Source of the DNA: Saprospiraceae bacterium
Lineage (GTDB): Bacteria > Bacteroidota > Bacteroidia > Chitinophagales > Saprospiraceae
DNA: 64,000 bases
Assembly: GCA_958295895.1 (NCBI GenBank)
Contig: CATQHI010000011.1
Span: forward strand, 1-64,000
Direction: 5' to 3'
Shown: positions 1-64,000 of the stretch, piece after piece
How the letters are laid out: every line of letters starts with the position of its first letter
How positions within the stretch are numbered: position 1 is the stretch's first letter
The notes under the pieces: generated by a model
Told to the model about the DNA's origin: nothing
Seen by the model: only the letters and a program-made list of their open reading frames with translations
The model's database searches: none
Made by a program: the position numbers and the translations under genes

Positions 1-300
1 GGTCAGAATCACCTAGTCCCCGCAGGTCGGGCACGATGACCCGGTAGCCCGCTTGCCGCAGGTCGGGCATGAGCTCACGCCAGGCGTACCACGTTTCGGG
101 CCAGCCGTGTACCAGCACCAGGGCGGGGCCATTTACCGCCACCGTCCATGTAGTGAAGGCGGACGGTATCGCTAACCACGGCCCACTGGTGGGTGTAGCC
201 CGCTACGGAAGGCAGCCCCATTGTGTTCGCGCGCGGTTTGGGCCAGGAGAACACTGCAGAAAAAGCAGAGGGTAAGGAGCAGATAGCGTATTGGGTGCAT
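1..300 (-). pseudogene. alpha/beta hydrolase (epoxide-hydrolase-like), 5' part, frameshifted
   Basis: The reading starts at the ATG at 300-298 with a signal peptide (MHPIRYLLLTLCFFCSVLLA) and runs off the left edge. After the signal the coding sense moves to a second frame (GYTHQWAVVSDTVRLHYMDG, about 221-138). It then moves to a third frame holding the oxyanion-hole motif HGWPETWYAWR and VPDLRGLGDSD (about 133-1). Each change equals one extra base, near 224-240 and near 135. The three pieces join into one continuous epoxide-hydrolase-like N-terminus, so this is one gene with two single-base indels, either real or sequencing errors. The catalytic Asp and His lie outside the window. The signal peptide implies export. 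It is transcribed away from the porin gene that starts at 423. Confidence 0.72.
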
Positions 301-340
301 AGTGGTGGTCCGTTCGTGCTCTATACTGGCCGATACATCC

Positions 341-374
341 ATCGGTTCGGCGGGGGCCGCAGGTGCGAACCGAT
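341..374. repeat. 9-bp inverted repeat with GC-rich core between divergent genes
   Basis: ATCGGTTCG at 341-349 is the exact reverse complement of CGAACCGAT at 366-374, separated by 16 bases. The core holds the sequence ggcgggggccgcaggtgcg (349-367), which recurs near 10177 and 27814. It lies between the divergent starts at 300 and 423. It could be an operator, a hairpin or an intergenic repeat unit; the sequence does not decide. Confidence 0.5.
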
Positions 375-422
375 CGCGGATTGAGCCCATTTGCCTACGC
401 TACCTTCCCTGAGCTGACCTGG

Positions 423-1712
423 ATGTCAAACGTCTACCTACCCGTACTTCTCCTCCTGCTGCTGCATACTACGACCGGCTACGCGCAGGCTACCTCATCC
501 ACCGATTCTACCGGGCAGGAAAGTAGCCGAACCGGGCGGTACAGTGGCCGTTTTCCCGACGACGCGCGGCGGGCGGTGACGGCCGGGACCTTCGAGGGCG
601 CGATTGCCGTGCCGGGTACGGGAGTGAGCTTCCGGATCGGCGGCTTCATCCAGACCAGTGCCTCCCAGGATATTAGCGGAGCGATCAGTCCGGGCTTGTT
701 CATCCCCCGGCTGATCACGAATACAGATGGACCGAGTCGCTTCGTCTTCACCGCGCGCAATAGTCGTATCAGCGTCGATGCCCGCAGTGAGTCCGACGGG
801 GGTACCCCCATCCGGGCCTTCATCGAAATGGGGTTTATCGGTGCGCCGGGGAATGAGGGAACAACCAACGCAGACGGTCTAGCCCTACGGCATGCCTTCG
901 CCCAGATCGGGGAGTTCTACTTCGGGCAGTACTGGTCGCAGCTCACCGACCTGGAATCTTTTCCCGAGACGACGGACGCGGGCGCACCGGCGGGTAAGAT
1001 CTTCGTGCGGCAGCCCGGGATACACTACGCCCCCTGGATCCGGGGGGAGGAAGGCAAGGGAATACGCCTAGCCGTGGGACTGGAGAACTCCATATCCGAC
1101 CTGACGCTATTGGATCGGCGGGGAGCCCCTTCCCCTACGCTGGCGACCATCGACGCAGCGCCAGACGCGCTAGTGTATTTACGGCAGGAGGGCCGGCGGG
1201 GTCACCTTCAGTTGACCGGGGTGCTCCGCTATCTAGGTGCGGATAGTACGCAGGCAGTACCGGCCGGGGGGCTCAGTCTTACGGGTAGTTTGGACCTGCC
1301 CCAGTTCGGTGTACGGGACCGGCTGACCTTTGCGGCGAGTGGCGGACTGGGCTTCGGCCGCTACCTGGTCGATCTGGCCACAGCGGGCTACGATGCAGTG
1401 CGCGACCCCCTTACCGGAGAATTGGACCTCCTGCGCACGGCCGGTACCTACCTGACCTACCAACACTGGTGGTCGGAGACCCTGCGCTCTACCGTAGCGG
1501 TGGGTGGAGTGTTTGTGGAGGCCAGCGAAGCACTGCCGGCGGGTGCGGTACACAGGGCGCAGTCGGGGGTCGTCAACCTGTTTTGGTCACAGTCCGAGCG
1601 GGCTACCTTCGGCCTGGAAGTCCTAGCAGCACGGGTGGTGCGGCGGGCCGGGGAGGGCATGACCACGGCGGATGCCTACCGGGCCAACGTCTTCGGGCAA
1701 CTAAATTTCTAG
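423..1712 (+). CDS. DcaP-family outer-membrane porin
   Basis: Predicted trimeric outer-membrane channel of the DcaP-like family, which in other bacteria takes up negatively charged small molecules. An upstream in-frame start exists at 363, but the ATG at 423 gives a clean signal peptide (MSNVYLPVLLLLLLHTTTGYA-QA), so it is preferred. The mature part shows family features: GVSFRIGGFIQTSA near the N-terminus, SRISVDARSESDGGTPIRAFIEM, and LRHAFAQIGEFYFGQYWSQ. The C-terminus ends in an aromatic beta-strand (NVFGQLNF), as in outer-membrane barrels. About 430 residues is normal for the family. It is monocistronic, convergent with the next gene 6 bp away. The substrate is not deducible. Confidence 0.82.
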   Translation: MSNVYLPVLLLLLLHTTTGYAQATSSTDSTGQESSRTGRYSGRFPDDARRAVTAGTFEGAIAVPGTGVSFRIGGFIQTSASQDISGAISPGLFIPRLITNTDGPSRFVFTARNSRISVDARSESDGGTPIRAFIEMGFIGAPGNEGTTNADGLALRHAFAQIGEFYFGQYWSQLTDLESFPETTDAGAPAGKIFVRQPGIHYAPWIRGEEGKGIRLAVGLENSISDLTLLDRRGAPSPTLATIDAAPDALVYLRQEGRRGHLQLTGVLRYLGADSTQAVPAGGLSLTGSLDLPQFGVRDRLTFAASGGLGFGRYLVDLATAGYDAVRDPLTGELDLLRTAGTYLTYQHWWSETLRSTVAVGGVFVEASEALPAGAVHRAQSGVVNLFWSQSERATFGLEVLAARVVRRAGEGMTTADAYRANVFGQLNF

Positions 1713-1718
1713 CCCAAC

Positions 1719-3380
1719 TCACTCACCCCCCAACCACTCGTGCACGAACTTCACGGCCGCACTCCCCTCCCCCACCGCCGTGGCTACCCGCTTGGTGGAG
1801 CCGCTACGTACATCCCCCACGGCAAACACCCCCGGCAGGCTAGTCTCCAGTAAAAAGGGATCGCGGCTGACGGTAGCGTAAGCCTCCGCCGCCCGGCCCG
1901 ATTGTCGCAGCGTGGGACCGGTAAGAATGAAGCCCTTCTCGTCCAGGCACAGTGTATCGGCGAGCCAGTCGGTATAGGGGTCGGCGCCGATGAAGGTAAA
2001 GACGTTGGTGGCCGGTAGGTCGCTACGTTCGTCCGTTTGGTTTTGCCGCACGGTTACCCCCTCGAGTTGCTCCGCTCCGTGCAGCGCGTCGACCTCGGTG
2101 TAGGGCATCAGCGTAATGTCCGACGAGCGGTCGATGCGGTCGATCAGGTAGCGCGACATGGAATGCGCTAGGTCACCGCTGCGAATTACTAAGTATACGT
2201 GTTTGGCCGCGCCGGATAAAAACATGGCCGCCTGCCCCGCCGAGTTACCCCCACCTACCACAATCACGTCCTGACCCGTACAGAGCCGCGCCTCGGTCTG
2301 GGTAGCGGCGTAGTACACGCCGCGGCCCTCGTACTGCTCCAGGTTCGGTACCCGGAGTTTGCGGTAGCGGGCACCGGTGGCGATGAGGACACTATTGGCC
2401 CGCAGGCAGTCGGCGCCTTCCAGGGTTACCGCGAAGTGACCCTCCTCAGCCCGTAACTGGGTAGCGGTGCGCGATACTACGATGCGGGCGCCAAATTTCT
2501 GCGCCTGAAGCACCGCCCGGTTCGCCAGCTCGGAGCCCGACAGCCCCGCCGGGAAGCCCAGGTAGTTCTCGATGCGCGAGCTGGTGCCGGCCTGACCGCC
2601 CGTCGAGATACTCTCTAGGGTAAGCGTGCTGAGCCCCTCGGAGGCTCCGTATACCGCCGCGGCTAGTCCCGCCGGACCGGCACCGATCACTAGCAGGTCC
2701 ACCGTTTCCCCCGCCGTAACCGCACGATTAAGTCCTAGCCGCCGGGTCAGTTCGCCGTTACTTGGATTGCGCAGTACCTCCTCGCCCTGCCAGATCACGA
2801 TCGGTGTCTCCTCGGGCTGCACCCGGAAGTAGCACAGCAGTCGCTCCGCGTCGCGGTCCTCCTCCACATCGATCCAGCGGTGTGGCAGTTGGTTACGCGC
2901 CGCAAAGGCCCTTAGGCGCTGGGTGTCGGGGGAGTAGCGGGAGCCGACGATCTGTAGCCCCTCCACCGCCCCGTTGCCCTGCAGGATCTCGCGGCGCATC
3001 AGGAAAGAGTTGAGGATCAGCTCGCTCAGGGCGGGGATGGTGGCAACGATCTGGCGTAGGTCCTCGGCGGAGATAACTCGTACGCGGCCGGCGGTGCGGG
3101 CGCGGGCGGCCAGAAAGGCGGTCTGCCCGGTGAGTAGGCTCAGCTCCCCCAGAAACTGGCCGTCGTGGCGCACGTCGAGTACTTCCTCCCCTTCCGCGCC
3201 GGGGTTGCTGACGATCTCCAGCTCTCCGTGTAGGATGACGATCCAGGGGTACTCGGTGTCCCCGATATCGAAGAGGATATCACCGGGCTGGGTAGGGCGT
3301 TCTTCGCCGTAGGGTGTCAGCAGGGCGAGCTGGTCGGCGTCCAGGGTCGGGTGGGCAATCTCGGCGTTGTACTCGGGCAT
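1719..3380 (-). CDS. cNMP-binding, thioredoxin-reductase-like FAD oxidoreductase
   Basis: Three-part protein: a cyclic-nucleotide-binding domain (about residues 15-135), a thioredoxin-like fold segment (about 145-225) and a pyridine nucleotide-disulphide oxidoreductase domain. The last has two Rossmann motifs, VIGAGPAGLAAA (FAD) and VVGGGNSAGQAA (NADPH), and a C-terminal FAVGDVRSGSTKRVA. Where thioredoxin reductase has CATC, this protein reads AATQ, so the redox-active disulphide is absent and it cannot be a classical thioredoxin reductase. An upstream in-frame start exists at 3419. The ATG at 3380 is preferred because a TACTTTG -7 box ends only 4 bases before it. A class III cyclase at 28272 could in principle supply a ligand, but that link is speculation. 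Confidence 0.86.
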   Translation of the reverse strand: MPEYNAEIAHPTLDADQLALLTPYGEERPTQPGDILFDIGDTEYPWIVILHGELEIVSNPGAEGEEVLDVRHDGQFLGELSLLTGQTAFLAARARTAGRVRVISAEDLRQIVATIPALSELILNSFLMRREILQGNGAVEGLQIVGSRYSPDTQRLRAFAARNQLPHRWIDVEEDRDAERLLCYFRVQPEETPIVIWQGEEVLRNPSNGELTRRLGLNRAVTAGETVDLLVIGAGPAGLAAAVYGASEGLSTLTLESISTGGQAGTSSRIENYLGFPAGLSGSELANRAVLQAQKFGARIVVSRTATQLRAEEGHFAVTLEGADCLRANSVLIATGARYRKLRVPNLEQYEGRGVYYAATQTEARLCTGQDVIVVGGGNSAGQAAMFLSGAAKHVYLVIRSGDLAHSMSRYLIDRIDRSSDITLMPYTEVDALHGAEQLEGVTVRQNQTDERSDLPATNVFTFIGADPYTDWLADTLCLDEKGFILTGPTLRQSGRAAEAYATVSRDPFLLETSLPGVFAVGDVRSGSTKRVATAVGEGSAAVKFVHEWLGGE

Positions 3381-3384
3381 GCCA

Positions 3385-3391
3385 CAAAGTA
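3385..3391 (-). promoter_or_regulatory. -7 box TACTTTG, leaderless start of the cNMP/FAD oxidoreductase
   Basis: On the minus strand TACTTTG (3391-3385) is followed by TGGC and the ATG at 3380. This matches the Bacteroidota -7 consensus, and the spacing would put the transcript start at or within a base or two of the start codon. A TTG lies 25 bases upstream, longer than the usual 19-21. The palindromic repeat at 3396-3412 sits 4 bases upstream of the box. Confidence 0.55.
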
Positions 3392-3395
3392 CGAG

Positions 3396-3492
3396 GCTGC
3401 CTCCGGCAGCGCTGTGCAACGCAACTCGCAGTTGCGGCGTAACACTGCCAGCGCAGTCGTAGACTGTGCGGTACGGCGCTGCCGGAGGCAGC
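3396..3492. repeat. 17-bp inverted repeat, itself palindromic in each arm
   Basis: Left arm 3396-3412 (GCTGCCTCCGGCAGCGC) is exactly reverse-complemented at 3476-3492, with 63 bases between. Each arm also contains a GCTGCC/GGCAGC hairpin. A near-identical arm occurs at 42641-42659, upstream of mcrB. The pair lies just downstream of the protease stop (3496) and just upstream of the oxidoreductase promoter. It could act as terminator, attenuator or REP-like repeat. Confidence 0.6.
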
Positions 3493-3495
3493 TTC

Positions 3496-4326
3496 TTACT
3501 CCCTAAACCGCTGGTAGGCCGCAGGATGCGTAAGTATATAGTTCCACATTAGCTCCGTCTCACACACTGTCAAGTACACCTGACTCCCGTAGGCCATCAT
3601 CAGTTCGCGTTTGCTCCCCCCGTGGCAGTTCACCCCGGCGGTAGTACTGCCGCTATTATTAGTTGCACACTTGCCGTAGCACTCATCAAGTGCGACCAGG
3701 TCCACGCCATTGCAGGGGTTATCGCACTTAAAGGTGTGATCCAGCCCCCGGGTATGACCGAACTCGTGGGCGATCACCCGTGCCGGTGTCCAGGTATCGT
3801 TACTTCCCCCAAGGTAGCGCTGCAACTGATTGTATACAAAAATGCGGTTGCTGCCCACGCCGGTAGTAGCTCCACTCGGGGATGAGCTCTTACTGCGGTA
3901 AGCGGTAAACACGATGTTTAGGGCGTCCTTCCGGTAGGCGATGGGCTGGCGGGCAGCGTAAAAAAAGGCACTACGCAGTGGCTCTTTTTTGCCGTTCAGG
4001 TAGACGAAACGAATTTTGGTATCCTTCGTGTCTGGGTAGTCCAGCAGCGCGGAGCGGAAGCGGCCGTTCATCTCCCGCAGCAGGTAGTACATCAGCACGT
4101 CGGCGCGTAGCTTTTCGTGTCCGCCGTGGGCCAGTACGAGCGAGTCCTGGGGGTCGGTGACAAAGTTAGTCCCATCGTCCAGGGCCACGAAGTGAAACGC
4201 TACGGCAAAGGTCACCTCGGGCAGGCGGGGCAGGTACTCGACCGTCATCCGTTCGGGGATTTGGGCGGGGAGCGCAGGTGCGAAGCTCAGTGAACAGAGC
4301 AGTAGCAGTAGTAAGCAGCGGGGCAT
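3496..4326 (-). CDS. secreted zinc metalloprotease (metzincin type)
   Basis: The protein starts with a signal peptide (MPRCLLLLLLCSLSFAPALPA-Q). It carries HEFGHTRGLDH at about residues 185-195, the HExxHxxGxxH zinc signature of metzincins. About 50 residues later LMMAYGSQ fits the Met-turn. Between them is a Cys-rich loop (KCDNPCNG, DECYGKC, VNCHGG) that probably forms disulphides outside the cytoplasm. It is probably exported to the periplasm or beyond; the substrate is unknown. At 276 residues it is a minimal catalytic protein with no visible C-terminal sorting domain. The nearest family (pappalysin-like versus archaemetzincin-like) cannot be settled by eye. Confidence 0.8.
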   Translation of the reverse strand: MPRCLLLLLLCSLSFAPALPAQIPERMTVEYLPRLPEVTFAVAFHFVALDDGTNFVTDPQDSLVLAHGGHEKLRADVLMYYLLREMNGRFRSALLDYPDTKDTKIRFVYLNGKKEPLRSAFFYAARQPIAYRKDALNIVFTAYRSKSSSPSGATTGVGSNRIFVYNQLQRYLGGSNDTWTPARVIAHEFGHTRGLDHTFKCDNPCNGVDLVALDECYGKCATNNSGSTTAGVNCHGGSKRELMMAYGSQVYLTVCETELMWNYILTHPAAYQRFRE

Positions 4327-4366
4327 ACGGAGTAAACGTGCGCAGCGGGTAAAATCTTGGACGGAC

Positions 4367-4633
4367 CTACTCGCCAGCCCGCATCGCTCGCACCTTGTAG
4401 TAGAAGATGATCCCCGATAGACTAGCCGTAATCGCGTTGGCCAGCATCAGGGGAATATCGTGGATCAGGTAGCCGTACACGAACCACAGGATGGTACCAA
4501 AAAATAGCATCGAGAAAGTCACAATGGAAAGGTCCTGAGTGGCCCGTTCCCGGATGGTCTTGTAGGCCTGGGGAATGAAGGCGACGGTAGTGCAGATCGC
4601 GGCGATAAAACCCAGCAGTGCGCTAGTAGTCAT
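4367..4633 (-). CDS. SemiSWEET-type sugar transporter (PQ-loop)
   Basis: Small inner-membrane protein of 88 residues with three transmembrane helices, the length of bacterial SemiSWEETs, which act as dimers to carry sugars. Visible features are GFIAAICTTVAFIPQAYKTI (helix 1 with the PQ motif), LSIVTFSMLFFGTILWFVYG (helix 2) and LANAITASLSGIIFYYKVR (helix 3). An upstream in-frame start at 4726 would add 31 polar residues unlike the family, so the ATG at 4633 is chosen. It lies between the protease and the divergent head-GIN gene with no evident operon partner. The sugar is unknown. Confidence 0.88.
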   Translation of the reverse strand: MTTSALLGFIAAICTTVAFIPQAYKTIRERATQDLSIVTFSMLFFGTILWFVYGYLIHDIPLMLANAITASLSGIIFYYKVRAMRAGE

Positions 4634-4731
4634 AGGGTCTAACTTAGGCCAAATACGTACAACAGCGGCGTGGGCGGTAAGGTGCATGCAACCCCTACGA
4701 ACGGTAGTCGTCCCTAGATAAAACAAGCAAG

Positions 4732-5472
4732 ATGAAACCTTTGATGATCCTACTTTGCCTCAGCCTGGGCTTCACCGCCGGTGCCCAGACAACCTATGGC
4801 AGTAACGGAAAAAATGACCGTAACCGCATCGTCGGTAACGAAGAAGTGACCGTGGAGAACCGCCCCGTAGACAACTTCGAGGAGCTAACCTTTTGCTGCA
4901 ACCTGCGCGTGGAACTCACCCAGGGACCCACCACCGAGGTACGCGTCGAGGCGGAGAGTAACCTGCTGCCGTACGTCAAAACGGAGGTATCGGGTAAGCG
5001 GCTGCGCATCGGCTTTCGTGACAACGTGAACTTCCGTTCGAAGGAGCCGATCGTAGTCTATGTCACCGCACCCACCCTGACGTACATCGGTGGAGAGGCC
5101 GGCGGACAGCTACAAATGCAATCGGCCTTTACCGGAGAGCGTATGGAGTTGGAGGCGGGCAGCGCGGCCTTCGTCGGGGCCGAATTCAACGGGGCGGAAC
5201 TGCGTGCGCGGGCCGATAGCGGCGGGCATATCGAAGTCAGGGGAAGTGGCAAGTCAGTAAACGCGGCGGCCAGTTCGGGAGGTGCCGTATCGGCACACGA
5301 CTACCTGGCACAGCGCGGTGAGGCGGAGGCCAGCAGCGGCGGCGGCGTAGAAATCAATGTCAGCGAAGCCCTGGAGGCCGAGGCCAGCTCCGGCGGACGG
5401 GTCAGCTACCGCGGCGATGCCAAGGATATAAATATACACAGTGGTTGGGGCGGCTCGGTCCACAAGGACTAG
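4732..5472 (+). CDS. head-GIN domain (DUF2807) exported protein
   Basis: Exported protein with signal peptide MKPLMILLCLSLGFTAGA-Q. The mature part opens with a segment typical of head-GIN proteins (VENRPVDNFEELTFCCNLRV, then VRVEAESNLLPYV). It ends in repetitive beta-helix-like turns rich in Ser-Gly-Gly (ADSGGHIEV, AASSGGAVSA, ASSGGGVEI, ASSGGRVSY). These proteins are common in Bacteroidota and are thought to be cell-surface or adhesin-like; no activity is established. The stop overlaps that of the convergent acetyltransferase by 4 bases. Confidence 0.85.
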   Translation: MKPLMILLCLSLGFTAGAQTTYGSNGKNDRNRIVGNEEVTVENRPVDNFEELTFCCNLRVELTQGPTTEVRVEAESNLLPYVKTEVSGKRLRIGFRDNVNFRSKEPIVVYVTAPTLTYIGGEAGGQLQMQSAFTGERMELEAGSAAFVGAEFNGAELRARADSGGHIEVRGSGKSVNAAASSGGAVSAHDYLAQRGEAEASSGGGVEINVSEALEAEASSGGRVSYRGDAKDINIHSGWGGSVHKD

Positions 5473-6101
5473 TCTCCCACCGCAGTAGTCAGCCCCGCCT
5501 CGAAGGCACGTACGAACTCCCCCACCTCCCGCCCGTCCATCAGCGCGTGGTGGCCGTGAATACTTACCGGCATACCCAGCCGTCCGTCGCGCTCGGTGAG
5601 CTTACCGACGCTGATCTTGGGGGCACTGTCGGGAAATTTGAAGTTGCGGGCATGGCTCAGGGCAGTAAAGTCGAGCCAGGGCACGGCACTGAAGTGAATT
5701 ACGTCGGGGCCGGCTATGCCTATGTTGAGCCCCGTCGTAGACTGGATGCGGGCGATCTCCGCCTGCGCACCCTCCACAAAGGCGGTAAAGTCGGGAGCAT
5801 AGGGGATGTAGGAAAAATCAAAGGTGCCATCGGCACGGTCGATCGTCGCCGACGCGTGAATCCGATCGTATACCCGCACCCCCTCACCCTCCACGCGGTA
5901 GCGGAAGGGTTCGGTGGCGTTTACGGCGAGCAAACACTTGTGTAGGTAGTAGAGGAAGAACGACTGCCCGCTTGCCTTACAGTGGTGGTAGGCCTGGGTG
6001 GCATCCACCCGTACGGTAAGCCCGAAGAAGGGCTCGTCGAACTGGCGGAAGAAGTCGAAGTGAGCGCGGCGGGGCCAGGTGGTCAAGTCCAGATAAGGCA
6101 T
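5469..6101 (-). CDS. chloramphenicol acetyltransferase-like CoA acyltransferase
   Basis: Cytoplasmic protein of 210 residues, the standard length of type A chloramphenicol acetyltransferase subunits. The catalytic motif near the C-terminus reads HGHHALMDG, matching the HHxxxDG signature with its general-base His. Family landmarks upstream include RRAHFDFFRQFDEPFFG at the N-terminus and PWLDFTALSHA. In resistant strains such enzymes O-acetylate chloramphenicol at the trimer interface. Chromosomal homologues often have unknown substrates, so resistance should not be assumed. No resistance or mobile genes are nearby. Confidence 0.85.
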   Translation of the reverse strand: MPYLDLTTWPRRAHFDFFRQFDEPFFGLTVRVDATQAYHHCKASGQSFFLYYLHKCLLAVNATEPFRYRVEGEGVRVYDRIHASATIDRADGTFDFSYIPYAPDFTAFVEGAQAEIARIQSTTGLNIGIAGPDVIHFSAVPWLDFTALSHARNFKFPDSAPKISVGKLTERDGRLGMPVSIHGHHALMDGREVGEFVRAFEAGLTTAVGD

Positions 6102-6205
6102 AGCTGACGGTAAGGGATTTGGTGGTGTGACCCAATGTGTGCATTGGTCGGACGTACGGGCAACACTTTACGGCTATCGTTGTAGGTAGGTGGTAAGTTT
6201 ACCCC

Positions 6206-6310
6206 ATGTCAGACACCGGTGTTGCCCTACTCTTCTTATTCGTAGCCGGTAGCTTTGTGGCACTGCTGTACTTTCTGGCGCGGTTTCTTATCCGGCAGGG
6301 TCGCAAATAA
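6206..6310 (+). CDS. 34-residue single-span membrane protein
   Basis: Short ORF MSDTGVALLFLF..RFLIRQGRK: a polar start, one hydrophobic helix of about 20 residues (ALLFLFVAGSFVALLYFLA) and a basic tail, fitting N-out/C-in by the positive-inside rule. TAAGTTTA at 6194-6201 lies 4 bases before the ATG, as in other probable leaderless genes here. It ends 11 bases before the next gene and may be co-transcribed with it. No family is recognised. A chance ORF is possible, but promoter position and composition support it. Confidence 0.5.
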   Translation: MSDTGVALLFLFVAGSFVALLYFLARFLIRQGRK

Positions 6311-6321
6311 CTTCTAAAGAC

Positions 6322-7854
6322 ATGGCAGTTCCCGGACGGCGGATGTCTTCGCTCATCAGTCTTTTTGTGGGGTTATTACTAGTATCGTACTGCGCGGCGG
6401 ACACCGAGCCTACGGACCGGGAGCGGTACGTGGCCGTCTGCGGCAACTGCCACCTATCCCCCGATCCTGCTGAGCTGCCAAAAGCAATTTGGGCTAAGTC
6501 CATCCTTCCCGAAATGGCGGCCCGTATGGGGCTGGTGACCTACGGCTACGATCCCGCTACGCTACTGGGAGAGGCGGAGTTTGCCCTGGCGCGGGCGCAC
6601 GGACAGTACCCGGAGGTACCCACCATTACCTACGATGAGTGGGAGGCCGTCAGAGCCTATATCCTGGCACAGGCACCGGATACGCTGCCGCTGGTTCCCG
6701 TACCCGCGCTGGCTGATCTTGCTGACTTTTCCGCCCGCGCCCTGGGTGTAGAGGACCAGGGGGGTGCGCTCGTTTCCTGCCTCGGCACCAAAGACGGTCG
6801 CCTCGTGGTGGGCGATGGGTACGGGAGTCTGGTATCCTTGGGCACGAATGGGCAGACGCCCGCCGGGCCCGTAAGTATCAGTCAGGGGCGCCTACCGCTG
6901 ACGCACTACCAGCCCCACCCGGAAGGGGACCTGCTGCTCGAGATCGGCAACATCTACCCCACCGAGGCACACAACGGGACGCTGTACCGCCTCGGGCCGG
7001 ACGGCAGCCGGCGGGTGGTAGTCGATAGTCTGCACCGCCCGGTCTACTTCCTGGCCGAAGACCTGGACGGAGACGGCACCGCTGAGATCGTGATCTGCGA
7101 ATACGGCAACTACACCGGGGCCCTCACCCTGCTACGAAGCGATGACCGGAATAGCTATACCAAACAACGACTCAGTGGCGTGGCGGGCAGCATTCGCGTA
7201 GTGGCCCGCGACATGAACGACGATGGGCACAAGGATCTGGTGAGCCTGCACGCCCAGGGCGATGAGGGTATCGATGTGTACTACCAGGCAGCCGACGGCA
7301 GCTTCGAGCGGCAGTCCCTACTTCACTTCTCGCCGGTCTGGGGCACTAGCTGGTTCGAGCTTGTCGACTTCGACGGGGATGGTGACCAAGACCTCATCAC
7401 GGCCCACGGCGACAACGCGGACTACAGCAACGTGCGCAAGCCTTATCACGGAGTGCGTATCTACGAAAACGCAGGCGACAACACTTTCTCCCTGCGCTAC
7501 TTTCAGGCCCTACCGGGCGCTACCCGGGTGGTTGCCCGCGACTTCGACCGGGACGGTGATGTGGACCTGGCCGTGGCGTGCAATTTTGCCGACTACTCCC
7601 GCAACCCCGAGGCAGCCTTCGTTTACCTGGAGCAGACGGGGGGTGCGGAACTTTCCTTTACCGCCCGTACCACCCCGGCCGCCGCTGCTGGGCGCTGGCT
7701 CATTCTGGAGGCGGGTGATTATGACGGAGACGGGGATGATGACCTGGCGCTGGGGTCGTTTACGTTGAATCCGGCTCCGGTACCCGCGGAGGTAGCCCAG
7801 CGGTGGCGGGGGGATAGTGTGGATGTGGTGGTGCTGAAAAATAGAATGCAGTAA
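6322..7854 (+). CDS. exported c-type cytochrome fused to VCBS/FG-GAP propeller repeats
   Basis: A hydrophobic export segment (SSLISLFVGLLLVSYC) is followed by a single haem c site, VCGNCH, about 20 residues later. The rest of the protein contains calcium-binding VCBS/FG-GAP blades: DLDGDGTAEIVI, DMNDDGHKDLV, DFDGDGDQDLIT, DFDRDGDVDLAV, DYDGDGDDDLAL. These predict a seven-bladed-type propeller facing the periplasm or surface. It may act in electron transfer or carry haem as a structural part; the substrate is unknown. A second ATG at 6343 also gives a good signal peptide and may be the true start. A Cys after the hydrophobic stretch might be lipidated, but the lipobox is poor. Confidence 0.82.
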   Translation: MAVPGRRMSSLISLFVGLLLVSYCAADTEPTDRERYVAVCGNCHLSPDPAELPKAIWAKSILPEMAARMGLVTYGYDPATLLGEAEFALARAHGQYPEVPTITYDEWEAVRAYILAQAPDTLPLVPVPALADLADFSARALGVEDQGGALVSCLGTKDGRLVVGDGYGSLVSLGTNGQTPAGPVSISQGRLPLTHYQPHPEGDLLLEIGNIYPTEAHNGTLYRLGPDGSRRVVVDSLHRPVYFLAEDLDGDGTAEIVICEYGNYTGALTLLRSDDRNSYTKQRLSGVAGSIRVVARDMNDDGHKDLVSLHAQGDEGIDVYYQAADGSFERQSLLHFSPVWGTSWFELVDFDGDGDQDLITAHGDNADYSNVRKPYHGVRIYENAGDNTFSLRYFQALPGATRVVARDFDRDGDVDLAVACNFADYSRNPEAAFVYLEQTGGAELSFTARTTPAAAAGRWLILEAGDYDGDGDDDLALGSFTLNPAPVPAEVAQRWRGDSVDVVVLKNRMQ

Positions 7855-7905
7855 GCGTGCCGAACCCAAACGGTGAACTCACACTTATGCAGCAAAGCCC
7901 AGCCC

Positions 7906-8847
7906 ATGAAACAACTACGCTACGACAACTACGGCGGCATCGAGCAGATGTACCTGGCCGAGGTCGCCACACCCGAGCCCACCGGGCAGCAAATCTTGGT
8001 GGAGGTAAAGGCCGCCGGCATCAACCCCGTAGACTGGAAGATTCGCAACGCTCACCTGAAAATGGCCGACGGGCACCAGTGGCCCCGCCTGATGGGCTGC
8101 GAGTTTGCCGGGGTGGTCGCGGCGGCAGGACCGGAAGTGACTGATGTACGTATCGGCTCCGAGGTCTTCGGCTGGGTCAACTTCAAAAAGCTCGGAGCGA
8201 TGGCCGACTACATTCTGGTCAACAGTAGCGAAGTGCACGAAAAGCCGGCCTCCCTGGATATGCAGGAGGCTGCGGCCCTGCCCATGGTGGGGGCCACCGC
8301 CTACACCGCGATGCGCGAGGAGATCGACGCGCGCGGCAAACGCATCCTGATCAACGGCGGCAGCGGCGGACTCGGCCACCTGGCCATCCAGATCGCCCGC
8401 ATGGACAACGCGGAGGTCACCGCCACCGGCTCCGGACACCACCAGACCTTCATGCAGGATATGGGCGCGAGTCACACGGTCAATTACGAAGAGACGGACA
8501 TTGCCCAATCCGGTGAGACCTTCGATGCGATCCTGGATGCAGCCGATACGCTGTCCTGGTCACAGGCTAAGACGCTACTGAGCGAGCACGGCACCTTTCT
8601 GGATATTCAGCCGGGGGTGCGGAGCTTTGTCAGTAGCTTCGTCAATAACCTGGTCAGCGATAAGAAGCACGACCTACTAATGGTGAGTGTGAACCACACG
8701 ATGCTGCACCGGCTCTACGACCTGGTCGAAAACCACGGGCTGAAGGTGCACGTGGGCCGGGAGTATGCGCTGATGGACTATAAGCGGGCGTATACGGAGG
8801 TGGAGGCGGGTGAAGCACCGGCGGGGAAGGTGGTGCTGGTGCCTTAG
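7906..8847 (+). CDS. quinone-oxidoreductase-like MDR family NADP-dependent reductase
   Basis: Medium-chain dehydrogenase/reductase of about 313 residues. The N-terminal GroES-like domain has GINPVDWKIRNAH and MGCEFAGVV. The Rossmann domain has INGGSGGLGHLAIQIAR. The catalytic-zinc Cys/His set of alcohol dehydrogenases is not seen, so a zinc-free quinone/enone reductase is likely. An in-frame start at 7873 would add 11 residues before the family's usual beginning (MKQLRYDNYG), so the ATG at 7906 is preferred. It is convergent with the PDH gene, with a hairpin-rich spacer between. The substrate is unknown. Confidence 0.85.
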   Translation: MKQLRYDNYGGIEQMYLAEVATPEPTGQQILVEVKAAGINPVDWKIRNAHLKMADGHQWPRLMGCEFAGVVAAAGPEVTDVRIGSEVFGWVNFKKLGAMADYILVNSSEVHEKPASLDMQEAAALPMVGATAYTAMREEIDARGKRILINGGSGGLGHLAIQIARMDNAEVTATGSGHHQTFMQDMGASHTVNYEETDIAQSGETFDAILDAADTLSWSQAKTLLSEHGTFLDIQPGVRSFVSSFVNNLVSDKKHDLLMVSVNHTMLHRLYDLVENHGLKVHVGREYALMDYKRAYTEVEAGEAPAGKVVLVP

Positions 8848-8882
8848 TGGTTCGTGGCTGGCTCGTGGCTTCTAGCCGCGGT

Positions 8883-8930
8883 GGTAGCATCGTCACGCTG
8901 CTACCTTGCTACCCCGGCAAGGATGCCGGG
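8883..8930. terminator. two tandem hairpins between convergent genes, possible bidirectional terminator
   Basis: GGTAGCA (8883-8889) pairs perfectly with TGCTACC (8899-8905) over a 9-base loop. CCCGGCA (8913-8919) pairs with TGCCGGG (8924-8930) over a 4-base loop. Both lie in the 102-bp spacer between stops at 8847 (plus) and 8950 (minus). No long U-run follows either stem, so intrinsic termination is plausible but unproven. Confidence 0.42.
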
Positions 8931-8949
8931 AGCCACTCGCGGGGAGCCA

Positions 8950-9930
8950 CTACACGTAGCTGACCTGCTTGACGGCGCGGACGATCTTCTCGGCGTTGGG
9001 GAGGAATTCCTCGACGAAGGGGGCGGCGTAGCCCAGGTTGACGTCGGCAGCGTTAACGCGGATCACGGGAGCATCCAGGTAGTCGAAGGCCGACTTCTGG
9101 ATCTCGTAGGCGACCTCGGCGCTGATACCGGCGAAGGGCCAGCTCTCGTCGATCACCACGCAGCGATTGGTCTTTTTGACGGACTCGATGACGGTCCTGC
9201 GGTCGAGGGGGCGGATGGTGCGCAGATCGATGACCTCGGCCGAAATACCTTCCTTCTCGAGCAGCTCGGCGGCCTCCATGGTGGGAAGCATCATCTTGTT
9301 GTAGCTCACCAGGGTGACATCGGTGCCCGCGCGGCGCACAGCGGCCTTGCCGATCTCCACCAGGTATTCCCCCTCGGGCACCTCGCCCTCGTAGCCGTAC
9401 AGGAGTTCGGACTCCATGAAGCAGACGGGGTCCGGATCACGGATGGCGCTCTTCAGCAGACCCTTGGCGTCGGCGGGGTCGGTACAGGAGACGACCTTCA
9501 GACCGGGCGTATTGGCCATCCAGCTCTCAAAGCTCTGACTGTGCTGCTGGGCGAGCTGACCGGCGGAGCCCGAGGGGCCGCGGAAGACGATTGGACAAGA
9601 ATACTGTCCGGCCGACTGGCTCAGTGTTTTGGCCGCATTGTTGACGATCTGATCGAAGGCCAGGACGGCAAAGTTCCAGGTCATGAACTCCACGATGGGC
9701 TTGAGGCCGTTCATGGCCGCCCCCACTCCGATACCGGCAAAGCCGAGCTCGGCGATGGGCGTATCGATCACGCGCTCCGGGCCGAACTCATCGAGCATCC
9801 CCTTACTGACCTTGTAGGCACCATTGTACTGAGCGACCTCCTCGCCGAGGAGGAAGACGGTATCGTCGCGGCGCATTTCTTCGGTCATCGCTTCGCGCAG
9901 GGCGTCTCGGAGGGCAATTTTTCGGGCCAT
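8950..9930 (-). CDS. pdhB: pyruvate dehydrogenase E1 component, beta subunit
   Basis: Thiamine-diphosphate enzyme subunit of 326 residues, full length. With the alpha subunit it decarboxylates pyruvate and passes acetyl to lipoyl-E2. Family landmarks: LGEEVAQYNGAYKVSKGML, the ThDP-binding region with IDTPIAELGFAGIGVGAAM, FRGPSGSAGQLAQQHSQSFE and DLRTIRPLD near the C-terminus. The alpha subunit and E2 are not adjacent, which is common in Bacteroidota. A strong promoter match lies 22-53 bp upstream. Confidence 0.95.
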   Translation of the reverse strand: MARKIALRDALREAMTEEMRRDDTVFLLGEEVAQYNGAYKVSKGMLDEFGPERVIDTPIAELGFAGIGVGAAMNGLKPIVEFMTWNFAVLAFDQIVNNAAKTLSQSAGQYSCPIVFRGPSGSAGQLAQQHSQSFESWMANTPGLKVVSCTDPADAKGLLKSAIRDPDPVCFMESELLYGYEGEVPEGEYLVEIGKAAVRRAGTDVTLVSYNKMMLPTMEAAELLEKEGISAEVIDLRTIRPLDRRTVIESVKKTNRCVVIDESWPFAGISAEVAYEIQKSAFDYLDAPVIRVNAADVNLGYAAPFVEEFLPNAEKIVRAVKQVSYV

Positions 9931-9951
9931 AGGGGGTTGTAATTAGGCGGG

Positions 9952-9983
9952 CAAAAGTACGCAGCGGTCGGCAAAGCGGCCAA
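9952..9983 (-). promoter_or_regulatory. sigma-A-type promoter of pdhB
   Basis: On the minus strand TTG (9983-9981), a 21-base spacer and TACTTTTG (9959-9952) match the Bacteroidota TTG/TAnnTTTG consensus exactly at the -7 box. The predicted transcript start lies roughly 15 bases before the ATG at 9930. This is the best promoter match in the first half of the window. Confidence 0.65.
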
Positions 9984-10038
9984 CCATCACCCCCCTGTAA
10001 CCCTTTACCCCACGTACCGTTCACTTGCGCCCTGCCCC

Positions 10039-10176
10039 ATGAAAAAGTCTTACCGCCTCCTGCCCTACCTGGCCGCCACCGGAATGTTACTCCTCTCCTC
10101 CTGCAACCGGGGCTTCGGCTGCCCCACCAACCTTTCCGTTCGGGAGCTTGTTGGCAGTCTACTTTGGTGGCTCTAG
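10039..10176 (+). CDS. small lipoprotein, 45 residues
   Basis: MKKSYRLLPYLAATGMLLLSSC is a textbook lipoprotein signal with lipobox LSSC. It leaves a mature peptide of about 24 residues beginning CNRGFGCPTNLSV. Tiny lipoproteins with a similar CNRG-GCP start occur in other Bacteroidota as far as I recall, but no function is known. The stop is followed at once by a GC-rich repeat copy (10177-10196), and the bacilliredoxin-like gene starts 35 bases after the stop, so co-transcription is possible. Confidence 0.66.
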   Translation: MKKSYRLLPYLAATGMLLLSSCNRGFGCPTNLSVRELVGSLLWWL

Positions 10177-10196
10177 CGCACCTGCGGCCCCGCCCC
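10177..10196 (-). repeat. copy of GC-rich intergenic repeat
   Basis: Read on the minus strand this is GGGGCGGGGCCGCAGGTGCG, nearly identical to 349-367 and 27814-27832. It begins on the first base after the small-lipoprotein stop codon. Confidence 0.5.
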
Positions 10197-10211
10197 CTGA
10201 CCCCCTACCCT

Positions 10212-10544
10212 ATGAACTGGACGAATATCACTAGCGTACACGATATCGAAGCCCTGATCGAGCGCAGCCACACCCGGCCCTGCCTGATCCTAAAGCACAG
10301 CACCACCTGCCCCATCAGTAGTCTGGCCAAAAACCGGCTGGAAAAGCAGTGGGACCTGTCCGCCGAGGAGCTCGAACCCTACTACCTCGACCTGCTGCGC
10401 CACCGCGACATCAGCAACTACATCGCTAGTGAATTCGGTGTGCGCCACGAGTCGCCACAGATTTTGGTAATCAAGAACGGTAAGAGCATCTACGATGCCA
10501 GCCACCTCGACATCCGCGTCGACGAGCTGCGGCAAACGGCCTAG
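10212..10544 (+). CDS. ytxJ: bacillithiol system redox-active protein YtxJ
   Basis: Monothiol bacilliredoxin-like protein of 110 residues with a thioredoxin-like fold. The active-site segment reads HSTTCPISSLA, with one Cys in the TCPIS motif typical of YtxJ. The C-terminal half (FGVRHESPQILVIKNGK) carries the cis-Pro loop. In bacillithiol-using bacteria these proteins are thought to reverse S-bacillithiolation. An earlier in-frame start (10164) overlaps the lipoprotein gene and adds non-family residues, so the ATG at 10212 is used. The following mnmD GTG start directly abuts the stop codon, implying translational coupling. Confidence 0.85.
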   Translation: MNWTNITSVHDIEALIERSHTRPCLILKHSTTCPISSLAKNRLEKQWDLSAEELEPYYLDLLRHRDISNYIASEFGVRHESPQILVIKNGKSIYDASHLDIRVDELRQTA

Positions 10545-11204
10545 GTGGAGCCCCGCCTTTTTCTGACCGACGATGGGAGTCATAGTCTGCGGGATACCAA
10601 CTTTGGGGTCAGTTACCATAGTTCCCACGGCGCGGTGCAGGAGAGCCGGCACGTCTTTATCGAAGCGGGACTACGTGATTTACTAGTTTCGGAGACGTCC
10701 ATTCGTATTGTAGAACTGGGCTTTGGTACCGGGCTTAATGCCCTCCTAGTCAGACAGCTAGCCGATCTGAACTCAACCATCCAATTTTACTACACGACCT
10801 ACGAACAGTACCCCGTAGATCCGCGGCAGGCCCGGCAGTTTAACTATCCGGAGGTACTTGCTTGCGCCCCGACCTGGCTCTACGAACTGCACGACTCGGA
10901 TTGGGGCACCGCTCACCAACTGTGCCCAAACTTTACCTTTCAGAAACACCGGCAGGACTTTCTAGCGGGGCCGCAGGATGCAACGGAGGTCGTGTTTTAC
11001 GACGCCTTTGCCCCCGAGCAGCAACCGGAGCTGTGGACGGTAGCGGCAATGGGGCACTGCTACCGCCTGCTAGCCCCGGGCGGAAGGCTAGTCACCTATT
11101 GTGCCAAGGGGCAGTTCAAACGCAACCTGCGGGCGGCCGGCTTTCGGGTGGAGCGCCTACCGGGCCCGATCGGTAAACGCGAGATGACCCGCGCGCTGGT
11201 CTGA
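10545..11204 (+). CDS. mnmD: tRNA (mnm5s2U34) methyltransferase MnmD
   Basis: SAM-dependent methyltransferase of the MnmC N-terminal (DUF752) family, stand-alone form, which completes the mnm5 side chain on wobble uridine 34 of certain tRNAs. Motif I is ELGFGTGLNAL; the catalytic-region signature is YDAFAPEQQPELW; GGRLVTYCAKGQFKRNL and the closing GPIGKREMTRA are typical. There is no FAD-dependent MnmC2 domain. It starts with GTG immediately after the ytxJ stop. The last 48 bases are antisense to the AP2-domain gene's 3' end. Confidence 0.92.
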   Translation: MEPRLFLTDDGSHSLRDTNFGVSYHSSHGAVQESRHVFIEAGLRDLLVSETSIRIVELGFGTGLNALLVRQLADLNSTIQFYYTTYEQYPVDPRQARQFNYPEVLACAPTWLYELHDSDWGTAHQLCPNFTFQKHRQDFLAGPQDATEVVFYDAFAPEQQPELWTVAAMGHCYRLLAPGGRLVTYCAKGQFKRNLRAAGFRVERLPGPIGKREMTRALV

Positions 11205-11747
11205 GGGGGCTGCCGGGGTGACCTTGTTGATCTTTCCCTGCTTGCCGTAGAGCTCGCGCGATTTCTTGTTGTAAGCCAGGGCGGCTTCTTCCGCGGTGGC
11301 GAACATGCCGATGTGGACGCTGCGGCGGTTGACGCTGATCACGGCGCGGTAGCGGTTATTTTCCTGGTACACGCCGGTGTAGCCGAGCTTACTGGAGCTG
11401 CGGCGCTGCCGGCTGGCGGCTGACCGGCTGCGGTACTCGAGGTTAGCTAGGCGGCAGTCGAGTTTGTCGCCGTTGAGACTACCAACTAGGTTGCGCTCGC
11501 GGCTGCGGGTATCGGTGAGGTAGCGTTCGGCGATGAGCTTATGCAGGTAGATGGTGATGGTGCGGTAGCCCCCTCCGCCGTCGCACTTCTGGGTTTTTTG
11601 GAACACGACGCAGCCGGAGGAGTGGAGGCGGAGATTATCCAGAACGCCAAGTTTAATCAGGCGGGGATCCTGGCGAAGGGTGTCGTAGACGTCTTGGTCC
11701 AGTAGGGCTTCCTGGGAAGAGTTTTTGAGGAGAATGCGCTGTGTCAT
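11157..11747 (-). CDS. HNH-like plus AP2-domain DNA-binding protein
   Basis: 196-residue protein in two parts. The N-terminal half (about 50-105) resembles HNH homing-endonuclease-type modules (YLHKLIAERYL, LVGSLNGDKLDCRLANLEY). About residues 115-170 form an AP2/ERF-like DNA-binding domain (LGYTGVYQENNRYRAVISV, HIGMFATAEEAALAYNKKS). Such proteins are often solitary or linked to homing elements. Here no host intron or repeat is visible, and the HNH catalytic His pair is not clear, so it may be a plain DNA binder. Its 3' end runs 48 bases antisense into mnmD. The tail after residue about 172 is low in conservation and may reflect read-through. Confidence 0.74.
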   Translation of the reverse strand: MTQRILLKNSSQEALLDQDVYDTLRQDPRLIKLGVLDNLRLHSSGCVVFQKTQKCDGGGGYRTITIYLHKLIAERYLTDTRSRERNLVGSLNGDKLDCRLANLEYRSRSAASRQRRSSSKLGYTGVYQENNRYRAVISVNRRSVHIGMFATAEEAALAYNKKSRELYGKQGKINKVTPAAPSDQRAGHLAFTDRAR

Positions 11748-11926
11748 AGGGTTTGGGTATTAGTGGGTATACTTGATCGACAGAACTAGACCCCCGCCTC
11801 CGGAATGTCTTTGTTATTCACACTATTCCAAATTTAGGGAAAATGTTGCGGGAATCTATGCGAATTTCTCTAATATCAGACACCTTCATTAGCACTACCC
11901 TATTCTTATGCTAAATCATAAACGCT

Positions 11927-12985
11927 GTGAAAAATATTGACCTCCTTTCCCGCACGGCCCAGTTGGCCCATTTGGCGGACTCCCGCGTCGGCGACAACCC
12001 CCGGGTGGGTGCCGTACTCCTCCACGACGGACGCATCATCGGCGAGGGGTACCACCAGCAGGCCGGCGAGGCGCATGCGGAGGTGAACTGCCTGGCCTCG
12101 GTGCGGGAGGCGGACCGGCACCTGATCCCGGAGTCTACCCTCTACGTGAGTCTGGAGCCCTGCTGCATCAAGGGGCGCACGCCGGCCTGTACCGGACTGA
12201 TCCTGAAGGAGCACATCCGCAAGGTGGTCTTCGCGCAGCGGGATACGACGGATGAGGTGTCGGGGCGGGGCGCGGGTATCCTGCGGGAGGCCGGCGTACG
12301 GGTGAAAGAATATCCGGACTTTGGCCCGACGGAGCAGACGAACCGGGGCCGGGCGGTTTTTACCACCCAGCGACGCCCCTTCGTACTGCTGAAGTACGCA
12401 CAGTCGAGCGACGGCTTCCTACGCCCCAAGGACCGTAGCCGCAGCTACTGGATCACTAACCCCATCAGCCGCCGCCTGACCCACCGCTGGCGCACCGAGA
12501 CCAATGCCATTTTAGTGGGGGCGGGCACCGTGATCGACGACGATCCCTCCCTGACCGCGCGGCTGTTTCCGGGTCCTAGCCCCCGTCCGGTGGTGATTGA
12601 TCTGCGTGGCCGGCTCACGGGTAAGGAGCGCATCTTTCAGTCCGGCGGACAGCGCCCCCTAGTGTTCACCGGCCGCAAGGCGAATAAGCTGCGGGCCGAC
12701 ACCATAGACATCGGCGAGAAGGAGCTCGGCAAGAAAGCGCTTAGACGCATCATGAAAAAACTCTACGAGCTTAAAGTGGGTCACCTGACCGTGGAGGGCG
12801 GCGCTACCGTCCTGCGGGCCTTCATCGAGCAGGGGCTCTACGACGAGGCGCGGGTATTCACCGGGGTGGTCCGTTTCGGTAATGGACTGGCCGCTCCCCA
12901 GCTGCCGCTGGCCGCACAGCTAGTGCGTACGGAGCAGATCGGCACCGATACCCTACGCACGTACACCCTACCGACGGAGGACTAG
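11927..12985 (+). CDS. ribD: bifunctional riboflavin deaminase/reductase RibD
   Basis: Two-domain enzyme for steps two and three of riboflavin synthesis. The N-terminal deaminase has the zinc motifs HAEVNCL and PCCIKGRTPACTGLI. The C-terminal reductase has FVLLKYAQSSDGFL, TNAILVGAGTVIDDDPSLT and LTVEGGATVLRAFIE. The length of 352 residues is standard. The start codon is GTG, set by the family N-terminus. The promoter region is the AT-richer 179-bp gap shared with the divergent AP2 gene; no FMN riboswitch was recognised there. Its stop overlaps that of the convergent aminotransferase by 4 bases. Confidence 0.94.
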   Translation: MKNIDLLSRTAQLAHLADSRVGDNPRVGAVLLHDGRIIGEGYHQQAGEAHAEVNCLASVREADRHLIPESTLYVSLEPCCIKGRTPACTGLILKEHIRKVVFAQRDTTDEVSGRGAGILREAGVRVKEYPDFGPTEQTNRGRAVFTTQRRPFVLLKYAQSSDGFLRPKDRSRSYWITNPISRRLTHRWRTETNAILVGAGTVIDDDPSLTARLFPGPSPRPVVIDLRGRLTGKERIFQSGGQRPLVFTGRKANKLRADTIDIGEKELGKKALRRIMKKLYELKVGHLTVEGGATVLRAFIEQGLYDEARVFTGVVRFGNGLAAPQLPLAAQLVRTEQIGTDTLRTYTLPTED

Positions 12986-14259
12986 ATTTCCGCCAGGGCC
13001 CGAGAGCGAACGGCCTCGGCGATGATGCCACAGGCCTCCAGTAGCTCGGCCTCGGAGATGACCAGCGGCGGAGCGAAGCGGATGATGTTACCGTGGGTGG
13101 GTTTGGCGAGCAGGCCACGATCGGCCAGGGCCAGACAGAGGTTCCAGGCGGTGTCGCTGTCTTCGGAGTCATTGATGACCAGGGCGTTGAGCAGTCCCTT
13201 TCCGCGTACCAGCACCAGGGTTTCTGGGTACTGCTCGACGAGCTGCTGCATGCGCTGGCGGAAGAGATGGCCGAGGCGGCGGGCGTTCTGCGTCAATTTC
13301 TCATCGATCACGACCTGTAGGGCTTCGCGGGCCACCGCACAGGCTACGGGATTACCGCCGAAGGTGCTGCCGTGCTGTCCGGGGCGGATGACGTGCATCA
13401 CCGCGTCGTCGGCCAGCACCGCCGATACCGGGTAGGTGCCGCCGCTGAGCGCCTTACCGAGAATGAGGATGTCGGGCCGGGTGTAGGTAGTCTGGCGCTC
13501 GCAGTGTCCCGCACAGCTACAGTCGCCGCAGATACGCAGCAGGGCGCCGGTCCGGCCGATGCCGGTCTGAATCTCATCGGCGATGAAGAGTACACTGTGC
13601 TCCCGGCAGGCGGCGGCTACGGCGGGGAGGTAGTCGTCGTCCGGCACGAACACCCCGGCCTCGCCCTGGATGGGCTCGACGAGAACGCCGGCGATGGTGG
13701 CCGGGTCATTAGCCAGGGCCTGGCGCAGGGCAGCGGCGTCGCCGTAGGGGATGCTCTCGAAGCCGGGGGTGTAGGGACCGAAGTTGCCCCGAGCATTGGG
13801 GTCGGAACTGAAGCTGATGATGGTGGTGGTGCGGCCGTGGAAATTTTGTCCGCAGACGATGATGCGCGCCCGGTCGGTGGGGATACCCTTGACCTCGTAG
13901 CCCCACTTGCGGCACAGCTTGATGGCGGTCTCGACGGCCTCCGCACCGGTGTTCATGGGCAGCACCTTATCGAAGGCGAAGTAGTCGGTGAGGTACTGCT
14001 CGTAGGGTCCGAGCTGATCGTTGTGAAAGGCGCGGCTGGTCAGGGCGAGCTTGGCGGCCTGCTGCTGTAGGGCAGTCACGATACGCGGGTGGCAGTGCCC
14101 CTGGTTGACGGCGGAGTAGGCGCTGAGGAAATCGAAGTACTGCTTGCCGGCTACGTCGTATACGTAGACGCCGCGCCCCTCGGCGAGTACGACGGGCAGG
14201 GGGTGGTAGTTGTGGGCACCGTGGCGGTCTTCGAGGGCGATGTAGTCTTGGGGGGTCAT
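12982..14259 (-). CDS. rocD: ornithine--oxo-acid transaminase
   Basis: PLP-dependent class III aminotransferase of about 425 residues that converts ornithine and 2-oxoglutarate to glutamate semialdehyde and glutamate. Landmarks: HNYHPLPVVLAEGRGVYVYD at the N-terminus, LPMNTGAEAVETAIKL, the cofactor-binding Asp in FIADEIQTGIGRTG, and the Schiff-base Lys in ILGKALSGGTYPVSA. A small Cys-rich insert (CGDCSCAGHCERQ) precedes the Lys motif. An in-frame start at 14394 would run through the divergent promoter region, so the ATG at 14259 is used, with a perfect -7 box ending 5 bases upstream. Confidence 0.93.
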   Translation of the reverse strand: MTPQDYIALEDRHGAHNYHPLPVVLAEGRGVYVYDVAGKQYFDFLSAYSAVNQGHCHPRIVTALQQQAAKLALTSRAFHNDQLGPYEQYLTDYFAFDKVLPMNTGAEAVETAIKLCRKWGYEVKGIPTDRARIIVCGQNFHGRTTTIISFSSDPNARGNFGPYTPGFESIPYGDAAALRQALANDPATIAGVLVEPIQGEAGVFVPDDDYLPAVAAACREHSVLFIADEIQTGIGRTGALLRICGDCSCAGHCERQTTYTRPDILILGKALSGGTYPVSAVLADDAVMHVIRPGQHGSTFGGNPVACAVAREALQVVIDEKLTQNARRLGHLFRQRMQQLVEQYPETLVLVRGKGLLNALVINDSEDSDTAWNLCLALADRGLLAKPTHGNIIRFAPPLVISEAELLEACGIIAEAVRSRALAEI

Positions 14260-14264
14260 GGGGG

Positions 14265-14318
14265 CAAAGGTAGGAGGTTTACCAGCCACCGGCGCTGGTG
14301 CCGCACACCGTATCTTCA
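14265..14318. promoter_or_regulatory. divergent promoter pair for rocD and the membrane hydrolase
   Basis: Minus strand: TACCTTTG (14272-14265) matches TAnnTTTG perfectly and is followed by CCCCC and the rocD ATG at 14259. Plus strand: TATCTTCA (14311-14318) is followed 5 bases later by the hydrolase ATG at 14324. Both spacings predict transcripts that begin at or very near the start codon. No clear -33 TTG is visible for either. Confidence 0.5.
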
Positions 14319-14323
14319 CCCCC

Positions 14324-15202
14324 ATGTACTGGCTCCTACTCCTCCTTCCCGTACTACTGTTCCTGGCGCTGCAGAGCTGGTTGCCGGAGGCCATCGTACG
14401 TCCGCGGCGGCGGCGCGGTAACCTCGATCCCAGCGACTTAGGCTACCACTTCGAGGGGGGGCTGATGCGTACCGAGGAGGGGGTAGACCTGAGCTACTTC
14501 TACGTACCGGCTACGGTGCCGGCCCGCGGCAACCTGCTGATCCTGCACGGCAAGGATAGCGCTAAGGAAGTTTATTTGGAGTACCTGCCGCAGCTAGTCC
14601 CCTACGGCTACAACGTCCTCCTTTACGACGCGCGGGCGCACGGGCGTAGTGGCGGACAGTTCACCAGCTTCGGCTACCACGAGTGGCGCGACGTGGTGCA
14701 GGCCACCGGAAAGCTCCGCTTTCTGGGCGGCAACCTGCCGACCGGCGTATTCGGACACAGTATGGGGGGTGCCGTTGCCCTGCAGGCGATGGCCCGTAGT
14801 ACCGAAATTGAGTTCGGCATCGTCGAGAGCGCCTTTGCCCACCTCGGACAGATCACCAACCTCTACGCCAGCCGGCGGCTGGGCCTTCCCCTGCCCGTGT
14901 GGCTCACCGATGCCCTGCTCGACCGCAGTGAGCGCCTGGCCCGTTACGCGCACCGCGAGGTACACCCCCTGCAGGCCGCCCGCTCGGTCACTCAACCTAC
15001 CCTGATCGTGCACGGGGAGCTCGACGCGAGTATCGACGTCGACAACGGCCGGCAGCTCTACGCGGCCCTTGGTAGCCGGACTAAGGAACTCTACATTATC
15101 CCCGGAGCCGGCCACGACAACATCACCGAGATTGGCGATGACGGCTACTGGTGGCGCCTGCGGGCCTTCCTTACCGCGGTGACCCATAGCCTGCACCGAT
15201 GA
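14324..15202 (+). CDS. membrane-anchored alpha/beta hydrolase
   Basis: Begins with a hydrophobic anchor (MYWLLLLLPVLLFLALQSWL) followed by an alpha/beta hydrolase domain. The nucleophile elbow is FGHSMGGAVA; the acid is in HGELDASIDV and the catalytic His in IPGAGHDN. It is therefore a serine hydrolase, lysophospholipase or esterase-like. The upstream in-frame start at 14258 overlaps the rocD start and adds no family sequence. Its stop overlaps the next ATG (ATGA), so it leads a same-strand run through the DUF2157, DUF4401 and GDYXXLXY genes. The substrate is unknown. Confidence 0.83.
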   Translation: MYWLLLLLPVLLFLALQSWLPEAIVRPRRRRGNLDPSDLGYHFEGGLMRTEEGVDLSYFYVPATVPARGNLLILHGKDSAKEVYLEYLPQLVPYGYNVLLYDARAHGRSGGQFTSFGYHEWRDVVQATGKLRFLGGNLPTGVFGHSMGGAVALQAMARSTEIEFGIVESAFAHLGQITNLYASRRLGLPLPVWLTDALLDRSERLARYAHREVHPLQAARSVTQPTLIVHGELDASIDVDNGRQLYAALGSRTKELYIIPGAGHDNITEIGDDGYWWRLRAFLTAVTHSLHR

Positions 15203-16152
15203 GGAGTAGTCTACCCCCCTCACGCGAGGAGATGGAACGCCTGGCGCGCCACAGCGACTGGCGACCGGCCGATATCCACCGCAGCCTCACCGAAACCGTC
15301 TACGCCGACCGCCATCTCTGGCTGCAATTCGCTCACTACTTGTTGCTGGGGGCGGGCGTGGCCTTTTTACTCAGTGGCGTAGTGTTCTTTTTCGCCTATA
15401 ACTGGGCCGCCCTACCCCGCCTGGCTAAACTCGGCACGGCCGGCGGGTTACTGGCCGTGACGGGACTGATCGCTATACTCGCTCCCCTTCGCGATGGCCT
15501 GCGGCGCGTACTACTCACCGCCACGGTGGTGCTCATCGGCGTGTTGCTGGCCGTGCTCGGGCAGGTGTACCAGACCGGGGCAAATAGCTTTCAACTGTTC
15601 CTGCTCTGGTCCGTATTCGCGCTGCCCTGGGTGGCCCTGATCGCTTATCCTCCGCTGTGGCTCATCCTCGTCGTACTACTCAACACCACGCTCATCCTCT
15701 ACACCCAGCAGGTAGGCGTAGCCTGGGAGGTGCTGGCTACGAGCATCGTGGTGTTTGTCTTCAACCTCATCGTGTGGGCGGTGGTGTACACCCTGCGCTC
15801 GCACGATACTGCCTTTAGCTGGCTCATCAAACTCATCGCGCTGTGGACCGCTACGGTGGCTACGGTCAATACCGCGACCGGTAGCCTCGGTGACGACCTC
15901 CTTTCCCTGGGCCTGGCGCTCCTGCTGGCCACGGGGCTCTACGCCTACTGGGTGCGGCTGGGGCTGGCCGAGCGCTCCGTTTTCTATTTGGCCGTGGTGG
16001 GTTGTAGTGTCATCTTCACCGTCCTCTTTCTTTTCCTGCGGGCCGTCGATGGAGCCTGGGGCCTATTTGTCCTCGGATTTGCCCTAGTGGGCAGTATCAG
16101 TTTGCTGGTCCGCTACCTACAATCCCTCAACCGCAGCTGGCGTGCAGACTGA
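15199..16152 (+). CDS. DUF2157 polytopic membrane protein
   Basis: A soluble N-terminal stretch of about 45 residues (REEMERLARHSDWRPADIHR) precedes about eight to ten transmembrane helices, with FFFAYNWAALPRLAKLG at the first helices as in DUF2157 proteins. Function is unknown. It is followed with overlap by DUF4401 and GDYXXLXY genes; this trio co-occurs widely in bacteria, suggesting one inner-membrane complex. That inference rests on gene order, not on a motif. Confidence 0.84.
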   Translation: MRSSLPPSREEMERLARHSDWRPADIHRSLTETVYADRHLWLQFAHYLLLGAGVAFLLSGVVFFFAYNWAALPRLAKLGTAGGLLAVTGLIAILAPLRDGLRRVLLTATVVLIGVLLAVLGQVYQTGANSFQLFLLWSVFALPWVALIAYPPLWLILVVLLNTTLILYTQQVGVAWEVLATSIVVFVFNLIVWAVVYTLRSHDTAFSWLIKLIALWTATVATVNTATGSLGDDLLSLGLALLLATGLYAYWVRLGLAERSVFYLAVVGCSVIFTVLFLFLRAVDGAWGLFVLGFALVGSISLLVRYLQSLNRSWRAD

Positions 16153-17161
16153 CCACCTTGACTACATCGAACAACGGGCAACGCAGCCGATCACCGTGGA
16201 CTGGGACGCCCTCACGGCAGAGGAGGCCCGTCTGGAGGACGATGAGGTGTCGACGGTCGCAAAGGTACTTTCCGGCATCGGGGCAGTATTCGCTACCCTA
16301 CTCTTTCTGATCTTCCTGGTGTGGAGCGGGGTGATCGACTCCGAAGCAGCCGCCCTGGTCACCGGGGCGGGTCTGGTGATTGCCGCCCTCCTGCTCGGTG
16401 GCCAACCCCGCACCGCCTTCCTGGCTACGACCATTATCTGTGCGTATCTGGTGGGTGTATCCCTGGTATTCTACAGCATGTTCGACCAATTGACCGAACG
16501 CCAGCTCGTCCTGCCGGTCATCGCCGTGGCTATACTTACCCTGGCTACCTCACGCAACTACTTTCTGATCTTCGTAGCCACGGTGTCGCTACCCACCTGC
16601 CTGCTCTTTCTTCACTTTACCGAGGCCGGTTCGCTTTTTTTGGCCCTGGCCGTGTTACTACCCGCCCTGGCCTTTCTAGCTGTCAACTTACTGGAGCATT
16701 ACCTACTAGGTGACCGCAGACTACAACCCCTGCGCGCGGGCCTGGCAGTCAGTCTCCTGCTCGGTATGGCCTGGTACCGCTGGGCGGGCTACTTCGGGGT
16801 GGCGGTGAGTGACTATAGCGAAGTGGTGGTAGCCGGAGGACTCTACCTCTGCTGCCTCGTGACGGTCTGGTACAGTCTGAGCGCCCGCTGGACGGTAGCC
16901 GCCGGGCTCATTCTTGCCCCGCTCCTCTTACTTCCCCTACTGCTCGGCGGCGTCTTTTTGTTGCTACTAAGCCACCGCAACAACTACTTCATCGGTATTG
17001 GGCTGGGTACCCTCGGACTGGTTTACTTCACCGGGCAGTATTACTACGACCTGCGCTGGGACCTGCTGAATAAGTCCCTGGCGCTCATGGCCTCCGGTGT
17101 GCTCCTCCTGCTGCTCTATTTCATCGTGCAACGCCGCTTCCCCGCCCATGTCCCGCACTAA
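16142..17161 (+). CDS. DUF4401 polytopic membrane protein
   Basis: 339 residues with a short acidic cytoplasmic lead (ALTAEEARLEDDEVSTVAK) and about ten hydrophobic helices. RNNYFIGIGLGTLGLVYFTG and YYYDLRWDLLNKSLALMASG near the C-terminus are typical of DUF4401. The start is GTG inside the end of the DUF2157 gene (11-base overlap), and the end overlaps the GDYXXLXY gene by 14 bases, so the three are probably translated together. No catalytic residues are recognisable. Confidence 0.83.
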   Translation: MQTDHLDYIEQRATQPITVDWDALTAEEARLEDDEVSTVAKVLSGIGAVFATLLFLIFLVWSGVIDSEAAALVTGAGLVIAALLLGGQPRTAFLATTIICAYLVGVSLVFYSMFDQLTERQLVLPVIAVAILTLATSRNYFLIFVATVSLPTCLLFLHFTEAGSLFLALAVLLPALAFLAVNLLEHYLLGDRRLQPLRAGLAVSLLLGMAWYRWAGYFGVAVSDYSEVVVAGGLYLCCLVTVWYSLSARWTVAAGLILAPLLLLPLLLGGVFLLLLSHRNNYFIGIGLGTLGLVYFTGQYYYDLRWDLLNKSLALMASGVLLLLLYFIVQRRFPAHVPH

Positions 17162-17654
17162 ACGCCTACTGCTACTGCTCTGTCTGAGTGTCGTGCTCGG
17201 CTATGCGTTGATTTACGGCCTGGACAAGGAAAGGACGCTGCGCAGTGGCCCGCTAGTGCTCCTGCAGCTCGCTCCGGTCGATCCGCGCTCGCTGCTGCAG
17301 GGTGACTACATGGACCTGCGCTACGAGCTGCTGCGCCTCGCCGGTGACGCGGTACCGGACCGGGGGGAGTCCTTCGCCATCGTGCGGCTGGACGAAAACG
17401 GCGTAGGCTACCTGGTGCGCATGAGTGATACCCCCGATGGTCTAGCGGAGGGAGAGTATGCGCTGCGCATCCGCCGGCAGGAGGCGGGTGCATGGAGCCG
17501 GGGTGAGTTGTCGATTGGCGCAGACAGCTACTTCTTTGAGGAGGGTAAGGCCGAAGTGTTCGGTCGGGCGGCGTACGGGGCCCTGCGGCTGGATGGGCGG
17601 GGCGGCGTGGTCCTGGCGGGACTTTACGATGTGAACTTTCACCCTTTAGAGTAG
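17148..17654 (+). CDS. GDYXXLXY domain protein
   Basis: 168 residues: an N-terminal signal anchor (RLLLLLCLSVVLGYALIYGL), then PVDPRSLLQGDYMDLRYEL containing the namesake GDYxxLxY motif (GDYMDLRY). The C-terminus is mostly beta and predicted periplasmic. In many bacteria this domain sits beside or is fused to DUF4401, consistent with the overlap here. The start at 17148 is set by the anchor; a longer in-frame start at 17097 lies wholly inside DUF4401. Role unknown. Confidence 0.87.
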   Translation: MSRTKRLLLLLCLSVVLGYALIYGLDKERTLRSGPLVLLQLAPVDPRSLLQGDYMDLRYELLRLAGDAVPDRGESFAIVRLDENGVGYLVRMSDTPDGLAEGEYALRIRRQEAGAWSRGELSIGADSYFFEEGKAEVFGRAAYGALRLDGRGGVVLAGLYDVNFHPLE

Positions 17655-17693
17655 GCCTCGGACGTCTGAGTTATGGCTAATATTGCAACGCCC

Positions 17694-18584
17694 ATGCGCC
17701 CCGCCCTGCTTCTCCTCTCGCTACTGAGTGCCCTTGCGCTGACCGGCCAGGTCTGGCGACAGCGCGTAGACCCCAACGTGCGGCTCGGAGACACCACCCA
17801 GCTCCACCTGGTCACCCTGGTAAACCAGTCGCAGCTGCTCGGGGTGGTCTACGCGATCTCGGCCGATAGCATCCATATGCAGCTGCGCGGTGCACGTACG
17901 CGGAGCTACCTGCCCACCCGGGAACTGCGCTTTTTGGGCCTGTTCGTGACACCGCGCATCGTGCTCGATCCCCGCAGCACATTGCCCACGCCGCCCCTGG
18001 GAGATCTAACCCTCGTACGCACCGCCCTGCCCTACCCCGGCCGGCGGCAATTCAAGACCGTGCTGCTGCTTTACAACAGTCTGGACTTTGCCCTGGACGA
18101 GCACTGGCAGCTGGGCCTTGGCCTGGCCGGTCCGCTCGGATTACTACTGACCCAACGCTTCCGTACCTCGGTGACCGAGTGGTTACACCTGGGCCTGAGC
18201 AACGAACTGATCTACGCCCCCGTGCTGAAGTACGGTGAGGACCCCTTCCCCGTGCTCGGCGACGCCACTACCCTGCTCACCGTGGGCAGCCAGCGGCAAT
18301 TTTTTACCCTCGGGGCCGGACTATTCTACCTCACCGACAACGCCGTTAGAACCACCGTAGCCAACTACCGCGTCGGCATCGGCAGTCAGGTGGGACGCGG
18401 TAACCACCTGTACCTGGAAGCCCTGGTATACTCCGAAAGCTTCCGCTTCAGCCTGCTACCTACCGCTAATTTTAGCCTGGCCCGCCGTCGTCACCGCTGG
18501 AGCTTCGGCGTAGCGACCCAGCTGCTGGACGGCGATACCTTTGCCCCTAGTCCCATTCCGTACGTCAGTTACACCCTTTACTGA
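17694..18584 (+). CDS. exported beta-barrel-like protein of unknown function
   Basis: Signal peptide MRPALLLLSLLSALALTGQ-V. A short N-terminal beta module resembling Sm-like or surface-presentation segments follows (LVTLVNQSQLLGVVYAISAD). The rest has alternating hydrophobic strands and a C-terminus ending in aromatic residues (PIPYVSYTLY), as in outer-membrane barrels. An ATG at 17673 is also possible. It begins 39 bases after the GDYXXLXY stop and is followed 3 bases later by the Sua5 gene, so it is probably co-transcribed. I do not recognise a named family. Confidence 0.68.
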   Translation: MRPALLLLSLLSALALTGQVWRQRVDPNVRLGDTTQLHLVTLVNQSQLLGVVYAISADSIHMQLRGARTRSYLPTRELRFLGLFVTPRIVLDPRSTLPTPPLGDLTLVRTALPYPGRRQFKTVLLLYNSLDFALDEHWQLGLGLAGPLGLLLTQRFRTSVTEWLHLGLSNELIYAPVLKYGEDPFPVLGDATTLLTVGSQRQFFTLGAGLFYLTDNAVRTTVANYRVGIGSQVGRGNHLYLEALVYSESFRFSLLPTANFSLARRRHRWSFGVATQLLDGDTFAPSPIPYVSYTLY

Positions 18585-18587
18585 GCC

Positions 18588-19547
18588 ATGCCCGCCGCCC
18601 CCATCGCCCGTGACCCGGAGGAAGCGGCCCGCCGCCTACGGGCCGGACAGCTCGTGGCCCTGCCCACGGAGACGGTCTACGGACTGGGGGCCAACGCCCT
18701 GAACCCAACCGCCGTGGCCGGTATCTTTGCCGCCAAGCACCGCCCCCACTTCGATCCCCTGATCCTGCACCAGGCCGATACCGACCGTACGCTGGATTGT
18801 GCACGCAGCGTCCCCCGCCAGGCCCGCCAACTCGCCGAAGCCTGCTGGCCCGGGCCCCTCACCCTGGTCCTTCCCCGCCGGGCGGACATCCCCGATCTGG
18901 TCACCGCCGGGCTCGACACCGTAGCCCTGCGCGTACCCGATCACCCCCTGACGCTATCGGTGCTCCAGGCGGTCGATTTTCCGGTCGCTGCCCCGAGTGC
19001 CAATCCCTTCGGCTTCGTCAGCCCCACCACCGCCGCCCACGTGGCCGAGCAGCTCGGCCAGCGCATCGACTACATCCTCGACGGCGGGCCCTGCCGCGTG
19101 GGGGTGGAAAGCACCATCGTGGCCTTTATGGGCGAGCGGGTAGTGGTACTGCGCAAGGGCGGCACCCCGGTGGAGCAGCTGGAGCAACTACTCGGTCATC
19201 CGGTAGAAGTACGCACCCAGAGCAGTTCGCGCCCCCGGGCCCCGGGTATGCTCAGCAGCCATTACTCCCCCGGCATCCAACTAAGTATCCGGGCGGGGGC
19301 GCCGGTGCAGGGCGGGTCGAGGGAACGGGCCGTGGTCTGCTTCGGCCCCGACCGGCCCGGTGGACCGCATACCTTCAATCTCAGCCCGACCGGATCGCTG
19401 GAGGAGGCAGCTCAGCGACTCTTTGGGGTGCTGCGTCAGCTCGCGGCGGGCGGGTACCCAGTCGCTGAGGTGGAGCTGGTGCCGGACCACGGACTGGGTC
19501 AGGCCATCAACGACCGGCTGCGGCGAGCGGCGGCACCGCCGGCATAA
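18588..19547 (+). CDS. L-threonylcarbamoyladenylate synthase (Sua5/YrdC)
   Basis: Makes threonylcarbamoyl-AMP from threonine, bicarbonate and ATP for t6A37 of ANN-decoding tRNAs. The YrdC domain fills residues about 8-195 (LVALPTETVYGLGANALNP, KHRPHFDPLILH, VALRVPDHPLT, APSANPFGFVSPTTAAHV, VGVESTIVAF). The Sua5 extension follows (RAPGMLSSHYSPG, then the C-terminal domain), so this is the long Sua5 form of 319 residues rather than the short TsaC. It sits between envelope genes with tight spacing. Confidence 0.93.
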   Translation: MPAAPIARDPEEAARRLRAGQLVALPTETVYGLGANALNPTAVAGIFAAKHRPHFDPLILHQADTDRTLDCARSVPRQARQLAEACWPGPLTLVLPRRADIPDLVTAGLDTVALRVPDHPLTLSVLQAVDFPVAAPSANPFGFVSPTTAAHVAEQLGQRIDYILDGGPCRVGVESTIVAFMGERVVVLRKGGTPVEQLEQLLGHPVEVRTQSSSRPRAPGMLSSHYSPGIQLSIRAGAPVQGGSRERAVVCFGPDRPGGPHTFNLSPTGSLEEAAQRLFGVLRQLAAGGYPVAEVELVPDHGLGQAINDRLRRAAAPPA

Positions 19548-19593
19548 CTTTTACCCCACTGACCTGTTTCGGGAAGTGCAATTCCTCCAACCC

Positions 19594-20007
19594 ATGCGCG
19601 TGTTCTTTTTTCTGCTTTGTCTACCCTTTTTGTTCCTTTCCTGCGGTTCCGACGCGGAGTTACCCCAGGATACCGCCGCCCAGCTGGAGGGCCGCTGGGA
19701 GCTGGTGGAGGCCCGGCGGGACAATGTGAAGACCGGCCTACTGGAGGGGCTCTACCTCGTATTTGGCCCCGCAGGCGAGTTTGAGACCAATCTACTCACG
19801 GATGCTCCCCAACGGGGCACGTACCGGCGCGAGGCGGAAGAGATCACTACCGAGGGCGTAGAAATGCCACTGACCTACCGGATCGTAGCCCTCGAGGGCG
19901 ACGTACTCACGCTGCAGGCGCGCATCGAGGGCTATATCTTTAACTTCCTGATGCAGCGGGCCGGGGCGGCGGGTGGGGACGCTCCCGAAGATCAGCCGAC
20001 GGACTAG
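19594..20007 (+). CDS. small lipoprotein, lipocalin-like
   Basis: MRVFFFLLCLPFLFLSCG is a lipoprotein signal with lipobox FLSC. The mature domain of about 115 residues (LEGRWELVEARRDNVKTGLL, FETNLLTD, RGTYRREAEEITTEGV) resembles Bacteroidota lipocalin-like or DUF4923-type small beta proteins: a GRWEL opening, then a reporter of residual difference. Family assignment by eye is weak. A long upstream open frame overlaps Sua5 and is not coding. The stop overlaps that of the convergent ACP-like gene. Confidence 0.7.
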   Translation: MRVFFFLLCLPFLFLSCGSDAELPQDTAAQLEGRWELVEARRDNVKTGLLEGLYLVFGPAGEFETNLLTDAPQRGTYRREAEEITTEGVEMPLTYRIVALEGDVLTLQARIEGYIFNFLMQRAGAAGGDAPEDQPTD

Positions 20008-20252
20008 CGCAGGAAAAAGTGCTGCAGGTCGCCGACGGTTTCGATCTGGCTGGCTTCCTCCTCGGTGAGGTAGTATTCCAGGCGGCGTTCGAGGCCGGCT
20101 ACGAGTAGATCGATGTCCATCGTATCCAGGAACAGATCCTCACGCAGGCGGGTAAAGCCGTGGAGGCGCTCACCGGGTAGCTGCAGTTCGGTACTCAGGG
20201 TGTGCATCAGGGAGGCCGAGCGGGCGGCGGCGGCCATGGGAGTGGTGGTCAT
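20004..20252 (-). CDS. acyl-carrier-protein-like protein without the phosphopantetheine Ser
   Basis: 82 residues with ACP-like helix pattern: LREDLFLDTMDIDLLVAGLE aligns with the DSL region of acyl carrier proteins (EDLGLDSLDxxxL), and YYLTEEEASQIETVGDLQHF matches helices 3-4. The modified Ser of the DSL motif is Thr here (DTM), so normal 4'-phosphopantetheine attachment is not expected. It might be a structural ACP homologue or an inactive relic. The start could also be Met6. No fatty-acid or polyketide genes adjoin. Confidence 0.66.
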   Translation of the reverse strand: MTTTPMAAAARSASLMHTLSTELQLPGERLHGFTRLREDLFLDTMDIDLLVAGLERRLEYYLTEEEASQIETVGDLQHFFLR

Positions 20253-20441
20253 TCAAGTGTTCATTGGGCCGCCAGCCGGCTGGCACGAGTTAGAGAAGCG
20301 AATATTCGCTGGAAAGAACGACGGGGTGGTGGCATGCGTTGCCTGGGGGTCAAAATTTATTCGTCGGCCAACCGTTCTGGGGGTTGAGGCATTTGCTTCC
20401 GGCGGCGCGCCCGTGCGTCGCGTGCTTAATTTTCTTCTTCT

Positions 20442-21161
20442 ATGAGTGATTTTTCCGGGCTGGACCGCCACGCCCCCCGCCGCTGGAACACCGCCCCCTT
20501 CGGCGAGGACAGTTGGACTATGTTTAAGGTGATAAGTGAGTTCGTTGAGGGCTTCGAGGTGATGAACCGTATCGGCCCCTGCGTGAGCATCTTCGGCTCG
20601 GCCCGCACCAAGCCCGACCACAAGTACTACAAAACGGCCACTGAGATCGGCCGCCTCCTGGTGCGCCAGGGCTACGGCATCATCACCGGCGGAGGCCCGG
20701 GCATCATGGAGGCCGGCAATAAGGGGGCCCACGACAGCAAGGGGGCCAGCATCGGCCTCAACATCGACCTGCCCTTCGAGCAGAGCAGCAACGCCTACGT
20801 TGACCACGACAAGGACATCGACTTCCGCTACTTCTTCGTCCGCAAGGTAATGTTCGTCAAGTACGCCCAGGCCTTCGTCTGCTGCCCCGGCGGCTTCGGC
20901 ACCATGGACGAGCTCTTCGAGGTGCTCACCCTGATCCAGACAAAGAAGATCACTCCCGTGCCGGTCATCCTGGTCGGCACCGATTACTGGACCGGCTTAC
21001 GCGACTGGATCTTCGACACCATGTCGACCCGCGAGCGCACCATTAGCCCCGAGGACATGGACCTCATCCCCCTGGTGGATACTCCGGAGGAGGTCCTGGC
21101 GATCATCCAGGAGTTTTACGATGAGAAGGGGGGGCGGCTGGCGCCTAATTATAAGCTTTGA
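20442..21161 (+). CDS. LOG-family Rossmann-fold protein (TIGR00730)
   Basis: 239-residue nucleotide-5'-monophosphate phosphoribohydrolase-like protein. The catalytic and binding signature PGGFGTMDELFEVLTLIQT is complete, and ITGGGPGIMEAGNKGA is the upstream Rossmann glycine motif. In plants and some bacteria LOG proteins release cytokinin bases from riboside monophosphates; in other bacteria they may act on AMP-like nucleotides. TAATTTTC 10-15 bases before the start is a weak -7 candidate. The 189-bp gap upstream holds no other evident gene. The 3' end overlaps the convergent DUF2254 gene by 17 bases. Confidence 0.9.
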   Translation: MSDFSGLDRHAPRRWNTAPFGEDSWTMFKVISEFVEGFEVMNRIGPCVSIFGSARTKPDHKYYKTATEIGRLLVRQGYGIITGGGPGIMEAGNKGAHDSKGASIGLNIDLPFEQSSNAYVDHDKDIDFRYFFVRKVMFVKYAQAFVCCPGGFGTMDELFEVLTLIQTKKITPVPVILVGTDYWTGLRDWIFDTMSTRERTISPEDMDLIPLVDTPEEVLAIIQEFYDEKGGRLAPNYKL

Positions 21162-22506
21162 CCGCCTCCCGCTGCCGGGCCTCCTTCACCCCCCGCAGCT
21201 CCACCAACTGCCGCAGCGCCCGCCGGTGCGCCAGCAAATCGCGGGCAATGAGCTGCCGGTCGCGCCCGTTGGGGATTTCCGCGCGGGCATCCTCCAGCAG
21301 GGCCCGGATCTCCCTCATGACGGAGTAGGTGTGGGTCAGCGAGCCGCTGGCCTTTTGCAGCAGGTGGTAGAGCATCTGAAACATACGGCGCACCACCAGG
21401 GGGTCCTGCTTGGCGTAGCAGCGCATCTCCTGCATCAGGGCGGCCAGTACATCGCCGTAGTCGTGGCGGGCAAACCAGACCTCCTCGCCCTCCTTGGCTA
21501 AAAAATAATTGTGCAGGGGCGTAGTCATGAGCTGACTGAGTACCTCCGTTTGCCGGTCGATTACCATGAGGGCCGTCCCGGGATCGTTGATGCCGGGGGA
21601 CATCGCCTTAAGCGCAATCTCGGTGAGCTGCTTGAGGTTCGGTAGGTACCAGTCGTCGAACTGGTCGCGTATGGGGGCCACCGTATCGAGTACATCCTCG
21701 ACCTGTTCGCGGTCCAGTAACCGCTCGGACTGTAGCAAGGGAAAGCCCTGGGGTACGTACTCTCCCTTGCAGACGCCAATGAAAAATCGTGTGTCGTACT
21801 TCCGCCCCAGGAGAGAAATTGCCCGGTGGTTAACGCTGCCTACGTAGCCTCCGATGGGAGAGGCAATCGGGTACCAATCCCGGACCTCCGGGGGGAGGGG
21901 TCCCTGGGCATACCCAGACTCTCCCAGATCGAGCTCGTGGGCGAGCGATTCGATCGCATCGCGGGCCGAGGCGTCGACGATGCTATCGACCTGGATCTTT
22001 TTGGTGATCGCCGTGACGAAGTAAACGAACAGGCACAGGCAGGTGATCCCCAGCACGGTACAGATCAGGATGGAAAAATTGGGTATCTTATAATCGTCGC
22101 TGCTGCGGATCGAGAGGAGCACGGTGATCGTAAGTACGATAGTCGCCAGGTTGAGCCCCATGACAAATTGCAGCGCCCGGTCGCCGGTGAGCTTCGGTAG
22201 CAGCCGGGGGGAGTAGCTGCCGGCCACCTGGTTGAGCAGGATCATGATCTGCGAAAAGGTGAACACCGTCAGCGTGATGAGTCCGCCAATGAACATGCCC
22301 AGAATGGTACGGGCGGTGTCCTGACTGGTGATGGCCAGGGCAGGGAAAACGTCAATGGTCGACTGGCTGATGCCGGTGGTGTTCTCCAGGTAGAAAAACA
22401 GGAAGCCGAGCAGGACGGCGGCGGCAATCATGGGCACGGGTAAAAAGGCCACGCTGCGCACCGCCTGCTTGAAGAAGTTCTGAAGCGTACGGTAAAATGG
22501 GGTCAT
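21145..22506 (-). CDS. DUF2254 predicted membrane protein
   Basis: About 453 residues. Four transmembrane helices lie in the first 180 residues (VAFLPVPMIAAAVLLGFLF, TILGMFIGGLITLTVFTFSQ, FVMGLNLATIVLTITVLLS, SILICTVLGITCLCLFVYFV), followed by a large soluble part. SPGINDPGTALMVIDR in that part is a conserved DUF2254 motif. Start chosen at the ATG at 22506; longer in-frame starts would overlap the YkgJ gene. It follows YkgJ by 20 bases, so thyA, YkgJ and DUF2254 likely form one transcript. Function unknown. Confidence 0.86.
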   Translation of the reverse strand: MTPFYRTLQNFFKQAVRSVAFLPVPMIAAAVLLGFLFFYLENTTGISQSTIDVFPALAITSQDTARTILGMFIGGLITLTVFTFSQIMILLNQVAGSYSPRLLPKLTGDRALQFVMGLNLATIVLTITVLLSIRSSDDYKIPNFSILICTVLGITCLCLFVYFVTAITKKIQVDSIVDASARDAIESLAHELDLGESGYAQGPLPPEVRDWYPIASPIGGYVGSVNHRAISLLGRKYDTRFFIGVCKGEYVPQGFPLLQSERLLDREQVEDVLDTVAPIRDQFDDWYLPNLKQLTEIALKAMSPGINDPGTALMVIDRQTEVLSQLMTTPLHNYFLAKEGEEVWFARHDYGDVLAALMQEMRCYAKQDPLVVRRMFQMLYHLLQKASGSLTHTYSVMREIRALLEDARAEIPNGRDRQLIARDLLAHRRALRQLVELRGVKEARQREAVKAYN

Positions 22507-22526
22507 GTGCGAGTGCATCTGGCCGG

Positions 22527-23024
22527 CTACCGCAGCCGCCGAAAGATCCGGGCTACCGCGGGACACACCAGCGAATTACGAAGGGTCAACGGTAGGATCT
22601 GCACCATGTTCTTGCGGTCGGTGTGGGGATAGGCCCGGCAGGCCCGGGGGCGGGCAGCGTAAACGGAACAGTAGTTGTCGGGCCCAAGAAAGGGACACGG
22701 GGCCTGGTTGAGCACGTAATCCCCATCGCTATCGAGATGGAGGTACTGCGCTACCAATTCGGCCGGACGCATACCCAGGTGGCGCGCCAGGCGGTCGATA
22801 TCGATGTCGCGAAAGATCGGACTGGTCGTCTTACAGCAGTTGGCGCACTTCAGGCAGTCGATCTCGGCGAAGGCCTCGTCGTGCAGGGTGTGGATCCGCT
22901 CGTCGAGGTCCCCGGGCGTACGCTGGCGCAGACGGCCCACCAGTTTACGGTTGCTTCTGTACTCCGCGGCGGCCCGGTCGAGGCTATACGGCAATGGGGG
23001 CCCGGATGGCTGGCCAGGGGTCAT
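22527..23024 (-). CDS. YkgJ-family Cys-cluster protein
   Basis: 165 residues with the YkgJ/CxxCxxCC zinc- or iron-cluster pattern: [15 protein letters not shown], then [20 protein letters not shown] and a late VCPAV. Eight Cys in this order are characteristic. Proteins of this family are thought to bind metal; some relate to Fe-S-linked flagellin lysine methylation, but most have no proven role. The ATG lies 41 bases inside the 3' end of thyA, so translation is probably coupled. Confidence 0.86.
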
Positions 23025-23889
23025 AATTCAGTAGCTGGATATCGTCGTAGGTGAGCGCAAAGATACCAGGTGCGCCGTCGGCAATCCGTACGGTGGGCAG
23101 CGAGCGGGGGGTACGGGTCAACTGCTCGCGGGCCTGCTCCAGGTGGTTGTTGTATAGGTGAGCGTCGCCCAGAGTGTGGACAAAGTCACCTACCCCCAGG
23201 TCACATTCACGGGCCACCAGCTGGGTGAGCAGGGCGTAGGAGGCCACGTTGAACGGTACGCCCAGGAACACATCCGCCGAGCGCTGGTAGAGCTGACAAC
23301 TGAGTCGGCCCTGCGCGACGTAGAACTGAAAGAGCGTGTGGCAGGGGGGCAGTCCGGCCTTGGCCATGGTGGGAATCTCCTCCGGGTTCCAGGCCGTGAC
23401 GATGTGGCGGCGGCTGTCGGGATTGTGCTTGATGCCCTCGATCACGTCCTGCAGTTGATCCACGCCGTTGAAGTCCCGCCACTGCTTGCCGTACACCGGG
23501 CCGAGCTCGCCCCACCGGCGGGCAAAGTCTTCGTCGGCGGCAATCTGGGCGACGAACTCCTTTAGGGCAGCCTTCCAGGCGGCACCGTGCTTGGGCAGCT
23601 TACCGGCGCGGCCAGTCTGCTCCAGGTAGTGCTGGAAGGGCCACTCGTTCCAGATGCGTACCCCGTTTTGCACCAGGTAGCGGATGTTGGTATCGCCGTG
23701 GATAAACCACAGTAGCTCATGCACCACGCTCTTCCAGTGTACCCGCTTGGTGGTAAGTAGGGGGAAGCCGGCACGTAGGTCGTAGCGCGATTGGTAGCCA
23801 AACACCGATAGCGTCCCGGTACCCGTGCGGTCACCCTTCGCGGTACCCGCCTCGAGGATGTGGTGCAGTAGGTGGTGGTAGGTATTCAT
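22984..23889 (-). CDS. thyA: thymidylate synthase
   Basis: Converts dUMP and methylene-tetrahydrofolate to dTMP. Catalytic Cys in [11 protein letters not shown]; folate/dUMP sites include [52 protein letters not shown] and [12 protein letters not shown]. At 301 residues it is longer than the 264-residue E. coli enzyme because of an insertion between HYLEQTG and GPVYGKQW, a known variant also present in lactobacilli. The usual ALxPCH ending is present as LNYDPWPAI. The ATG at 23889 matches the family N-terminus ([12 protein letters not shown]); TATCTTTC about 20 bases upstream is a possible -7 box. Confidence 0.95.
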
Positions 23890-24029
23890 GGCAAAGCAGA
23901 ATTGGGGGAAAGATAAAACTATAATCAGGGAACCACTCTTTACCATAGGGACGTGGTAACACGGTTTACCCGTACGCCCCAATACCTAGTTTACACACCG
24001 GCTACCTCCCCCGTCGGATAATCACCAGT

Positions 24030-24848
24030 ATGGACTTTCAAGTATTCGACGGTAAAACCGCCATTGTGACCGGTGGTGCCGCAGGCATCGGTTTTGGCAT
24101 TTCCAGGTACCTCATCGAGAACGGTGCCACGGTGGTCGTCAACGACATCTCCGAGGAGCGCACCCACCAGGCCGTCAGCAAGCTCACCGCCCTCGGCATC
24201 GGCCGGGCCTACGCCTGCGTGGGCGACGCCAGTTCCGTAGAATTCATCTACCACATGGTAGACTTCGCCGTGGGCCTGCCCGACAGCCAGCTCGAGATGG
24301 TGGTGGCCAACGCCGGGCTCACCGAGTTCGGTGACTTTTTCACCTTTACCGAACCCAGCTTCGACAGGGTCGTCGATCTCAACCTGAAGGGCACCTTCTT
24401 TTTGGCCCAGGCCACCGCCCGCCAGATGAAGCAACAGCGCTCCGGGGGGCGTATCATACTGATCGGCTCCAACGTCGGTAACCGCGCCTACCACAACCTG
24501 GCCGCCTACGGCATGTCGAAGGCCGGAATTGCCATGCTGGCCCAGCAGCTCACGCTCGACCTCGCTCCCCTGGGCATCACCGTCAACTGCGTCTCGCCCG
24601 GAGCGACGCTGACCGAGCGCACCCAGCAGGAGGAGCCCGACTACGCCGGCGTCTGGGCTAGACTCAATCCCAACGGACGGGTAGGCCTACCCGAGGACGT
24701 AGCCGCCGCGGTTGGTTTCCTACTCAGTCCGGCGGCCAGTCATATTACCGGGCAGCAGCTACTGGTCGACGGTGGCTGGACCGGCTACGCCCCCTCGCCC
24801 TTCTTCGTCAAGCGCGTGCTCGACGAGGAGAAAAAAGAGGTCGGCTAG
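24030..24848 (+). CDS. SDR-family oxidoreductase (glucose-dehydrogenase/FabG-like)
   Basis: Classical short-chain dehydrogenase of 272 residues. Nucleotide motif TGGAAGIGFGISR, NAG motif VANAGLTEFGDF, catalytic Ser in ILIGSNVGNRAY, and YGMSK active site. The cofactor residue region VVVNDISEERT suggests NAD(H) preference. The substrate cannot be read from sequence; sugar or 3-oxoacyl substrates are possible. It stands alone, 64 bases before the DUF2911 lipoprotein on the same strand. Confidence 0.87.
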   Translation: MDFQVFDGKTAIVTGGAAGIGFGISRYLIENGATVVVNDISEERTHQAVSKLTALGIGRAYACVGDASSVEFIYHMVDFAVGLPDSQLEMVVANAGLTEFGDFFTFTEPSFDRVVDLNLKGTFFLAQATARQMKQQRSGGRIILIGSNVGNRAYHNLAAYGMSKAGIAMLAQQLTLDLAPLGITVNCVSPGATLTERTQQEEPDYAGVWARLNPNGRVGLPEDVAAAVGFLLSPAASHITGQQLLVDGGWTGYAPSPFFVKRVLDEEKKEVG

Positions 24849-24912
24849 GCCACTTTCCCCGCCTTCAGGCGTTTACCCTGCCGTATTCCCTTCACAACAC
24901 GAACTACCAAGC

Positions 24913-25581
24913 ATGACACGCACCGCACTTTTTACCTTCCTTTTCGGTGGCCTACTCTTCGCTGCCGGCTGCAACACGCCCTCCAGCGGCACTACCACCC
25001 CCGCTACCGGTGAGGATGCCCCCGTTACCACAACCGCACCGGCCATGGGTACGGATAACGATAACATGGATAGCAGTGGTGGCACGATGAGTGGGGAGAA
25101 CTACACCGTAACTACCTTAGATACCACCATCAAAAGTCCCCGCAGGGAGCTCAAGGGCAGTGTCGACGGGGTGGACGTAACGATCAATTACGGTAGCCCC
25201 TCGGTCAACGAACGCACCATCTACGGCGACCTAGTCCCCTACGGTAAGGTCTGGCGTACGGGTGCCAATGAGGCCACCCGCATCACCTTCGCCCAGTCCG
25301 TCAGGGTAGGTAGTGAGGGCACCGAGCTGGCCGCCGGTACCTACTCCCTGTTCACCATGCCGAACGACAAGAACGACTGGACTATCATTTTTAATAAGAC
25401 TGCCGACCAGTGGGGGGCCTACGACTACGCAGATACCGATGACGTGGCCCGGGTAAAGGGTACGGCTACCGCCCTGAACTCTCCGGCCGAAAAAATGGAT
25501 TTCGCCCTGGAAGGTAACGAAGTTGCCCTGATGTGGTCCGATTTGAAGGTGACCTTTCCCGTCTCCGCAGCGGCGAAGTAA
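24913..25581 (+). CDS. DUF2911 lipoprotein
   Basis: Lipoprotein signal MTRTALFTFLFGGLLFAAGC, then a Thr/Ser/Pro-rich linker, then the DUF2911 domain (about 85-220). Domain landmarks: VTINYGSPSVNERTIYGDLV, PYGKVWRTGANEATRI, AGTYSLFTMP and WTIIFNK. The family is common in Bacteroidota and of unknown role, exported and probably beta-rich. The ATG at 24913 is set by the signal peptide; longer open frame upstream overlaps the SDR gene. Converges with the next gene. Confidence 0.9.
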   Translation: MTRTALFTFLFGGLLFAAGCNTPSSGTTTPATGEDAPVTTTAPAMGTDNDNMDSSGGTMSGENYTVTTLDTTIKSPRRELKGSVDGVDVTINYGSPSVNERTIYGDLVPYGKVWRTGANEATRITFAQSVRVGSEGTELAAGTYSLFTMPNDKNDWTIIFNKTADQWGAYDYADTDDVARVKGTATALNSPAEKMDFALEGNEVALMWSDLKVTFPVSAAAK

Positions 25582-25587
25582 TCGCTT

Positions 25588-26556
25588 CTAGCGCCGCCCG
25601 CCCCCGCCGCTGCTATCCCGCTTAGCCCGGCCCAGTAAATCGCGCCCCTCGCTTGGTAATGGTACCTCGCGGGGGGCTTCTTCGTATTTGTGGGTGAAGA
25701 CCTGCGTCTCCTCGCGCCACATGCCGTTTTCACCCAGTACCAGCATAGTGTAACTGCCGTCGGGCATACTGACCGGTCCCTCTCCGTAACTGCCCGGCAC
25801 CATCACTAGGTTCTCGTAAATCACGCCGCCGAGATCGGCATCGTACCGCAGGGCCATGGTAGCCTCTGCGCCGTAGATCATGATCATACGCACGCGATCG
25901 GCCAGCAATAGGTCGGATTCCGTATAGGTCTCGAAGACCGGCAACCCAAAGACCGCCTTACCGCTGGCGTCGAACCGCAGTACGTCGAGCACCTTGCGCC
26001 GTCGGTAGGCCTCGTAACTGTCGTAGCCGAGCACGAAGTAATAGGGACGGTCTTCGTACGTACCGCCCTCCACAACGGTGTAGACCACGTAGCCCAACCA
26101 GTTGTCGGCACCGACAATCGCATTTTCCGGATTTTCGAGCCAGGTATCTCCCCGATCCACGAGCGGTTCCAACTTAAGCTCCTGGCTATTTTGCTGAATA
26201 GCCCCGTAGTGCCGGTAACCGTCGCGGTCGACCATCAGCTCCCAGCTAAAGATCCGAAAACTCCGGTCGGGGGCGTACTGAATACTCAGCCCGGGTAGCG
26301 CGTCGAAGGCATAGGTGAAGGAGTTCGGCCGGTCGAGCGCGGTGACCAGCTCACGGATCAGATCGCGACAGGCCTGGAAGCGGAGCTCGGCCGAGCTATC
26401 GGTGTAGACCGTTTCAACCAGTGTCGCCATACGACCTTCGGCCTCCTCCAGGACCTGCCGGTCTTTTTTCGCCAGCTCGCCGGCCGATTGCCCCCACAGC
26501 GGGACGCTCAGCTGGCTGAGGAAGAGAACGAAAACCACTGCGGTACGGTAGTGCAT
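25588..26556 (-). CDS. conserved exported protein of unknown function
   Basis: About 322 residues with signal peptide MHYRTAVVFVLFLSQLSVPLWG-Q. A helical first part (ELAKKDRQVLEEAEGRMATL) precedes a beta-rich region with many Tyr/Phe (GYVVYTVVEGGTYEDRPYYF, VLGYDSYEAYRRRKVLDVL). The C-terminus is basic and Gly/Ser-rich. Similar secreted proteins occur in other Bacteroidota as far as I recall, without a known role. Divergent from the SDR starting at 26629; convergent with DUF2911. Confidence 0.7.
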   Translation of the reverse strand: MHYRTAVVFVLFLSQLSVPLWGQSAGELAKKDRQVLEEAEGRMATLVETVYTDSSAELRFQACRDLIRELVTALDRPNSFTYAFDALPGLSIQYAPDRSFRIFSWELMVDRDGYRHYGAIQQNSQELKLEPLVDRGDTWLENPENAIVGADNWLGYVVYTVVEGGTYEDRPYYFVLGYDSYEAYRRRKVLDVLRFDASGKAVFGLPVFETYTESDLLLADRVRMIMIYGAEATMALRYDADLGGVIYENLVMVPGSYGEGPVSMPDGSYTMLVLGENGMWREETQVFTHKYEEAPREVPLPSEGRDLLGRAKRDSSGGGGRR

Positions 26557-26616
26557 AGTCAGGAAAGTGCTGCTGCTAATACGCCCCACCCCCCCGGAAA
26601 GTATGACCGCCGCCCC

Positions 26617-26624
26617 TACATTTG
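26617..26624 (+). promoter_or_regulatory. -7 box TACATTTG, leaderless SDR start
   Basis: TACATTTG (26617-26624) is a full TAnnTTTG match lying 4 bases before the ATG at 26629, predicting a transcript that starts essentially at the start codon. No -33 TTG is seen at normal spacing. Confidence 0.5.
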
Positions 26625-26628
26625 CATA

Positions 26629-27396
26629 ATGATAACAGTCGACTATTCGGGCCGCACCGCCCTGGTCACCGGCAGTAGCCGGGGCGTGGGTCGGGCCACC
26701 GCTACCCTACTCGCCCAGGCCGGTGCCCGCGTCTGCGTGCACTACCACCAGCGCCAGGAGGAAGCTAAGCAGCTGCTCGCTTCCCTACCCGGCGCGGGTC
26801 ATGCCCTGCTACAGGCCGATCTGAGCGATCCGCGTGCCGCCCGCCGCCTCGTCGACGGGGCCGTCACCAAGCTCGGCCGGCTCGATATCCTGGTCAATAA
26901 CGCCGGCATCTTCCGCCCCCACCCCGTGGACGGTAGCATGCCCTTCGAGGAGTGGTTGGCCACCTTTCAGGAGACCCTCAACACCAACCTAGTAGGACCG
27001 GCCGCCGCCGCCTTCCAGGCCATCCAACACATGCGGCGCGGCAGGGGCGGCACCATCGTCAACATCGGCAGCCGGGGGGCCTACCGCGGCGAGGCCGGGC
27101 AGGTCGGCTACGGGGCGGCCAAGGCCGGTCTGCACAGCCTCAGTCAGAGCCTGGCCCGCGAGGTCGGCGCCGACAATATCACCGTACACGCCGTGGCCCC
27201 CGGCTTCATCGAAACGGCCATGGTCCGGTCGCACCTCCAGGGCGCGGCCGGCGAGGCGGTCCGCGCCCAGAGCCCCCTCAACCGCGTAGCCACCGTAGAA
27301 GAGGTGGCCCGCGCCGTACTTTACCTCGCCAGCCCCGAGGCCCGCTTCACCACCGGCGGCGTTCTGGACCTCAACGGGGCCAGCTACCTGCACTAA
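26629..27396 (+). CDS. SDR-family oxidoreductase (FabG-like)
   Basis: Short-chain dehydrogenase of 255 residues with TGSSRGVGRATA, the NNAG motif (DILVNNAGIFRP), catalytic Ser (IVNIGSRGAYRGEAG) and YGAAK. VCVHYHQRQEEA after strand 2 suggests NADP(H). The closing TGGVLDLNGASYL fits 3-oxoacyl-ACP reductase-like SDRs, but the true fabG is usually with other fatty-acid genes, so a different substrate is likely. A longer in-frame start at 26488 runs antisense to the neighbouring gene and is rejected. The DUF1622 ATG follows 3 bases after the stop. Confidence 0.86.
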   Translation: MITVDYSGRTALVTGSSRGVGRATATLLAQAGARVCVHYHQRQEEAKQLLASLPGAGHALLQADLSDPRAARRLVDGAVTKLGRLDILVNNAGIFRPHPVDGSMPFEEWLATFQETLNTNLVGPAAAAFQAIQHMRRGRGGTIVNIGSRGAYRGEAGQVGYGAAKAGLHSLSQSLAREVGADNITVHAVAPGFIETAMVRSHLQGAAGEAVRAQSPLNRVATVEEVARAVLYLASPEARFTTGGVLDLNGASYLH

Positions 27397-27399
27397 CGT

Positions 27400-27810
27400 A
27401 TGGAACAGAGCCTATATGAGGTCAGTGAGGGTCACATCTACCACTTCGCCGAGTGGGTCAAACTGGCCGTGGAGCTCTGTGGCGTGCTGGTCATCGCCTG
27501 GGGCGTGCTGATCTCGCTCTGGCTCTACGCCCGCCGCATCTTTACCCGTACGGAGCAAGACTTTATCGCCCTGCGCCTCACCCTGGCCCGCTACCTCATC
27601 GTGGCCCTAGAGTTTCAGTTGGCGGCCGATATCATCAGCACGGCCATTGCCCCGGGCTGGGACCAGATCGGTAAGCTCGCCGCCATCGCCACCATCCGTA
27701 CCGTCCTCAATTACTTCCTGGAACAGGAAATCGACGCCGAGGTAGAGTCCATCAAAACCGGCGACCGCGACACCTTTGAAAATCGTATGGACGAGGCGGC
27801 CGATGAGTAA
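27400..27810 (+). CDS. DUF1622 membrane protein
   Basis: 136 residues with three predicted transmembrane helices: one near WVKLAVELCGVLVIAWGVLI, then the family core RLTLARYLIVALEFQLAADI and GKLAAIATIRTVLNYFLEQE. DUF1622 proteins are small inner-membrane proteins of unknown function. It starts 3 bases after the SDR stop, so the two are almost certainly co-transcribed. The 3' end is followed at once by a GC-rich repeat. Confidence 0.88.
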   Translation: MEQSLYEVSEGHIYHFAEWVKLAVELCGVLVIAWGVLISLWLYARRIFTRTEQDFIALRLTLARYLIVALEFQLAADIISTAIAPGWDQIGKLAAIATIRTVLNYFLEQEIDAEVESIKTGDRDTFENRMDEAADE

Positions 27811-27813
27811 GAC

Positions 27814-27832
27814 GGGCGGGGCCGCAGGTGCG
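27814..27832 (+). repeat. copy of GC-rich intergenic repeat
   Basis: GGGCGGGGCCGCAGGTGCG begins 3 bases after the DUF1622 stop. It is the same sequence as 10177-10196 (opposite strand) and, with one base difference in the G run, 349-367. Confidence 0.5.
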
Positions 27833-27890
27833 GGGTAGGTCGAACACCTCCGGGTACATCACGCGTTGTGCAAAATAAACCCTAACCCCC

Positions 27891-28223
27891 ATGGCAGATA
27901 AGTCACACGAAAAGATCTACGACGAGTTTAAGGAGGTCGTCAATATGGCCCCCCAGGAACTGGAAGACTGGCTCAAGACGGAAGAGTCTAAGTCCGTCGG
28001 CGATACCAGCGGCAGCGATAAGGAGAGCACCGGGCACAAGAGCGGCGAAAAGATCATTAAAATCAAACGCAAGAAAAAGGCCGACCTGACCGACGAGGAC
28101 TATAAGCACATGAATAAGGTGGTAGGCTACGTGCACCGCCACCTGGCCCAGAAGCCGAAGAATGTGGAGGGTAGCGATTGGGCCTACAGCCTCAAGAACT
28201 GGGGCCACGACCCCACCAAATAG
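27891..28223 (+). CDS. DUF3140 protein
   Basis: 110-residue, highly charged soluble protein. The N-terminal EFKEVVNMAPQELEDWLKTE and C-terminal YKHMNKVVGYVHRHLAQKP followed by SLKNWGHDP are the DUF3140 signature. The family is associated with DNA-binding-like or stress-related small proteins, but no function is established. A short acidic linker (about 45-60) and a Lys-rich patch (IKIKRKKK) separate the two parts. It appears monocistronic. Confidence 0.88.
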   Translation: MADKSHEKIYDEFKEVVNMAPQELEDWLKTEESKSVGDTSGSDKESTGHKSGEKIIKIKRKKKADLTDEDYKHMNKVVGYVHRHLAQKPKNVEGSDWAYSLKNWGHDPTK

Positions 28224-28271
28224 TTGGCCCGCGGGTAGACTAAGGGGGAGCTCGTCAACGTACCTTAGGTA

Positions 28272-29669
28272 ATGTATCGACTCGCGTACTTTTTCCTGTT
28301 TGTGGTGCTTGCACCTGCGCTCCCCGCCCAAACCCGGTACGACGGCCAGATTGCGGCCATCGAGCGCATGCTCCAACAGGGTAAGTATGCTACGGCAGGT
28401 GCGCAGAGCGAGGCCCTGATCCAGGAGGGCCAGCAACAACAACTGCCTAACGTAGAGGCCTACGGTAATTACCTGCGCGGCCGGGCCCTGCTGGAAAACC
28501 CCTCCTCTACAGCCAACCAACGGATCGCCGGCGTGCGCGCCCTCCGGATTGCCTCGGCGGGCTTCAGTGAGGTGGGACTGACGGCGGCGGCAGACTCAGT
28601 GGCCGCGCGCCTGCGGCAAATCGCCGGTGCGGACTCCCTGGGGGTGGTCTCCAAACTGCCCACGCTGCGCAGCTTCGGCCGACCACGACGACAAAACGAG
28701 GAGGCGCTCGACCAGACGGCACTCGGCGCGATCGTGGCCCTGCAGAACCAGGAGATCGAGGCCCTCACCGATACCCAGCTGCGGCAGCTGCTCCGCATTC
28801 AGCAGCAGGATATGTCGATCGATAGTTTCCGCTTTCAGGCGCTCAACGACAGTTTTGCGCTGATGCAACAGGATATGCTACTGGAAGAGCAGCGGGCCCT
28901 GACGCAGGAGGAACGGCAGCGGCGCAACTTCTTCATCGTGCTGGCCCTCGGAGTACTCGTCGCGCTGGCGTTACTCTACCTACGGTACCGTTCCTCGCAG
29001 CGATTTCAGGCGTTACTACGGGAGAAAAACCGCCGTATTCAGGAGGAGCAAAAACGGTCTAATGATCTATTGCTAAACATCTTACCCCACTCCGTCGCCA
29101 AAGAGCTCAAGGATAGTGGGAAGGCCCGGGCGCGGCGCTTTGCCGGGGCCACGGTATTCTTCTCCGACTTCGTGGCCTTCAGTGAAATTGCCGCCCGCAC
29201 GGAACCGGAGGAGCTGGTGCGGATGCTAGACGGTACCTTCCGAGCCTTCGATGAGATCACCGAGCGGCACGGGCTCGAAAAGATCAAGACCATCGGCGAT
29301 GCCTACATGTGCGTGTGTGGCGTACCGGAACCCGACCCCGATCATGCGGTGAAAACGGTGCGCGCGGCCCTGGAAATACAGAAGTATCTGGAGCGGGAGG
29401 GCGAGTTTACCGCCCGGATCGGCATTCACAGCGGGGAGGTGGTCGCCGGCGTGGTGGGGCAGAAAAAGTTCGCCTACGACATCTGGGGGGATACCGTCAA
29501 CCAGGCGGCCCGGCTAGAGGCCGCCGGTACCGCCGGGGAGGTGACCATCAGCCAGGCGACCTGCAACCTGCTCGGCGAGCACTTCTACTGTGAACACACC
29601 GGCACCTTCGAGGCCAAAAATATCGGTGTGATGGACCGCTACCGGGTACACGAAAAGCAACTGGCCTAG
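28272..29669 (+). CDS. membrane-bound class III adenylate/guanylate cyclase
   Basis: Signal peptide (MYRLAYFFLFVVLAPALPA), a mostly helical periplasmic region (about 20-215), one transmembrane helix (FFIVLALGVLVALALLYLRY, about 217-237), a short coiled linker, and a class III cyclase domain (about 285-460). Catalytic landmarks: VFFSDFVAFSEIA (metal Asp), LEKIKTIGDAYM (Lys and second Asp) and DIWGDTVNQAARLE (Asp and transition-state Asn/Arg). The Lys/Asp pair favours ATP over GTP, so cAMP is the likely product. The periplasmic part probably senses an unknown signal. TACCTTAG at 28261-28268 lies 3 bases before the ATG. Confidence 0.88.
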   Translation: MYRLAYFFLFVVLAPALPAQTRYDGQIAAIERMLQQGKYATAGAQSEALIQEGQQQQLPNVEAYGNYLRGRALLENPSSTANQRIAGVRALRIASAGFSEVGLTAAADSVAARLRQIAGADSLGVVSKLPTLRSFGRPRRQNEEALDQTALGAIVALQNQEIEALTDTQLRQLLRIQQQDMSIDSFRFQALNDSFALMQQDMLLEEQRALTQEERQRRNFFIVLALGVLVALALLYLRYRSSQRFQALLREKNRRIQEEQKRSNDLLLNILPHSVAKELKDSGKARARRFAGATVFFSDFVAFSEIAARTEPEELVRMLDGTFRAFDEITERHGLEKIKTIGDAYMCVCGVPEPDPDHAVKTVRAALEIQKYLEREGEFTARIGIHSGEVVAGVVGQKKFAYDIWGDTVNQAARLEAAGTAGEVTISQATCNLLGEHFYCEHTGTFEAKNIGVMDRYRVHEKQLA

Positions 29670-30868
29670 GCCCGGCCCAGCCGGCTGACGTAGAAGCCAT
29701 CGTAGCCGTCGCGCTGCGGCAGGTAGCTCCGGCTGTGTTCCAGCGTCCAGCCCTGCCCGTGCTCGGAGGCCAGGAAAGTTTCGACCTGCCGTTCGTTCTC
29801 CCGGGGCAGTACGCTGCAGGTGGCGTAGACTAGTTTTCCGCCCGGTTTAACCATGCGGCTGTAGCGACTCAGAATGTCGGTCTGTTCTGCTACGACCCGG
29901 TCGATGGCTTCGGGATAGAGCTTCCACTTCGCATCGGGGTTACGGCGCAGTACGCCGAGGCCGGAGCAGGGCACGTCGAGGAGGACGCGGTCGGCCTTTG
30001 CCGTGAGCCGCTTGGTGACCTTGGAGTTGGTGATGGGGCGAGCCTCCAGGTTCGTGACCCCGGCGCGGCGGGCCCGGCGCTTGAGCTCGTCGAGCTTCCA
30101 GCCGTGGATGTCAAGACTCAGTAGCCGACCCTTGTTCTCCATCAGGGCGGCTAGGTGAAGACTCTTTCCCCCGGCGCCAGCACAGGCGTCGATGACCAGT
30201 TGTCCGGGCTCCACCTCCAGGGCGGGGGCGGCCCGCTGGCTACTGAGGTCCTGCAGTTCGAAGAGTCCGTCGCGGAAGGCCTTGGTGCGGAAGAGGTTTC
30301 TGCGCTCGGTGACCAGCAGGGCGTCGGCGTCGAGGGGCTCGGTGACGATTTCCTCGGTGGCCAGAGCCCGCTGAACGGTGGCCTGGTCGGCCTTCAGCCG
30401 ATTCACCCGCAGGACTACCGGAGCCTGCTGGTTGAGGGCGGCAATGGTAGACGTCCACTCCGCGCCGAGCTGCTCCTCACCCAGCTCATCGAGCCAGTCG
30501 GGGATGCTTTCGCGCAGGGCCCGCTGCGTACGAGCCAGGGCAAGCTGATCCTGTAGGTCGCTCATGTTTAGCCCCTGAAATTCTCGCCAGTCCGGCAGGA
30601 CGAAGCCATTTAGCAGCAGGTGTACGCCAATTAAGCGCCAGTAATCCGACTTGTGGCGCGGCTCTCCCCCGGCCAGGTGGGCGTAGAGGCGGTAGTAGCG
30701 CACCACCCCGTAGGTATGCTCGGCGATGAAGGCCCGGTCGCGGCTACCCCGACGCTTATCGGCCTTGAGCACCCGGGCAATCTCGCGGTCGGCGTAGGCC
30801 CCGTTTTCGAAGATGTTCTGCAGGGCCTCGGCGATGGCCTCGATCTGGGCAGCGTAGAATTTACTCAT
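29666..30868 (-). CDS. RsmB/NOP-family RNA (cytosine-5)-methyltransferase
   Basis: 400-residue SAM-dependent m5C RNA methyltransferase. An NusB-like N-terminal domain (about 1-130) precedes a methyltransferase core with DACAGAGGKSLHLAALM (motif I), VLLDVPCSGLGVLRRNPDAK (motif IV with catalytic-release Cys) and YATCSVLPRENERQVETFL (motif VI with nucleophilic Cys). The 16S C967 enzyme RsmB is the best-known relative, but the exact target is not deducible. Stop overlaps that of the convergent cyclase by 4 bases; its ATG overlaps the stop of the upstream peptidase. Confidence 0.9.
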   Translation of the reverse strand: MSKFYAAQIEAIAEALQNIFENGAYADREIARVLKADKRRGSRDRAFIAEHTYGVVRYYRLYAHLAGGEPRHKSDYWRLIGVHLLLNGFVLPDWREFQGLNMSDLQDQLALARTQRALRESIPDWLDELGEEQLGAEWTSTIAALNQQAPVVLRVNRLKADQATVQRALATEEIVTEPLDADALLVTERRNLFRTKAFRDGLFELQDLSSQRAAPALEVEPGQLVIDACAGAGGKSLHLAALMENKGRLLSLDIHGWKLDELKRRARRAGVTNLEARPITNSKVTKRLTAKADRVLLDVPCSGLGVLRRNPDAKWKLYPEAIDRVVAEQTDILSRYSRMVKPGGKLVYATCSVLPRENERQVETFLASEHGQGWTLEHSRSYLPQRDGYDGFYVSRLGRA

Positions 30869-33400
30869 TCTACTGCAGCGCCGGAGATGGTAGATCCGAA
30901 CATGATCGCATTCATAAACAGCCGGTTGCCCCCGTACCAGAAGCCCCGGAAATTAGGGTTACTGGCGAAGGCGATGGTGCGCCCACCGTTTACGCCACTG
31001 ACCAGTACCGCCGCCGAGCCCGCGGCCGACTCCGCAAACCCGCGCGGACTGTATCCACTCACCAGGGGCGCTTCGGTGTACCGTAGCGGCGTGGCGTAAA
31101 CGTTGTCGGCCGGCTCGTAGAGCAGCGTACCGGTGCGAAATACGGGTACCTCCTCCCGCTGCATACCGAATAGCAACGGATGCGTTAGGTCCCCCTCGGC
31201 CATATAGATCGAGCCCCCCAGTACCCGGCCACTCCGGTCGCGGTAAGCCTTTTCGTAGGGGCGCTGGGTGATGCTGGAGTCGGGGTCGGTAACCTTGCGG
31301 GTGGTGATCTTAGCCAGTCCGTTCTTAGCCGCCCAGCTGCCGGCCCGCTCCATGGTGATGAGGACCCGGTCGCTGCCCATCCAGTCCTTCAGGACGGTAG
31401 CGAACTCCTCATTGAGGTCGCCGTAGCTGCCGTCGGGCATGATGATGGTGTTGTAGCGGCTCAGGTCGGTCTCGGTCACCTCATCAATAGGCAGTTTGGT
31501 GATCGGGATGCCGAAGCGCTGGTCCAGCAGGTGCCAGGCCTCCCCGGCGTCGAGGCTATTGGTACCCCCCTTCTACCAGCAGGGCAATCTCGGGCTTACG
31601 CAGCGTCTGGTAGGCGGCGCGGGAGCCAAACATGAGTCCGCCGGCATCAACCGTACCGCTGGCGGCGGGGATGAAGTCCAGGCCGGTCTCGTTTTCAACC
31701 TCCGTGATCAGGGCGTGCAGTTCTTCGGCCGACATGTCCTGCCCCACTACCGGGATCATCGCCGTACCCCGCCCGAAGGTATTCCGGCCTCCCCCCGTGG
31801 CGAAGGGCTGATCGCTGACCTTTACCCGTACTCCCGCGTCGAGGAGCTGGTACACCGCCTTTACGGCGTAGTAATCATTTGACGGCAGCAGGTAGGCATA
31901 CTCGGCCTGGCTATGATCGACGGCGGGCATACTGGCCTCCCGGTCGAAGGCGGTCCAAGTCTGTCCCCCCGGGGCCCCGCCGCTTACCTCCCGGTACGGC
32001 AGGTTAAAGGCCATGGACAGGGAAAAGGTCGACACGTCGTAGAAGAGGCTATCCTCGAACTCCAGGATGGGCTCGAAGGCGGCTTCGGTAAAGGGGGTTT
32101 TGGGTACGTAATAGGCTTCGGTCTCACCGTCCGTACTGTGCTGTACCGGCAGGTCGTGGCGCGAGAGAATATTGGCCAGTTCCCGGGCCCGCCCCGGGTC
32201 GCCGTCGGCATCGATGACGTAACCCGACTGGGTCACACCGCCTAGGTTGAAGTCGCGCTGGTAGGTCAGCAGCTCATCCCGCAGCTCGCCGAAGGCCTCC
32301 AGGGTACTCAGCGCCGTGGTGACCTGATTGCGGATCGTAAAGGGGAAATCCAGCAGTCCGTTCTCGGTCTCCTGCAAGTGCCCCCGCGAGCTGGCCTGCT
32401 CGAACAGAATGCCCACCGCCCCGTGGATGTCGGGGTAGGTCGAGCCCTTACCGTAGTAGAAGTCGTCGTAGCCCTCCCCGCTGTAGTAGAGTGAGCCGAT
32501 CTCGTCGAGCGCGGCAGCGTGGTAGGTCCCGATGCGGGCCGTCAGGTCCTGATTAATCTGCGGCGTACCGGGGTGCACCCGCGTAGGCTCTCCGGGCATG
32601 AAGAAGAAGGTGGCGTCCTTGCCCATCTCGTGGTGGTCGGTCAGCACGTTGGGTTTCCAGCGGTGGAAGGCGGCGATGCGGGCCCGGCTTTCGGGGTGCT
32701 GCACGGGCAGCCAGTCGCGGTTCAGGTCGAACCAGTAGTGGTTCGAGCGCCCGCGGGGGTAAGCCTCATTGTACTCCCGGTCGTTGGGGTCGGCCGTCAG
32801 CGCCTTGTTCTTGTGGCTATTTACCCAGCTGGCGAAGCGGTTCAGTCCGTCGGGGTTGTAGGCGGGGTCGAAGACGACGATGTTATCATTCAGCACCGCA
32901 CCCACCTCGCTCATTGGGGCGGCGGCTAGGTAGTACGCTACCAGAGGCGCGGCGTTTCCCCCACTCGGCTCGTTACCGTGGATGGAAAAGCCCTGGTACA
33001 GTACGGCGGGTACCCGGTCGATATCTGCATCCCTGAGCCCCCCATCGGGCTCATTCCAGTTTACGTGAAGGGTGCGCAGTTCCTCTAGTCGCGCGTGGTT
33101 TTCCGGACTGGTAAAAACCAGATTCAGCAGGGGGCGGTCCTCGTAGGTGCGGCCGATCTCCACCAGCTCGATCCGGTCGCTACTGGCCGCCAGCAGCCGC
33201 ATGTAGGCCTGTTGCAGGTCGTGCGAGATGTGCCAGTCCCCAATCTGCCAGCCCAAAAAGCTCTCCGGCGTGGGGATGCTAGGGTCGTACTCCAGGTCGG
33301 GTAGGTAGTAGGTCAGCGGGCGGTCGGCCTCCGTATTAGCACTCTGGGCGCGGACGCAGGTGCAAAGCAAAGCAAGAGATAGCAAGAATAACGTACGCAA
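30865..33400 (-). CDS. exported M14-type zinc carboxypeptidase, interrupted by one frameshift
   Basis: A large secreted M14-like peptidase. Residues about 1-19 form a signal peptide if the TTG at 33400 is the start (MRTLFLLSLALLCTCVRA), and a TACTTTG box 25 bases upstream supports this. Zinc and catalytic motifs: SIHGNEPSGGNAAP (HxxE), TDHHEMGKDA and ILFEQASSRG (catalytic Glu). The frame ends in EGGYQ at 31556 but resumes one base later as NSLDAGEAWHLLDQRFG and continues, in the second open frame, to 30865. Removing one C from the C6 run at 31565-31570 restores a single protein of about 845 residues. Substrate unknown. Confidence 0.82.
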
Positions 33401-33424
33401 GGTAGTGGGGTAGTTAGTTGCCCC

Positions 33425-33431
33425 CAAAGTA
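33425..33431 (-). promoter_or_regulatory. -7 box TACTTTG for the M14 peptidase
   Basis: TACTTTG (33431-33425, minus strand) lies 24 bases before the proposed TTG start at 33400. The stretch between contains no ATG in frame, which favours TTG. Confidence 0.45.
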
Positions 33432-33482
33432 CTGCGTCAGCAGGGGATGGGCCCCCTGATGTAAGCTCTACGACCGCGCTAA

Positions 33483-34857
33483 TCAAGCCAGCACCCCTCG
33501 CACCACCTCCCCGTGTACATCCGTCAGCCGGTACCGGCGCCCCTGGTGTTTATACACCAACGCCTCATGATCGATGCCCAGCAAATGCAGCAGTGTAGCC
33601 TGAAAGTCGTGCACGTGCACCCCGTTACTGGCCACGTTGTACCCAAACGCATCGGTAGCCCCGTACACCGTACCGGCCTTCACCCCCGCACCGGCCATCC
33701 ACATACTAAAGCAACCCGGATGGTGGTCGCGCCCGAAACCCTGCTTGGTCAGCCGGCCCTGGCAGAAGCTAGTGCGGCCGAACTCTCCCCCCCAGATGAC
33801 CAGCGTATCCTCTAGCAGTCCCCGCTGCTTCAGGTCGGTGATCAGGGCGGCGGCCGGCTGGTCGGTCATGCGGGCCTGATCCTGCATGCCCCCGTAAAGC
33901 GCGCCGTGGTGGTCCCAGCCCGTATGGTAAAGCTGAATGAAGCGCACGTCCCGCTCGGCCAGTCGCCGGGCCCGCAGGCAGTTGAAGGCGAAGGTGCCGG
34001 GGGTGCGGGCGCCCGGACCGTAGAGGTCATAGATGTAGTCCGGCTCCTCGTCCAGGTTCAGGGCCTCGGGTACCGAGGTCTGCATCCGAAAGGCCATCTC
34101 GTACTGGGCGATACGGGCCTGAATTTCTGGATCGTTCCAGCGGTCGTCCTGCTGCTCGTTCAGTTCCCGGATCAGATCGAGTTGGCCACGTCGCTCGGTG
34201 GCCGATACCCCTTCCGAATTATTCAGGTAGAGCACCGGATCAGCCCCGCCCCGTAGCTGCACCCCCTGGTGCTGACTGGGCAAAAAGCCACAGCCCCAGG
34301 CGGCGGGGGAAAGCGGCTGCCCCCCCTTACCCAGACTATTGAGTACCGCGAAGGCCGGTAGGTTTTCATTTTCCGATCCCAGCCCGTAGCTGAGCCAGGC
34401 CCCGATACCGGGCCGGCCGGGCTGCTGGGAGCCGGTCTGTACGAAGCTCACGGCCGGGGTGTGGTTGATCGCCTCCGTGTAAAGGGAATTAATAATGCAA
34501 AGCTCATCGACCACACCGGCCGTATAGGGGAAGAGCTCGCTAATCCAGGCCCCGCTCTGCCCGTACTGCCTGAAGTCAAAGGCCGGCTGCACCAGCGGAA
34601 AGCTGCTCTGATCGCTGACCATGCCGGAATTGCGCTGAGTGGACTTTATGCTCGACGGTATCTCCTTACCGTGCCACTTGGCCAGCTCCGGCTTATAGTC
34701 GAACGACTCCAGCTGGGAGGGGGCCCCGCTCATGAACAGGTAAATCACCCGCTTCGCCTTGGCAGTCGGCGGCGGGGCACTCGACAACAGACTGGAAAAG
34801 CGCCATGGCCCCCAGGCCGTAGGAGGTATCACGTAAAAAACTGCGCCGACTGAGCAT
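33483..34857 (-). CDS. DUF1501 exported protein, N-terminus frameshifted
   Basis: Sulfatase-like DUF1501 protein that pairs with the upstream cytochrome/DUF1549/DUF1553 gene. The Met at 34857 opens an export signal (MLSRRSFLRDTSYGLGAMAL, with an RR pair as in Tat signals). The frame then shifts by one base in the A4/T4 run at 34796-34799; the downstream frame runs to 33483. The two pieces join as GAMAL then SSLLSSAPPPTAKAKRVIY. Core landmarks: FMSGAPSQLESFDYKPEL, ARDVRFIQLYHTGWDHHG and VIWGGEFGRTSF. ATG lies 11 bases after the neighbour's stop, so one operon is likely. Function unknown. Confidence 0.8.
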
Positions 34858-34868
34858 GGGATGAAAGA

Positions 34869-37816
34869 TTAACGTAGGGTGTAGAAATCACTGGTGTTCA
34901 TCACCGCGTGGAGCGTACCGGCCAAGTTGCCACTCGTACTGTAATAGTCAAGCAACAGCGCGAGCTCCGCCTCCGTGGGCGACTGCCCGGTCAGGCGCAG
35001 GAAGCCCGCACGCAGTTGCTCGGTGGGCGTGCGGCGGCCATCGGAGAGTGCCGTAGCCAGGGCAGCGGCCGCCTCGCTGTACTGCGGGTCGTTGAGTAGG
35101 ACCAGGGCCTGGAGCGGGGTGTTACTGCGCGGTCGGCGCACGCTGCACACGGAGTTGTCCGGCGCATCAAAGATGAGCTGGGCGGGGTGAATGGCCGAGC
35201 GCTTGCGGTAGGTATAGAGGCTGCGGCGGTAGCGGTTCTCGGGAGTGAGCTCCGGATACTGATAGCGCCAGTCTTTGTCCGACAACTCATCCCACAGCCC
35301 CGCCGGCTGGTAGGGGTATACGCTCGGCCCGCCGACCCGCCGGTCCAGCAGTCCGCTAGCGGCCAGGGCATTGTCGCGGATCATCTCGGCCGACAGGCGA
35401 AAGCTCGGCCCCCGGGCCAGTAGTTCGTTGTTGGGGTCGCGCTCCCGTAGCGCGGCGGCGGCGGCGGATTGCTGACGGTAGGTTTCCGAGGTGAGGATCA
35501 GGCGGTGTAGCGCCTTGACGTCCCAGCCGGACTGCACGAACCACTGCGCCAGCCAGTCCAGCAGCGCCGGGTGGGAGGGCAGACTGCCCTGGCTCCCGAA
35601 GTCCTCCGTGGTTTCCACCAGCCCCGACCGAAGTGCAGTGCCCAGACGCGGTTGACGAAAACGCGGGTGGTGAGCGGATGATCCGGTGCCGTCACCCAGC
35701 GGGGCCAGCCCCAGCCGGTTGCGGGGCCACGCGTCACGCCAGGGGTAGACGGCCTCCGGCACTCCGGGCTCCACGGGCGTGGTGGGCGCGTCGTACATAC
35801 CCGGTCAAGCACGTAGCTGGGCCGGGGCTCGGGGAGGTCGCCCATGACCATGATTTCGGGGATGGCGTTGAGGGTATCGTTGAGCCGGCCGCGTAGGGCG
35901 GTCAGGGTCGCGTTCTCCGGCCATCGGCTCGGCTGAGGTCACGGGCAAATACGCGCAGCTCATCGATGCCCAACCCCAGGGCCAGTTTCGACTTCGCCTT
36001 CGTGCCGATCTCCAACCCCTGAAACCCGTAGGTATGGACGTCATACTCGTACAGGATGCCCTTGTACAGATTGTCGTACTCTACCGTCACGGCGGCGGGC
36101 TTCCCATCCAGGAATAGGTGGAACCCCTCCGCCCGGCTGCTTCCGTCGTAGGTCATTACCACGTCGGTCCATTCCGCACCGGCAGCGCGGCCGTGGTGGT
36201 GATCTGGATGGCGTTGTTGGGGTAGCTGTGGGCCATGATGACCCGTAGCCGATTATCCACTAGGTGCACGGAGTATCCCTTCAGTCCCAGCCGCAACTCC
36301 TCGTTGTGGTACAGCACGCCAGCTTCCTCGTATACGGTATCGGGCCCGCAGCGCTACGGCGATCGACCAGGGCTGGTGCCGGTCGCGCCACCCCACTTTG
36401 TCCGGGAAGGCCAGGTGGGTGAACTCATTCAAGTACAGGGCCTTGCCCCGCCTGCCTGGACCTATCCTGGGCTCCTCAACGGTCAGGGTGCGATTTGTTG
36501 CCCCCGCCAGATCGGAGGTCCGGTGCTTACCTGACCTCCGAAGCGGTCGAAGGAGGCATACACCCCGCCGGGGCACGGGTTACATCCGCTACCGCCTGTG
36601 GGTCGTAAGAGGGCGGATTAGCTTTTTCCTGCTCGGCGATGAGCCCCCTGATGTAGTCAATGATGGAGTCCTGCCGCGCATCGCTCAGCAGCAGGGCCGG
36701 CCCCGGGGTCTGGTCCGGACCGTACACCGCCGTACCCAACTCCGCCGTACTGTTGAACATGGCAAAGGTGCTGTAGTAGTCGCGCTGGCTCACCGGATCG
36801 TACTTATGGTCGTGGCACTGCGCGCACTCGATACTCAGTCCCAGAAAGGTTTTGCCCAGCGTAAGGGTCCGGTCGGCGACGTATTCTACCCGCGCCTCCT
36901 CAAAAACGATGCCAGCCTCGGAGTTGCGCTTGTGCAGTCGGTTAAACGTCGTGGCAAGTGTCGTCTCCTGATTCGCCTCCGGCAGTAGATCGCCGGCTAG
37001 CTGCTGGGTGACGAAGTCATCGTAGGGTAGGTTATTGTTGAAGGACCGGATCACCCAGTCGCGGTAGGGCCATAGCCGGCGGTGCTTATCGTCCAGGTAG
37101 CCGTCGGAATCTGCGTAGCGCGCCACGTCCATCCAGTGCGCAGCCATCCGTTCCCCGTAGGCGGGCCGGGCCAGTAGCGTGTCGATTAGACTCTCATAGT
37201 CGTTAACTGTGAAGCCGGATAACTCTTCTGCCGTCGGGGGCAGGCCTGTCAGCGTCAGCGTGGCCCGTCGCAGTAAGGTGGCCGCGGTAGCCGGTGCACT
37301 TGGACTGAGTCCCTCCCGTTGTAGCCGCTCGTAGACAAAGGCGTCGATTGGGTTGCGCCCCCAGTCCTCCAGTGGGGGTACCTGCACCGCCTGGGATCGC
37401 TGAAAGGCCCAGTGATCGCGGTATGCGCCCCCGGTATCGGCCCACTTTATGAGCGCAGCGCATTCCTTATCCGTAAGGGTGAGCTGACTCTCCGGCGGTG
37501 GCATCATCAGCTCCGGCTCGTCACTCAGCAGGCGGTGCTGCAATTCCCCCTCCAGGGCGCGTGCGCGGGTGCTGCGCTCCTCGGAGGATAGCCCGGGATC
37601 GTCGCCCGCCAGATCCAGTCGCAGGTTTCCCTTGCGCGTCCCGGCATCCGGACCGTGACAGGCAAAGCACTTGTCGGACAGGATCGGCTTGACGTCAAAA
37701 TTGTAGTCCAGCTCCTCCGGGAGGGCTACATAGATTTCGGCCACGTCGGAGGGCAGCTCCTGGGCGCAGTGGGTAAGCAGAAAAAGACAGCAGCCTAGAA
37801 GAAACCTTACGTACAT
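34869..37816 (-). pseudogene. cytochrome c + DUF1549 + LamG-like + DUF1553 protein, multiply frameshifted
   Basis: An intact family member would be about 980 residues: a lipoprotein-like signal (MYVRFLLGCCLFLLTHC), one haem site (CFACHGPDAGTRKGNLRLD, planctomycete cytochrome domain), DUF1549 (LTGLPPTAEELSGF, AAHWMDVARYADSDGYLDD), a concanavalin-like LamG middle, and DUF1553 ([38 protein letters not shown]). The first 420 residues are intact. Between about 36575 and 35620 the coding sense changes frame at least six times, yet each fragment remains recognisable ([66 protein letters not shown]). Such dense single-base indels with conserved sequence on both sides suggest consensus errors; a real pseudogene is not excluded. 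Confidence 0.82.
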
Positions 37817-37876
37817 GATCGGGGACGATTACAACCCTAATATACGGCGGAAGTGGCGGTTTTACTAGCTTTTTAA

Positions 37877-37900
37877 ACCGTTTCGTTAACCGTTAACGGT
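37877..37900. promoter_or_regulatory. operator candidate: 12-bp palindrome plus half-site
   Basis: ACCGTTAACGGT (37889-37900) is a perfect palindrome. A matching half-site ACCGTT lies at 37877-37882, 12 bases upstream. The palindrome ends 4 bases before the TACTTTAG box of the regulator gene, in the 103-bp gap separating it from the cytochrome operon. Binding by the regulator is inference. Confidence 0.48.
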
Positions 37901-37904
37901 GCCG

Positions 37905-37912
37905 TACTTTAG
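37905..37912 (+). promoter_or_regulatory. -7 box of the winged-helix regulator
   Basis: TACTTTAG (37905-37912) matches TAnnTTTG in 7 positions of the general pattern and precedes the ATG at 37920 by 7 bases. On the opposite strand TATATTAG (37844-37837) is a possible -7 box for the cytochrome operon. Confidence 0.42.
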
Positions 37913-37919
37913 CTGATCT

Positions 37920-39149
37920 ATGACCGCACTAGTCGACCGCATCATTGCCAGCAAGTCGTTCGGCCGTTCGGTCACTTACGCTAATCTATTGCGGTACCTG
38001 GTGGCCTGTTCGGAGAGCGGTGATCCGCCGAAGGAAGTTACCATCGCGGCCGACATCCTCGGCAAGCACGACTTCGACAGCAGCCAGAGCAGCCTGGTGC
38101 GCGTACACGTCTACAAGCTGCGCAAAAAGCTAGCCGCGTACTATGCGCGGGAGGGCGCGGCCGAGACGGTACGTCTACGTATTCCAAAGGGGTCCTATGC
38201 CATCACCTACGAGGGTATACCAGCACCCGTTCCCGATCCGTTGCCCGCCATCACGCCCCCTGCACCCGCGGCCCCGCCCCCCGCAGTGCCCGCACCCACC
38301 CCCCCGGCGAATGCCAGAACCCGGAGACGCACCCACCTGGTCCTACCGGCCACGCTCCTCCTCGGTATGCTACTGACCGCCTGGTGGTACACTGGCGTAA
38401 GGGACCCGCCACCGCCGCCCTTCTGGGCCGATCTGTTCAGTAGCCCCCGGCCGAAGGAAGTGCTGATCGGCGACCTCCTGATGTACGAAGACACCGCCAC
38501 AGCCACAAGTATCACCCTGCGTAACGCAGCGGTGAACTCACTGGAGGAGTTCGACCGGTACCGCCTCACAAACCAAGCGGCCGGGACGCACTTGCGCCTA
38601 CTTTCCTACGGCCTGGTGATGCGTAACAGCACGGTGGACGTAAAGTACCTGACCGAGCTATTCGTTGCCCACGGAAGCGACTTCGAGATTGCGGCTATGT
38701 CACGCTTCAACCCCCGCGAGCTGGCAGGGCACGACCTGATCGTGACGGGTATGCTGAAGACGCACGGGCTATTTCGCACCTACTTTCCCGGGGCCCGCCT
38801 ACAGCTCAGCGGTGCCGACCGTATCATCCTGACGCAGGCCGACGGGAGCCGACAGACCTTTACTGCCAGTGGAGACCCCGACCGGCAGCACACCGACTAC
38901 GGAATAATCCGTAAGACCCGCGGCCCCAACGGCAACGTCATCGTGGTAGCGGGTGGCCTATGGGATACGGCGAGCGCGCAGATGGTCAAGATCATCACCC
39001 AGCCTGGCCTACTGGCGGAACTCACCACCGCACTAGCGGCCGAGTTCGGTACACTACCCGAGCGCTTCGAGGTGCTGTACCGGGTGGAGGGTATCGACCG
39101 CATGGAGCTACGGCCGGAACTTGTGTGGATGGGGGAGCTTAGTGACTGA
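37920..39149 (+). CDS. membrane-anchored winged-helix one-component regulator
   Basis: N-terminal winged-helix DNA-binding domain (about 1-105): LLRYLVACSESGDPPKEVTI, LVRVHVYKLRKKLAAYYA and VRLRIPKGSYAITYEG. This type is seen in Acidobacteria and Planctomycetes regulators. A Pro/Ala-rich linker follows (about 108-135), then a transmembrane helix (LVLPATLLLGMLLTAWWY, about 140-157) and a C-terminal extracytoplasmic domain with a periplasmic-binding-like feel (LFVAHGSDFEIAAMSRFNPR, DLIVTGMLKT). It may sense a periplasmic signal. It is divergent from the cytochrome/DUF1501 operon and probably regulates it, an inference from position and the palindrome. The ligand is unknown. Confidence 0.76.
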   Translation: MTALVDRIIASKSFGRSVTYANLLRYLVACSESGDPPKEVTIAADILGKHDFDSSQSSLVRVHVYKLRKKLAAYYAREGAAETVRLRIPKGSYAITYEGIPAPVPDPLPAITPPAPAAPPPAVPAPTPPANARTRRRTHLVLPATLLLGMLLTAWWYTGVRDPPPPPFWADLFSSPRPKEVLIGDLLMYEDTATATSITLRNAAVNSLEEFDRYRLTNQAAGTHLRLLSYGLVMRNSTVDVKYLTELFVAHGSDFEIAAMSRFNPRELAGHDLIVTGMLKTHGLFRTYFPGARLQLSGADRIILTQADGSRQTFTASGDPDRQHTDYGIIRKTRGPNGNVIVVAGGLWDTASAQMVKIITQPGLLAELTTALAAEFGTLPERFEVLYRVEGIDRMELRPELVWMGELSD

Positions 39150-39162
39150 AGTTAGTGGTGCC

Positions 39163-40398
39163 CTATTCTTTCCGGTCCGAGAGCCAGACCATTATCCGCT
39201 GCGCAATGACCCGCAGCCACGCCTCCCCCGCTTCCCCTACCGGGAGGTATAGCACACTGCCCTCCCGAACACCCTCGCGAGCCCGGCTCTTCTCAAATCT
39301 ACCCAGCAACTTCCGTGGCTCGGTAGGTCCTCCAGGTAGTAACAGCGCCGTCCGCCGGGCCCCGAACTGCGTACCGTACACGTAAAGTTGCCGCAGATCC
39401 TGGGCACTGGGCTGACCGCCGGGAAGTATTTTCCACTTCGCGTCCAGGACAACCGTCTGCGTAGCATTACGTAGCACAATATCGGGACGCAACTGCGCAG
39501 TACCCCACGCCGAGCGCCAGTACGTACGACTGAGCTGCGCCAGCACCTCATACTCAGGCAGATGGCGACGCAGTGCAGTAGTCAAAAAACGCTCCCACAG
39601 TCCGTTCATATCGAAGAGGAGGGCCAGCACGTGGTCCCGCCCGCCGGCTACATCGGGGTGGTAGTTGAGTAGCAGGAGGCGGGCAATGGTGAGCGCCGCG
39701 GCGTACGGACGGGTCTTACGGGTAAGGGGTAGCCGCTCGAATGTAGCCGCAGTCACCGGGATCAAGGGCAGGTCCGGAAAACGGTGCTTCAATTTACGTA
39801 AGTTACTAGCTATCAATGTGTTACCGGCTAATTCCTCAGCAATTATCAACCCCTGGCGGATAAGCTGATTGTGGACGAAAGCGTGATCGTATACACTACG
39901 GGCGGTGTAAAACCGCTCGCGGTGCACTAGGTTATGCCGTAGCTGCTCGCTGAAGACGAGCTTCCCCCGCAGGGCGGTTTCGTTTTGCTCCCTGGTGCGG
40001 TAGCGGCGGGCTAGTCCCCGTTGTAGCAGCGTAGTCACTTCCCGGGCATACAACTCCAGGTACAGATCCAGCAAGTCACTGGGGCGGGTACGCAGGTGCG
40101 AAGCGGTAGGTGCGGCTACCGGGAGCCCGTCGACGACCCGCAGCATATCCAGCAGGCGATCGCGCCAGAAGGGGGCCGGGCGGTCGCGGTCCGTTTTGGG
40201 CAGAATCTCCAGGTGGAGCTGGCCGATACGCAGTACGCCGACGTAGGAGGTAAGGACGATGCCCCGGTAGCAAAGGTCGAAATAGCGTTGCGGACTGGTG
40301 GCGTGAAAGCGCTGCAGGCCCTCCAGCTGAGCGGGGGTGAGCGGGCCATCGGGCTGGAGCAGTACCCGCTCGTGCTCGAAGACGGTGAGGCGGGTCAC
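39163..40398 (-). CDS. mcrC: McrC-type nuclease subunit of a McrBC restriction system
   Basis: 411-residue McrC homologue. The C-terminal PD-(D/E)xK nuclease core has LRPDIVLRNATQTVVLDAKW (Asp, then DAKWK). The N-terminal half contains the McrB-interaction region with LRIGQLHLEILPKTDRD. It cleaves DNA when bound to the GTP-driven McrB motor at modified cytosine sites. Its ATG overlaps the mcrB stop by 4 bases (ATGA), so the two are an operon. Target modification cannot be deduced. No methyltransferase adjoins, consistent with a modification-dependent type IV system. Confidence 0.9.
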   Translation of the reverse strand: MTRLTVFEHERVLLQPDGPLTPAQLEGLQRFHATSPQRYFDLCYRGIVLTSYVGVLRIGQLHLEILPKTDRDRPAPFWRDRLLDMLRVVDGLPVAAPTASHLRTRPSDLLDLYLELYAREVTTLLQRGLARRYRTREQNETALRGKLVFSEQLRHNLVHRERFYTARSVYDHAFVHNQLIRQGLIIAEELAGNTLIASNLRKLKHRFPDLPLIPVTAATFERLPLTRKTRPYAAALTIARLLLLNYHPDVAGGRDHVLALLFDMNGLWERFLTTALRRHLPEYEVLAQLSRTYWRSAWGTAQLRPDIVLRNATQTVVLDAKWKILPGGQPSAQDLRQLYVYGTQFGARRTALLLPGGPTEPRKLLGRFEKSRAREGVREGSVLYLPVGEAGEAWLRVIAQRIMVWLSDRKE

Positions 40399-42596
40399 AG
40401 CAGGGCGTCGAGGGCGGAGAGAAACTCGTCGTCGGTCAGCTGGACCAGATCGAGGAGTCGGTAGCGGGGCGCATCGTCGGCAAACTCCAGCGTGGTACCC
40501 TCGGCGAACGGGGTGACGGTATCGAGCCGCTCGAAGAAGCCCGTGCCGAGTATCAGGCGTAGCTTAGTAGCGTCGCCGAAGAAATACTCCTCGAGTAGGG
40601 GTACTACCTGACGGGTAAATACGGCCCGCAGCCCGGCTACCGATCCATCCAGCCCCAGAAAATAGGCGTGGCCGATGCGGTGGTCCTTGTCGAGCAGGCG
40701 CTCGATGCGGTCATTGAGGGTGCGCAGTAGCTGGGCTACGGAGATGCCGGCTACCTCCAGCCCATCGAGTAGCTCCGGCCGGGCGGTGATCTCACGGAAG
40801 GTGAAGCGGCGGCGCAGCGCACTGTCCAGGGCCTCCACGCTACGGTCGGCGGTGTTCATCGTACCGATCAGGTAGAGGTTGGCGGGGATGCCGAAGGTGT
40901 CGCGGCTGTAGGGCAGGGTGACGGTGAGCTCCTCCGGCCGGCCCAGGCGCTTGTCGGGCTCCAGCAGGGTGATGAGCTCGCCGAAGACGCGGCTGACATT
41001 GCCGCGATTAATCTCGTCGATGATGAGTACATAGTTACTGGAGGCCGGGCGGTGATCGTGCTCGCGCTCCAGCCCGGCCCGTACGGCGGCCTTGTCCATG
41101 CTGTAGACGGTCTGTACGCTGAACTGTCGGCCGTACACCGGTTTGATGGGATAGGCGATGTCCCTGAACAGCCACCGCACCGGCCGAAACTGGGAGTAGC
41201 GGATGGGTGCGTCGGGTTTATAGTAGTAGTCGCCCGTCACGACCCCCACGGCCCGGATGGTCTGTAGTCCGTCGGGTACGAACACCAGATCGCCCACCTG
41301 CATACTGACGGCGAAGGTGCGTACGGCGGTGACCTCGTAGCTGTTGTACGCCTCACCTCCCGCGCGCTGCTGCCGGATACGGGCTAGGATTTCCTTCTCG
41401 TTGTGCACCCCGGTGAAGTCGACATCACTACCGTAGCCGAGGCTGATGCAATCGTTGGATATGCAGTACTCATAGATGCCGGCGTCGTTCGGATTCCGGA
41501 TGTCTCCTAGCGACATCTTATAGGGCTGGGCGCGGCGGATGAGTTGCTTGTCGATGCGTAGTCCGGCCCGGGTACTGGCTGCACCGGCCGCCTGATTGGC
41601 GGTTGTCACCGTTTGCACCAGCTCCTTAAACATGCCCGGCACCAGGGCAAAGCCCAGATCGGTAGGTGCCTCATCCACTTCGGTGCCAAGCCGGGGTTTG
41701 ATCCCCTCCACGAAGTCCTCGTAGCTCAGGCTCTGGTGGAAGGTGGTGAAGACGATGCGCCCCTCGGCCAGTAGGCGGCGATACTCCTCGCGTACCTGGC
41801 TACGGCTACGTTCATCTACCGGAAAGGCCGGGTTGGTGATGCGTACCGCCTCGTTGACCGTTTCGTAGGTCTTGCCGGTGCCGGGCGGGCCGTAAAAGAT
41901 CTGGTTGAGGGGGGTGCCGGGGTCACGGTCGGGGGGGCGGGCGGGCGCTCCGTACGGTACTGGGTCTTCGGCGAGTTGGTCGGACAGGACATCGTCGCTG
42001 CCGAGCGCCTGCCGCTGTTCGACCAGCTCCTGCATGCGGCTGAACTCCGCGGCGCTGATGCGGTGGGCCTCAAAGTCGGGATAGTCCTGTTTGACCTCCG
42101 CGATGAGGCGGTCTACGGTGGGGAGGAAGGCCAGCAGGTCCTCCTCGGCGTCGGCGAGCAGGTGATTGGGGGAGCGGTAGGATTTTTCCTTGCCTTCAAT
42201 AACCAGCATTTCATCCTTCGTTCCGCTGCGCTGTGACTTAGCGCGTTGGAGTAACGGATCCTTGACATTCCTAAGTTGTTGCAGTAGGGCAAAGCAGGCT
42301 GCTAACTGCTTATCATCCCCCCCCGTACGTGGCGCCCGCATATAAAACTCATAGCTAAACTCGCTAGCCTTTTGTCTAAAGAGCAAATCGATAAGGCCAC
42401 CTGCATTCCCTGGGTACGAGATGGGTATGGTCCAGAAGGTCGTACTGAAGTAGCGCGAGTTCTCCGTACCGATAAAGAGGTCATCCTTAGCCCCCTTACT
42501 TGCCTTCTGCCGGGTGCTGAAGCGCAATTCGGGATCGGTGCGCCGCAGCCCCAGGAGCCAGTCGTAGACGGTGCGTTCGTATTCCTGGTAGGTCAC
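40395..42596 (-). CDS. mcrB: McrB-type AAA+ GTPase with an inserted EVE/PUA-like domain
   Basis: About 733-residue motor and DNA-sensing subunit. N-terminal about 220 residues form a specificity region of no obvious family. Walker A is GPPGTGKT (about 236-243); Walker B is LIIDEINRGN (about 523); the McrB signature GTMNTADRSVEALDSALRRR is intact. Typical McrB proteins have about 75 residues between Walker A and B; here there are about 285. The extra block (about 355-480) reads like an EVE/PUA-type base-modification reader: PYKMSLGDIRN, EYCISNDCISLGYGSDVDF, VGDLVFVPDGLQTIRAVGVV. The GTG at 42596, behind a TACTTTG box, is preferred over an upstream TTG. Confidence 0.85.
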   Translation of the reverse strand: MTYQEYERTVYDWLLGLRRTDPELRFSTRQKASKGAKDDLFIGTENSRYFSTTFWTIPISYPGNAGGLIDLLFRQKASEFSYEFYMRAPRTGGDDKQLAACFALLQQLRNVKDPLLQRAKSQRSGTKDEMLVIEGKEKSYRSPNHLLADAEEDLLAFLPTVDRLIAEVKQDYPDFEAHRISAAEFSRMQELVEQRQALGSDDVLSDQLAEDPVPYGAPARPPDRDPGTPLNQIFYGPPGTGKTYETVNEAVRITNPAFPVDERSRSQVREEYRRLLAEGRIVFTTFHQSLSYEDFVEGIKPRLGTEVDEAPTDLGFALVPGMFKELVQTVTTANQAAGAASTRAGLRIDKQLIRRAQPYKMSLGDIRNPNDAGIYEYCISNDCISLGYGSDVDFTGVHNEKEILARIRQQRAGGEAYNSYEVTAVRTFAVSMQVGDLVFVPDGLQTIRAVGVVTGDYYYKPDAPIRYSQFRPVRWLFRDIAYPIKPVYGRQFSVQTVYSMDKAAVRAGLEREHDHRPASSNYVLIIDEINRGNVSRVFGELITLLEPDKRLGRPEELTVTLPYSRDTFGIPANLYLIGTMNTADRSVEALDSALRRRFTFREITARPELLDGLEVAGISVAQLLRTLNDRIERLLDKDHRIGHAYFLGLDGSVAGLRAVFTRQVVPLLEEYFFGDATKLRLILGTGFFERLDTVTPFAEGTTLEFADDAPRYRLLDLVQLTDDEFLSALDALL

Positions 42597-42604
42597 TGGG
42601 GGGC

Positions 42605-42656
42605 CAAAGTACAATGCGGTCTCCGACCGCGGCAGCAAAAGGCTGCCTCTGGCAGC
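42605..42656 (-). promoter_or_regulatory. mcrB promoter with two upstream hairpins
   Basis: TACTTTG (42611-42605, minus strand) lies 8 bases before the mcrB GTG. Upstream are two perfect hairpins: GCGGTC/GACCGC (42616-42630, 3-base loop) and GGCAGC/GCTGCC (42631-42647, 5-base loop), the latter overlapping GGCTGCCTCTGGCAGCGCT (42641-42659), the same repeat as at 3395-3413. Either hairpin may terminate the DUF1963 transcript or form a regulatory structure. Confidence 0.5.
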
Positions 42657-42689
42657 GCTCGTGCCTCAATAAAAGTCAAAGTACATACT

Positions 42690-43402
42690 CTAATTCCCCC
42701 GCTCCGGATGCCGCGCAAACATCAGACTACCACTGTCGATAACATTAAGCCCCGCCTTAGTATCGGAGCTGATCTGAAGCACGAACTCGAACCCCTCTCC
42801 GAAGCCCGCGCCATAGTCCATGATGCCAGACTGACAGAGGGAGGGGTAGCCGCCCACCTTGTGACGGTACTCGTGCTCGGTGATATCGTAGTAGCTTTCA
42901 ATGATACCATCCTGCTCTAAGCGCAGAATCTCCTGTTCCATTTCCGGGGAGAGACCGCCGCCATCCCAGATGGGGTAGTCATCCCGTACTGCTTCGGGGC
43001 GGAGGGGGAAGGGTTTAATGTATACCGGTTCCGAGGGGGATGTAGCGGGCGTGATGGGGGTACACTGTCGTACTCTCTCACTACGTAGTACGATCCGTCG
43101 TGGGGAAAGGCGGCTGTTTCAGAAGGGGTCTGCAGTAGGTCGTTGTAGTTGACGGACAAAAAGAAGGTCAGTAGCGTGATGCCCTCCAGGGCGGGGGGCA
43201 GGTACGGTAGGTCAGCCAGGTAGAGCTGGGCCAGGGGGACCATGGGTTTGCCGTTGACATCATCAGGGATTGTCTCATCGGGACCGAAGGCCGTGACCCG
43301 CCCGATCCAGCTTTCCTCGATGGCATTGGTGGGACGGAATCCCCCGGTGGCAAAGGGGACGGCGGGGCGGGCAATGGCGGCCTTGAGTTCTGGGATCGTC
43401 AT
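42690..43402 (-). CDS. DUF1963 (YwqG-like) protein, frameshifted
   Basis: Small cytoplasmic DUF1963 protein. First part (from ATG 43402): MVPLAQLYLADLPYLPPALE, LLTFFLSVNYNDLL. Second part in another frame: HKVGGYPSLCQSG, FVLQISSDTKAGLNVIDSGS. The frames join if one base is added to the G5 run (plus strand) at 43056-43060. The frame then ends at 42690 (TAG). The next seven codons after it would read SMYFDFY before a TGA at 42666, which resembles the usual DUF1963 C-terminus. So the TAG may also be an error or mutation of TGG. Function unknown. -7 box TAAATTG (43413-43407) precedes the ATG by 4 bases. Confidence 0.72.
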
Positions 43403-43406
43403 CGTA

Positions 43407-43451
43407 CAATTTACGTTGCACCCGCGCCCCCGCCCCCCCGTCGTACCTTGA
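43407..43451. promoter_or_regulatory. divergent promoter region, DUF1963 and acyl-CoA ligase
   Basis: Minus strand TAAATTG (43413-43407), ATG at 43402. Plus strand TACCTTGA (43444-43451), 4 bases before the ATG at 43456, with a TTG 25 bases upstream. The C-rich stretch 43417-43440 between the boxes resembles a degenerate copy of the GC-rich repeat. Confidence 0.42.
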
Positions 43452-43455
43452 CCGC

Positions 43456-45126
43456 ATGTACAGCCTCACCACCCTGGAAGCCTTTTACGCGAAGGAAAAC
43501 GCGCAGCCCGACAAACCATTCTTGCACCAACCCTTTGGAGAGCGGTGGGAGACGTATACCTGGGGGGAAGTCGGGCAGATGGCCCGGAAAATAGCGGCCT
43601 ACTTACACGCGCAGGGGCTCAAACCCGGTAGCCATATCGGACTGGTATCGAAGAACTGCCGCGAGTGGATCATCGCCGACCTGGCCATTATGATGGCCGG
43701 TCACGTCAGCGTACCCTTCTTTGCCACCCTGACCGGGGAGCAGATCGCCGAGGTGCTGGAGCTGGGGGACGTGGACCTGCTCTTTGTAGGTAAAACCGAG
43801 GTGTGGGAATCCATGAAAAGCGGGGTGCCGGAAGAAATGCCCGTGATCCGTTTTCCGCACTACGAAGGAAACTCGCGGGTGGAGCGGGGCAAGGCCTGGG
43901 AGGACATCTTGACGGAGTTCGAACCTATGGCAGGTCAGCCGGTGCCGGACCCCGACGGGCTCTGGACGATCATCTTCACCAGCGGTACGACCGGTACGCC
44001 AAAGGGCGTGATGCTGAGTCTCAAAAACCAGATCGCGCTGATGGCCGAGCTCTGGGACCGTAACCCGCTAGCCAATGACTACGACGGCAACAACCGCTAC
44101 TTCTCCTTCCTACCGCTGAACCACGTGGCGGAGCGGGGCACCATCGAGACGATGTGCCTGACGCACGGCGGGGAGATCTTTTTCACCGAGTCCATCGAGC
44201 GCTTCGCCGATAACCTGCGCGATGCCCGGCCTACCTTCTTTTTTGCCGTGCCACGAATCTGGACCAAGCTGCGGCAGGGGGTGCTCAAGAAAATGCCGCA
44301 GGAGAAGCTCGATCGCTTCCTAAAGATTCCGCTGCTATCGTGGTACGTGAAGCGCAAAATTAGGAAGGGATTAGGACTGGATCAGTCCCGCCGTAACGTC
44401 ACCGGAGCCGCGCCGATCCCGCAGGAGACTAAGGACTGGTTTGTCCGTATCGGCATCCCCATCGCCGAGGCCTACGCCATGACCGAGAACGGGGCGGTGG
44501 GCCACATGATCTACCCCGAGCAGGACCGTCCGGGCTCCGTGGGCCAGACGCTGCCGGGTACGGAGTGCAGGCTCGATCCCGAAACCAACGAGGTACTTAC
44601 CCGCGCGCCCTACACCATGGTGGGCTACTACAAGGCCCCGGAGAAAACGGCCGAGGCCATCGACGCCGACGGCTGGCTCCACACCGGTGACCAGGGGCAG
44701 ATCGACGCCGACGGCTTCCTGACCCTGACCGGGCGGGTGAAGGATACCTTTAAGACGGCCAAGGCCAAGTTCATCGTACCGAGCGAGATCGAGGATAAGT
44801 TTGCCGGCAATACGGATATCGATCAGCTCTGTGTACTGGGCCTCGGTATGCCGCAGCCGCTACTGCTCGTGTCGCTTTCGGAAACAACGGAAGCCAAGGA
44901 CCGCGCAGCCGTACGTACAGACCTCGAAACGCAACTGGCTGAGGTCAACGCTAAGCTACCGAGCTACAAAAAACTGGGCGCCCTAGTGGTACTTGACGAG
45001 CCCTTCAGCGTGGAGAATAACATGCTGACGCCGACGCTGAAGGTGAAGCGGCCGCAGGTACACACGGCCTATAAAGACCGAATGGCGGGCTGGATCGAAG
45101 GGAAAGAAGCGGTGGTGTTTCTCTGA
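43456..45126 (+). CDS. long-chain acyl-CoA synthetase (AMP-forming)
   Basis: 556-residue ANL-family ligase that activates fatty acids to acyl-CoA with ATP. Motifs: TIIFTSGTTGTPKGVMLSLK (P-loop), YAMTENGAVGHMI (Y-x-T-E), GWLHTGDQGQIDADGFLTLT (A7/A8) and KFIVPSEIEDKFAG with the C-terminal domain. The usual catalytic Lys near the end lies in TPTLKVKRPQV. It is probably cytoplasmic or membrane-associated. Next to an acyl-CoA dehydrogenase on the opposite strand, consistent with fatty-acid beta-oxidation, but chain length is not deducible. Confidence 0.92.
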   Translation: MYSLTTLEAFYAKENAQPDKPFLHQPFGERWETYTWGEVGQMARKIAAYLHAQGLKPGSHIGLVSKNCREWIIADLAIMMAGHVSVPFFATLTGEQIAEVLELGDVDLLFVGKTEVWESMKSGVPEEMPVIRFPHYEGNSRVERGKAWEDILTEFEPMAGQPVPDPDGLWTIIFTSGTTGTPKGVMLSLKNQIALMAELWDRNPLANDYDGNNRYFSFLPLNHVAERGTIETMCLTHGGEIFFTESIERFADNLRDARPTFFFAVPRIWTKLRQGVLKKMPQEKLDRFLKIPLLSWYVKRKIRKGLGLDQSRRNVTGAAPIPQETKDWFVRIGIPIAEAYAMTENGAVGHMIYPEQDRPGSVGQTLPGTECRLDPETNEVLTRAPYTMVGYYKAPEKTAEAIDADGWLHTGDQGQIDADGFLTLTGRVKDTFKTAKAKFIVPSEIEDKFAGNTDIDQLCVLGLGMPQPLLLVSLSETTEAKDRAAVRTDLETQLAEVNAKLPSYKKLGALVVLDEPFSVENNMLTPTLKVKRPQVHTAYKDRMAGWIEGKEAVVFL

Positions 45127-45173
45127 AATCGGTTTGGCCGCACGTTTTGCCCCCCGCATCAGCCGTCTGGGCA

Positions 45174-46409
45174 TTAGACGTCGGACGCTTTGAAAGCGTA
45201 CGATGCTTGGTGAGCAGCGATCGTATTGCGCCCCAACTGATACATATGCACTTCATCCGGCCCGTCCGCCAGCCGGATGCTGCGGGCGTAGACGTAATAC
45301 TCGGCCAGCGGCAGGTCGCTCGACACCCCCAGTCCCCCGTGCACCTGAATGGCGCGATCAATCACCGTGCAGGCCATGGCCGGGCAGACGATCTTGATCA
45401 TCGCCACCAGGTCCTTAGCCGCCTTGATACCTTCGCGGTCTATACGGTCGGCCGCCGCGAAGGTCAGTAGCCGCGCCTGCTCGATCTCGCAGCGCGAGCG
45501 GGCCACCTCCTGCCGGATGCTACTGAACTTGGCTAGGGGCCGACCGAAGGCCGTGCGCTTCTCCGCTCGCTCGCACATTAGCTCCAGGGAGCGCTGGGCC
45601 GTACCGATCAGCCGCATACAGTGGTGGATACGCCCAGGGCCCAGTCTGCCCTGCGCGATCTCGAAGCCCCTCCCCTCCCCCAGCAGTAGGTTCGTAGCCG
45701 GTACTCGCACATCGGTCAGCTTGATCTCGGCGTGGCCGTGTGGACTGTCCACCGTGCCAAATGCCTCAAGGGGACGCACAACCTCCACTCCGGGGGTATC
45801 GGCCGGCACCAGGATCATGCTCTGCTGCAGGTGCCGCGGGGCTTCCGGAGCGGTCTTTCCCATCACGATGTACAGCTTGCAGTCGGGGTGCATGGCCCCG
45901 GTGCTCCACCACTTGTGCCCGTTGATGACGTAGTCCTCCCCGTCGCGCTCGATTCGGGTGGTGATGTTAGTGGCATCGGAGGAGGCTACGGCGGGCTCGG
46001 TCATGAGGAAGGCCGAGCGGATCTGCCCATCCAGTAGGGGCAGGAGCCACCGCTGTTGCTGCTCTGGTGTACCATACCTGGCCAACACCTCCATATTGCC
46101 GGTATCGGGGGCGTTGCAGTTGAAGACCTCGCTCGCCCAGAGCACGCGACCCATGATTTCGGCCAGGGGGGCGTACTCCAGGTTGGTGAGTCCGGGACTG
46201 AAGTCGCCGTAGTCTTCGGGTAGGAAGAGGTTCCATAGTCCTGCCGCTTTGGCTTTCTCCTTTAGCTCCTCCAGGGGCGGAAAGACCTGCCAGGGGTACT
46301 CGCGGGTGAAGGTTCGGTACTCCGCCTCCAGGGGGTACACCTGCGCCTCCATGAAATCCGTGAGGTGGCGGATGTTGTCGCGGGTGGTATCTGAATGGGT
46401 GAAGTACAA
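45174..46409 (-). CDS. acyl-CoA dehydrogenase family protein
   Basis: 411-residue FAD enzyme catalysing alpha,beta-dehydrogenation of an acyl-CoA. Landmarks: [16 protein letters not shown] (FAD/substrate), [33 protein letters not shown], and the C-terminal [20 protein letters not shown]. This length and the QVYPLEAEY opening resemble ACAD10/11-type dehydrogenases for medium-to-long or hydroxy/branched acyl-CoA. The phosphotransferase at the right edge of the window is the kind of kinase often paired with ACAD11. The start is TTG at 46409; the internal ATG at 46355 is an alternative. Confidence 0.9.
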
Positions 46410-46487
46410 GTGGCAGGGGATGAGGGGGCAGAGGATTAAAGGTTAGGGGTAAGGTAAGGAACTGCGGTGGTGGGTGCGGGGTGCGTC

Positions 46488-48185
46488 CTACCGGACTACC
46501 GTGCGTAGGGTGTCACTAGGGGCGTAGCCGTAGCGTTGGGCCAGTACTTCCAGGGTGGTGCCGGGTGAGAGGTGGACAGCCGAGGTGTAGGGCTCCCAGC
46601 GCTGACTACCCGCCGGGCGGTAGGCCACGGAGGCTCCCTCCGTAGTAGTCGTCAACGTAACCGCGTCCCCTTTGCCCGACTGCCGTATGCTGGGGGTGGC
46701 GGTTACCGGCTGGACCAAGCCCGGCCACATGGTCTCAGCCTGTTCGGTCTCGGGAGTGAGGAGGTAGTCGCCTACCTCGTCCTGCCACTCGGCCAGTGCA
46801 GCACGCATGCGCGCAAGCCGTTCCGCCTGAGCGGGGTCGCCGGCTAGATTATTGATCTCATAGGGGTCTCGGACCAGGTCATATAGCTCCTCCTCCGGTT
46901 TAGGACCGTGGAGCCAGTACGACTGGGTAGGCGAAAGCTGGCCGGCGGCATCCAGGTCCATGATTTGCTGCATCAGGGGCATCTGGTGTAGGAAGGTGGT
47001 GTACTGTGAGTAGGGCACCTCGGGCCGGTAGTTGCGCACGTAGCGGTAGCGGGCATCGCGCACCGCCCGGCGCGTGTCGTAGCGGTTGTCGATGCGGTCG
47101 CGGGCGGCGAAGACATACTCCCGCGCGGGCTCCCCGAAAATATTCTGCCCCTGCATCCACTCCGGTACCGGCACGCCGGCCAGGGCCAGTACGGTCGATG
47201 CTAGGTCTACCCCACTCACCAGCCGGTCGTCCCGCCCCGGTTGCGCGTGCAGGTAGCGGTAGCGCTCCGGCAGGTAGATCACCAGGGGAATGTGCGTACC
47301 GCTCTCGTACACCCACCGCTTGCCCCGCGGCAGGCAGTCCCCGTGGTCGCTCAGGAAAAAGATGATGGTATTTTCCGCCAGCCCATCCGCTTCGAGCTGG
47401 TCCAGCACGTCGGTGATCTGGCGATCCATCCGGCTGGCGTTGTCGTACAGCCGGGCGATGTGCTGCCGGGCCACCTCGGTATCGGGCAGGTAGGGCGGCA
47501 CGGTGACCGCGGCGGGGTCCACGGTGTACCGCTCGTCGAAGGGCGGCCGCCGCACCACGTCGGGGGCCAGCGTCGTGGAGTCCAGCCCGTACTCCCGAAA
47601 AAACCGCTCTTTAGTCGTATCCGGCCAGATGTTGATCTCGTGGGTGATCTCGAAGGTGTTGTATATGAAAAACGGCCGCTCCCGGTCCGCCGCCGGTCGG
47701 TCACGCCAGCTCGGTCTATCGTTTACCGCATCCCAAATCGCAAACGGCGTACCGAACTGGTAGTCGAGCTTGCGGTAGCTGGCCGTCCAGTACCCCGCCT
47801 GCCGCAGCAGCTCCGGAAAGGCCCTGACGTAGGGCGGCGGCACGGCATTGTAGGCCGGCGGCCCCGGCATCGGGATTACGCTCGGCTGCTGCCGCATGTG
47901 CTGCGTACCGATACTGGTGGGGTACATCCCCGTGATCAGGCTCGACCGGCTCGGCGCGCACACCCCCGAGGTCGTATAGGCCCGGTCGAAGACGATCCCC
48001 CGACGCGCCAGGTCGTCAATACTCGGCGTGTGGGCCAGCGAGTCACCGTAGGCCGCAAAGCGCGGAGAGATGTCCTCGGCCACCAACCATAAGATATTAG
48101 GGCGTTCGGGCGGGGCCGCGGGTGCAGGCCCGGTCGAACGACAGCCGGTCAGCAGTAGCAAAAAGTACAGGGAAAAAAGGCGCAT
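46488..48185 (-). CDS. exported sulfatase (S1 family, sulfamidase-like)
   Basis: 565-residue lipoprotein or exported enzyme (MRLFSLYFLLLLTGC, lipobox LTGC). The formylglycine site reads VCAPSRSSLITG (CxPSR, Cys type). Metal-binding segments: ILWLVAEDISPRFAAYGD and IFFLSDHGDCLPRGKRWVYE. The pattern TGMYPTSIGTQHMRQ is like sulfatases acting on N- or O-sulfated sugars. The C-terminus adds a chitobiase-like beta module (about 495-565; VTLTTTTEGASVAYRPAGS). A maturase (FGE or anSME) is not in the window. It closes the leftward operon with the glycosidase (17 bases apart). Confidence 0.89.
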   Translation of the reverse strand: MRLFSLYFLLLLTGCRSTGPAPAAPPERPNILWLVAEDISPRFAAYGDSLAHTPSIDDLARRGIVFDRAYTTSGVCAPSRSSLITGMYPTSIGTQHMRQQPSVIPMPGPPAYNAVPPPYVRAFPELLRQAGYWTASYRKLDYQFGTPFAIWDAVNDRPSWRDRPAADRERPFFIYNTFEITHEINIWPDTTKERFFREYGLDSTTLAPDVVRRPPFDERYTVDPAAVTVPPYLPDTEVARQHIARLYDNASRMDRQITDVLDQLEADGLAENTIIFFLSDHGDCLPRGKRWVYESGTHIPLVIYLPERYRYLHAQPGRDDRLVSGVDLASTVLALAGVPVPEWMQGQNIFGEPAREYVFAARDRIDNRYDTRRAVRDARYRYVRNYRPEVPYSQYTTFLHQMPLMQQIMDLDAAGQLSPTQSYWLHGPKPEEELYDLVRDPYEINNLAGDPAQAERLARMRAALAEWQDEVGDYLLTPETEQAETMWPGLVQPVTATPSIRQSGKGDAVTLTTTTEGASVAYRPAGSQRWEPYTSAVHLSPGTTLEVLAQRYGYAPSDTLRTVVR

Positions 48186-48201
48186 GATGGGTGCTATTTC
48201 G

Positions 48202-49773
48202 TCAGGGCTGCCCCACCAGCTCAGTTACCGAGGCCGGGGGTAGGATAAGGGTTCCGTCGGATGGATACGTAGTAGTGTGGTCGACGTCGGCCCACCCCAT
48301 GATGGTGCGGTCCAGGGCGGCGCGGTACGTATAGGCCTGGCCGTCGGCAAGTGCCCGCGGCAGGCGCACGGTGCGCTGCTCGCTCCCGTAGTTGAATACG
48401 AGTGCCCGGTTAGTCGCTGCTCCCTGGTACCAGTAGCCCCGTAGACTGGCTACAGTCTGGCCCCGATCATCGGTCAGCAGCGGTGCCTCCGGGTAGTGAA
48501 CCTGACGTACCGACGCTGCCCCGTACGAGCTACGGGCGAATAGTGCGGTGGCCAACCCCGCCGCCGTAAGGGCGTAAGGTTTGACGGCGACCGGACGATC
48601 CAGGAGGTAGCCCGTCTGCCCGGGCTCGGTGTAAATAGTGCCAAACAGCGCCCCGGTGATATTGTGAATCGTAGTCACCGATACCGGGGAGGTAGCGTAC
48701 TCCCCGTAGTACACCGAGAGCAACATGACCTGCGCCCAGCTGCCCAGGACCACGGAGCTGTCGTCGCGCATATTGAACTCGGTAGCCCAGATGTCGGTGC
48801 CGGCCGGCGCATCCAGCTTGCGCCAGCCCGCGGCCCCCGCCCGTGCGGTGGTGAGCAGGTTAGCCAGGGCAGCTGGGTCACGGCGGAGTAGCTCGCGCTC
48901 CCACGCCTGTCGACCGCGCAGGTCCCGTGGTCCACCACGAGTAGCAGTATACGGATTACCCTGCCCCTCCCGGCCGGGCGTAGGGTCGCGGCGTACCATC
49001 CGTCCGTCTAGACCACTAGGGGTGTAGACGTGGTAGGTCACCGCATCGGCGGCCGGGCAGTGCGTTAGTACCCGCCGCGTCCAGCCGATCTGCCGTGGGT
49101 GGCGGTCCAGGTAATTGCCGACAACGGCGCAGCGGGCGGCGGGGAATTCGGCTTTGATGGCCTGGATCCACCGCTGGCAGGTCCGGCCGTAGTCCTCCGG
49201 CGTCGGATAGCGCAGCGTGAAGAAGGGTAGGTCGAAGTAGAATTCATTACCGAGCTCGACGTACTGCACGGGGATCCCCAGGCTATCGGCCCGGCGCAGG
49301 TTGCGCAGGCTGTGCTCCAGGTCCTTACTGAGCATGTTGAGTACCAGGATGGGCACCGACCCGGTCGCGGCGGTTAGCTTGGCTAGGTTTTCCAACGGAT
49401 ACCGCCGCGGGGCAGTAGGTAGTCCCTGGGAGACCACCCAGCCGATCATCAGACTGTCGGGCACGGCCGCGTCGATCCAGCCCGTGTCCCAGTCCCAGTA
49501 GTTAGCTAGCATCCCGGCAGGGTACCGCAGGTGGCGCGCCCCGAGCTCTCCGTAGGCCGCCAGCAACCGGGGATCGTCCCACGGCCGGTCGAAGGCCGCC
49601 AGGTTACCGTTTACTCCCAGCCCGGAGGAGTCTACGGGATACGCGGGCCCTACCTCGACCTCCAGAACGGAAGCGGGAGCGCACGAAAAACCACCTACTA
49701 GCAGGAGCAGCAGGAGGGGCAACGAATGCCCCCCCGGGACAAAGGGGATAGGATGGGAAGGGGCGGCGTTCAT
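48202..49773 (-). CDS. retaining glycoside-hydrolase-like lipoprotein (arabinofuranosidase-like)
   Basis: 523 residues with a lipoprotein signal (lipobox GFSC). A TIM-barrel of clan GH-A type is indicated by PVQYVELGNEFYF (general acid Glu, ELGNE) and DIWATEFNMRDD (nucleophile Glu, TEF). GARHLRYPAGMLANYWDWDT near the start and a C-terminal beta-sandwich also fit GH51/GH79-like enzymes. The precise family is uncertain by eye. It starts 4 bases inside the previous gene's end and precedes the sulfatase by 17 bases, so it likely acts on the same sulfated carbohydrate outside the cytoplasm. Confidence 0.72.
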   Translation of the reverse strand: MNAAPSHPIPFVPGGHSLPLLLLLLVGGFSCAPASVLEVEVGPAYPVDSSGLGVNGNLAAFDRPWDDPRLLAAYGELGARHLRYPAGMLANYWDWDTGWIDAAVPDSLMIGWVVSQGLPTAPRRYPLENLAKLTAATGSVPILVLNMLSKDLEHSLRNLRRADSLGIPVQYVELGNEFYFDLPFFTLRYPTPEDYGRTCQRWIQAIKAEFPAARCAVVGNYLDRHPRQIGWTRRVLTHCPAADAVTYHVYTPSGLDGRMVRRDPTPGREGQGNPYTATRGGPRDLRGRQAWERELLRRDPAALANLLTTARAGAAGWRKLDAPAGTDIWATEFNMRDDSSVVLGSWAQVMLLSVYYGEYATSPVSVTTIHNITGALFGTIYTEPGQTGYLLDRPVAVKPYALTAAGLATALFARSSYGAASVRQVHYPEAPLLTDDRGQTVASLRGYWYQGAATNRALVFNYGSEQRTVRLPRALADGQAYTYRAALDRTIMGWADVDHTTTYPSDGTLILPPASVTELVGQP

Positions 49774-51662
49774 CCCACGGAGTCTTGGAGGGAAAAATTC
49801 AACGTCGTATTCCAGTGCGACTGGTGATGGTGCTTGCCCGCGTGATCCTTGATACCGACATCGAGGCGGTAGTCGTCGACCACCGTATCGAGGCGGATGG
49901 TCAGCACATTGCGGCCCGCCCGGAGGGTAAAGGCCCCGTAGGTCGTAGCCGGCCAGCGTCGCCGCAGGTCCCGGTGCCGTAAGATTTCCTCCCCGTTGAC
50001 CCAGGCGGTCAGGTAGCCGGTGCTACCCAGACAAAGCCAGTGGGTGGTAGCCTCCTCGGCGTGGAGGTAGGTGGTGAGGTAGAGCGTCCGCTCACCCCGA
50101 CCGTAGAAGTAGTCGCTCAGGTCGACTGACATACTAGTGGGCCGTATTACTGCTACCCCAAAGGGTTGCTCGGCGCCTCGCCCGCCGGCAAGCAGCTCCT
50201 CGATTAGCTGCGGGGAGACGAACTCCTCCCCCGGCCCATTCACCCGGTCGTGGTTCATGTACCGCACCGAGGGCAGGCTGCTCATACCGTGGTCGGGGTA
50301 TCGCTCGTCCATCGGTGCTAGGCTACGGTCCTCGCGAATGAAGGGTCCTAGCAGCAACCACTGGCCGTAATCCGGTAGGCCACGGTCATAATGGTAGCTG
50401 TTGCCGTCGATGAATAGGTCGACCGCGTACCGGCGGGTGGGACGGGCGGCGGGCACGTCAGCCCAGTCGATGCGTAGGGTTTCCGTGGTGGTGCGCTCCC
50501 CCGCGACGGTCAGCTGACCGCGTACATCACCGAAGTAGCTGGAGGAAATCAAATAGCTGATCTCCAACATCCCAGTAGTAAGGTTTTCTAGCACCAGGGT
50601 CAGTCCCCCCTCCCGCAACTCGGCGTGAAAAGCGACGGGGCGGTCCGGAGCGGACCAACCGGTGGCGATGCGGCTACCCACCTCACAGGTCCATTCCGCC
50701 AGCTCGGTAAGGGTATCGGGGGTACGGATGCCGGAGACCTCCGGGCTGATGAGTAGCTCGTTACCAACACGCTGTTTCCACCGGGCGGGGATGGCGGCGT
50801 GCCCCCGCAGAATGCCCAGGATAGCCGCGGCCGTAGCCACCACGCAGTCGCTGTCGTGGCCCAAATGCAGCGACTCGATGATGCGGTCGAAGTCCGCCCC
50901 GGCGTGTACCATGGACAGCACCGTAAAGCCGACGTTCATGGGCGCGGAGGTAAAGTCGGCATCGCCGTAGTAGCTCTTAATCTTTGCCGCCGTGGTGGCA
51001 AAGCCATAGGCGGCGTACCAGGCCATAACCCGCCGGACCAACTCGGCGCACACCCCTCCGGCTGGGATCACCGCCAGGGCTTCGGTGAGCACCCGGTCGA
51101 GCGCGTCGTGCACGAAGGCCAGGGCGGCACAGGCCGCGAAGTACTGCTCGGCGTGCACCGAAAAGCCGGTGTGGTCGAGCTCACTATCGATACGGGCATA
51201 ACGGGCCGCTCGGTGGGGCTCCCCGGCAAAAAGCATACCCCAGATCTCGCTGCGGATGGGCGAGCCCATGCTCTGGCTCCAGTACCAGTTGTTGCACCGG
51301 CCGGAGTCGGGGATGTCCAGCCCCAGGCGGATGTTGCGGCTGGCAATGCCGTACTCGTTCCAGGGAAAGGCCACGTGATCGCGCCAGTGGGCGGCAAAGT
51401 CAGCTTGCCGCACCCAGGGGCCCTTACGGTCTACCAGGTCGAGCCAGAGCACCTGCAGGTCCAGATCGTCGTTAGCAAAGTTGGTAGCAAAGAGCTCGTC
51501 CGATAGCTCGATCTGATTGAACACCTTATACCCCTCGATGGGGGCACCCAGAATGCCGCCGGCGCACTTACCCACCCAGCCACCGAGTACCTTATCGTAA
51601 TAGGCGGCAGCGGTGAGGCCGGCGGGGCGGACGGTGGCGGTAGGGGTCTTAGAATCGGTCAT
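49770..51662 (-). CDS. ADP-ribosylglycohydrolase-family protein with C-terminal beta domain
   Basis: About 630 residues. The N-terminal about 360 form an all-helical ADP-ribosylglycohydrolase fold: KVLGGWVGKCAGGILGAPIE, NFANDDLDLQVLWLDLV (an ND-DLDLQ variant of the usual TDDT metal site) and GHDSDCVVATAAAILGILRG (second metal site, DSDC). The C-terminal about 270 residues are beta-rich. There is no signal peptide, so it is probably cytoplasmic. Related PUL-encoded proteins are thought to cleave N- or O-linked ribosyl-like groups, but no substrate is proven. Longer in-frame starts (up to 51818) run into the promoter region; MTDSKTPT at 51662 is chosen, MSFYC at 51677 is possible. Confidence 0.82.
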   Translation of the reverse strand: MTDSKTPTATVRPAGLTAAAYYDKVLGGWVGKCAGGILGAPIEGYKVFNQIELSDELFATNFANDDLDLQVLWLDLVDRKGPWVRQADFAAHWRDHVAFPWNEYGIASRNIRLGLDIPDSGRCNNWYWSQSMGSPIRSEIWGMLFAGEPHRAARYARIDSELDHTGFSVHAEQYFAACAALAFVHDALDRVLTEALAVIPAGGVCAELVRRVMAWYAAYGFATTAAKIKSYYGDADFTSAPMNVGFTVLSMVHAGADFDRIIESLHLGHDSDCVVATAAAILGILRGHAAIPARWKQRVGNELLISPEVSGIRTPDTLTELAEWTCEVGSRIATGWSAPDRPVAFHAELREGGLTLVLENLTTGMLEISYLISSSYFGDVRGQLTVAGERTTTETLRIDWADVPAARPTRRYAVDLFIDGNSYHYDRGLPDYGQWLLLGPFIREDRSLAPMDERYPDHGMSSLPSVRYMNHDRVNGPGEEFVSPQLIEELLAGGRGAEQPFGVAVIRPTSMSVDLSDYFYGRGERTLYLTTYLHAEEATTHWLCLGSTGYLTAWVNGEEILRHRDLRRRWPATTYGAFTLRAGRNVLTIRLDTVVDDYRLDVGIKDHAGKHHHQSHWNTTLNFSLQDSVG

Positions 51663-51985
51663 GCAATAAAAGGACATTGCGGAGGCTACGCCCAAGGTGC
51701 GATCTTTCGACGCGGGAAGAGGTACGAAGGCCGGCCTTTTATCTCCTGATTTGTAAAAGCGCAGCGAAAATTGGGGTGTGCCACGGACTATCGGTAGTTC
51801 GGAAGGCTCAGGGCCCACCGCACAAATGATTGCACCCGCGCGCCGCCGCCCGCCGGAAACGCCGGAAAATGGCAGGTGTTGGGGAGTTATTATGTGTGGA
51901 TTAGCAAATCGAAAGACTTATTCGGGCGCTTTTTTCCAGCTTTGAAGGGCACGCTCACGTCGATCTGCACACAAATCCTTCTCCG
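51663..51985. other. 323-bp divergent intergenic region of the utilisation locus
   Basis: Separates the leftward hydrolase operon and the rightward susC. It is GC-rich on the left and AT-richer from about 51890 (ttattatgtgtggattagc). A tandem 9-bp repeat CGCCGGAAA occurs at 51851-51868. CAGCTTTG (about 51939-51946) is a one-mismatch -7 candidate for susC. No gene, RNA or clear operator palindrome was seen. The AraC regulator of the locus is expected to bind here, by inference. Confidence 0.4.
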
Positions 51986-54900
51986 GTGACCTACCGCACA
52001 CTCTTTACCCTGCTTACCGTACTTACCTACCTCCTGCCGGGGGCACTGCTGGCTCAGCGCGTGGCGGGCACCGTGTACGATACGGATGGTTTTCCACTCA
52101 CGGGCGCCACGGTACAACAGGTGGGTACGACAACGGGTACGCAGACCGACATCGACGGGCGGTTCGATTTACCGGTACAGGGAGAGGCACCGGTGCTACG
52201 GGTGAGCTACCTAGGTTACCTTTCCCGGGAGATCCCGGTCGACGGCCGCGACGAGCTCGAGATCGAACTATCTGAAGATGCCAAGACGCTCGATGAGGTC
52301 GTGGTGATCGGTTACGGTACGCAGACACGTGATAATGTTTCCGGGGCACTGAGTACGATCAGCTCGGAGGCCATCGCGGGCCGGCCGGTAGCTAGCTTTC
52401 AGAGCGCGCTCCAGGGCCAGATCTCGGGGCTACAGATCACGAGCAATAGCGGTGCGCCGGGGGGAGCCAACAATGTGCGCATCCGCGGTACGGGTTCCAT
52501 TACGGGAGGCAGTAACCCGCTCTACGTAGTCGACGGGGTAATTATCCAGACCGGGGTAGGTACGGCCGGCGACCCCTTTGCCACTATCAACCCCAGCGAC
52601 ATCGCCTCGGTGACCGTACTAAAGGATGCCTCGGCGGCAGCCATCTACGGAGCGCGGGCGGCCAACGGCGTGATCATCATCACCACCAAGCGCGGACAGA
52701 GCGGGACACCGAAAATCAGCCTAAACACCTACGTGGGTACCCAGAGCGTAACCAATACGCTGGACCTGCTCAACGCCGAGCAGTACCGGCAGGTCCGCAA
52801 CACGGTGGCCGAAAACAGCGGGGAGGCCCCCATCACCAACCTCGAACCTGGCCGCGCGCTGGCTAACGATACCGACTGGCAGGACGCCATCTTTCAGCGC
52901 GGGGTGATCCAGAACTACGAACTGGCCGCCAGCGGGGGATCGGAAAGCTTCAGCTACTACGCCAGCCTGGGGCACTACGACGAACAGGGTACCATCATAG
53001 GCACTGGACTGGAGCGTACTACCCTACGCATCAACACGGATACGCGAGTCGGGCGCTTTAAATTCGGTAACAGTCTGACGGTAAGCCGCAGTACTACGCA
53101 GCTGGAATACATCGGGCTGGGCAACAGTATTCTGGGCTGGACGCTGCTGAGTCCGCCCACGGTAGCGGTGCGGGACGCAGCCAATATTGGTGGCTTCAGC
53201 GGGTCGACAAATGCCGACGGCGACCCGCGCATCCTCAATCCCGTAGCCGCCCAAACACTGATCGAGCGCGGAGCGACGGTAAACCGCATTCTGGGTAACG
53301 TCTTTGCCGAGTACGAGCTCATCGACGGGCTCAACTACCGCGTCAACCTGGGGGCCGACCAGTCGTCGTACCGCAACCGCACCTTCGCCCCCTTTTTCGA
53401 CCTAGGGACGGGAGAGGCCGTCGTGTCGCTGGAACAAGGAGCGGAGGTGAGCGAAAACCTGGGGGAGAACCTGAGCCTGCTGCTGGAAAACACCCTCAAC
53501 TTTCGGCGCACCCTGTCCGGTCACAGCATCGACCTGCTGGCCGGCTACACGGTGCAGAATACGGAGGTGAGTGGCATCAACGTGCGCACGGTGGGACAAA
53601 ACATCAGCCCCAGTCTACCGGTCATCAGGGGGTCGGCCATCCTGCCCTCGCCGCCGGGGGGCTTCAGCGAGCAGGTGCGCACCGTGTCCTACATCGGCCG
53701 GCTGATGTACGACTACGACGACCGCTACCTAGCCACGGTGAACTTCCGCCGCGATGGCTCGTCGATCTTTACGCGCGATAATTACTTCGACAACTTCTAC
53801 TCCGGCAGCCTGGGCTGGGTGGTGAGCAATGAGGCCTTTATGGACGGTAGCATTTTTTCTACCCTCAAGCTACGGGCCAGCTACGGCTTCCTGGGTAACG
53901 ACCAGATCAACGCCGGGGCTACGCTGGCCCTACTTAATAGCGATGCGCGCTACATTCTGGGAGCCGACCAGGCCATCGTACCGAGCCTGGCTCCCGGCGG
54001 ACTGGTTGCCAACCCCGACCTGGTGTGGGAAAAGCAGCGCCAGCTCGACGTGGGCCTCGACCTGGGGCTGGCTGATGACCGCTTCACCTTGGCGGTAGAC
54101 TACTTCGTCAAAACTTCCGACGACCTACTGCTGAGCTTTCCCCTGCCGGAAGCTACCGGCTTCACGAACATATTTCTCAACGCCGCCGAGGTACGCAACG
54201 CCGGGGTGGAACTGGGGCTGACCTACCGCCACCGCCTGGGCGAACTGACCTACTCGTTCAACGCTAACCTGACGCTGCTGGACAACGAGGTCCTGGCCCT
54301 GACCGAGGGGCTGGAGAGCATCGACCGCAACAGCACCAACGAATTCACCGCCCGCAACCGCATTGAGGTGGGCCAGTCGCTGTTTGCCTTCTACGGCTAC
54401 CGGACCGACGGGGTGTACCAGTCACAGGCCGAGATCGATGCCGGTCCGACGCCCCTGGGCGGTACCCAACCGGGTGACCTGCGGTTCCGGGACGTCAATG
54501 GGGACGGAGCCATTACCGAAGACGACCGCACCTTCATCGGCGATGCCAACCAGGACGTACAGTACGGCTTCGGTCTCAACCTGGGGTACCGGGCCTTCGA
54601 CTTTTCGTTACAGTTTCAGGGGGTAGGCGGTAACCAGATCTGGAACGACACCAAATACCTCACCCAGGCGTACTTCCGGGTGGGTAACCTGAGTACGGAC
54701 GTGCTCGATGCCTGGACGCCCACCAACCCCTCCAACACCCAGCCGCGGGCCGTATCGCCCAACATCGCCAACAACGACGTGGGCTCGGACTTCTTTGTCG
54801 AGGATGGTAGTTACCTACGGCTCAAAAACCTACAGCTGGGTTACACCCTGGGGGAGGACCTCCTCGGTAGTCTACCCCTAGGCTCGGCGCGGTTCTACCT

Positions 54901-55039
54901 GGCCGGGCAGAACCTGCTGACGTTTACCAACTACTCCGGTTACGACCCCGAGGTGGGTAATTCGGGTGGTTTCGGCTTCGACAACGTGGGCTACCCCCAG
55001 TCGCGCCGGATCACCGTAGGACTTCAACTAGGCTTTTAA
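51986..55039 (+). CDS. SusC/RagA-type TonB-dependent outer-membrane transporter
   Basis: 1017 residues. Signal peptide (LFTLLTVLTYLLPGALLAQ), a carboxypeptidase-regulatory-like N-domain (about 25-100, VAGTVYDTDGFPLTGATV), TonB-linked box region (LDEVVVIGYGTQTRDNVSG), the SusC plug (SSEAIAGRPVASFQSALQGQ, VRIRGTGSITGGSNPLYVVD, IYGARAANGVIIITTKRG) and a beta-barrel to the aromatic end GLQLGF. GTG start. It imports an oligomeric ligand, energised by TonB, with the SusD lid encoded 12 bases downstream. Substrate is suggested only by neighbours (sulfatase, glycosidase, ADP-ribosylglycohydrolase, nucleobase permease). Confidence 0.95.
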   Translation: MTYRTLFTLLTVLTYLLPGALLAQRVAGTVYDTDGFPLTGATVQQVGTTTGTQTDIDGRFDLPVQGEAPVLRVSYLGYLSREIPVDGRDELEIELSEDAKTLDEVVVIGYGTQTRDNVSGALSTISSEAIAGRPVASFQSALQGQISGLQITSNSGAPGGANNVRIRGTGSITGGSNPLYVVDGVIIQTGVGTAGDPFATINPSDIASVTVLKDASAAAIYGARAANGVIIITTKRGQSGTPKISLNTYVGTQSVTNTLDLLNAEQYRQVRNTVAENSGEAPITNLEPGRALANDTDWQDAIFQRGVIQNYELAASGGSESFSYYASLGHYDEQGTIIGTGLERTTLRINTDTRVGRFKFGNSLTVSRSTTQLEYIGLGNSILGWTLLSPPTVAVRDAANIGGFSGSTNADGDPRILNPVAAQTLIERGATVNRILGNVFAEYELIDGLNYRVNLGADQSSYRNRTFAPFFDLGTGEAVVSLEQGAEVSENLGENLSLLLENTLNFRRTLSGHSIDLLAGYTVQNTEVSGINVRTVGQNISPSLPVIRGSAILPSPPGGFSEQVRTVSYIGRLMYDYDDRYLATVNFRRDGSSIFTRDNYFDNFYSGSLGWVVSNEAFMDGSIFSTLKLRASYGFLGNDQINAGATLALLNSDARYILGADQAIVPSLAPGGLVANPDLVWEKQRQLDVGLDLGLADDRFTLAVDYFVKTSDDLLLSFPLPEATGFTNIFLNAAEVRNAGVELGLTYRHRLGELTYSFNANLTLLDNEVLALTEGLESIDRNSTNEFTARNRIEVGQSLFAFYGYRTDGVYQSQAEIDAGPTPLGGTQPGDLRFRDVNGDGAITEDDRTFIGDANQDVQYGFGLNLGYRAFDFSLQFQGVGGNQIWNDTKYLTQAYFRVGNLSTDVLDAWTPTNPSNTQPRAVSPNIANNDVGSDFFVEDGSYLRLKNLQLGYTLGEDLLGSLPLGSARFYLAGQNLLTFTNYSGYDPEVGNSGGFGFDNVGYPQSRRITVGLQLGF

Positions 55040-55051
55040 ACCCAACCGATC

Positions 55052-56599
55052 ATGCCCCTATTCCCCCACATCCTGATTTTCGTCTTCGGTTGCCTACTGG
55101 TCTCGGCCTGCGGAAGTGAGTACCTCGACAAGGCTGAGGTATACCGCGACCTCGAAGCCAATACCTTTTACCAGACGCAGGACGATGCCTTACTGGCCGT
55201 CAATGCTGTCTACACTCCCCTCCAGTACCAGGGGGGCTTCCGGCGCTACCCCTACCTGCTCGACTACATGAGTGGCGATCTAAACATTACCAGCGGGGGG
55301 CGGCAGTTGACGGCCTACCCCGGCTTTCAGTTCAATGCCTCTTCCCAGCACCTAATACCAGCTAAGTGGAGCAGCTGCTACACCGGCATCAGCCGGGCCA
55401 ACGTAGTGCTGCAGCGGGTACCGCAGATCCCCTTTACCGACGAGCAACTACGTAGCCGCATCCTGGCCGAGGCCTACTTCCTGCGGGCCCTGTACTACTT
55501 CGAGCTGGTCATGCACTACGGCGGGGTGCCGATCTACGAGCAGCCCTTCGATGGAGAGCTGGGTGGGGAGCTGTTTCGCCCCGGTAGAGCAAGCCTTGGC
55601 GAAGTTTATGCGCTCATCGAATCCGACCTCGCGCAGGCTATCGCCAGCCTACCGGAACGCTACGAGGGAGCCGACCTGGGGCGGGCGACGAGCGGGGCGG
55701 CCCGGGCCTGGCTGGGGCGGGCGCTGCTGTTTCAGGAGAAGTACGGGGAGGCTGCCGCGGCCCTGCGTCCGCTCGTGGACGGTGAGGTAGGTGACTACGA
55801 GCTCGTGGAGTTCGTGGACAACTTTACGGCTGACAACGAGAACAACGCCGAGTCGCTCTTCGAGGTGCAGTACGCCGGCGGCATCGGAGCTGGCTTCAGC
55901 GACGGCGATTCGCCCAATAGTGCCGAATCGAACTGGATTGCCACCGCCCTCAACCCCGGGTCGGTACGTTCCTTTGCCAACGGACTACCTTCGGTGGAAG
56001 TAGATAACTTCTTCCGGCAGTACCCGGAGGAGGATAGCCTGCGGCGCCTCTACACCATTGCCCGGCCGGGGGATGTGTGGGGCGAGTGGGACCCGATCGC
56101 CGAGGACCCAATTGCCGCCGGACAGTGGCGCGACCGTACCGGAGACGTACCCTCGGCCCCCTTCCTGGGCGTGCGCAAGGGTACGGAGGGACCCAGGCCG
56201 ATCGGTTTCGTGCAGTCGCCCATCAATCTACGCATCATGCGTTTCGCCGAAGTGCTGCTCCTCTTCGCCGAGGCGGAGAACGAAGCCAACGGACCTACCC
56301 CGGCGGCCTACGCAGCCATCAATCGCGTACGGGAGCGGGCCGGCGTAGAAGCGCTGCCGGAGGGGCTAACCCAGGATGCGTTCTTCGCCCGGCTGGCGGC
56401 CGAGCGGCGCTTGGAGCTAACCTTCGAATTTAAGCGCTTCTTCGACGTAGTGCGCTGGATGCGGCGCGCCGGACCGGTGCCCGCCTTTGCCCAGCCCACG
56501 AGTATGCCCGGATTTGTAGTGGGTAAGAACGAGGTGCTGCCGCTGCCGGAGGGAGAGCTGGTCGCTAATCCAAATCTGGAGCAAAATCCAAACTACTAG
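55052..56599 (+). CDS. SusD/RagB-type surface lipoprotein
   Basis: 515-residue surface glycan-binding lipoprotein that forms the lid on SusC. Signal with lipobox LVSAC; TPR-like helices; RFAEVLLLFAEAENEANGPT and AINRVRERAGVEALP, LAAERRLELTFEFKRFFDVVRW and a late PLPEGELVANPNLEQNPNY, all typical for SusD. It follows susC by 12 bases. It probably sets ligand specificity, but the ligand is unknown. Confidence 0.95.
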   Translation: MPLFPHILIFVFGCLLVSACGSEYLDKAEVYRDLEANTFYQTQDDALLAVNAVYTPLQYQGGFRRYPYLLDYMSGDLNITSGGRQLTAYPGFQFNASSQHLIPAKWSSCYTGISRANVVLQRVPQIPFTDEQLRSRILAEAYFLRALYYFELVMHYGGVPIYEQPFDGELGGELFRPGRASLGEVYALIESDLAQAIASLPERYEGADLGRATSGAARAWLGRALLFQEKYGEAAAALRPLVDGEVGDYELVEFVDNFTADNENNAESLFEVQYAGGIGAGFSDGDSPNSAESNWIATALNPGSVRSFANGLPSVEVDNFFRQYPEEDSLRRLYTIARPGDVWGEWDPIAEDPIAAGQWRDRTGDVPSAPFLGVRKGTEGPRPIGFVQSPINLRIMRFAEVLLLFAEAENEANGPTPAAYAAINRVRERAGVEALPEGLTQDAFFARLAAERRLELTFEFKRFFDVVRWMRRAGPVPAFAQPTSMPGFVVGKNEVLPLPEGELVANPNLEQNPNY

Positions 56600-56635
56600 T
56601 AGTTTTTAGCCGCCGCCGTTTTAATCCTATTTTTA

Positions 56636-56666
56636 TTTGGTCTGACTACCGATTTACCCTACTTTG
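56636..56666 (+). promoter_or_regulatory. promoter of the AraC-type regulator
   Basis: TTTG (56636-56639), a 20-base spacer and TACTTTG (56660-56666) match the Bacteroidota consensus at both boxes. The ATG follows at 56705, about 33 bases after the expected transcript start. So the regulator likely has its own promoter separate from susCD. Confidence 0.6.
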
Positions 56667-56704
56667 TCGAAGCATATACCTTCCTCTCACCTGCCTCGAC
56701 TAGT

Positions 56705-57814
56705 ATGACCGTAGCACTCTTTTACTGGGCCTTTATCCAAAACTTTATCCTGGGCGCCGCCATTGCGCTGCACCGGCGTACCCCGCCTAACTACCTACTG
56801 GCCGGCATCTTCACCCTCACCGGCCTGAACGTATTGGCACAGTACTATTTTCACTTCACGGACCTGAAGTATGCTCTGGCGGAGGTGATCTGGCTACCGG
56901 ATATCATCGACCTGGTGCTGCCGGTGCTCCTACTTCTGTACCTGATTCAGGTGCTTAACACCCGCTGGCCCGCCCGTCCCATGCTGTACTTCCTGCCCGC
57001 CGGGGCCACCACCGGGGTGCTGGCGGGGTACGTGCTGCTGACGCCGGACTTCACCTTTTTCGACTACATCAGGACCGATCTACACTGCGGCGTCCTACTG
57101 ACGATTCTAGTCTGGAAAGTGTTTATCACCCACCGGGCGGTGCAGCTGTTACGACGACGGCGGGCCGCTTTACGGGCTAAGAGTTTAGCCCGCTACTACT
57201 GGCCCTTCCTGCTGTGCACTTTTTTGGCGGCCACCACCCTCCTTGCCCTGATTAATTTCGTACACGTAACCTGGGTAGCTCCTCACCACCCACCGACCGT
57301 ACTGGCTACGGTACGGCAGGTGGTCAAGTTCGTCTTCGTCACCTTTAACAGTAGCATCGTGCTGGTGGTAATCTACTACCTATTCCGCCACCCCAAGTTG
57401 CTGTCCGGCAAGCCCATTCTCAAGCCCATCATTTCTCCGGCTGCTACGCAGCTCAGCACGGACTGCCAGAAGCTGCTGGCGGCCGTGGAGTCCGACCGGG
57501 TCTACCTTGACGATGAGCTCAACGAGCAGGCCCTTGCTAAACATCTCGCGCTGCCTACCTACGTACTCTCCCGCCTACTCAACGAAGAGCTCGGTAAGAG
57601 CTTCAGTACCTTTATCAACGAGTACCGCGTAAGGGAGGCACAGCGCATCCTGAGCGGGGACCGCGACAAACGCATGACTAACTTCGCCATCGCCCTAGAG
57701 AGTGGCTTTCGCTCTGAATCGGTCTTTTACGTCAACTTTAAAAAGTTCACCGGCACCACCCCCTCGCGCTTTCGCAAGGCCGTCCGCGGTGGTGAGGCAA
57801 TGGAGGCAGCCTGA
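56705..57814 (+). CDS. AraC-family regulator with N-terminal multi-span membrane domain
   Basis: 369 residues. The first about 235 hold about seven hydrophobic helices (ALFYWAFIQNFILGAAIAL, YLLAGIFTLTGLNVLAQYYF, LLLLYLIQVLN, LYFLPAGATTGVLAGYVLL, YYWPFLLCTFLAATTLLALI, FVFVTFNSSIVLVVIYYLF). The C-terminal about 105 residues form a double helix-turn-helix AraC domain: LAKHLALPTYVLSRLLNEEL, then FAIALESGFRSESVFYVNFK and FTGTTPSRFRK. It could sense a ligand at the membrane and control the surrounding locus. This membrane-plus-AraC type is frequent in Bacteroidota. It lies between susD and the permease. Confidence 0.86.
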   Translation: MTVALFYWAFIQNFILGAAIALHRRTPPNYLLAGIFTLTGLNVLAQYYFHFTDLKYALAEVIWLPDIIDLVLPVLLLLYLIQVLNTRWPARPMLYFLPAGATTGVLAGYVLLTPDFTFFDYIRTDLHCGVLLTILVWKVFITHRAVQLLRRRRAALRAKSLARYYWPFLLCTFLAATTLLALINFVHVTWVAPHHPPTVLATVRQVVKFVFVTFNSSIVLVVIYYLFRHPKLLSGKPILKPIISPAATQLSTDCQKLLAAVESDRVYLDDELNEQALAKHLALPTYVLSRLLNEELGKSFSTFINEYRVREAQRILSGDRDKRMTNFAIALESGFRSESVFYVNFKKFTGTTPSRFRKAVRGGEAMEAA

Positions 57815-58002
57815 ACTCTACTTCGGTACTGGCATTACCGTTTCAATCTCGCGCTGTCAGAGGTGGAGAGACTTAAGTGGCTCATCCAGCAGTTCCGGGG
57901 CCCGTACGGCGAGTTTTATGGTCTCCTTTTTTTGGTCCGGTTTATCCTCCGGCTTTGTAATTCCACAGAAAAGAGTCGACCTTTCGGGGCATTTTGCCGC
58001 TG

Positions 58003-59403
58003 ATGCAACCCACCGCCACTCCCCCCACCCTGGCCGACCAGCTCGCCGACATCAACGAGTACGAGCGCCAGCCCGTACCGGCCACGGCCGTCAAGGGGTT
58101 CAAGAGTTTTGTGGGCCTGGTGGCCGGGGAGCACATTGCCGGCACGGAGTTCGTGATCGGTCCGCTCTTCGTGCTGCACGGGGCTAGTGCGACGGATGTG
58201 CTATTCGGTCTCCTGCTGGGCAACCTGCTGGCTACCCTGAGTTGGACCCTGGTGTGCGCGCCCATTGCGGTCAGGACACGGCTCACCATCTTTTACCAGC
58301 TTGAGCTGATTAGCGGGGTACGGCTGGTGAGGGTCTACAATCTGGTCAACGGCGTACTGTTCTGCGTCACGGCTGCGGCCATGATCGGGGTATCGGCCTC
58401 CGCCGTGGGGCTCCTGCTGGGCGTCGCGGGGCCGGGCCTGGGGGACCTCTACCCTACCTCGGCGGCCTGGATTCTGATCATCTTTCTCATCGGCGGAGTG
58501 ATTGCCGTGGTGTCCACCTTTGGGTTCGACCGTGTGAGCCGCTTCGCTAACATCTTTGCCCCCTGGATGCCGCTGGTGTTTCTGGCCTCGGGCATCGCGA
58601 TGCTGCCCTCGCTGGGCGTCACCTCGGTGGGGGAGTTCTGGGAGGCAGCCGAGACGCGCATCTGGACCGGTGTGCCCGTGGCGGGGCAGAGCAAATATGG
58701 TTTCTGGCACATCCTCATCTTCGCCTGGCTCTGCAACAGCTCCATGCACCTGGGGCTCTCGGACATGACCATTTACCGCTACGCCCGCCGCTCCACCTAC
58801 GGGCTAGCCTCGGGAGTGGGCATGTACGTGGGCCACGGTATGGCCTGGGTAGCCTCGGGTATTCTGTGTGCCGTGGCCCTGGAGGCGGGCAACGACGCGC
58901 CCTCCCCCGGTGAGATCGCCTTCATGGGTGCGGGGCTCGCCGGTGCCATCTGCGTGGTGGTAGCCGGCTGGACGACCGCCAATCCCACCCTCTACCGGTC
59001 GGGGCTGGCCGTGCAGGGCATTTTTCCGCGGCAGCAGCGGTGGCGCATCACGCTTGGTGTTGGAGCCCTAGCTACCCTACTGGCCTGCTCGCCGGCGATC
59101 GTGAGTAAGCTCGACCAGTTTCTGGGACTCTACGCCCTGCTGGCTACCCCCGTGGGGGCCGTGGTGCTGGTCGATGTGTACCTCTTTCCCCGGCTTGGCC
59201 TTATGTCCAATCTAGCGGCCGTAGAGGGACTCAAGCTCAACTGGTCGGTCTTACTCTGCTGGGTGGTAACGGTGCTGACGTGCTACCTGCTCTACGTGTG
59301 GCTGCAGGCAGACTTTTACTTCTTCATGGCTCTGCCCGGCTTTTTCTTAGGGGGGCTCACCTACCTCGTTTTCGGGTACCTCCAACAACGCAAGCTATCA
59401 TGA
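58003..59403 (+). CDS. NCS1-family nucleobase:cation symporter (cytosine/purine permease-like)
   Basis: About 466 residues with 12 predicted helices. N-terminal segment FKSFVGLVAGEHIAGTEFVI, then LLGNLLATLSWTLVCAPIAV, LVNGVLFCVTAAAMIGVSA, and late ICVVVAGWTTANPTLYRSGL (the NCS1-type TTANP-Y motif) support the family. NCS1 transporters import nucleobases, hydantoins or related N-heterocycles with Na+ or H+. Here it lies in a polysaccharide-utilisation-like locus beside an ADP-ribosylglycohydrolase-family gene, which hints at a base released from an N-glycoside. The ATG at 58003 is preferred; a TTG at 57994 is also possible. It overlaps the next gene by ATGA. Confidence 0.84.
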   Translation: MQPTATPPTLADQLADINEYERQPVPATAVKGFKSFVGLVAGEHIAGTEFVIGPLFVLHGASATDVLFGLLLGNLLATLSWTLVCAPIAVRTRLTIFYQLELISGVRLVRVYNLVNGVLFCVTAAAMIGVSASAVGLLLGVAGPGLGDLYPTSAAWILIIFLIGGVIAVVSTFGFDRVSRFANIFAPWMPLVFLASGIAMLPSLGVTSVGEFWEAAETRIWTGVPVAGQSKYGFWHILIFAWLCNSSMHLGLSDMTIYRYARRSTYGLASGVGMYVGHGMAWVASGILCAVALEAGNDAPSPGEIAFMGAGLAGAICVVVAGWTTANPTLYRSGLAVQGIFPRQQRWRITLGVGALATLLACSPAIVSKLDQFLGLYALLATPVGAVVLVDVYLFPRLGLMSNLAAVEGLKLNWSVLLCWVVTVLTCYLLYVWLQADFYFFMALPGFFLGGLTYLVFGYLQQRKLS

Positions 59404-59579
59404 CCACCGGCCTACGCCTACTCAAAGCTATTTCCTACATCGGGTTGCTCCTAACCTTGCTGCCCGCCCTGCTGGTGTTTGTCGGTGTGATTACCCTACC
59501 CACCTATAAGTGGATCATGCTCGGGGGTACGGCGCTGTACCTCCTTACGGCTCCGTTCTGGATAAATCGGGAAGATTAG
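59400..59579 (+). CDS. small membrane protein, 59 residues
   Basis: Starts inside the permease stop (ATGA), so it is translationally coupled. Two hydrophobic spans are visible (YIGLLLTLLPALLVFVGVI and WIMLGGTALYLLTAPFW), ending NRED. No family is recognised. It may be a small accessory subunit of the permease, an inference from coupling. Unrelated longer frames across this segment are not coding. Confidence 0.68.
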   Translation: MTTGLRLLKAISYIGLLLTLLPALLVFVGVITLPTYKWIMLGGTALYLLTAPFWINRED

Positions 59580-59610
59580 CTACTACATATGGCATATCTG
59601 GCGGCGGGCG

Positions 59611-59618
59611 TATCTTAC
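59611..59618 (+). promoter_or_regulatory. -7 box TATCTTAC of the second cytochrome gene
   Basis: TATCTTAC (59611-59618) lies 8 bases before the ATG at 59627, as at several other starts in the window. A -33 box is not evident. Confidence 0.38.
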
Positions 59619-59626
59619 GTACCACG

Positions 59627-62239
59627 ATGCGCCTCCTTCCCAGCATAGTAGCGGTATACCTGCTCGTCTCCTGCCAGCCCGAGGAGCGCGTCAGCTTCAA
59701 TGCCGCGGTGCGCCCCATCTTCAACACCCACTGCGTCGGCTGCCACGGCGGAGTGAAGCAGTCCGGGGAGCTGGGCCTAATTTTTCGCAAGGACGCTATG
59801 GCCGCCATCGTACCCGGGAGTGCCGCACGCAGCGAACTGATCAAACGGGTACGCCACACCAACCCGGAGGTACGCATGCCCTACGAGCGTGCCCCCCTGA
59901 GTGAGGCCGACATCCGCACCCTCGAGCGCTGGATCGACCAGGGCGCGGAGTGGGAGGAGCACTGGGCCTACCGGGCGCCCACCGTAGTTGCCGCACACGC
60001 CGCCGTGCCGGCCGGGGGTAACCGGATCGATGCGTACATAGCGGATGGACTCGCCCCCCACTCCCTCACGCTTGCACCCGTGGCCCCGCCCCCTGTCCTG
60101 CTACGCCGCCTGGCCTTTGACCTGACGGGTCTGCCGCCCACCCCCGAGGAAGTAGCCGCCTTCGTAGCCGACCCCAGTGAGGCTGCCTACGCCGCCGCCG
60201 TGGACCGCTACCTGGACAGCCCGCGCTACGGCGAGCACCGGGCCGCCACCTGGCTCGACCTGGCCCGCTACGCCGACTCCCGGGGCTACGAACGCGACCG
60301 CCCGCGGACGATCTGGCCGTACCGCGACTGGGTGATCCGTGCGTTCAACGCCGACATGCCCTTCGATTCCTTTACCGTCTTACAATTGGCCGGAGATTTG
60401 CTCGAAGCACCGACACGTGACCAGTTGATCGCCACCGCTTTCCACCGCAACACCCCGAGCAATGAGGAGGGCGGCACCGACAATGAGGAATACCGCGTAG
60501 TGAGCGTTTTGGACCGCGTGAACACCACCTGGGAAGTCTGGCAGGGCACCACCATGGCCTGCGTGCAGTGCCACAGTCACCCCTACGATCCCATCGAGCA
60601 CGAGGCGTACTACCAGTCGTACGCCTACTTCAATAATACGGCCGACCACGACCACGTCTGGGAACGGCCGGCGGTGTCGATCCCCACACAGGCACTACAA
60701 TCCCGCGTCGATAGCGTGCGGCAGTGGGTAGAGGCCCACGGGGAACCGGAGGAGATCGTGCAGTGGCAGCGCTACCTACAGACCCGCGAGCCCGTACTGC
60801 GGCCCTACCACTTTGAGGAGGTGATCGGGGGAGTATTTACCGACCGGGGGGACGAGGACTTTATGGTACTGCAGGACGGCCACTCCTTTGCCCTTCCGTC
60901 GATGTCACTGGATCAGGTAACGGCGCTCCACATCAGTGCGGGGGCGCGGGATGCAACTACCCTGGAGGTGCACCTCGATACCCCGGATGGGCCCCTGGTA
61001 GGTACCGCAGCGCTACGCCAGAACTGGGGAAGCGTGACCGTCATCCCCCTCACTCCTACTACCGGCAAGCATCGGTTGCACCTGCGCGTGGCCGGTAAGA
61101 CGGGCGGACCACTCTTAAACGTATATAGCGTGTATCCGCAGCCCAGGTTGCCGGGAGCCACCACCGCTGGCTACGACGAGATCGCTATGGGACTGGTCGA
61201 TGTAGTGACTTCGACGGATAGCGTATCCGTACCCATTCTGAGTGAGAACCCGCCCGAGCTGAGCCGGACTACCTACCTGTTCGAGCGGGGCAACTGGCTG
61301 GTGCACGGCGCGGAGGTGCGGGGCGGGGTGCCGGAGATACTACCCGACATCGCTCCCGACGGCGACCGACTCACCCTTGCCCACTGGTTGGTGAGTCCCA
61401 AAAACCCGCTGACAGCTCGGGTAACGGTCAACCGGATCTGGGCGGAGCTTTTCGGTCGGGGCATTGTGAGTACGCTGGAGGACTTCGGTAGTCAGGGCGC
61501 CGCACCCAGTCACCCCGAGCTGCTCGACTGGCTGGCAGTTTACTTCGGTACTGAGCTAGACTGGAGCGTCAAGCGGCTGATCCGCACCATCGTGCTGTCA
61601 CGCACCTACCGGCAGTCCAGCCAGGCATCCCCTACCTTACGCGAGCTGGATCCCTACAACACCCTACTAGCGCGTGGACCGAGTGCCCGTCTCACCGCCG
61701 AACAGCTCCGCGACCAGATGCTGGCGGTATCGGGACTGCTCAGCGACAAGCTGTACGGCCCCGGCGTCATGCCTCCCCAGCCCGAGGGGCTCTGGGACCA
61801 CATCCCCTACAGCGACATGAGGTGGGAGACTAGCACCGGCGAGGACCGTTACCGCCGCGCGGTGTACACCTACCTGCGGCGCTCGGTGCTTTATCCCGGT
61901 ATGACCACCTTCGATGGTTCCGCCCGCGAGGTGTGTCTGTCGCAACGCATTCCCACCAATACTCCACTACAGGCCCTGGCTACCCTCAATGACCCGGCCT
62001 TTGTGGAGGGCATGCGTAAGCTGGCGGAGGACGTCACCGAGCAAACCGCCGATCCGGCCACCGCCATCGACATGCTCCACCGTCGCCTCCTGCAGCGCCC
62101 CGTGCGCGAGGGAGACCGGGAAGCTCTGCTAGCCCTCTACGAGGATGCCCTGGCGGAGTACGACGGCAAACGCGAGGAAGCGCTCTTCCTAGTGGTCAAT
62201 GTCTTATTCAACCTGGACGAATTTCTCACCAAGTCATGA
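59627..62239 (+). CDS. cytochrome c + DUF1549 + DUF1553 lipoprotein
   Basis: 870-residue exported protein: lipoprotein signal (MRLLPSIVAVYLLVSC), planctomycete cytochrome domain with one haem site (HCVGCHGGVKQSGELGL), DUF1549 (LAFDLTGLPPTPEEVAAF, ATWLDLARYADSRGYERD), a central second CxxCH-like VQCHSH, a beta-sandwich middle (about 405-520) and DUF1553 (LSRTYRQSSQASPTLREL, RIPTNTPLQALATLNDPAFV). Intact, unlike the copy at 34869-37816. The LamG-like middle of that copy is only loosely matched. It is followed, with 4-base overlap, by DUF1501. In Planctomycetes such pairs are surface proteins of unknown role; electron transfer is possible. Confidence 0.9.
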   Translation: MRLLPSIVAVYLLVSCQPEERVSFNAAVRPIFNTHCVGCHGGVKQSGELGLIFRKDAMAAIVPGSAARSELIKRVRHTNPEVRMPYERAPLSEADIRTLERWIDQGAEWEEHWAYRAPTVVAAHAAVPAGGNRIDAYIADGLAPHSLTLAPVAPPPVLLRRLAFDLTGLPPTPEEVAAFVADPSEAAYAAAVDRYLDSPRYGEHRAATWLDLARYADSRGYERDRPRTIWPYRDWVIRAFNADMPFDSFTVLQLAGDLLEAPTRDQLIATAFHRNTPSNEEGGTDNEEYRVVSVLDRVNTTWEVWQGTTMACVQCHSHPYDPIEHEAYYQSYAYFNNTADHDHVWERPAVSIPTQALQSRVDSVRQWVEAHGEPEEIVQWQRYLQTREPVLRPYHFEEVIGGVFTDRGDEDFMVLQDGHSFALPSMSLDQVTALHISAGARDATTLEVHLDTPDGPLVGTAALRQNWGSVTVIPLTPTTGKHRLHLRVAGKTGGPLLNVYSVYPQPRLPGATTAGYDEIAMGLVDVVTSTDSVSVPILSENPPELSRTTYLFERGNWLVHGAEVRGGVPEILPDIAPDGDRLTLAHWLVSPKNPLTARVTVNRIWAELFGRGIVSTLEDFGSQGAAPSHPELLDWLAVYFGTELDWSVKRLIRTIVLSRTYRQSSQASPTLRELDPYNTLLARGPSARLTAEQLRDQMLAVSGLLSDKLYGPGVMPPQPEGLWDHIPYSDMRWETSTGEDRYRRAVYTYLRRSVLYPGMTTFDGSAREVCLSQRIPTNTPLQALATLNDPAFVEGMRKLAEDVTEQTADPATAIDMLHRRLLQRPVREGDREALLALYEDALAEYDGKREEALFLVVNVLFNLDEFLTKS

Positions 62240-63693
62240 CTCCACTCCAGGAAGCCCATTACCGTCAGGCGGAGCTCAACAGCCGCCGCCACTTCTTACG
62301 CAAGTGTACGCTTGGCTTGGGTGGCATTGCCCTGGGTAGCTTGCTGGGGTGTACGGAGCGATCCGCTGCCACCCACGTGGAATCCTACACACCGCCGCCA
62401 CTAGCCGCCCGCGCTCGCCGGGTTATTTACCTCCACATGGCCGGAGCGCCGAGTCAGCTTGAAACCTTCGACTACAAGCCCGACCTACAGAAGCTGCACG
62501 GCCAGGACTGCCCGCCCTCCCTACTACGGGGGAAGCGCTTCGCGTTCATTCAGGGAACGCCGAAAATGCTTGGTCCGCAGACCGATTTTGCGCGCTACGG
62601 CCAGAGTGGAGCCTACGTCTCCGATCTGTTTCCCCACCAGGCCAGGCTGGTTGACGATATGGCTTTCCTGCGCGCCGTGCACACCGAAGAGTTCAATCAC
62701 GCTCCGGCTCAGTTGCTCATGCACACCGGGAGTCCGCGCCTGGGCCGGCCGGCAATGGGCAGTTGGGTCACCTACGGACTGGGCTCCGGCAACGAGAACC
62801 TGCCGGGCTTCATCGTGCTATCGAGTGGTGGTCGGGAGCCCAGCGCCGGCAAAAAATTGTGGAGTAGCGGCTTTCTGCCCAGTATTGAGCAGGGGGTGCA
62901 GTGCCGTACCGAGGGGGATCCGATCCTGTACCTCAGCGATCCGGAAGGCATGCCACGTAGTCTGCGGGGGCGGTCCATCGCGGCCATTAACGAGCTCAAT
63001 CAGCGGCAGTACAATGAGGTCGGGGACCCCGAGACCCTCACCCGCATCCGGCAGTACGAGATGGCCTTTAAGATGCAGGTGTCGGTACCCGAGGTGATGG
63101 ACATTAGCAAAGAGCCCGCCTACGTCCACGCCATGTACGGTACGGAGCCCGGCCGTAATTCCTTTGCTAACAATTGCCTGCTGGCCCGCCGCCTGGCCGA
63201 GGCCGACGTACGCTTCATTCAGCTTTACGACTGGGGGTGGGACATGCACGGTACGAGCCGGGATACCGGTCTGGCCGAGGGGCTGCGCGACAAGTGCCGC
63301 GAGATCGACCGCCCCATTGCCGCCCTGCTCGCCGACCTGAAGCAGCGCGGCCTGCTGGAAGATACCCTCGTAGTCTGGGGCGGCGAGTTCGGCCGCACCC
63401 CCATGCAGGAGAACCGCGGGGGCACCACCAATCCCTTTCTGGGACGCGACCATCACGGCGATGCCTTCACGATGTGGATGGCCGGCGGCGGTATCCGGGG
63501 CGGAGCCAGTTATGGGGTCACCGACGCCATCGGCTACCAGGGCGTCGACGAGCGCACCCACGTGCACGATATTCAGGCCACCATCCTGTACCAGCTCGGG
63601 CTTGACCACGAACGGCTTACCTATCCCTTTCAGGGGCGCAACTTCCGCCTGACCGACGTGGCCGGTGAGGTGATCCGGCCGATCGTCGCCTAG
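62236..63693 (+). CDS. DUF1501 exported protein
   Basis: 485 residues with an RR-containing export signal (SRRHFLRKCTLGLGGIALG) ending in a possible lipobox SLLGC. The DUF1501 domain is sulfatase-like: HMAGAPSQLETFDYKPDLQK, ADVRFIQLYDWGWDMHG, VVWGGEFGRTPM and GRDHHGDAFTMWMAGGGI. The ATG overlaps the stop of the upstream cytochrome gene by 4 bases. Pairing of a Cyt/DUF1549/DUF1553 gene with a DUF1501 gene is conserved twice in this window, so the two products almost surely function together. Catalysis is unproven. Confidence 0.9.
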   Translation: MTPLQEAHYRQAELNSRRHFLRKCTLGLGGIALGSLLGCTERSAATHVESYTPPPLAARARRVIYLHMAGAPSQLETFDYKPDLQKLHGQDCPPSLLRGKRFAFIQGTPKMLGPQTDFARYGQSGAYVSDLFPHQARLVDDMAFLRAVHTEEFNHAPAQLLMHTGSPRLGRPAMGSWVTYGLGSGNENLPGFIVLSSGGREPSAGKKLWSSGFLPSIEQGVQCRTEGDPILYLSDPEGMPRSLRGRSIAAINELNQRQYNEVGDPETLTRIRQYEMAFKMQVSVPEVMDISKEPAYVHAMYGTEPGRNSFANNCLLARRLAEADVRFIQLYDWGWDMHGTSRDTGLAEGLRDKCREIDRPIAALLADLKQRGLLEDTLVVWGGEFGRTPMQENRGGTTNPFLGRDHHGDAFTMWMAGGGIRGGASYGVTDAIGYQGVDERTHVHDIQATILYQLGLDHERLTYPFQGRNFRLTDVAGEVIRPIVA

Positions 63694-64000
63694 CGCTCGC
63701 GCAGCTTCCCCCGGCCCAATCGTGCAAAGGCCCGCGCTGCCCGCCCGAATTTTTCCATCCGCTCATCTCGCGTACTGCCCTGCACGTAGCGGTGGTAGAG
63801 CTGCTGGGCGATCACCGCAGTTTTAAAACAGGCGAAGGACTCATACCAGGGCATGCGTGACAGGTCGTAGCCGGTGTACTCGGCGTAGCGCTGCTTCAGG
63901 TAGTCTTTGCTGGGCCAGTTACCTTCCAGTAAGCGGATCGGCATATCGGCGGCATCCAGCCCGGGGTCCGGCCAGAAGCTCAGGGTACCGGCCAGGTCGA
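63690..64000 (-). CDS. phosphotransferase (APH-like), C-terminal part, runs off the right edge
   Basis: C-terminal about 100 residues of an aminoglycoside-phosphotransferase/choline-kinase-like protein. The frame stays open past 64000. DLAGTLSFWPDPGLDAADMP fits the end of the family's catalytic lobe (LADLG-LxYW-DP), and WYESFACFKTAVIAQQLYHR matches the ACAD10/11-associated kinases. In that family a kinase lobe phosphorylates 4-hydroxyacyl-CoA for an acyl-CoA dehydrogenase; a dehydrogenase is present 17 kb away at 45174, but the link is inference. It is convergent, sharing 4 bases with DUF1501. Confidence 0.7.
   Translation of the reverse strand, partial: DLAGTLSFWPDPGLDAADMPIRLLEGNWPSKDYLKQRYAEYTGYDLSRMPWYESFACFKTAVIAQQLYHRYVQGSTRDERMEKFGRAARAFARLGRGKLRER

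What the first reader, a model, noticed from the sequence alone, without database searches (positions are those of the whole stretch)
40395..42656. McrB with an EVE/PUA-like reader inserted inside the AAA+ core
Walker A and Walker B of the McrB motor are about 285 residues apart, versus about 75 in E. coli McrB. The insert (about 355-480) reads like a modification-sensing PUA/EVE domain, and the N-terminal about 220 residues show no canonical McrB DNA-binding family. So the protein may have two different target-recognition modules. The genes are intact and overlap as in a type IV operon. Related McrB/EVE combinations are known in general; the exact arrangement and N-domain may be new.
Basis: partly seen in the sequence, partly recalled or inferred. 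Interest (0 to 1): 0.72.

Follow-up and report, generated by a model that had tools for sequence, protein, structure and literature searches.

The report
McrBC restriction system, reader inside motor
A complete bacterial defence gene pair of the McrBC type carries a domain resembling modified-base readers inside its motor, an arrangement seen in many relatives, plus an unusual front domain whose relatives also occur on another defence protein, Septu PtuA.

Summary
McrB (40395-42638, -) is intact, overlaps McrC (39163-40398, -) by 4 bases, and has 287 residues between Walker A and Walker B. A domain of about 170 residues sits between the end of AAA+ helix 2 and the Walker B strand, apart from the usual helix-2 hairpin. 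AlphaFold2 models it confidently; Foldseek matches YTH domains (EVE superfamily). It is not rare: 70 of 74 readable loci of a scan biased towards it carry it, across several phyla. Insertions of likely specificity domains into McrB GTPases are already published in general (Bell 2024). Among 18 McrB frames from the own genome and relatives only 3 have this insert; a quick motor tree needs 10 switches, so the site is a swap point. The N-domain has no DUF3578 or other Pfam match. Profile searches tie it, weakly at the first step, to a family on 11 other McrBs here and on a Septu PtuA. Its model resembles type III secretion chaperone/YbjN folds (Z 5-6, suggestive only). Best reading: a type IV McrBC system with two swappable input domains; targets untested.

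The parts
40395..42638 (-). mcrB-like gene, AAA+ GTPase; longest coding frame from TTG 42638, likely true start GTG 42596 (733 aa)
   Evidence: ORF; AAA_5 6.3e-14; PDB McrB 4.5e-51; start inferred from relatives
41997..42596 (-). N-terminal domain, about residues 1-200, of a family found on other McrBs and, through them, on a PtuA
41868..41891 (-). Walker A GPPGTGKT (residues 236-243)
   Evidence: sequence
41037..41564 (-). YTH/EVE-like insert, about residues 345-520, between the end of AAA+ helix 2 and the Walker B strand
41013..41030 (-). Walker B VLIIDE (residues 523-528)
   Evidence: sequence
40845..40856 (-). NxxD GTPase signature NTAD within GTMNTADRS (residues 581-584)
   Evidence: sequence; invariant columns; motif meaning from PMC11090510 and PMC7680126
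39163..40398 (-). mcrC-like gene, 411 aa, PF10117; RPD-x12-DAK (PD-(D/E)xK-like) readable; overlaps mcrB by 4 bases
   Evidence: 7.2e-54

Best explanation
This is most likely a working type IV, modification-dependent McrBC restriction pair. McrB forms a GTP-driven ring that McrC activates and whose motion McrC's nuclease uses to cut DNA (inferred from the families). The YTH/EVE-like domain inside each McrB subunit, tethered to the motor's large subdomain, binds a modified base in foreign DNA and loads or licenses the ring (inferred). The N-terminal domain is a second, independently swappable input module that gates or directs the motor; relatives of it sit on at least one Septu PtuA. Shown: gene integrity, motor and nuclease motifs, insert position and (by model) fold class, exchange of insert and N-domain types among McrBs. 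Inferred: base recognition, gating and the ligand of the N-domain.
For: Intact overlapping mcrB/mcrC with Walker A, Walker B, NTAD and PF10117. Insert modelled at pLDDT 82-98 per ten-residue block for residues 351-510. In the full-length Foldseek search YTHDF1 (E 9.8e-3, prob 1.00) and YTHDC1 (E 1.2e-2, prob 1.00) stand among AAA+ rows. Insert profile vs 16 Pfam-EVE proteins: hhalign prob 27, E 6.7e-4 over 43 columns, against 0.6 and 0.1 for two controls. The same reader family stands N-terminal to the motor in 4 of 93 McrB frames; 3 of these (L087, L099/L117, L145) lack it in the motor and L017 has both copies. 72 of 93 frames carry the insert; the quick motor tree needs 10 label changes, at least 3 forced by starred branches. 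N-domain on 11 other McrB frames of 93, most of them in the profile by construction; 6 of 9 alignment members match PADLOC PtuA1.
Against: The window's insert has no Pfam EVE hit and only 4 of 47 copies do, best 0.0017. Foldseek did not print which model residues match the YTH chains; that it is the insert is my inference from the alignment length. The insert was not folded alone. A reader at this site is dispensable for the type: 15 of 18 McrB frames from the own genome and relatives lack it. Of five local proteins scanned, the three beside mcrBC gave only DUF1963 and a sub-threshold regulator match, so no defence island is evident. Nothing here tests binding or restriction.
Confidence: 0.7

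Rival explanations
1. The insert is a structural element: an enlarged AAA+ helix-2 hairpin or a subunit-packing domain, and the N-domain alone recognises the target.
For: McrB rings do have a hairpin inserted in helix 2 that contacts McrC (PMC7680126 passages). Many McrBs have other sequence at this site, so a base reader is not required there.
Against: In the model the hairpin (299-302, 315-318) is present and separate; the insert lies after helix 322-342 and before strand 522-527. The same domain also occurs N-terminally, outside the motor.
Confidence: 0.1
2. The N-domain is a protein sensor of type III secretion chaperone/YbjN (TY-chaperone) fold that detects a phage or host protein; the insert reads DNA. 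The enzyme needs or integrates both signals.
For: The 10 listed VIA rows with Z of 5 or more lie within residues 1-171; 9 are titled secretion or virulence chaperones, ExsC or YbjN-family proteins (8 different proteins among the 10). The family also occurs on a Septu PtuA. TY-chaperone domains have been predicted in other prokaryotic immune systems, there with a DALI Z of 5.6 for one (PMC9503650 passages).
Against: Z 5.1-5.9 is below 8, where the tool warns of common arrangements. No Foldseek row reaches E 0.001. The model rests on 9 sequences, pLDDT 79.7, and shows 3-4 clear strands, not the five-stranded meander described.
Confidence: 0.2
3. The system has drifted from DNA restriction to another role, for example RNA targeting, as proposed for CoCoNuT branches.
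For: YTH/EVE domains can read RNA (PMC7641849 and PMC11090510 passages).
Against: The motif is NxxD, not the NxD of CoCoNuTs, and McrC keeps a readable PD-(D/E)xK-like motif. I made no search for HEPN or coiled-coil partners beyond the five proteins.
Confidence: 0.07

Closest known systems
McrB/EVE (YTH) fusions of type IV restriction (Bell 2020, PMC7641849; Bell 2024, PMC11090510; T. gammatolerans McrB)
   Same: McrB GTPase combined with a PUA-superfamily modified-base reader; the 2024 census reports frequent insertions in the GTPase domain, likely specificity domains.
   Different: The sections and passages I read do not state the EVE/YTH identity or the site of these GTPase insertions, nor this N-domain; supplements could not be read.
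E. coli K-12 McrBC
   Same: AAA+ GTPase with NxxD plus a PF10117 partner.
   Different: No DUF3578 N-domain here; an extra domain of about 170 residues between Walker A and B.
Septu PtuA (PADLOC PDLC00287 type)
   Same: Relatives of the N-domain form the N-terminus of this PtuA type.
   Different: Its motor is an ABC/SMC-like ATPase (AAA_21) with a PtuB HNH partner; the window's own N-domain gave no direct PtuA hit.
TY-chaperone domains of predicted immune systems (PMC9503650)
   Same: Type III secretion chaperone/YbjN-like fold in a conflict system (passages).
   Different: There they are proteins of ADP-ribose-linked gene neighbourhoods; here a domain fused to McrB, and the fold match is only suggestive. 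The paper holds neither McrB nor PtuA (0 occurrences).
PADLOC PDC-S02
   Same: All 47 of 47 insert copies scanned match it; the window copy covers positions 16-122 of PDLC04815.
   Different: A candidate defence protein; I did not learn what the rest of that profile is.

Membership tests
McrBC type IV restriction | McrB AAA+ GTPase with Walker A, Walker B and MNxxDRS | tested here: met
   GPPGTGKT, LIIDEINRGN, GTMNTADRS; McrB PDB chains E 4.5e-51
McrBC type IV restriction | Adjacent McrC with PD-(D/E)xK nuclease | tested here: met
   PF10117 7.2e-54; RPD-x12-DAK read by eye
McrBC type IV restriction | Restriction that depends on modified DNA | not testable with these tools
   needs bench work
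E. coli-type McrB | N-terminal DUF3578 (MrcB_N) | tested here: not met
   no hit at E up to 10 for the window N-domain nor up to 1 for 9 family members
EVE/YTH (PUA-like) domain | Match over Pfam PF01878 cut-off | tested here: not met
   window no hit; 4 of 47 copies hit at E 0.1 or better, best 0.0017 (47 of 71 copies at hand were scanned)
EVE/YTH (PUA-like) domain | PUA-like fold | tested here: met
   strand/helix order; YTHDF1 and YTHDC1 at prob 1.00; matched residues not printed, insert not folded alone
EVE/YTH (PUA-like) domain | Base-binding pocket | not tested
   conserved G, Y, R, W columns were not mapped onto a pocket
CoCoNuT (NxD McrB) | NxD instead of NxxD | tested here: not met
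   NTAD is NxxD (definition)
Septu PtuA N-terminal domain family | Homology of the window's N-domain to the PtuA N-terminus | tested here: inconclusive
   window 0 hits to PtuA1; 6 of 9 alignment members hit, best 6.5e-12; hhalign window subfamily vs other McrB N-domains prob 61, vs PtuA N-terminus 34; other McrB N-domains vs PtuA 97; three controls 0.1-0.3
Type III secretion chaperone/YbjN fold | Fold match of the N-domain | tested here: inconclusive
   Z 5.9 Spa15 (rmsd 4.5, 123 aligned), Z 5.5 YbjN (rmsd 4.2, 119 aligned); all below 8

The most novel reading that the evidence does not exclude
McrB and Septu PtuA share a portable, chaperone-fold N-terminal sensor that recognises an infection protein. 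In the window's McrB it is combined with a YTH/EVE-like base reader built into the motor, making a two-signal restriction enzyme that fires only when a phage protein and modified DNA are both present.
Probability: 0.12. Interest if true: 0.75.

Novelty: new variant of a known kind. Interest (0 to 1): 0.38.

Why it matters
The AAA+ core of McrB has a site, between helix 2 and Walker B, where different domains have been swapped repeatedly; this makes motor-internal sensing directly testable by domain exchange. The N-domain links two different defence motors (McrB and PtuA) through a shared module that Pfam does not name, and it offers a small target whose ligand could reveal a trigger common to both.

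Tried and rejected
Enlarged helix-2 hairpin: rejected, hairpin and insert are separate in the model. DUF3578 N-domain: no hit. CoCoNuT: NxxD, not NxD. N-domain in viral contigs: none (no pattern match; 99 pattern matches, no relative). N-domain in plasmids: no match. N-domain in 395 class genomes and 395 phylum genomes: only the own genome in each draw. With the wider alignment 4 of 395, own included; one of these (G492) is a 22-bit hit in a long coiled-coil-like protein and I discount it. PDB sequence searches by profile: insert (A2) best 0.062, N-domain (A3) 0.026 and (A4) 0.025, all to unrelated proteins. The pdb_via look at the full model printed 50 rows, McrB and other AAA+ motor, chaperone or clamp-loader entries, so it did not test the insert. 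PDLC00287 in 247 phylum genomes: 36 with a match, every listed match starting at profile position 148 or later, so these showed no N-domain. The careful tree did not finish; only the quick tree is used. A strict sequence-box filter undercounted inserts (47 of 92) and was replaced (72 of 92).

Rows dropped: of 80 loci, six gave no Walker A/B pair by my patterns (L020, L051, L056, L061, L062, L069). Of the loci from relatives, L085, L097 and L098 gave none and are not counted. The full-length alignment A1 used 69 of 74 such loci plus the window; the insert alignment A2 used 46 of 70 plus the window, and 46 of the 70 counted carriers are in the profile that counts them.

Papers on the N-domain link: PtuA + N-terminal domain + McrB 0 papers; type III secretion chaperone + McrB 4 papers, listing only, none on defence by title; YbjN + antiphage 1 paper, opened by passages; Septu/PtuA/N-terminal domain/sensor 324 papers, of which 20 were listed and one opened by passages, without such a domain. 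PDC-S02: 4 papers, listing only. PMC12923530 (CMoRE) was opened by passages and is another enzyme.
Full report
1. Observation. The McrB frame is intact at 40395-42638 on the minus strand and overlaps McrC at 39163-40398 by 4 bases. Pfam gives AAA_5 on McrB (6.3e-14) and PF10117 on McrC (7.2e-54). The window's genome (4.77 Mb, 35 contigs) holds one match to this McrB at E 0.001. Genome G009, listed as same genus, holds what appears to be the protein of Neolewinella maritima CECT 8419, 75% identical to the window's; the acyl-CoA-ligase-like gene beside it is conserved there, 89% over 569 residues by tblastx. Likely start: GTG 42596, where relatives begin (inferred).

2. The insert. Walker A to Walker B is 287 residues. 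Against solved McrBs the extra length falls between the HQS-SYEDF block and Walker B. AlphaFold2 on a 70-row alignment gave mean pLDDT 81.5, and 82-98 per ten-residue block for residues 351-510. The hairpin of helix 2 (299-302, 315-318) and the following helix 322-342 are in place; the insert follows; Walker B is strand 522-527. Its elements are strand 358-361, helix 374-380, strand 383-386, helices 400-410 and 419-431, strands 437-441, 446-453 and 469-477, a short helix, strand 497-499 and helix 502-514. That is close to the order beta-alpha-beta-alpha-four strands given for EVE in PMC7641849 (passage). In Foldseek against the PDB with the full-length model, ranks 34 and 35 are the YTH domains of YTHDF1 and YTHDC1 (E 9.8e-3 and 1.2e-2, probability 1.00). 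The rows print no model residues; that the match is the insert is inferred. By sequence the link to EVE is thin: the window has no Pfam EVE hit, 4 of 47 copies have a weak one, and profile comparison with 16 Pfam-EVE proteins gives probability 27 over 43 columns against 0.6 and 0.1 in controls. All 47 of 47 copies match PADLOC PDC-S02.

3. How common. The genome scan kept the best 80 of 499 relatives, and some of its search peptides lie in the insert, so it favours carriers. 74 of the 80 loci give a Walker A/B pair; 70 of 74 carry the insert (46 of these 70 are in the counting profile). Organism labels on the tree include Bacteroidota, Pseudomonadota, Chloroflexota, Planctomycetota, Nitrospirota and Bacillota. 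Among 100 genomes of the own lineage, own included, 18 had a McrB match. Of 18 distinct frames with both motifs from these, 3 carry the insert (own, G009, G041; the last two dropped as copies of L002 and L011) and 15 do not. Read by eye, 13 of the 15 have other sequence between the same helix and Walker B, several of one family; L091 and L094 have their extra length elsewhere. In plasmids 291 of 72,556 records match; 19 of the 20 listed rows are a single piece running through the insert region. On a quick tree of 93 motor cores with the insert left out, the insert label (72 rows) needs 10 changes, at least 3 forced by starred branches; 500 shuffles average 19.2 and none is as low. So the site has seen several gains, losses or replacements. 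The Fig. [quoted passage not shown]

4. What is in print. PMC11090510 section 6, read whole, says that GTPase domains frequently contained insertions, likely encoding specificity domains. PMC7641849 section 9, read whole, calls EVE-McrB the most common EVE architecture in defence systems. Sections 6 and 7 of the first, section 9 of the second, and the passages I saw do not describe an EVE/YTH domain between helix 2 and Walker B; supplements were not available. I therefore call the insert a known kind, widely distributed.

5. The N-domain. The window's first ~200 residues have no relevant match in Pfam, NCBIfam, PADLOC or, by sequence, the PDB. Direct relatives: L002/L082 (one protein), L015 (Lacihabitans) and McrBs of two same-genus genomes, G014 and G015; three of these four have a different insert. 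Iterated profile search over 2,256 frames then took in L008 and a 91-residue frame in L077, and after that L007, L009, L014, L018 and L019, each within the first ~200 residues of its frame. The first link is weak (E 1.4e-3 and 5.7e-3); later ones are strong but partly by construction. An independent comparison of the window subfamily (5 rows) with 7 other McrB N-domains aligns 170 columns at probability 61, E 8e-5; with the PtuA N-terminus it gives only 34 over 54 columns; the other McrB N-domains against that PtuA give 97; three controls give 0.1-0.3. Six of 9 alignment members match within the first 180 positions of PADLOC PtuA1 model PDLC00287, best 6.5e-12; the window, L002 and L015 do not. 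Searching 395 phylum genomes with the 9-row alignment found L144: a 593-residue protein that matches that PtuA model over its whole length (2.9e-289), followed by a PtuB (3.1e-108) and preceded by a type I restriction gene. L145 from the same search is a 1017-residue McrB with the N-domain, a Pfam EVE domain (1.5e-10) and a copy of the insert-type reader, all N-terminal, near a retron-type reverse transcriptase.

6. N-domain fold. A 9-row alignment gave a model with pLDDT 79.7 and pTM 0.80. Foldseek found nothing at E 0.001. In VIA-align the 10 listed rows with Z of 5 or more lie within residues 1-171; 9 are titled secretion or virulence chaperones, ExsC or YbjN-family proteins, one as a Pseudomonas operon regulator; they are 8 different proteins. 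The best is Spa15, Z 5.9, rmsd 4.5, 123 aligned. This is consistent, but under the level at which the tool advises trust, and the model has fewer clear strands than the five-stranded TY-chaperone meander. PMC9503650 (passages) unites type III secretion chaperones and YbjN as peptide-binding TY-chaperones and predicts such domains in ADP-ribose-linked immune systems, so a chaperone-like part in a defence system has a precedent; that paper mentions neither McrB nor PtuA.

7. Mechanism. Shown: intact genes and catalytic motifs, insert position, fold class of the insert by model, exchange of both domains among McrBs. Established for the family: GTP-driven McrB ring activated by McrC (PMC7680126 passages). 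Inferred: the insert reads a modified base and licenses the motor; the N-domain is a second input of unknown ligand.

8. Verdict. Interest 0.38.

Noticed in passing
window 42690-43402 (-): A DUF1963-like gene upstream of mcrB is split over two overlapping frames (PF09234 1.4e-5 and 0.11); it looks frameshifted or is two remnants.
   Followed up: no
[quoted passage not shown]
   Followed up: partly
L145:3094-7351: McrB with N-domain, EVE and insert-type reader all in front of the motor, none in the motor, near a retron-type RT.
   Followed up: partly
L086, L089, L090, L095, L099 and others: Other, unnamed insert sequences, several alike, occupy the same AAA+ site in McrBs of the window's own lineage.
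   Followed up: partly
L144:3131-5801: Septu PtuA-PtuB pair, the PtuA carrying a relative of the McrB N-domain, just after a type I restriction gene.
   Followed up: yes
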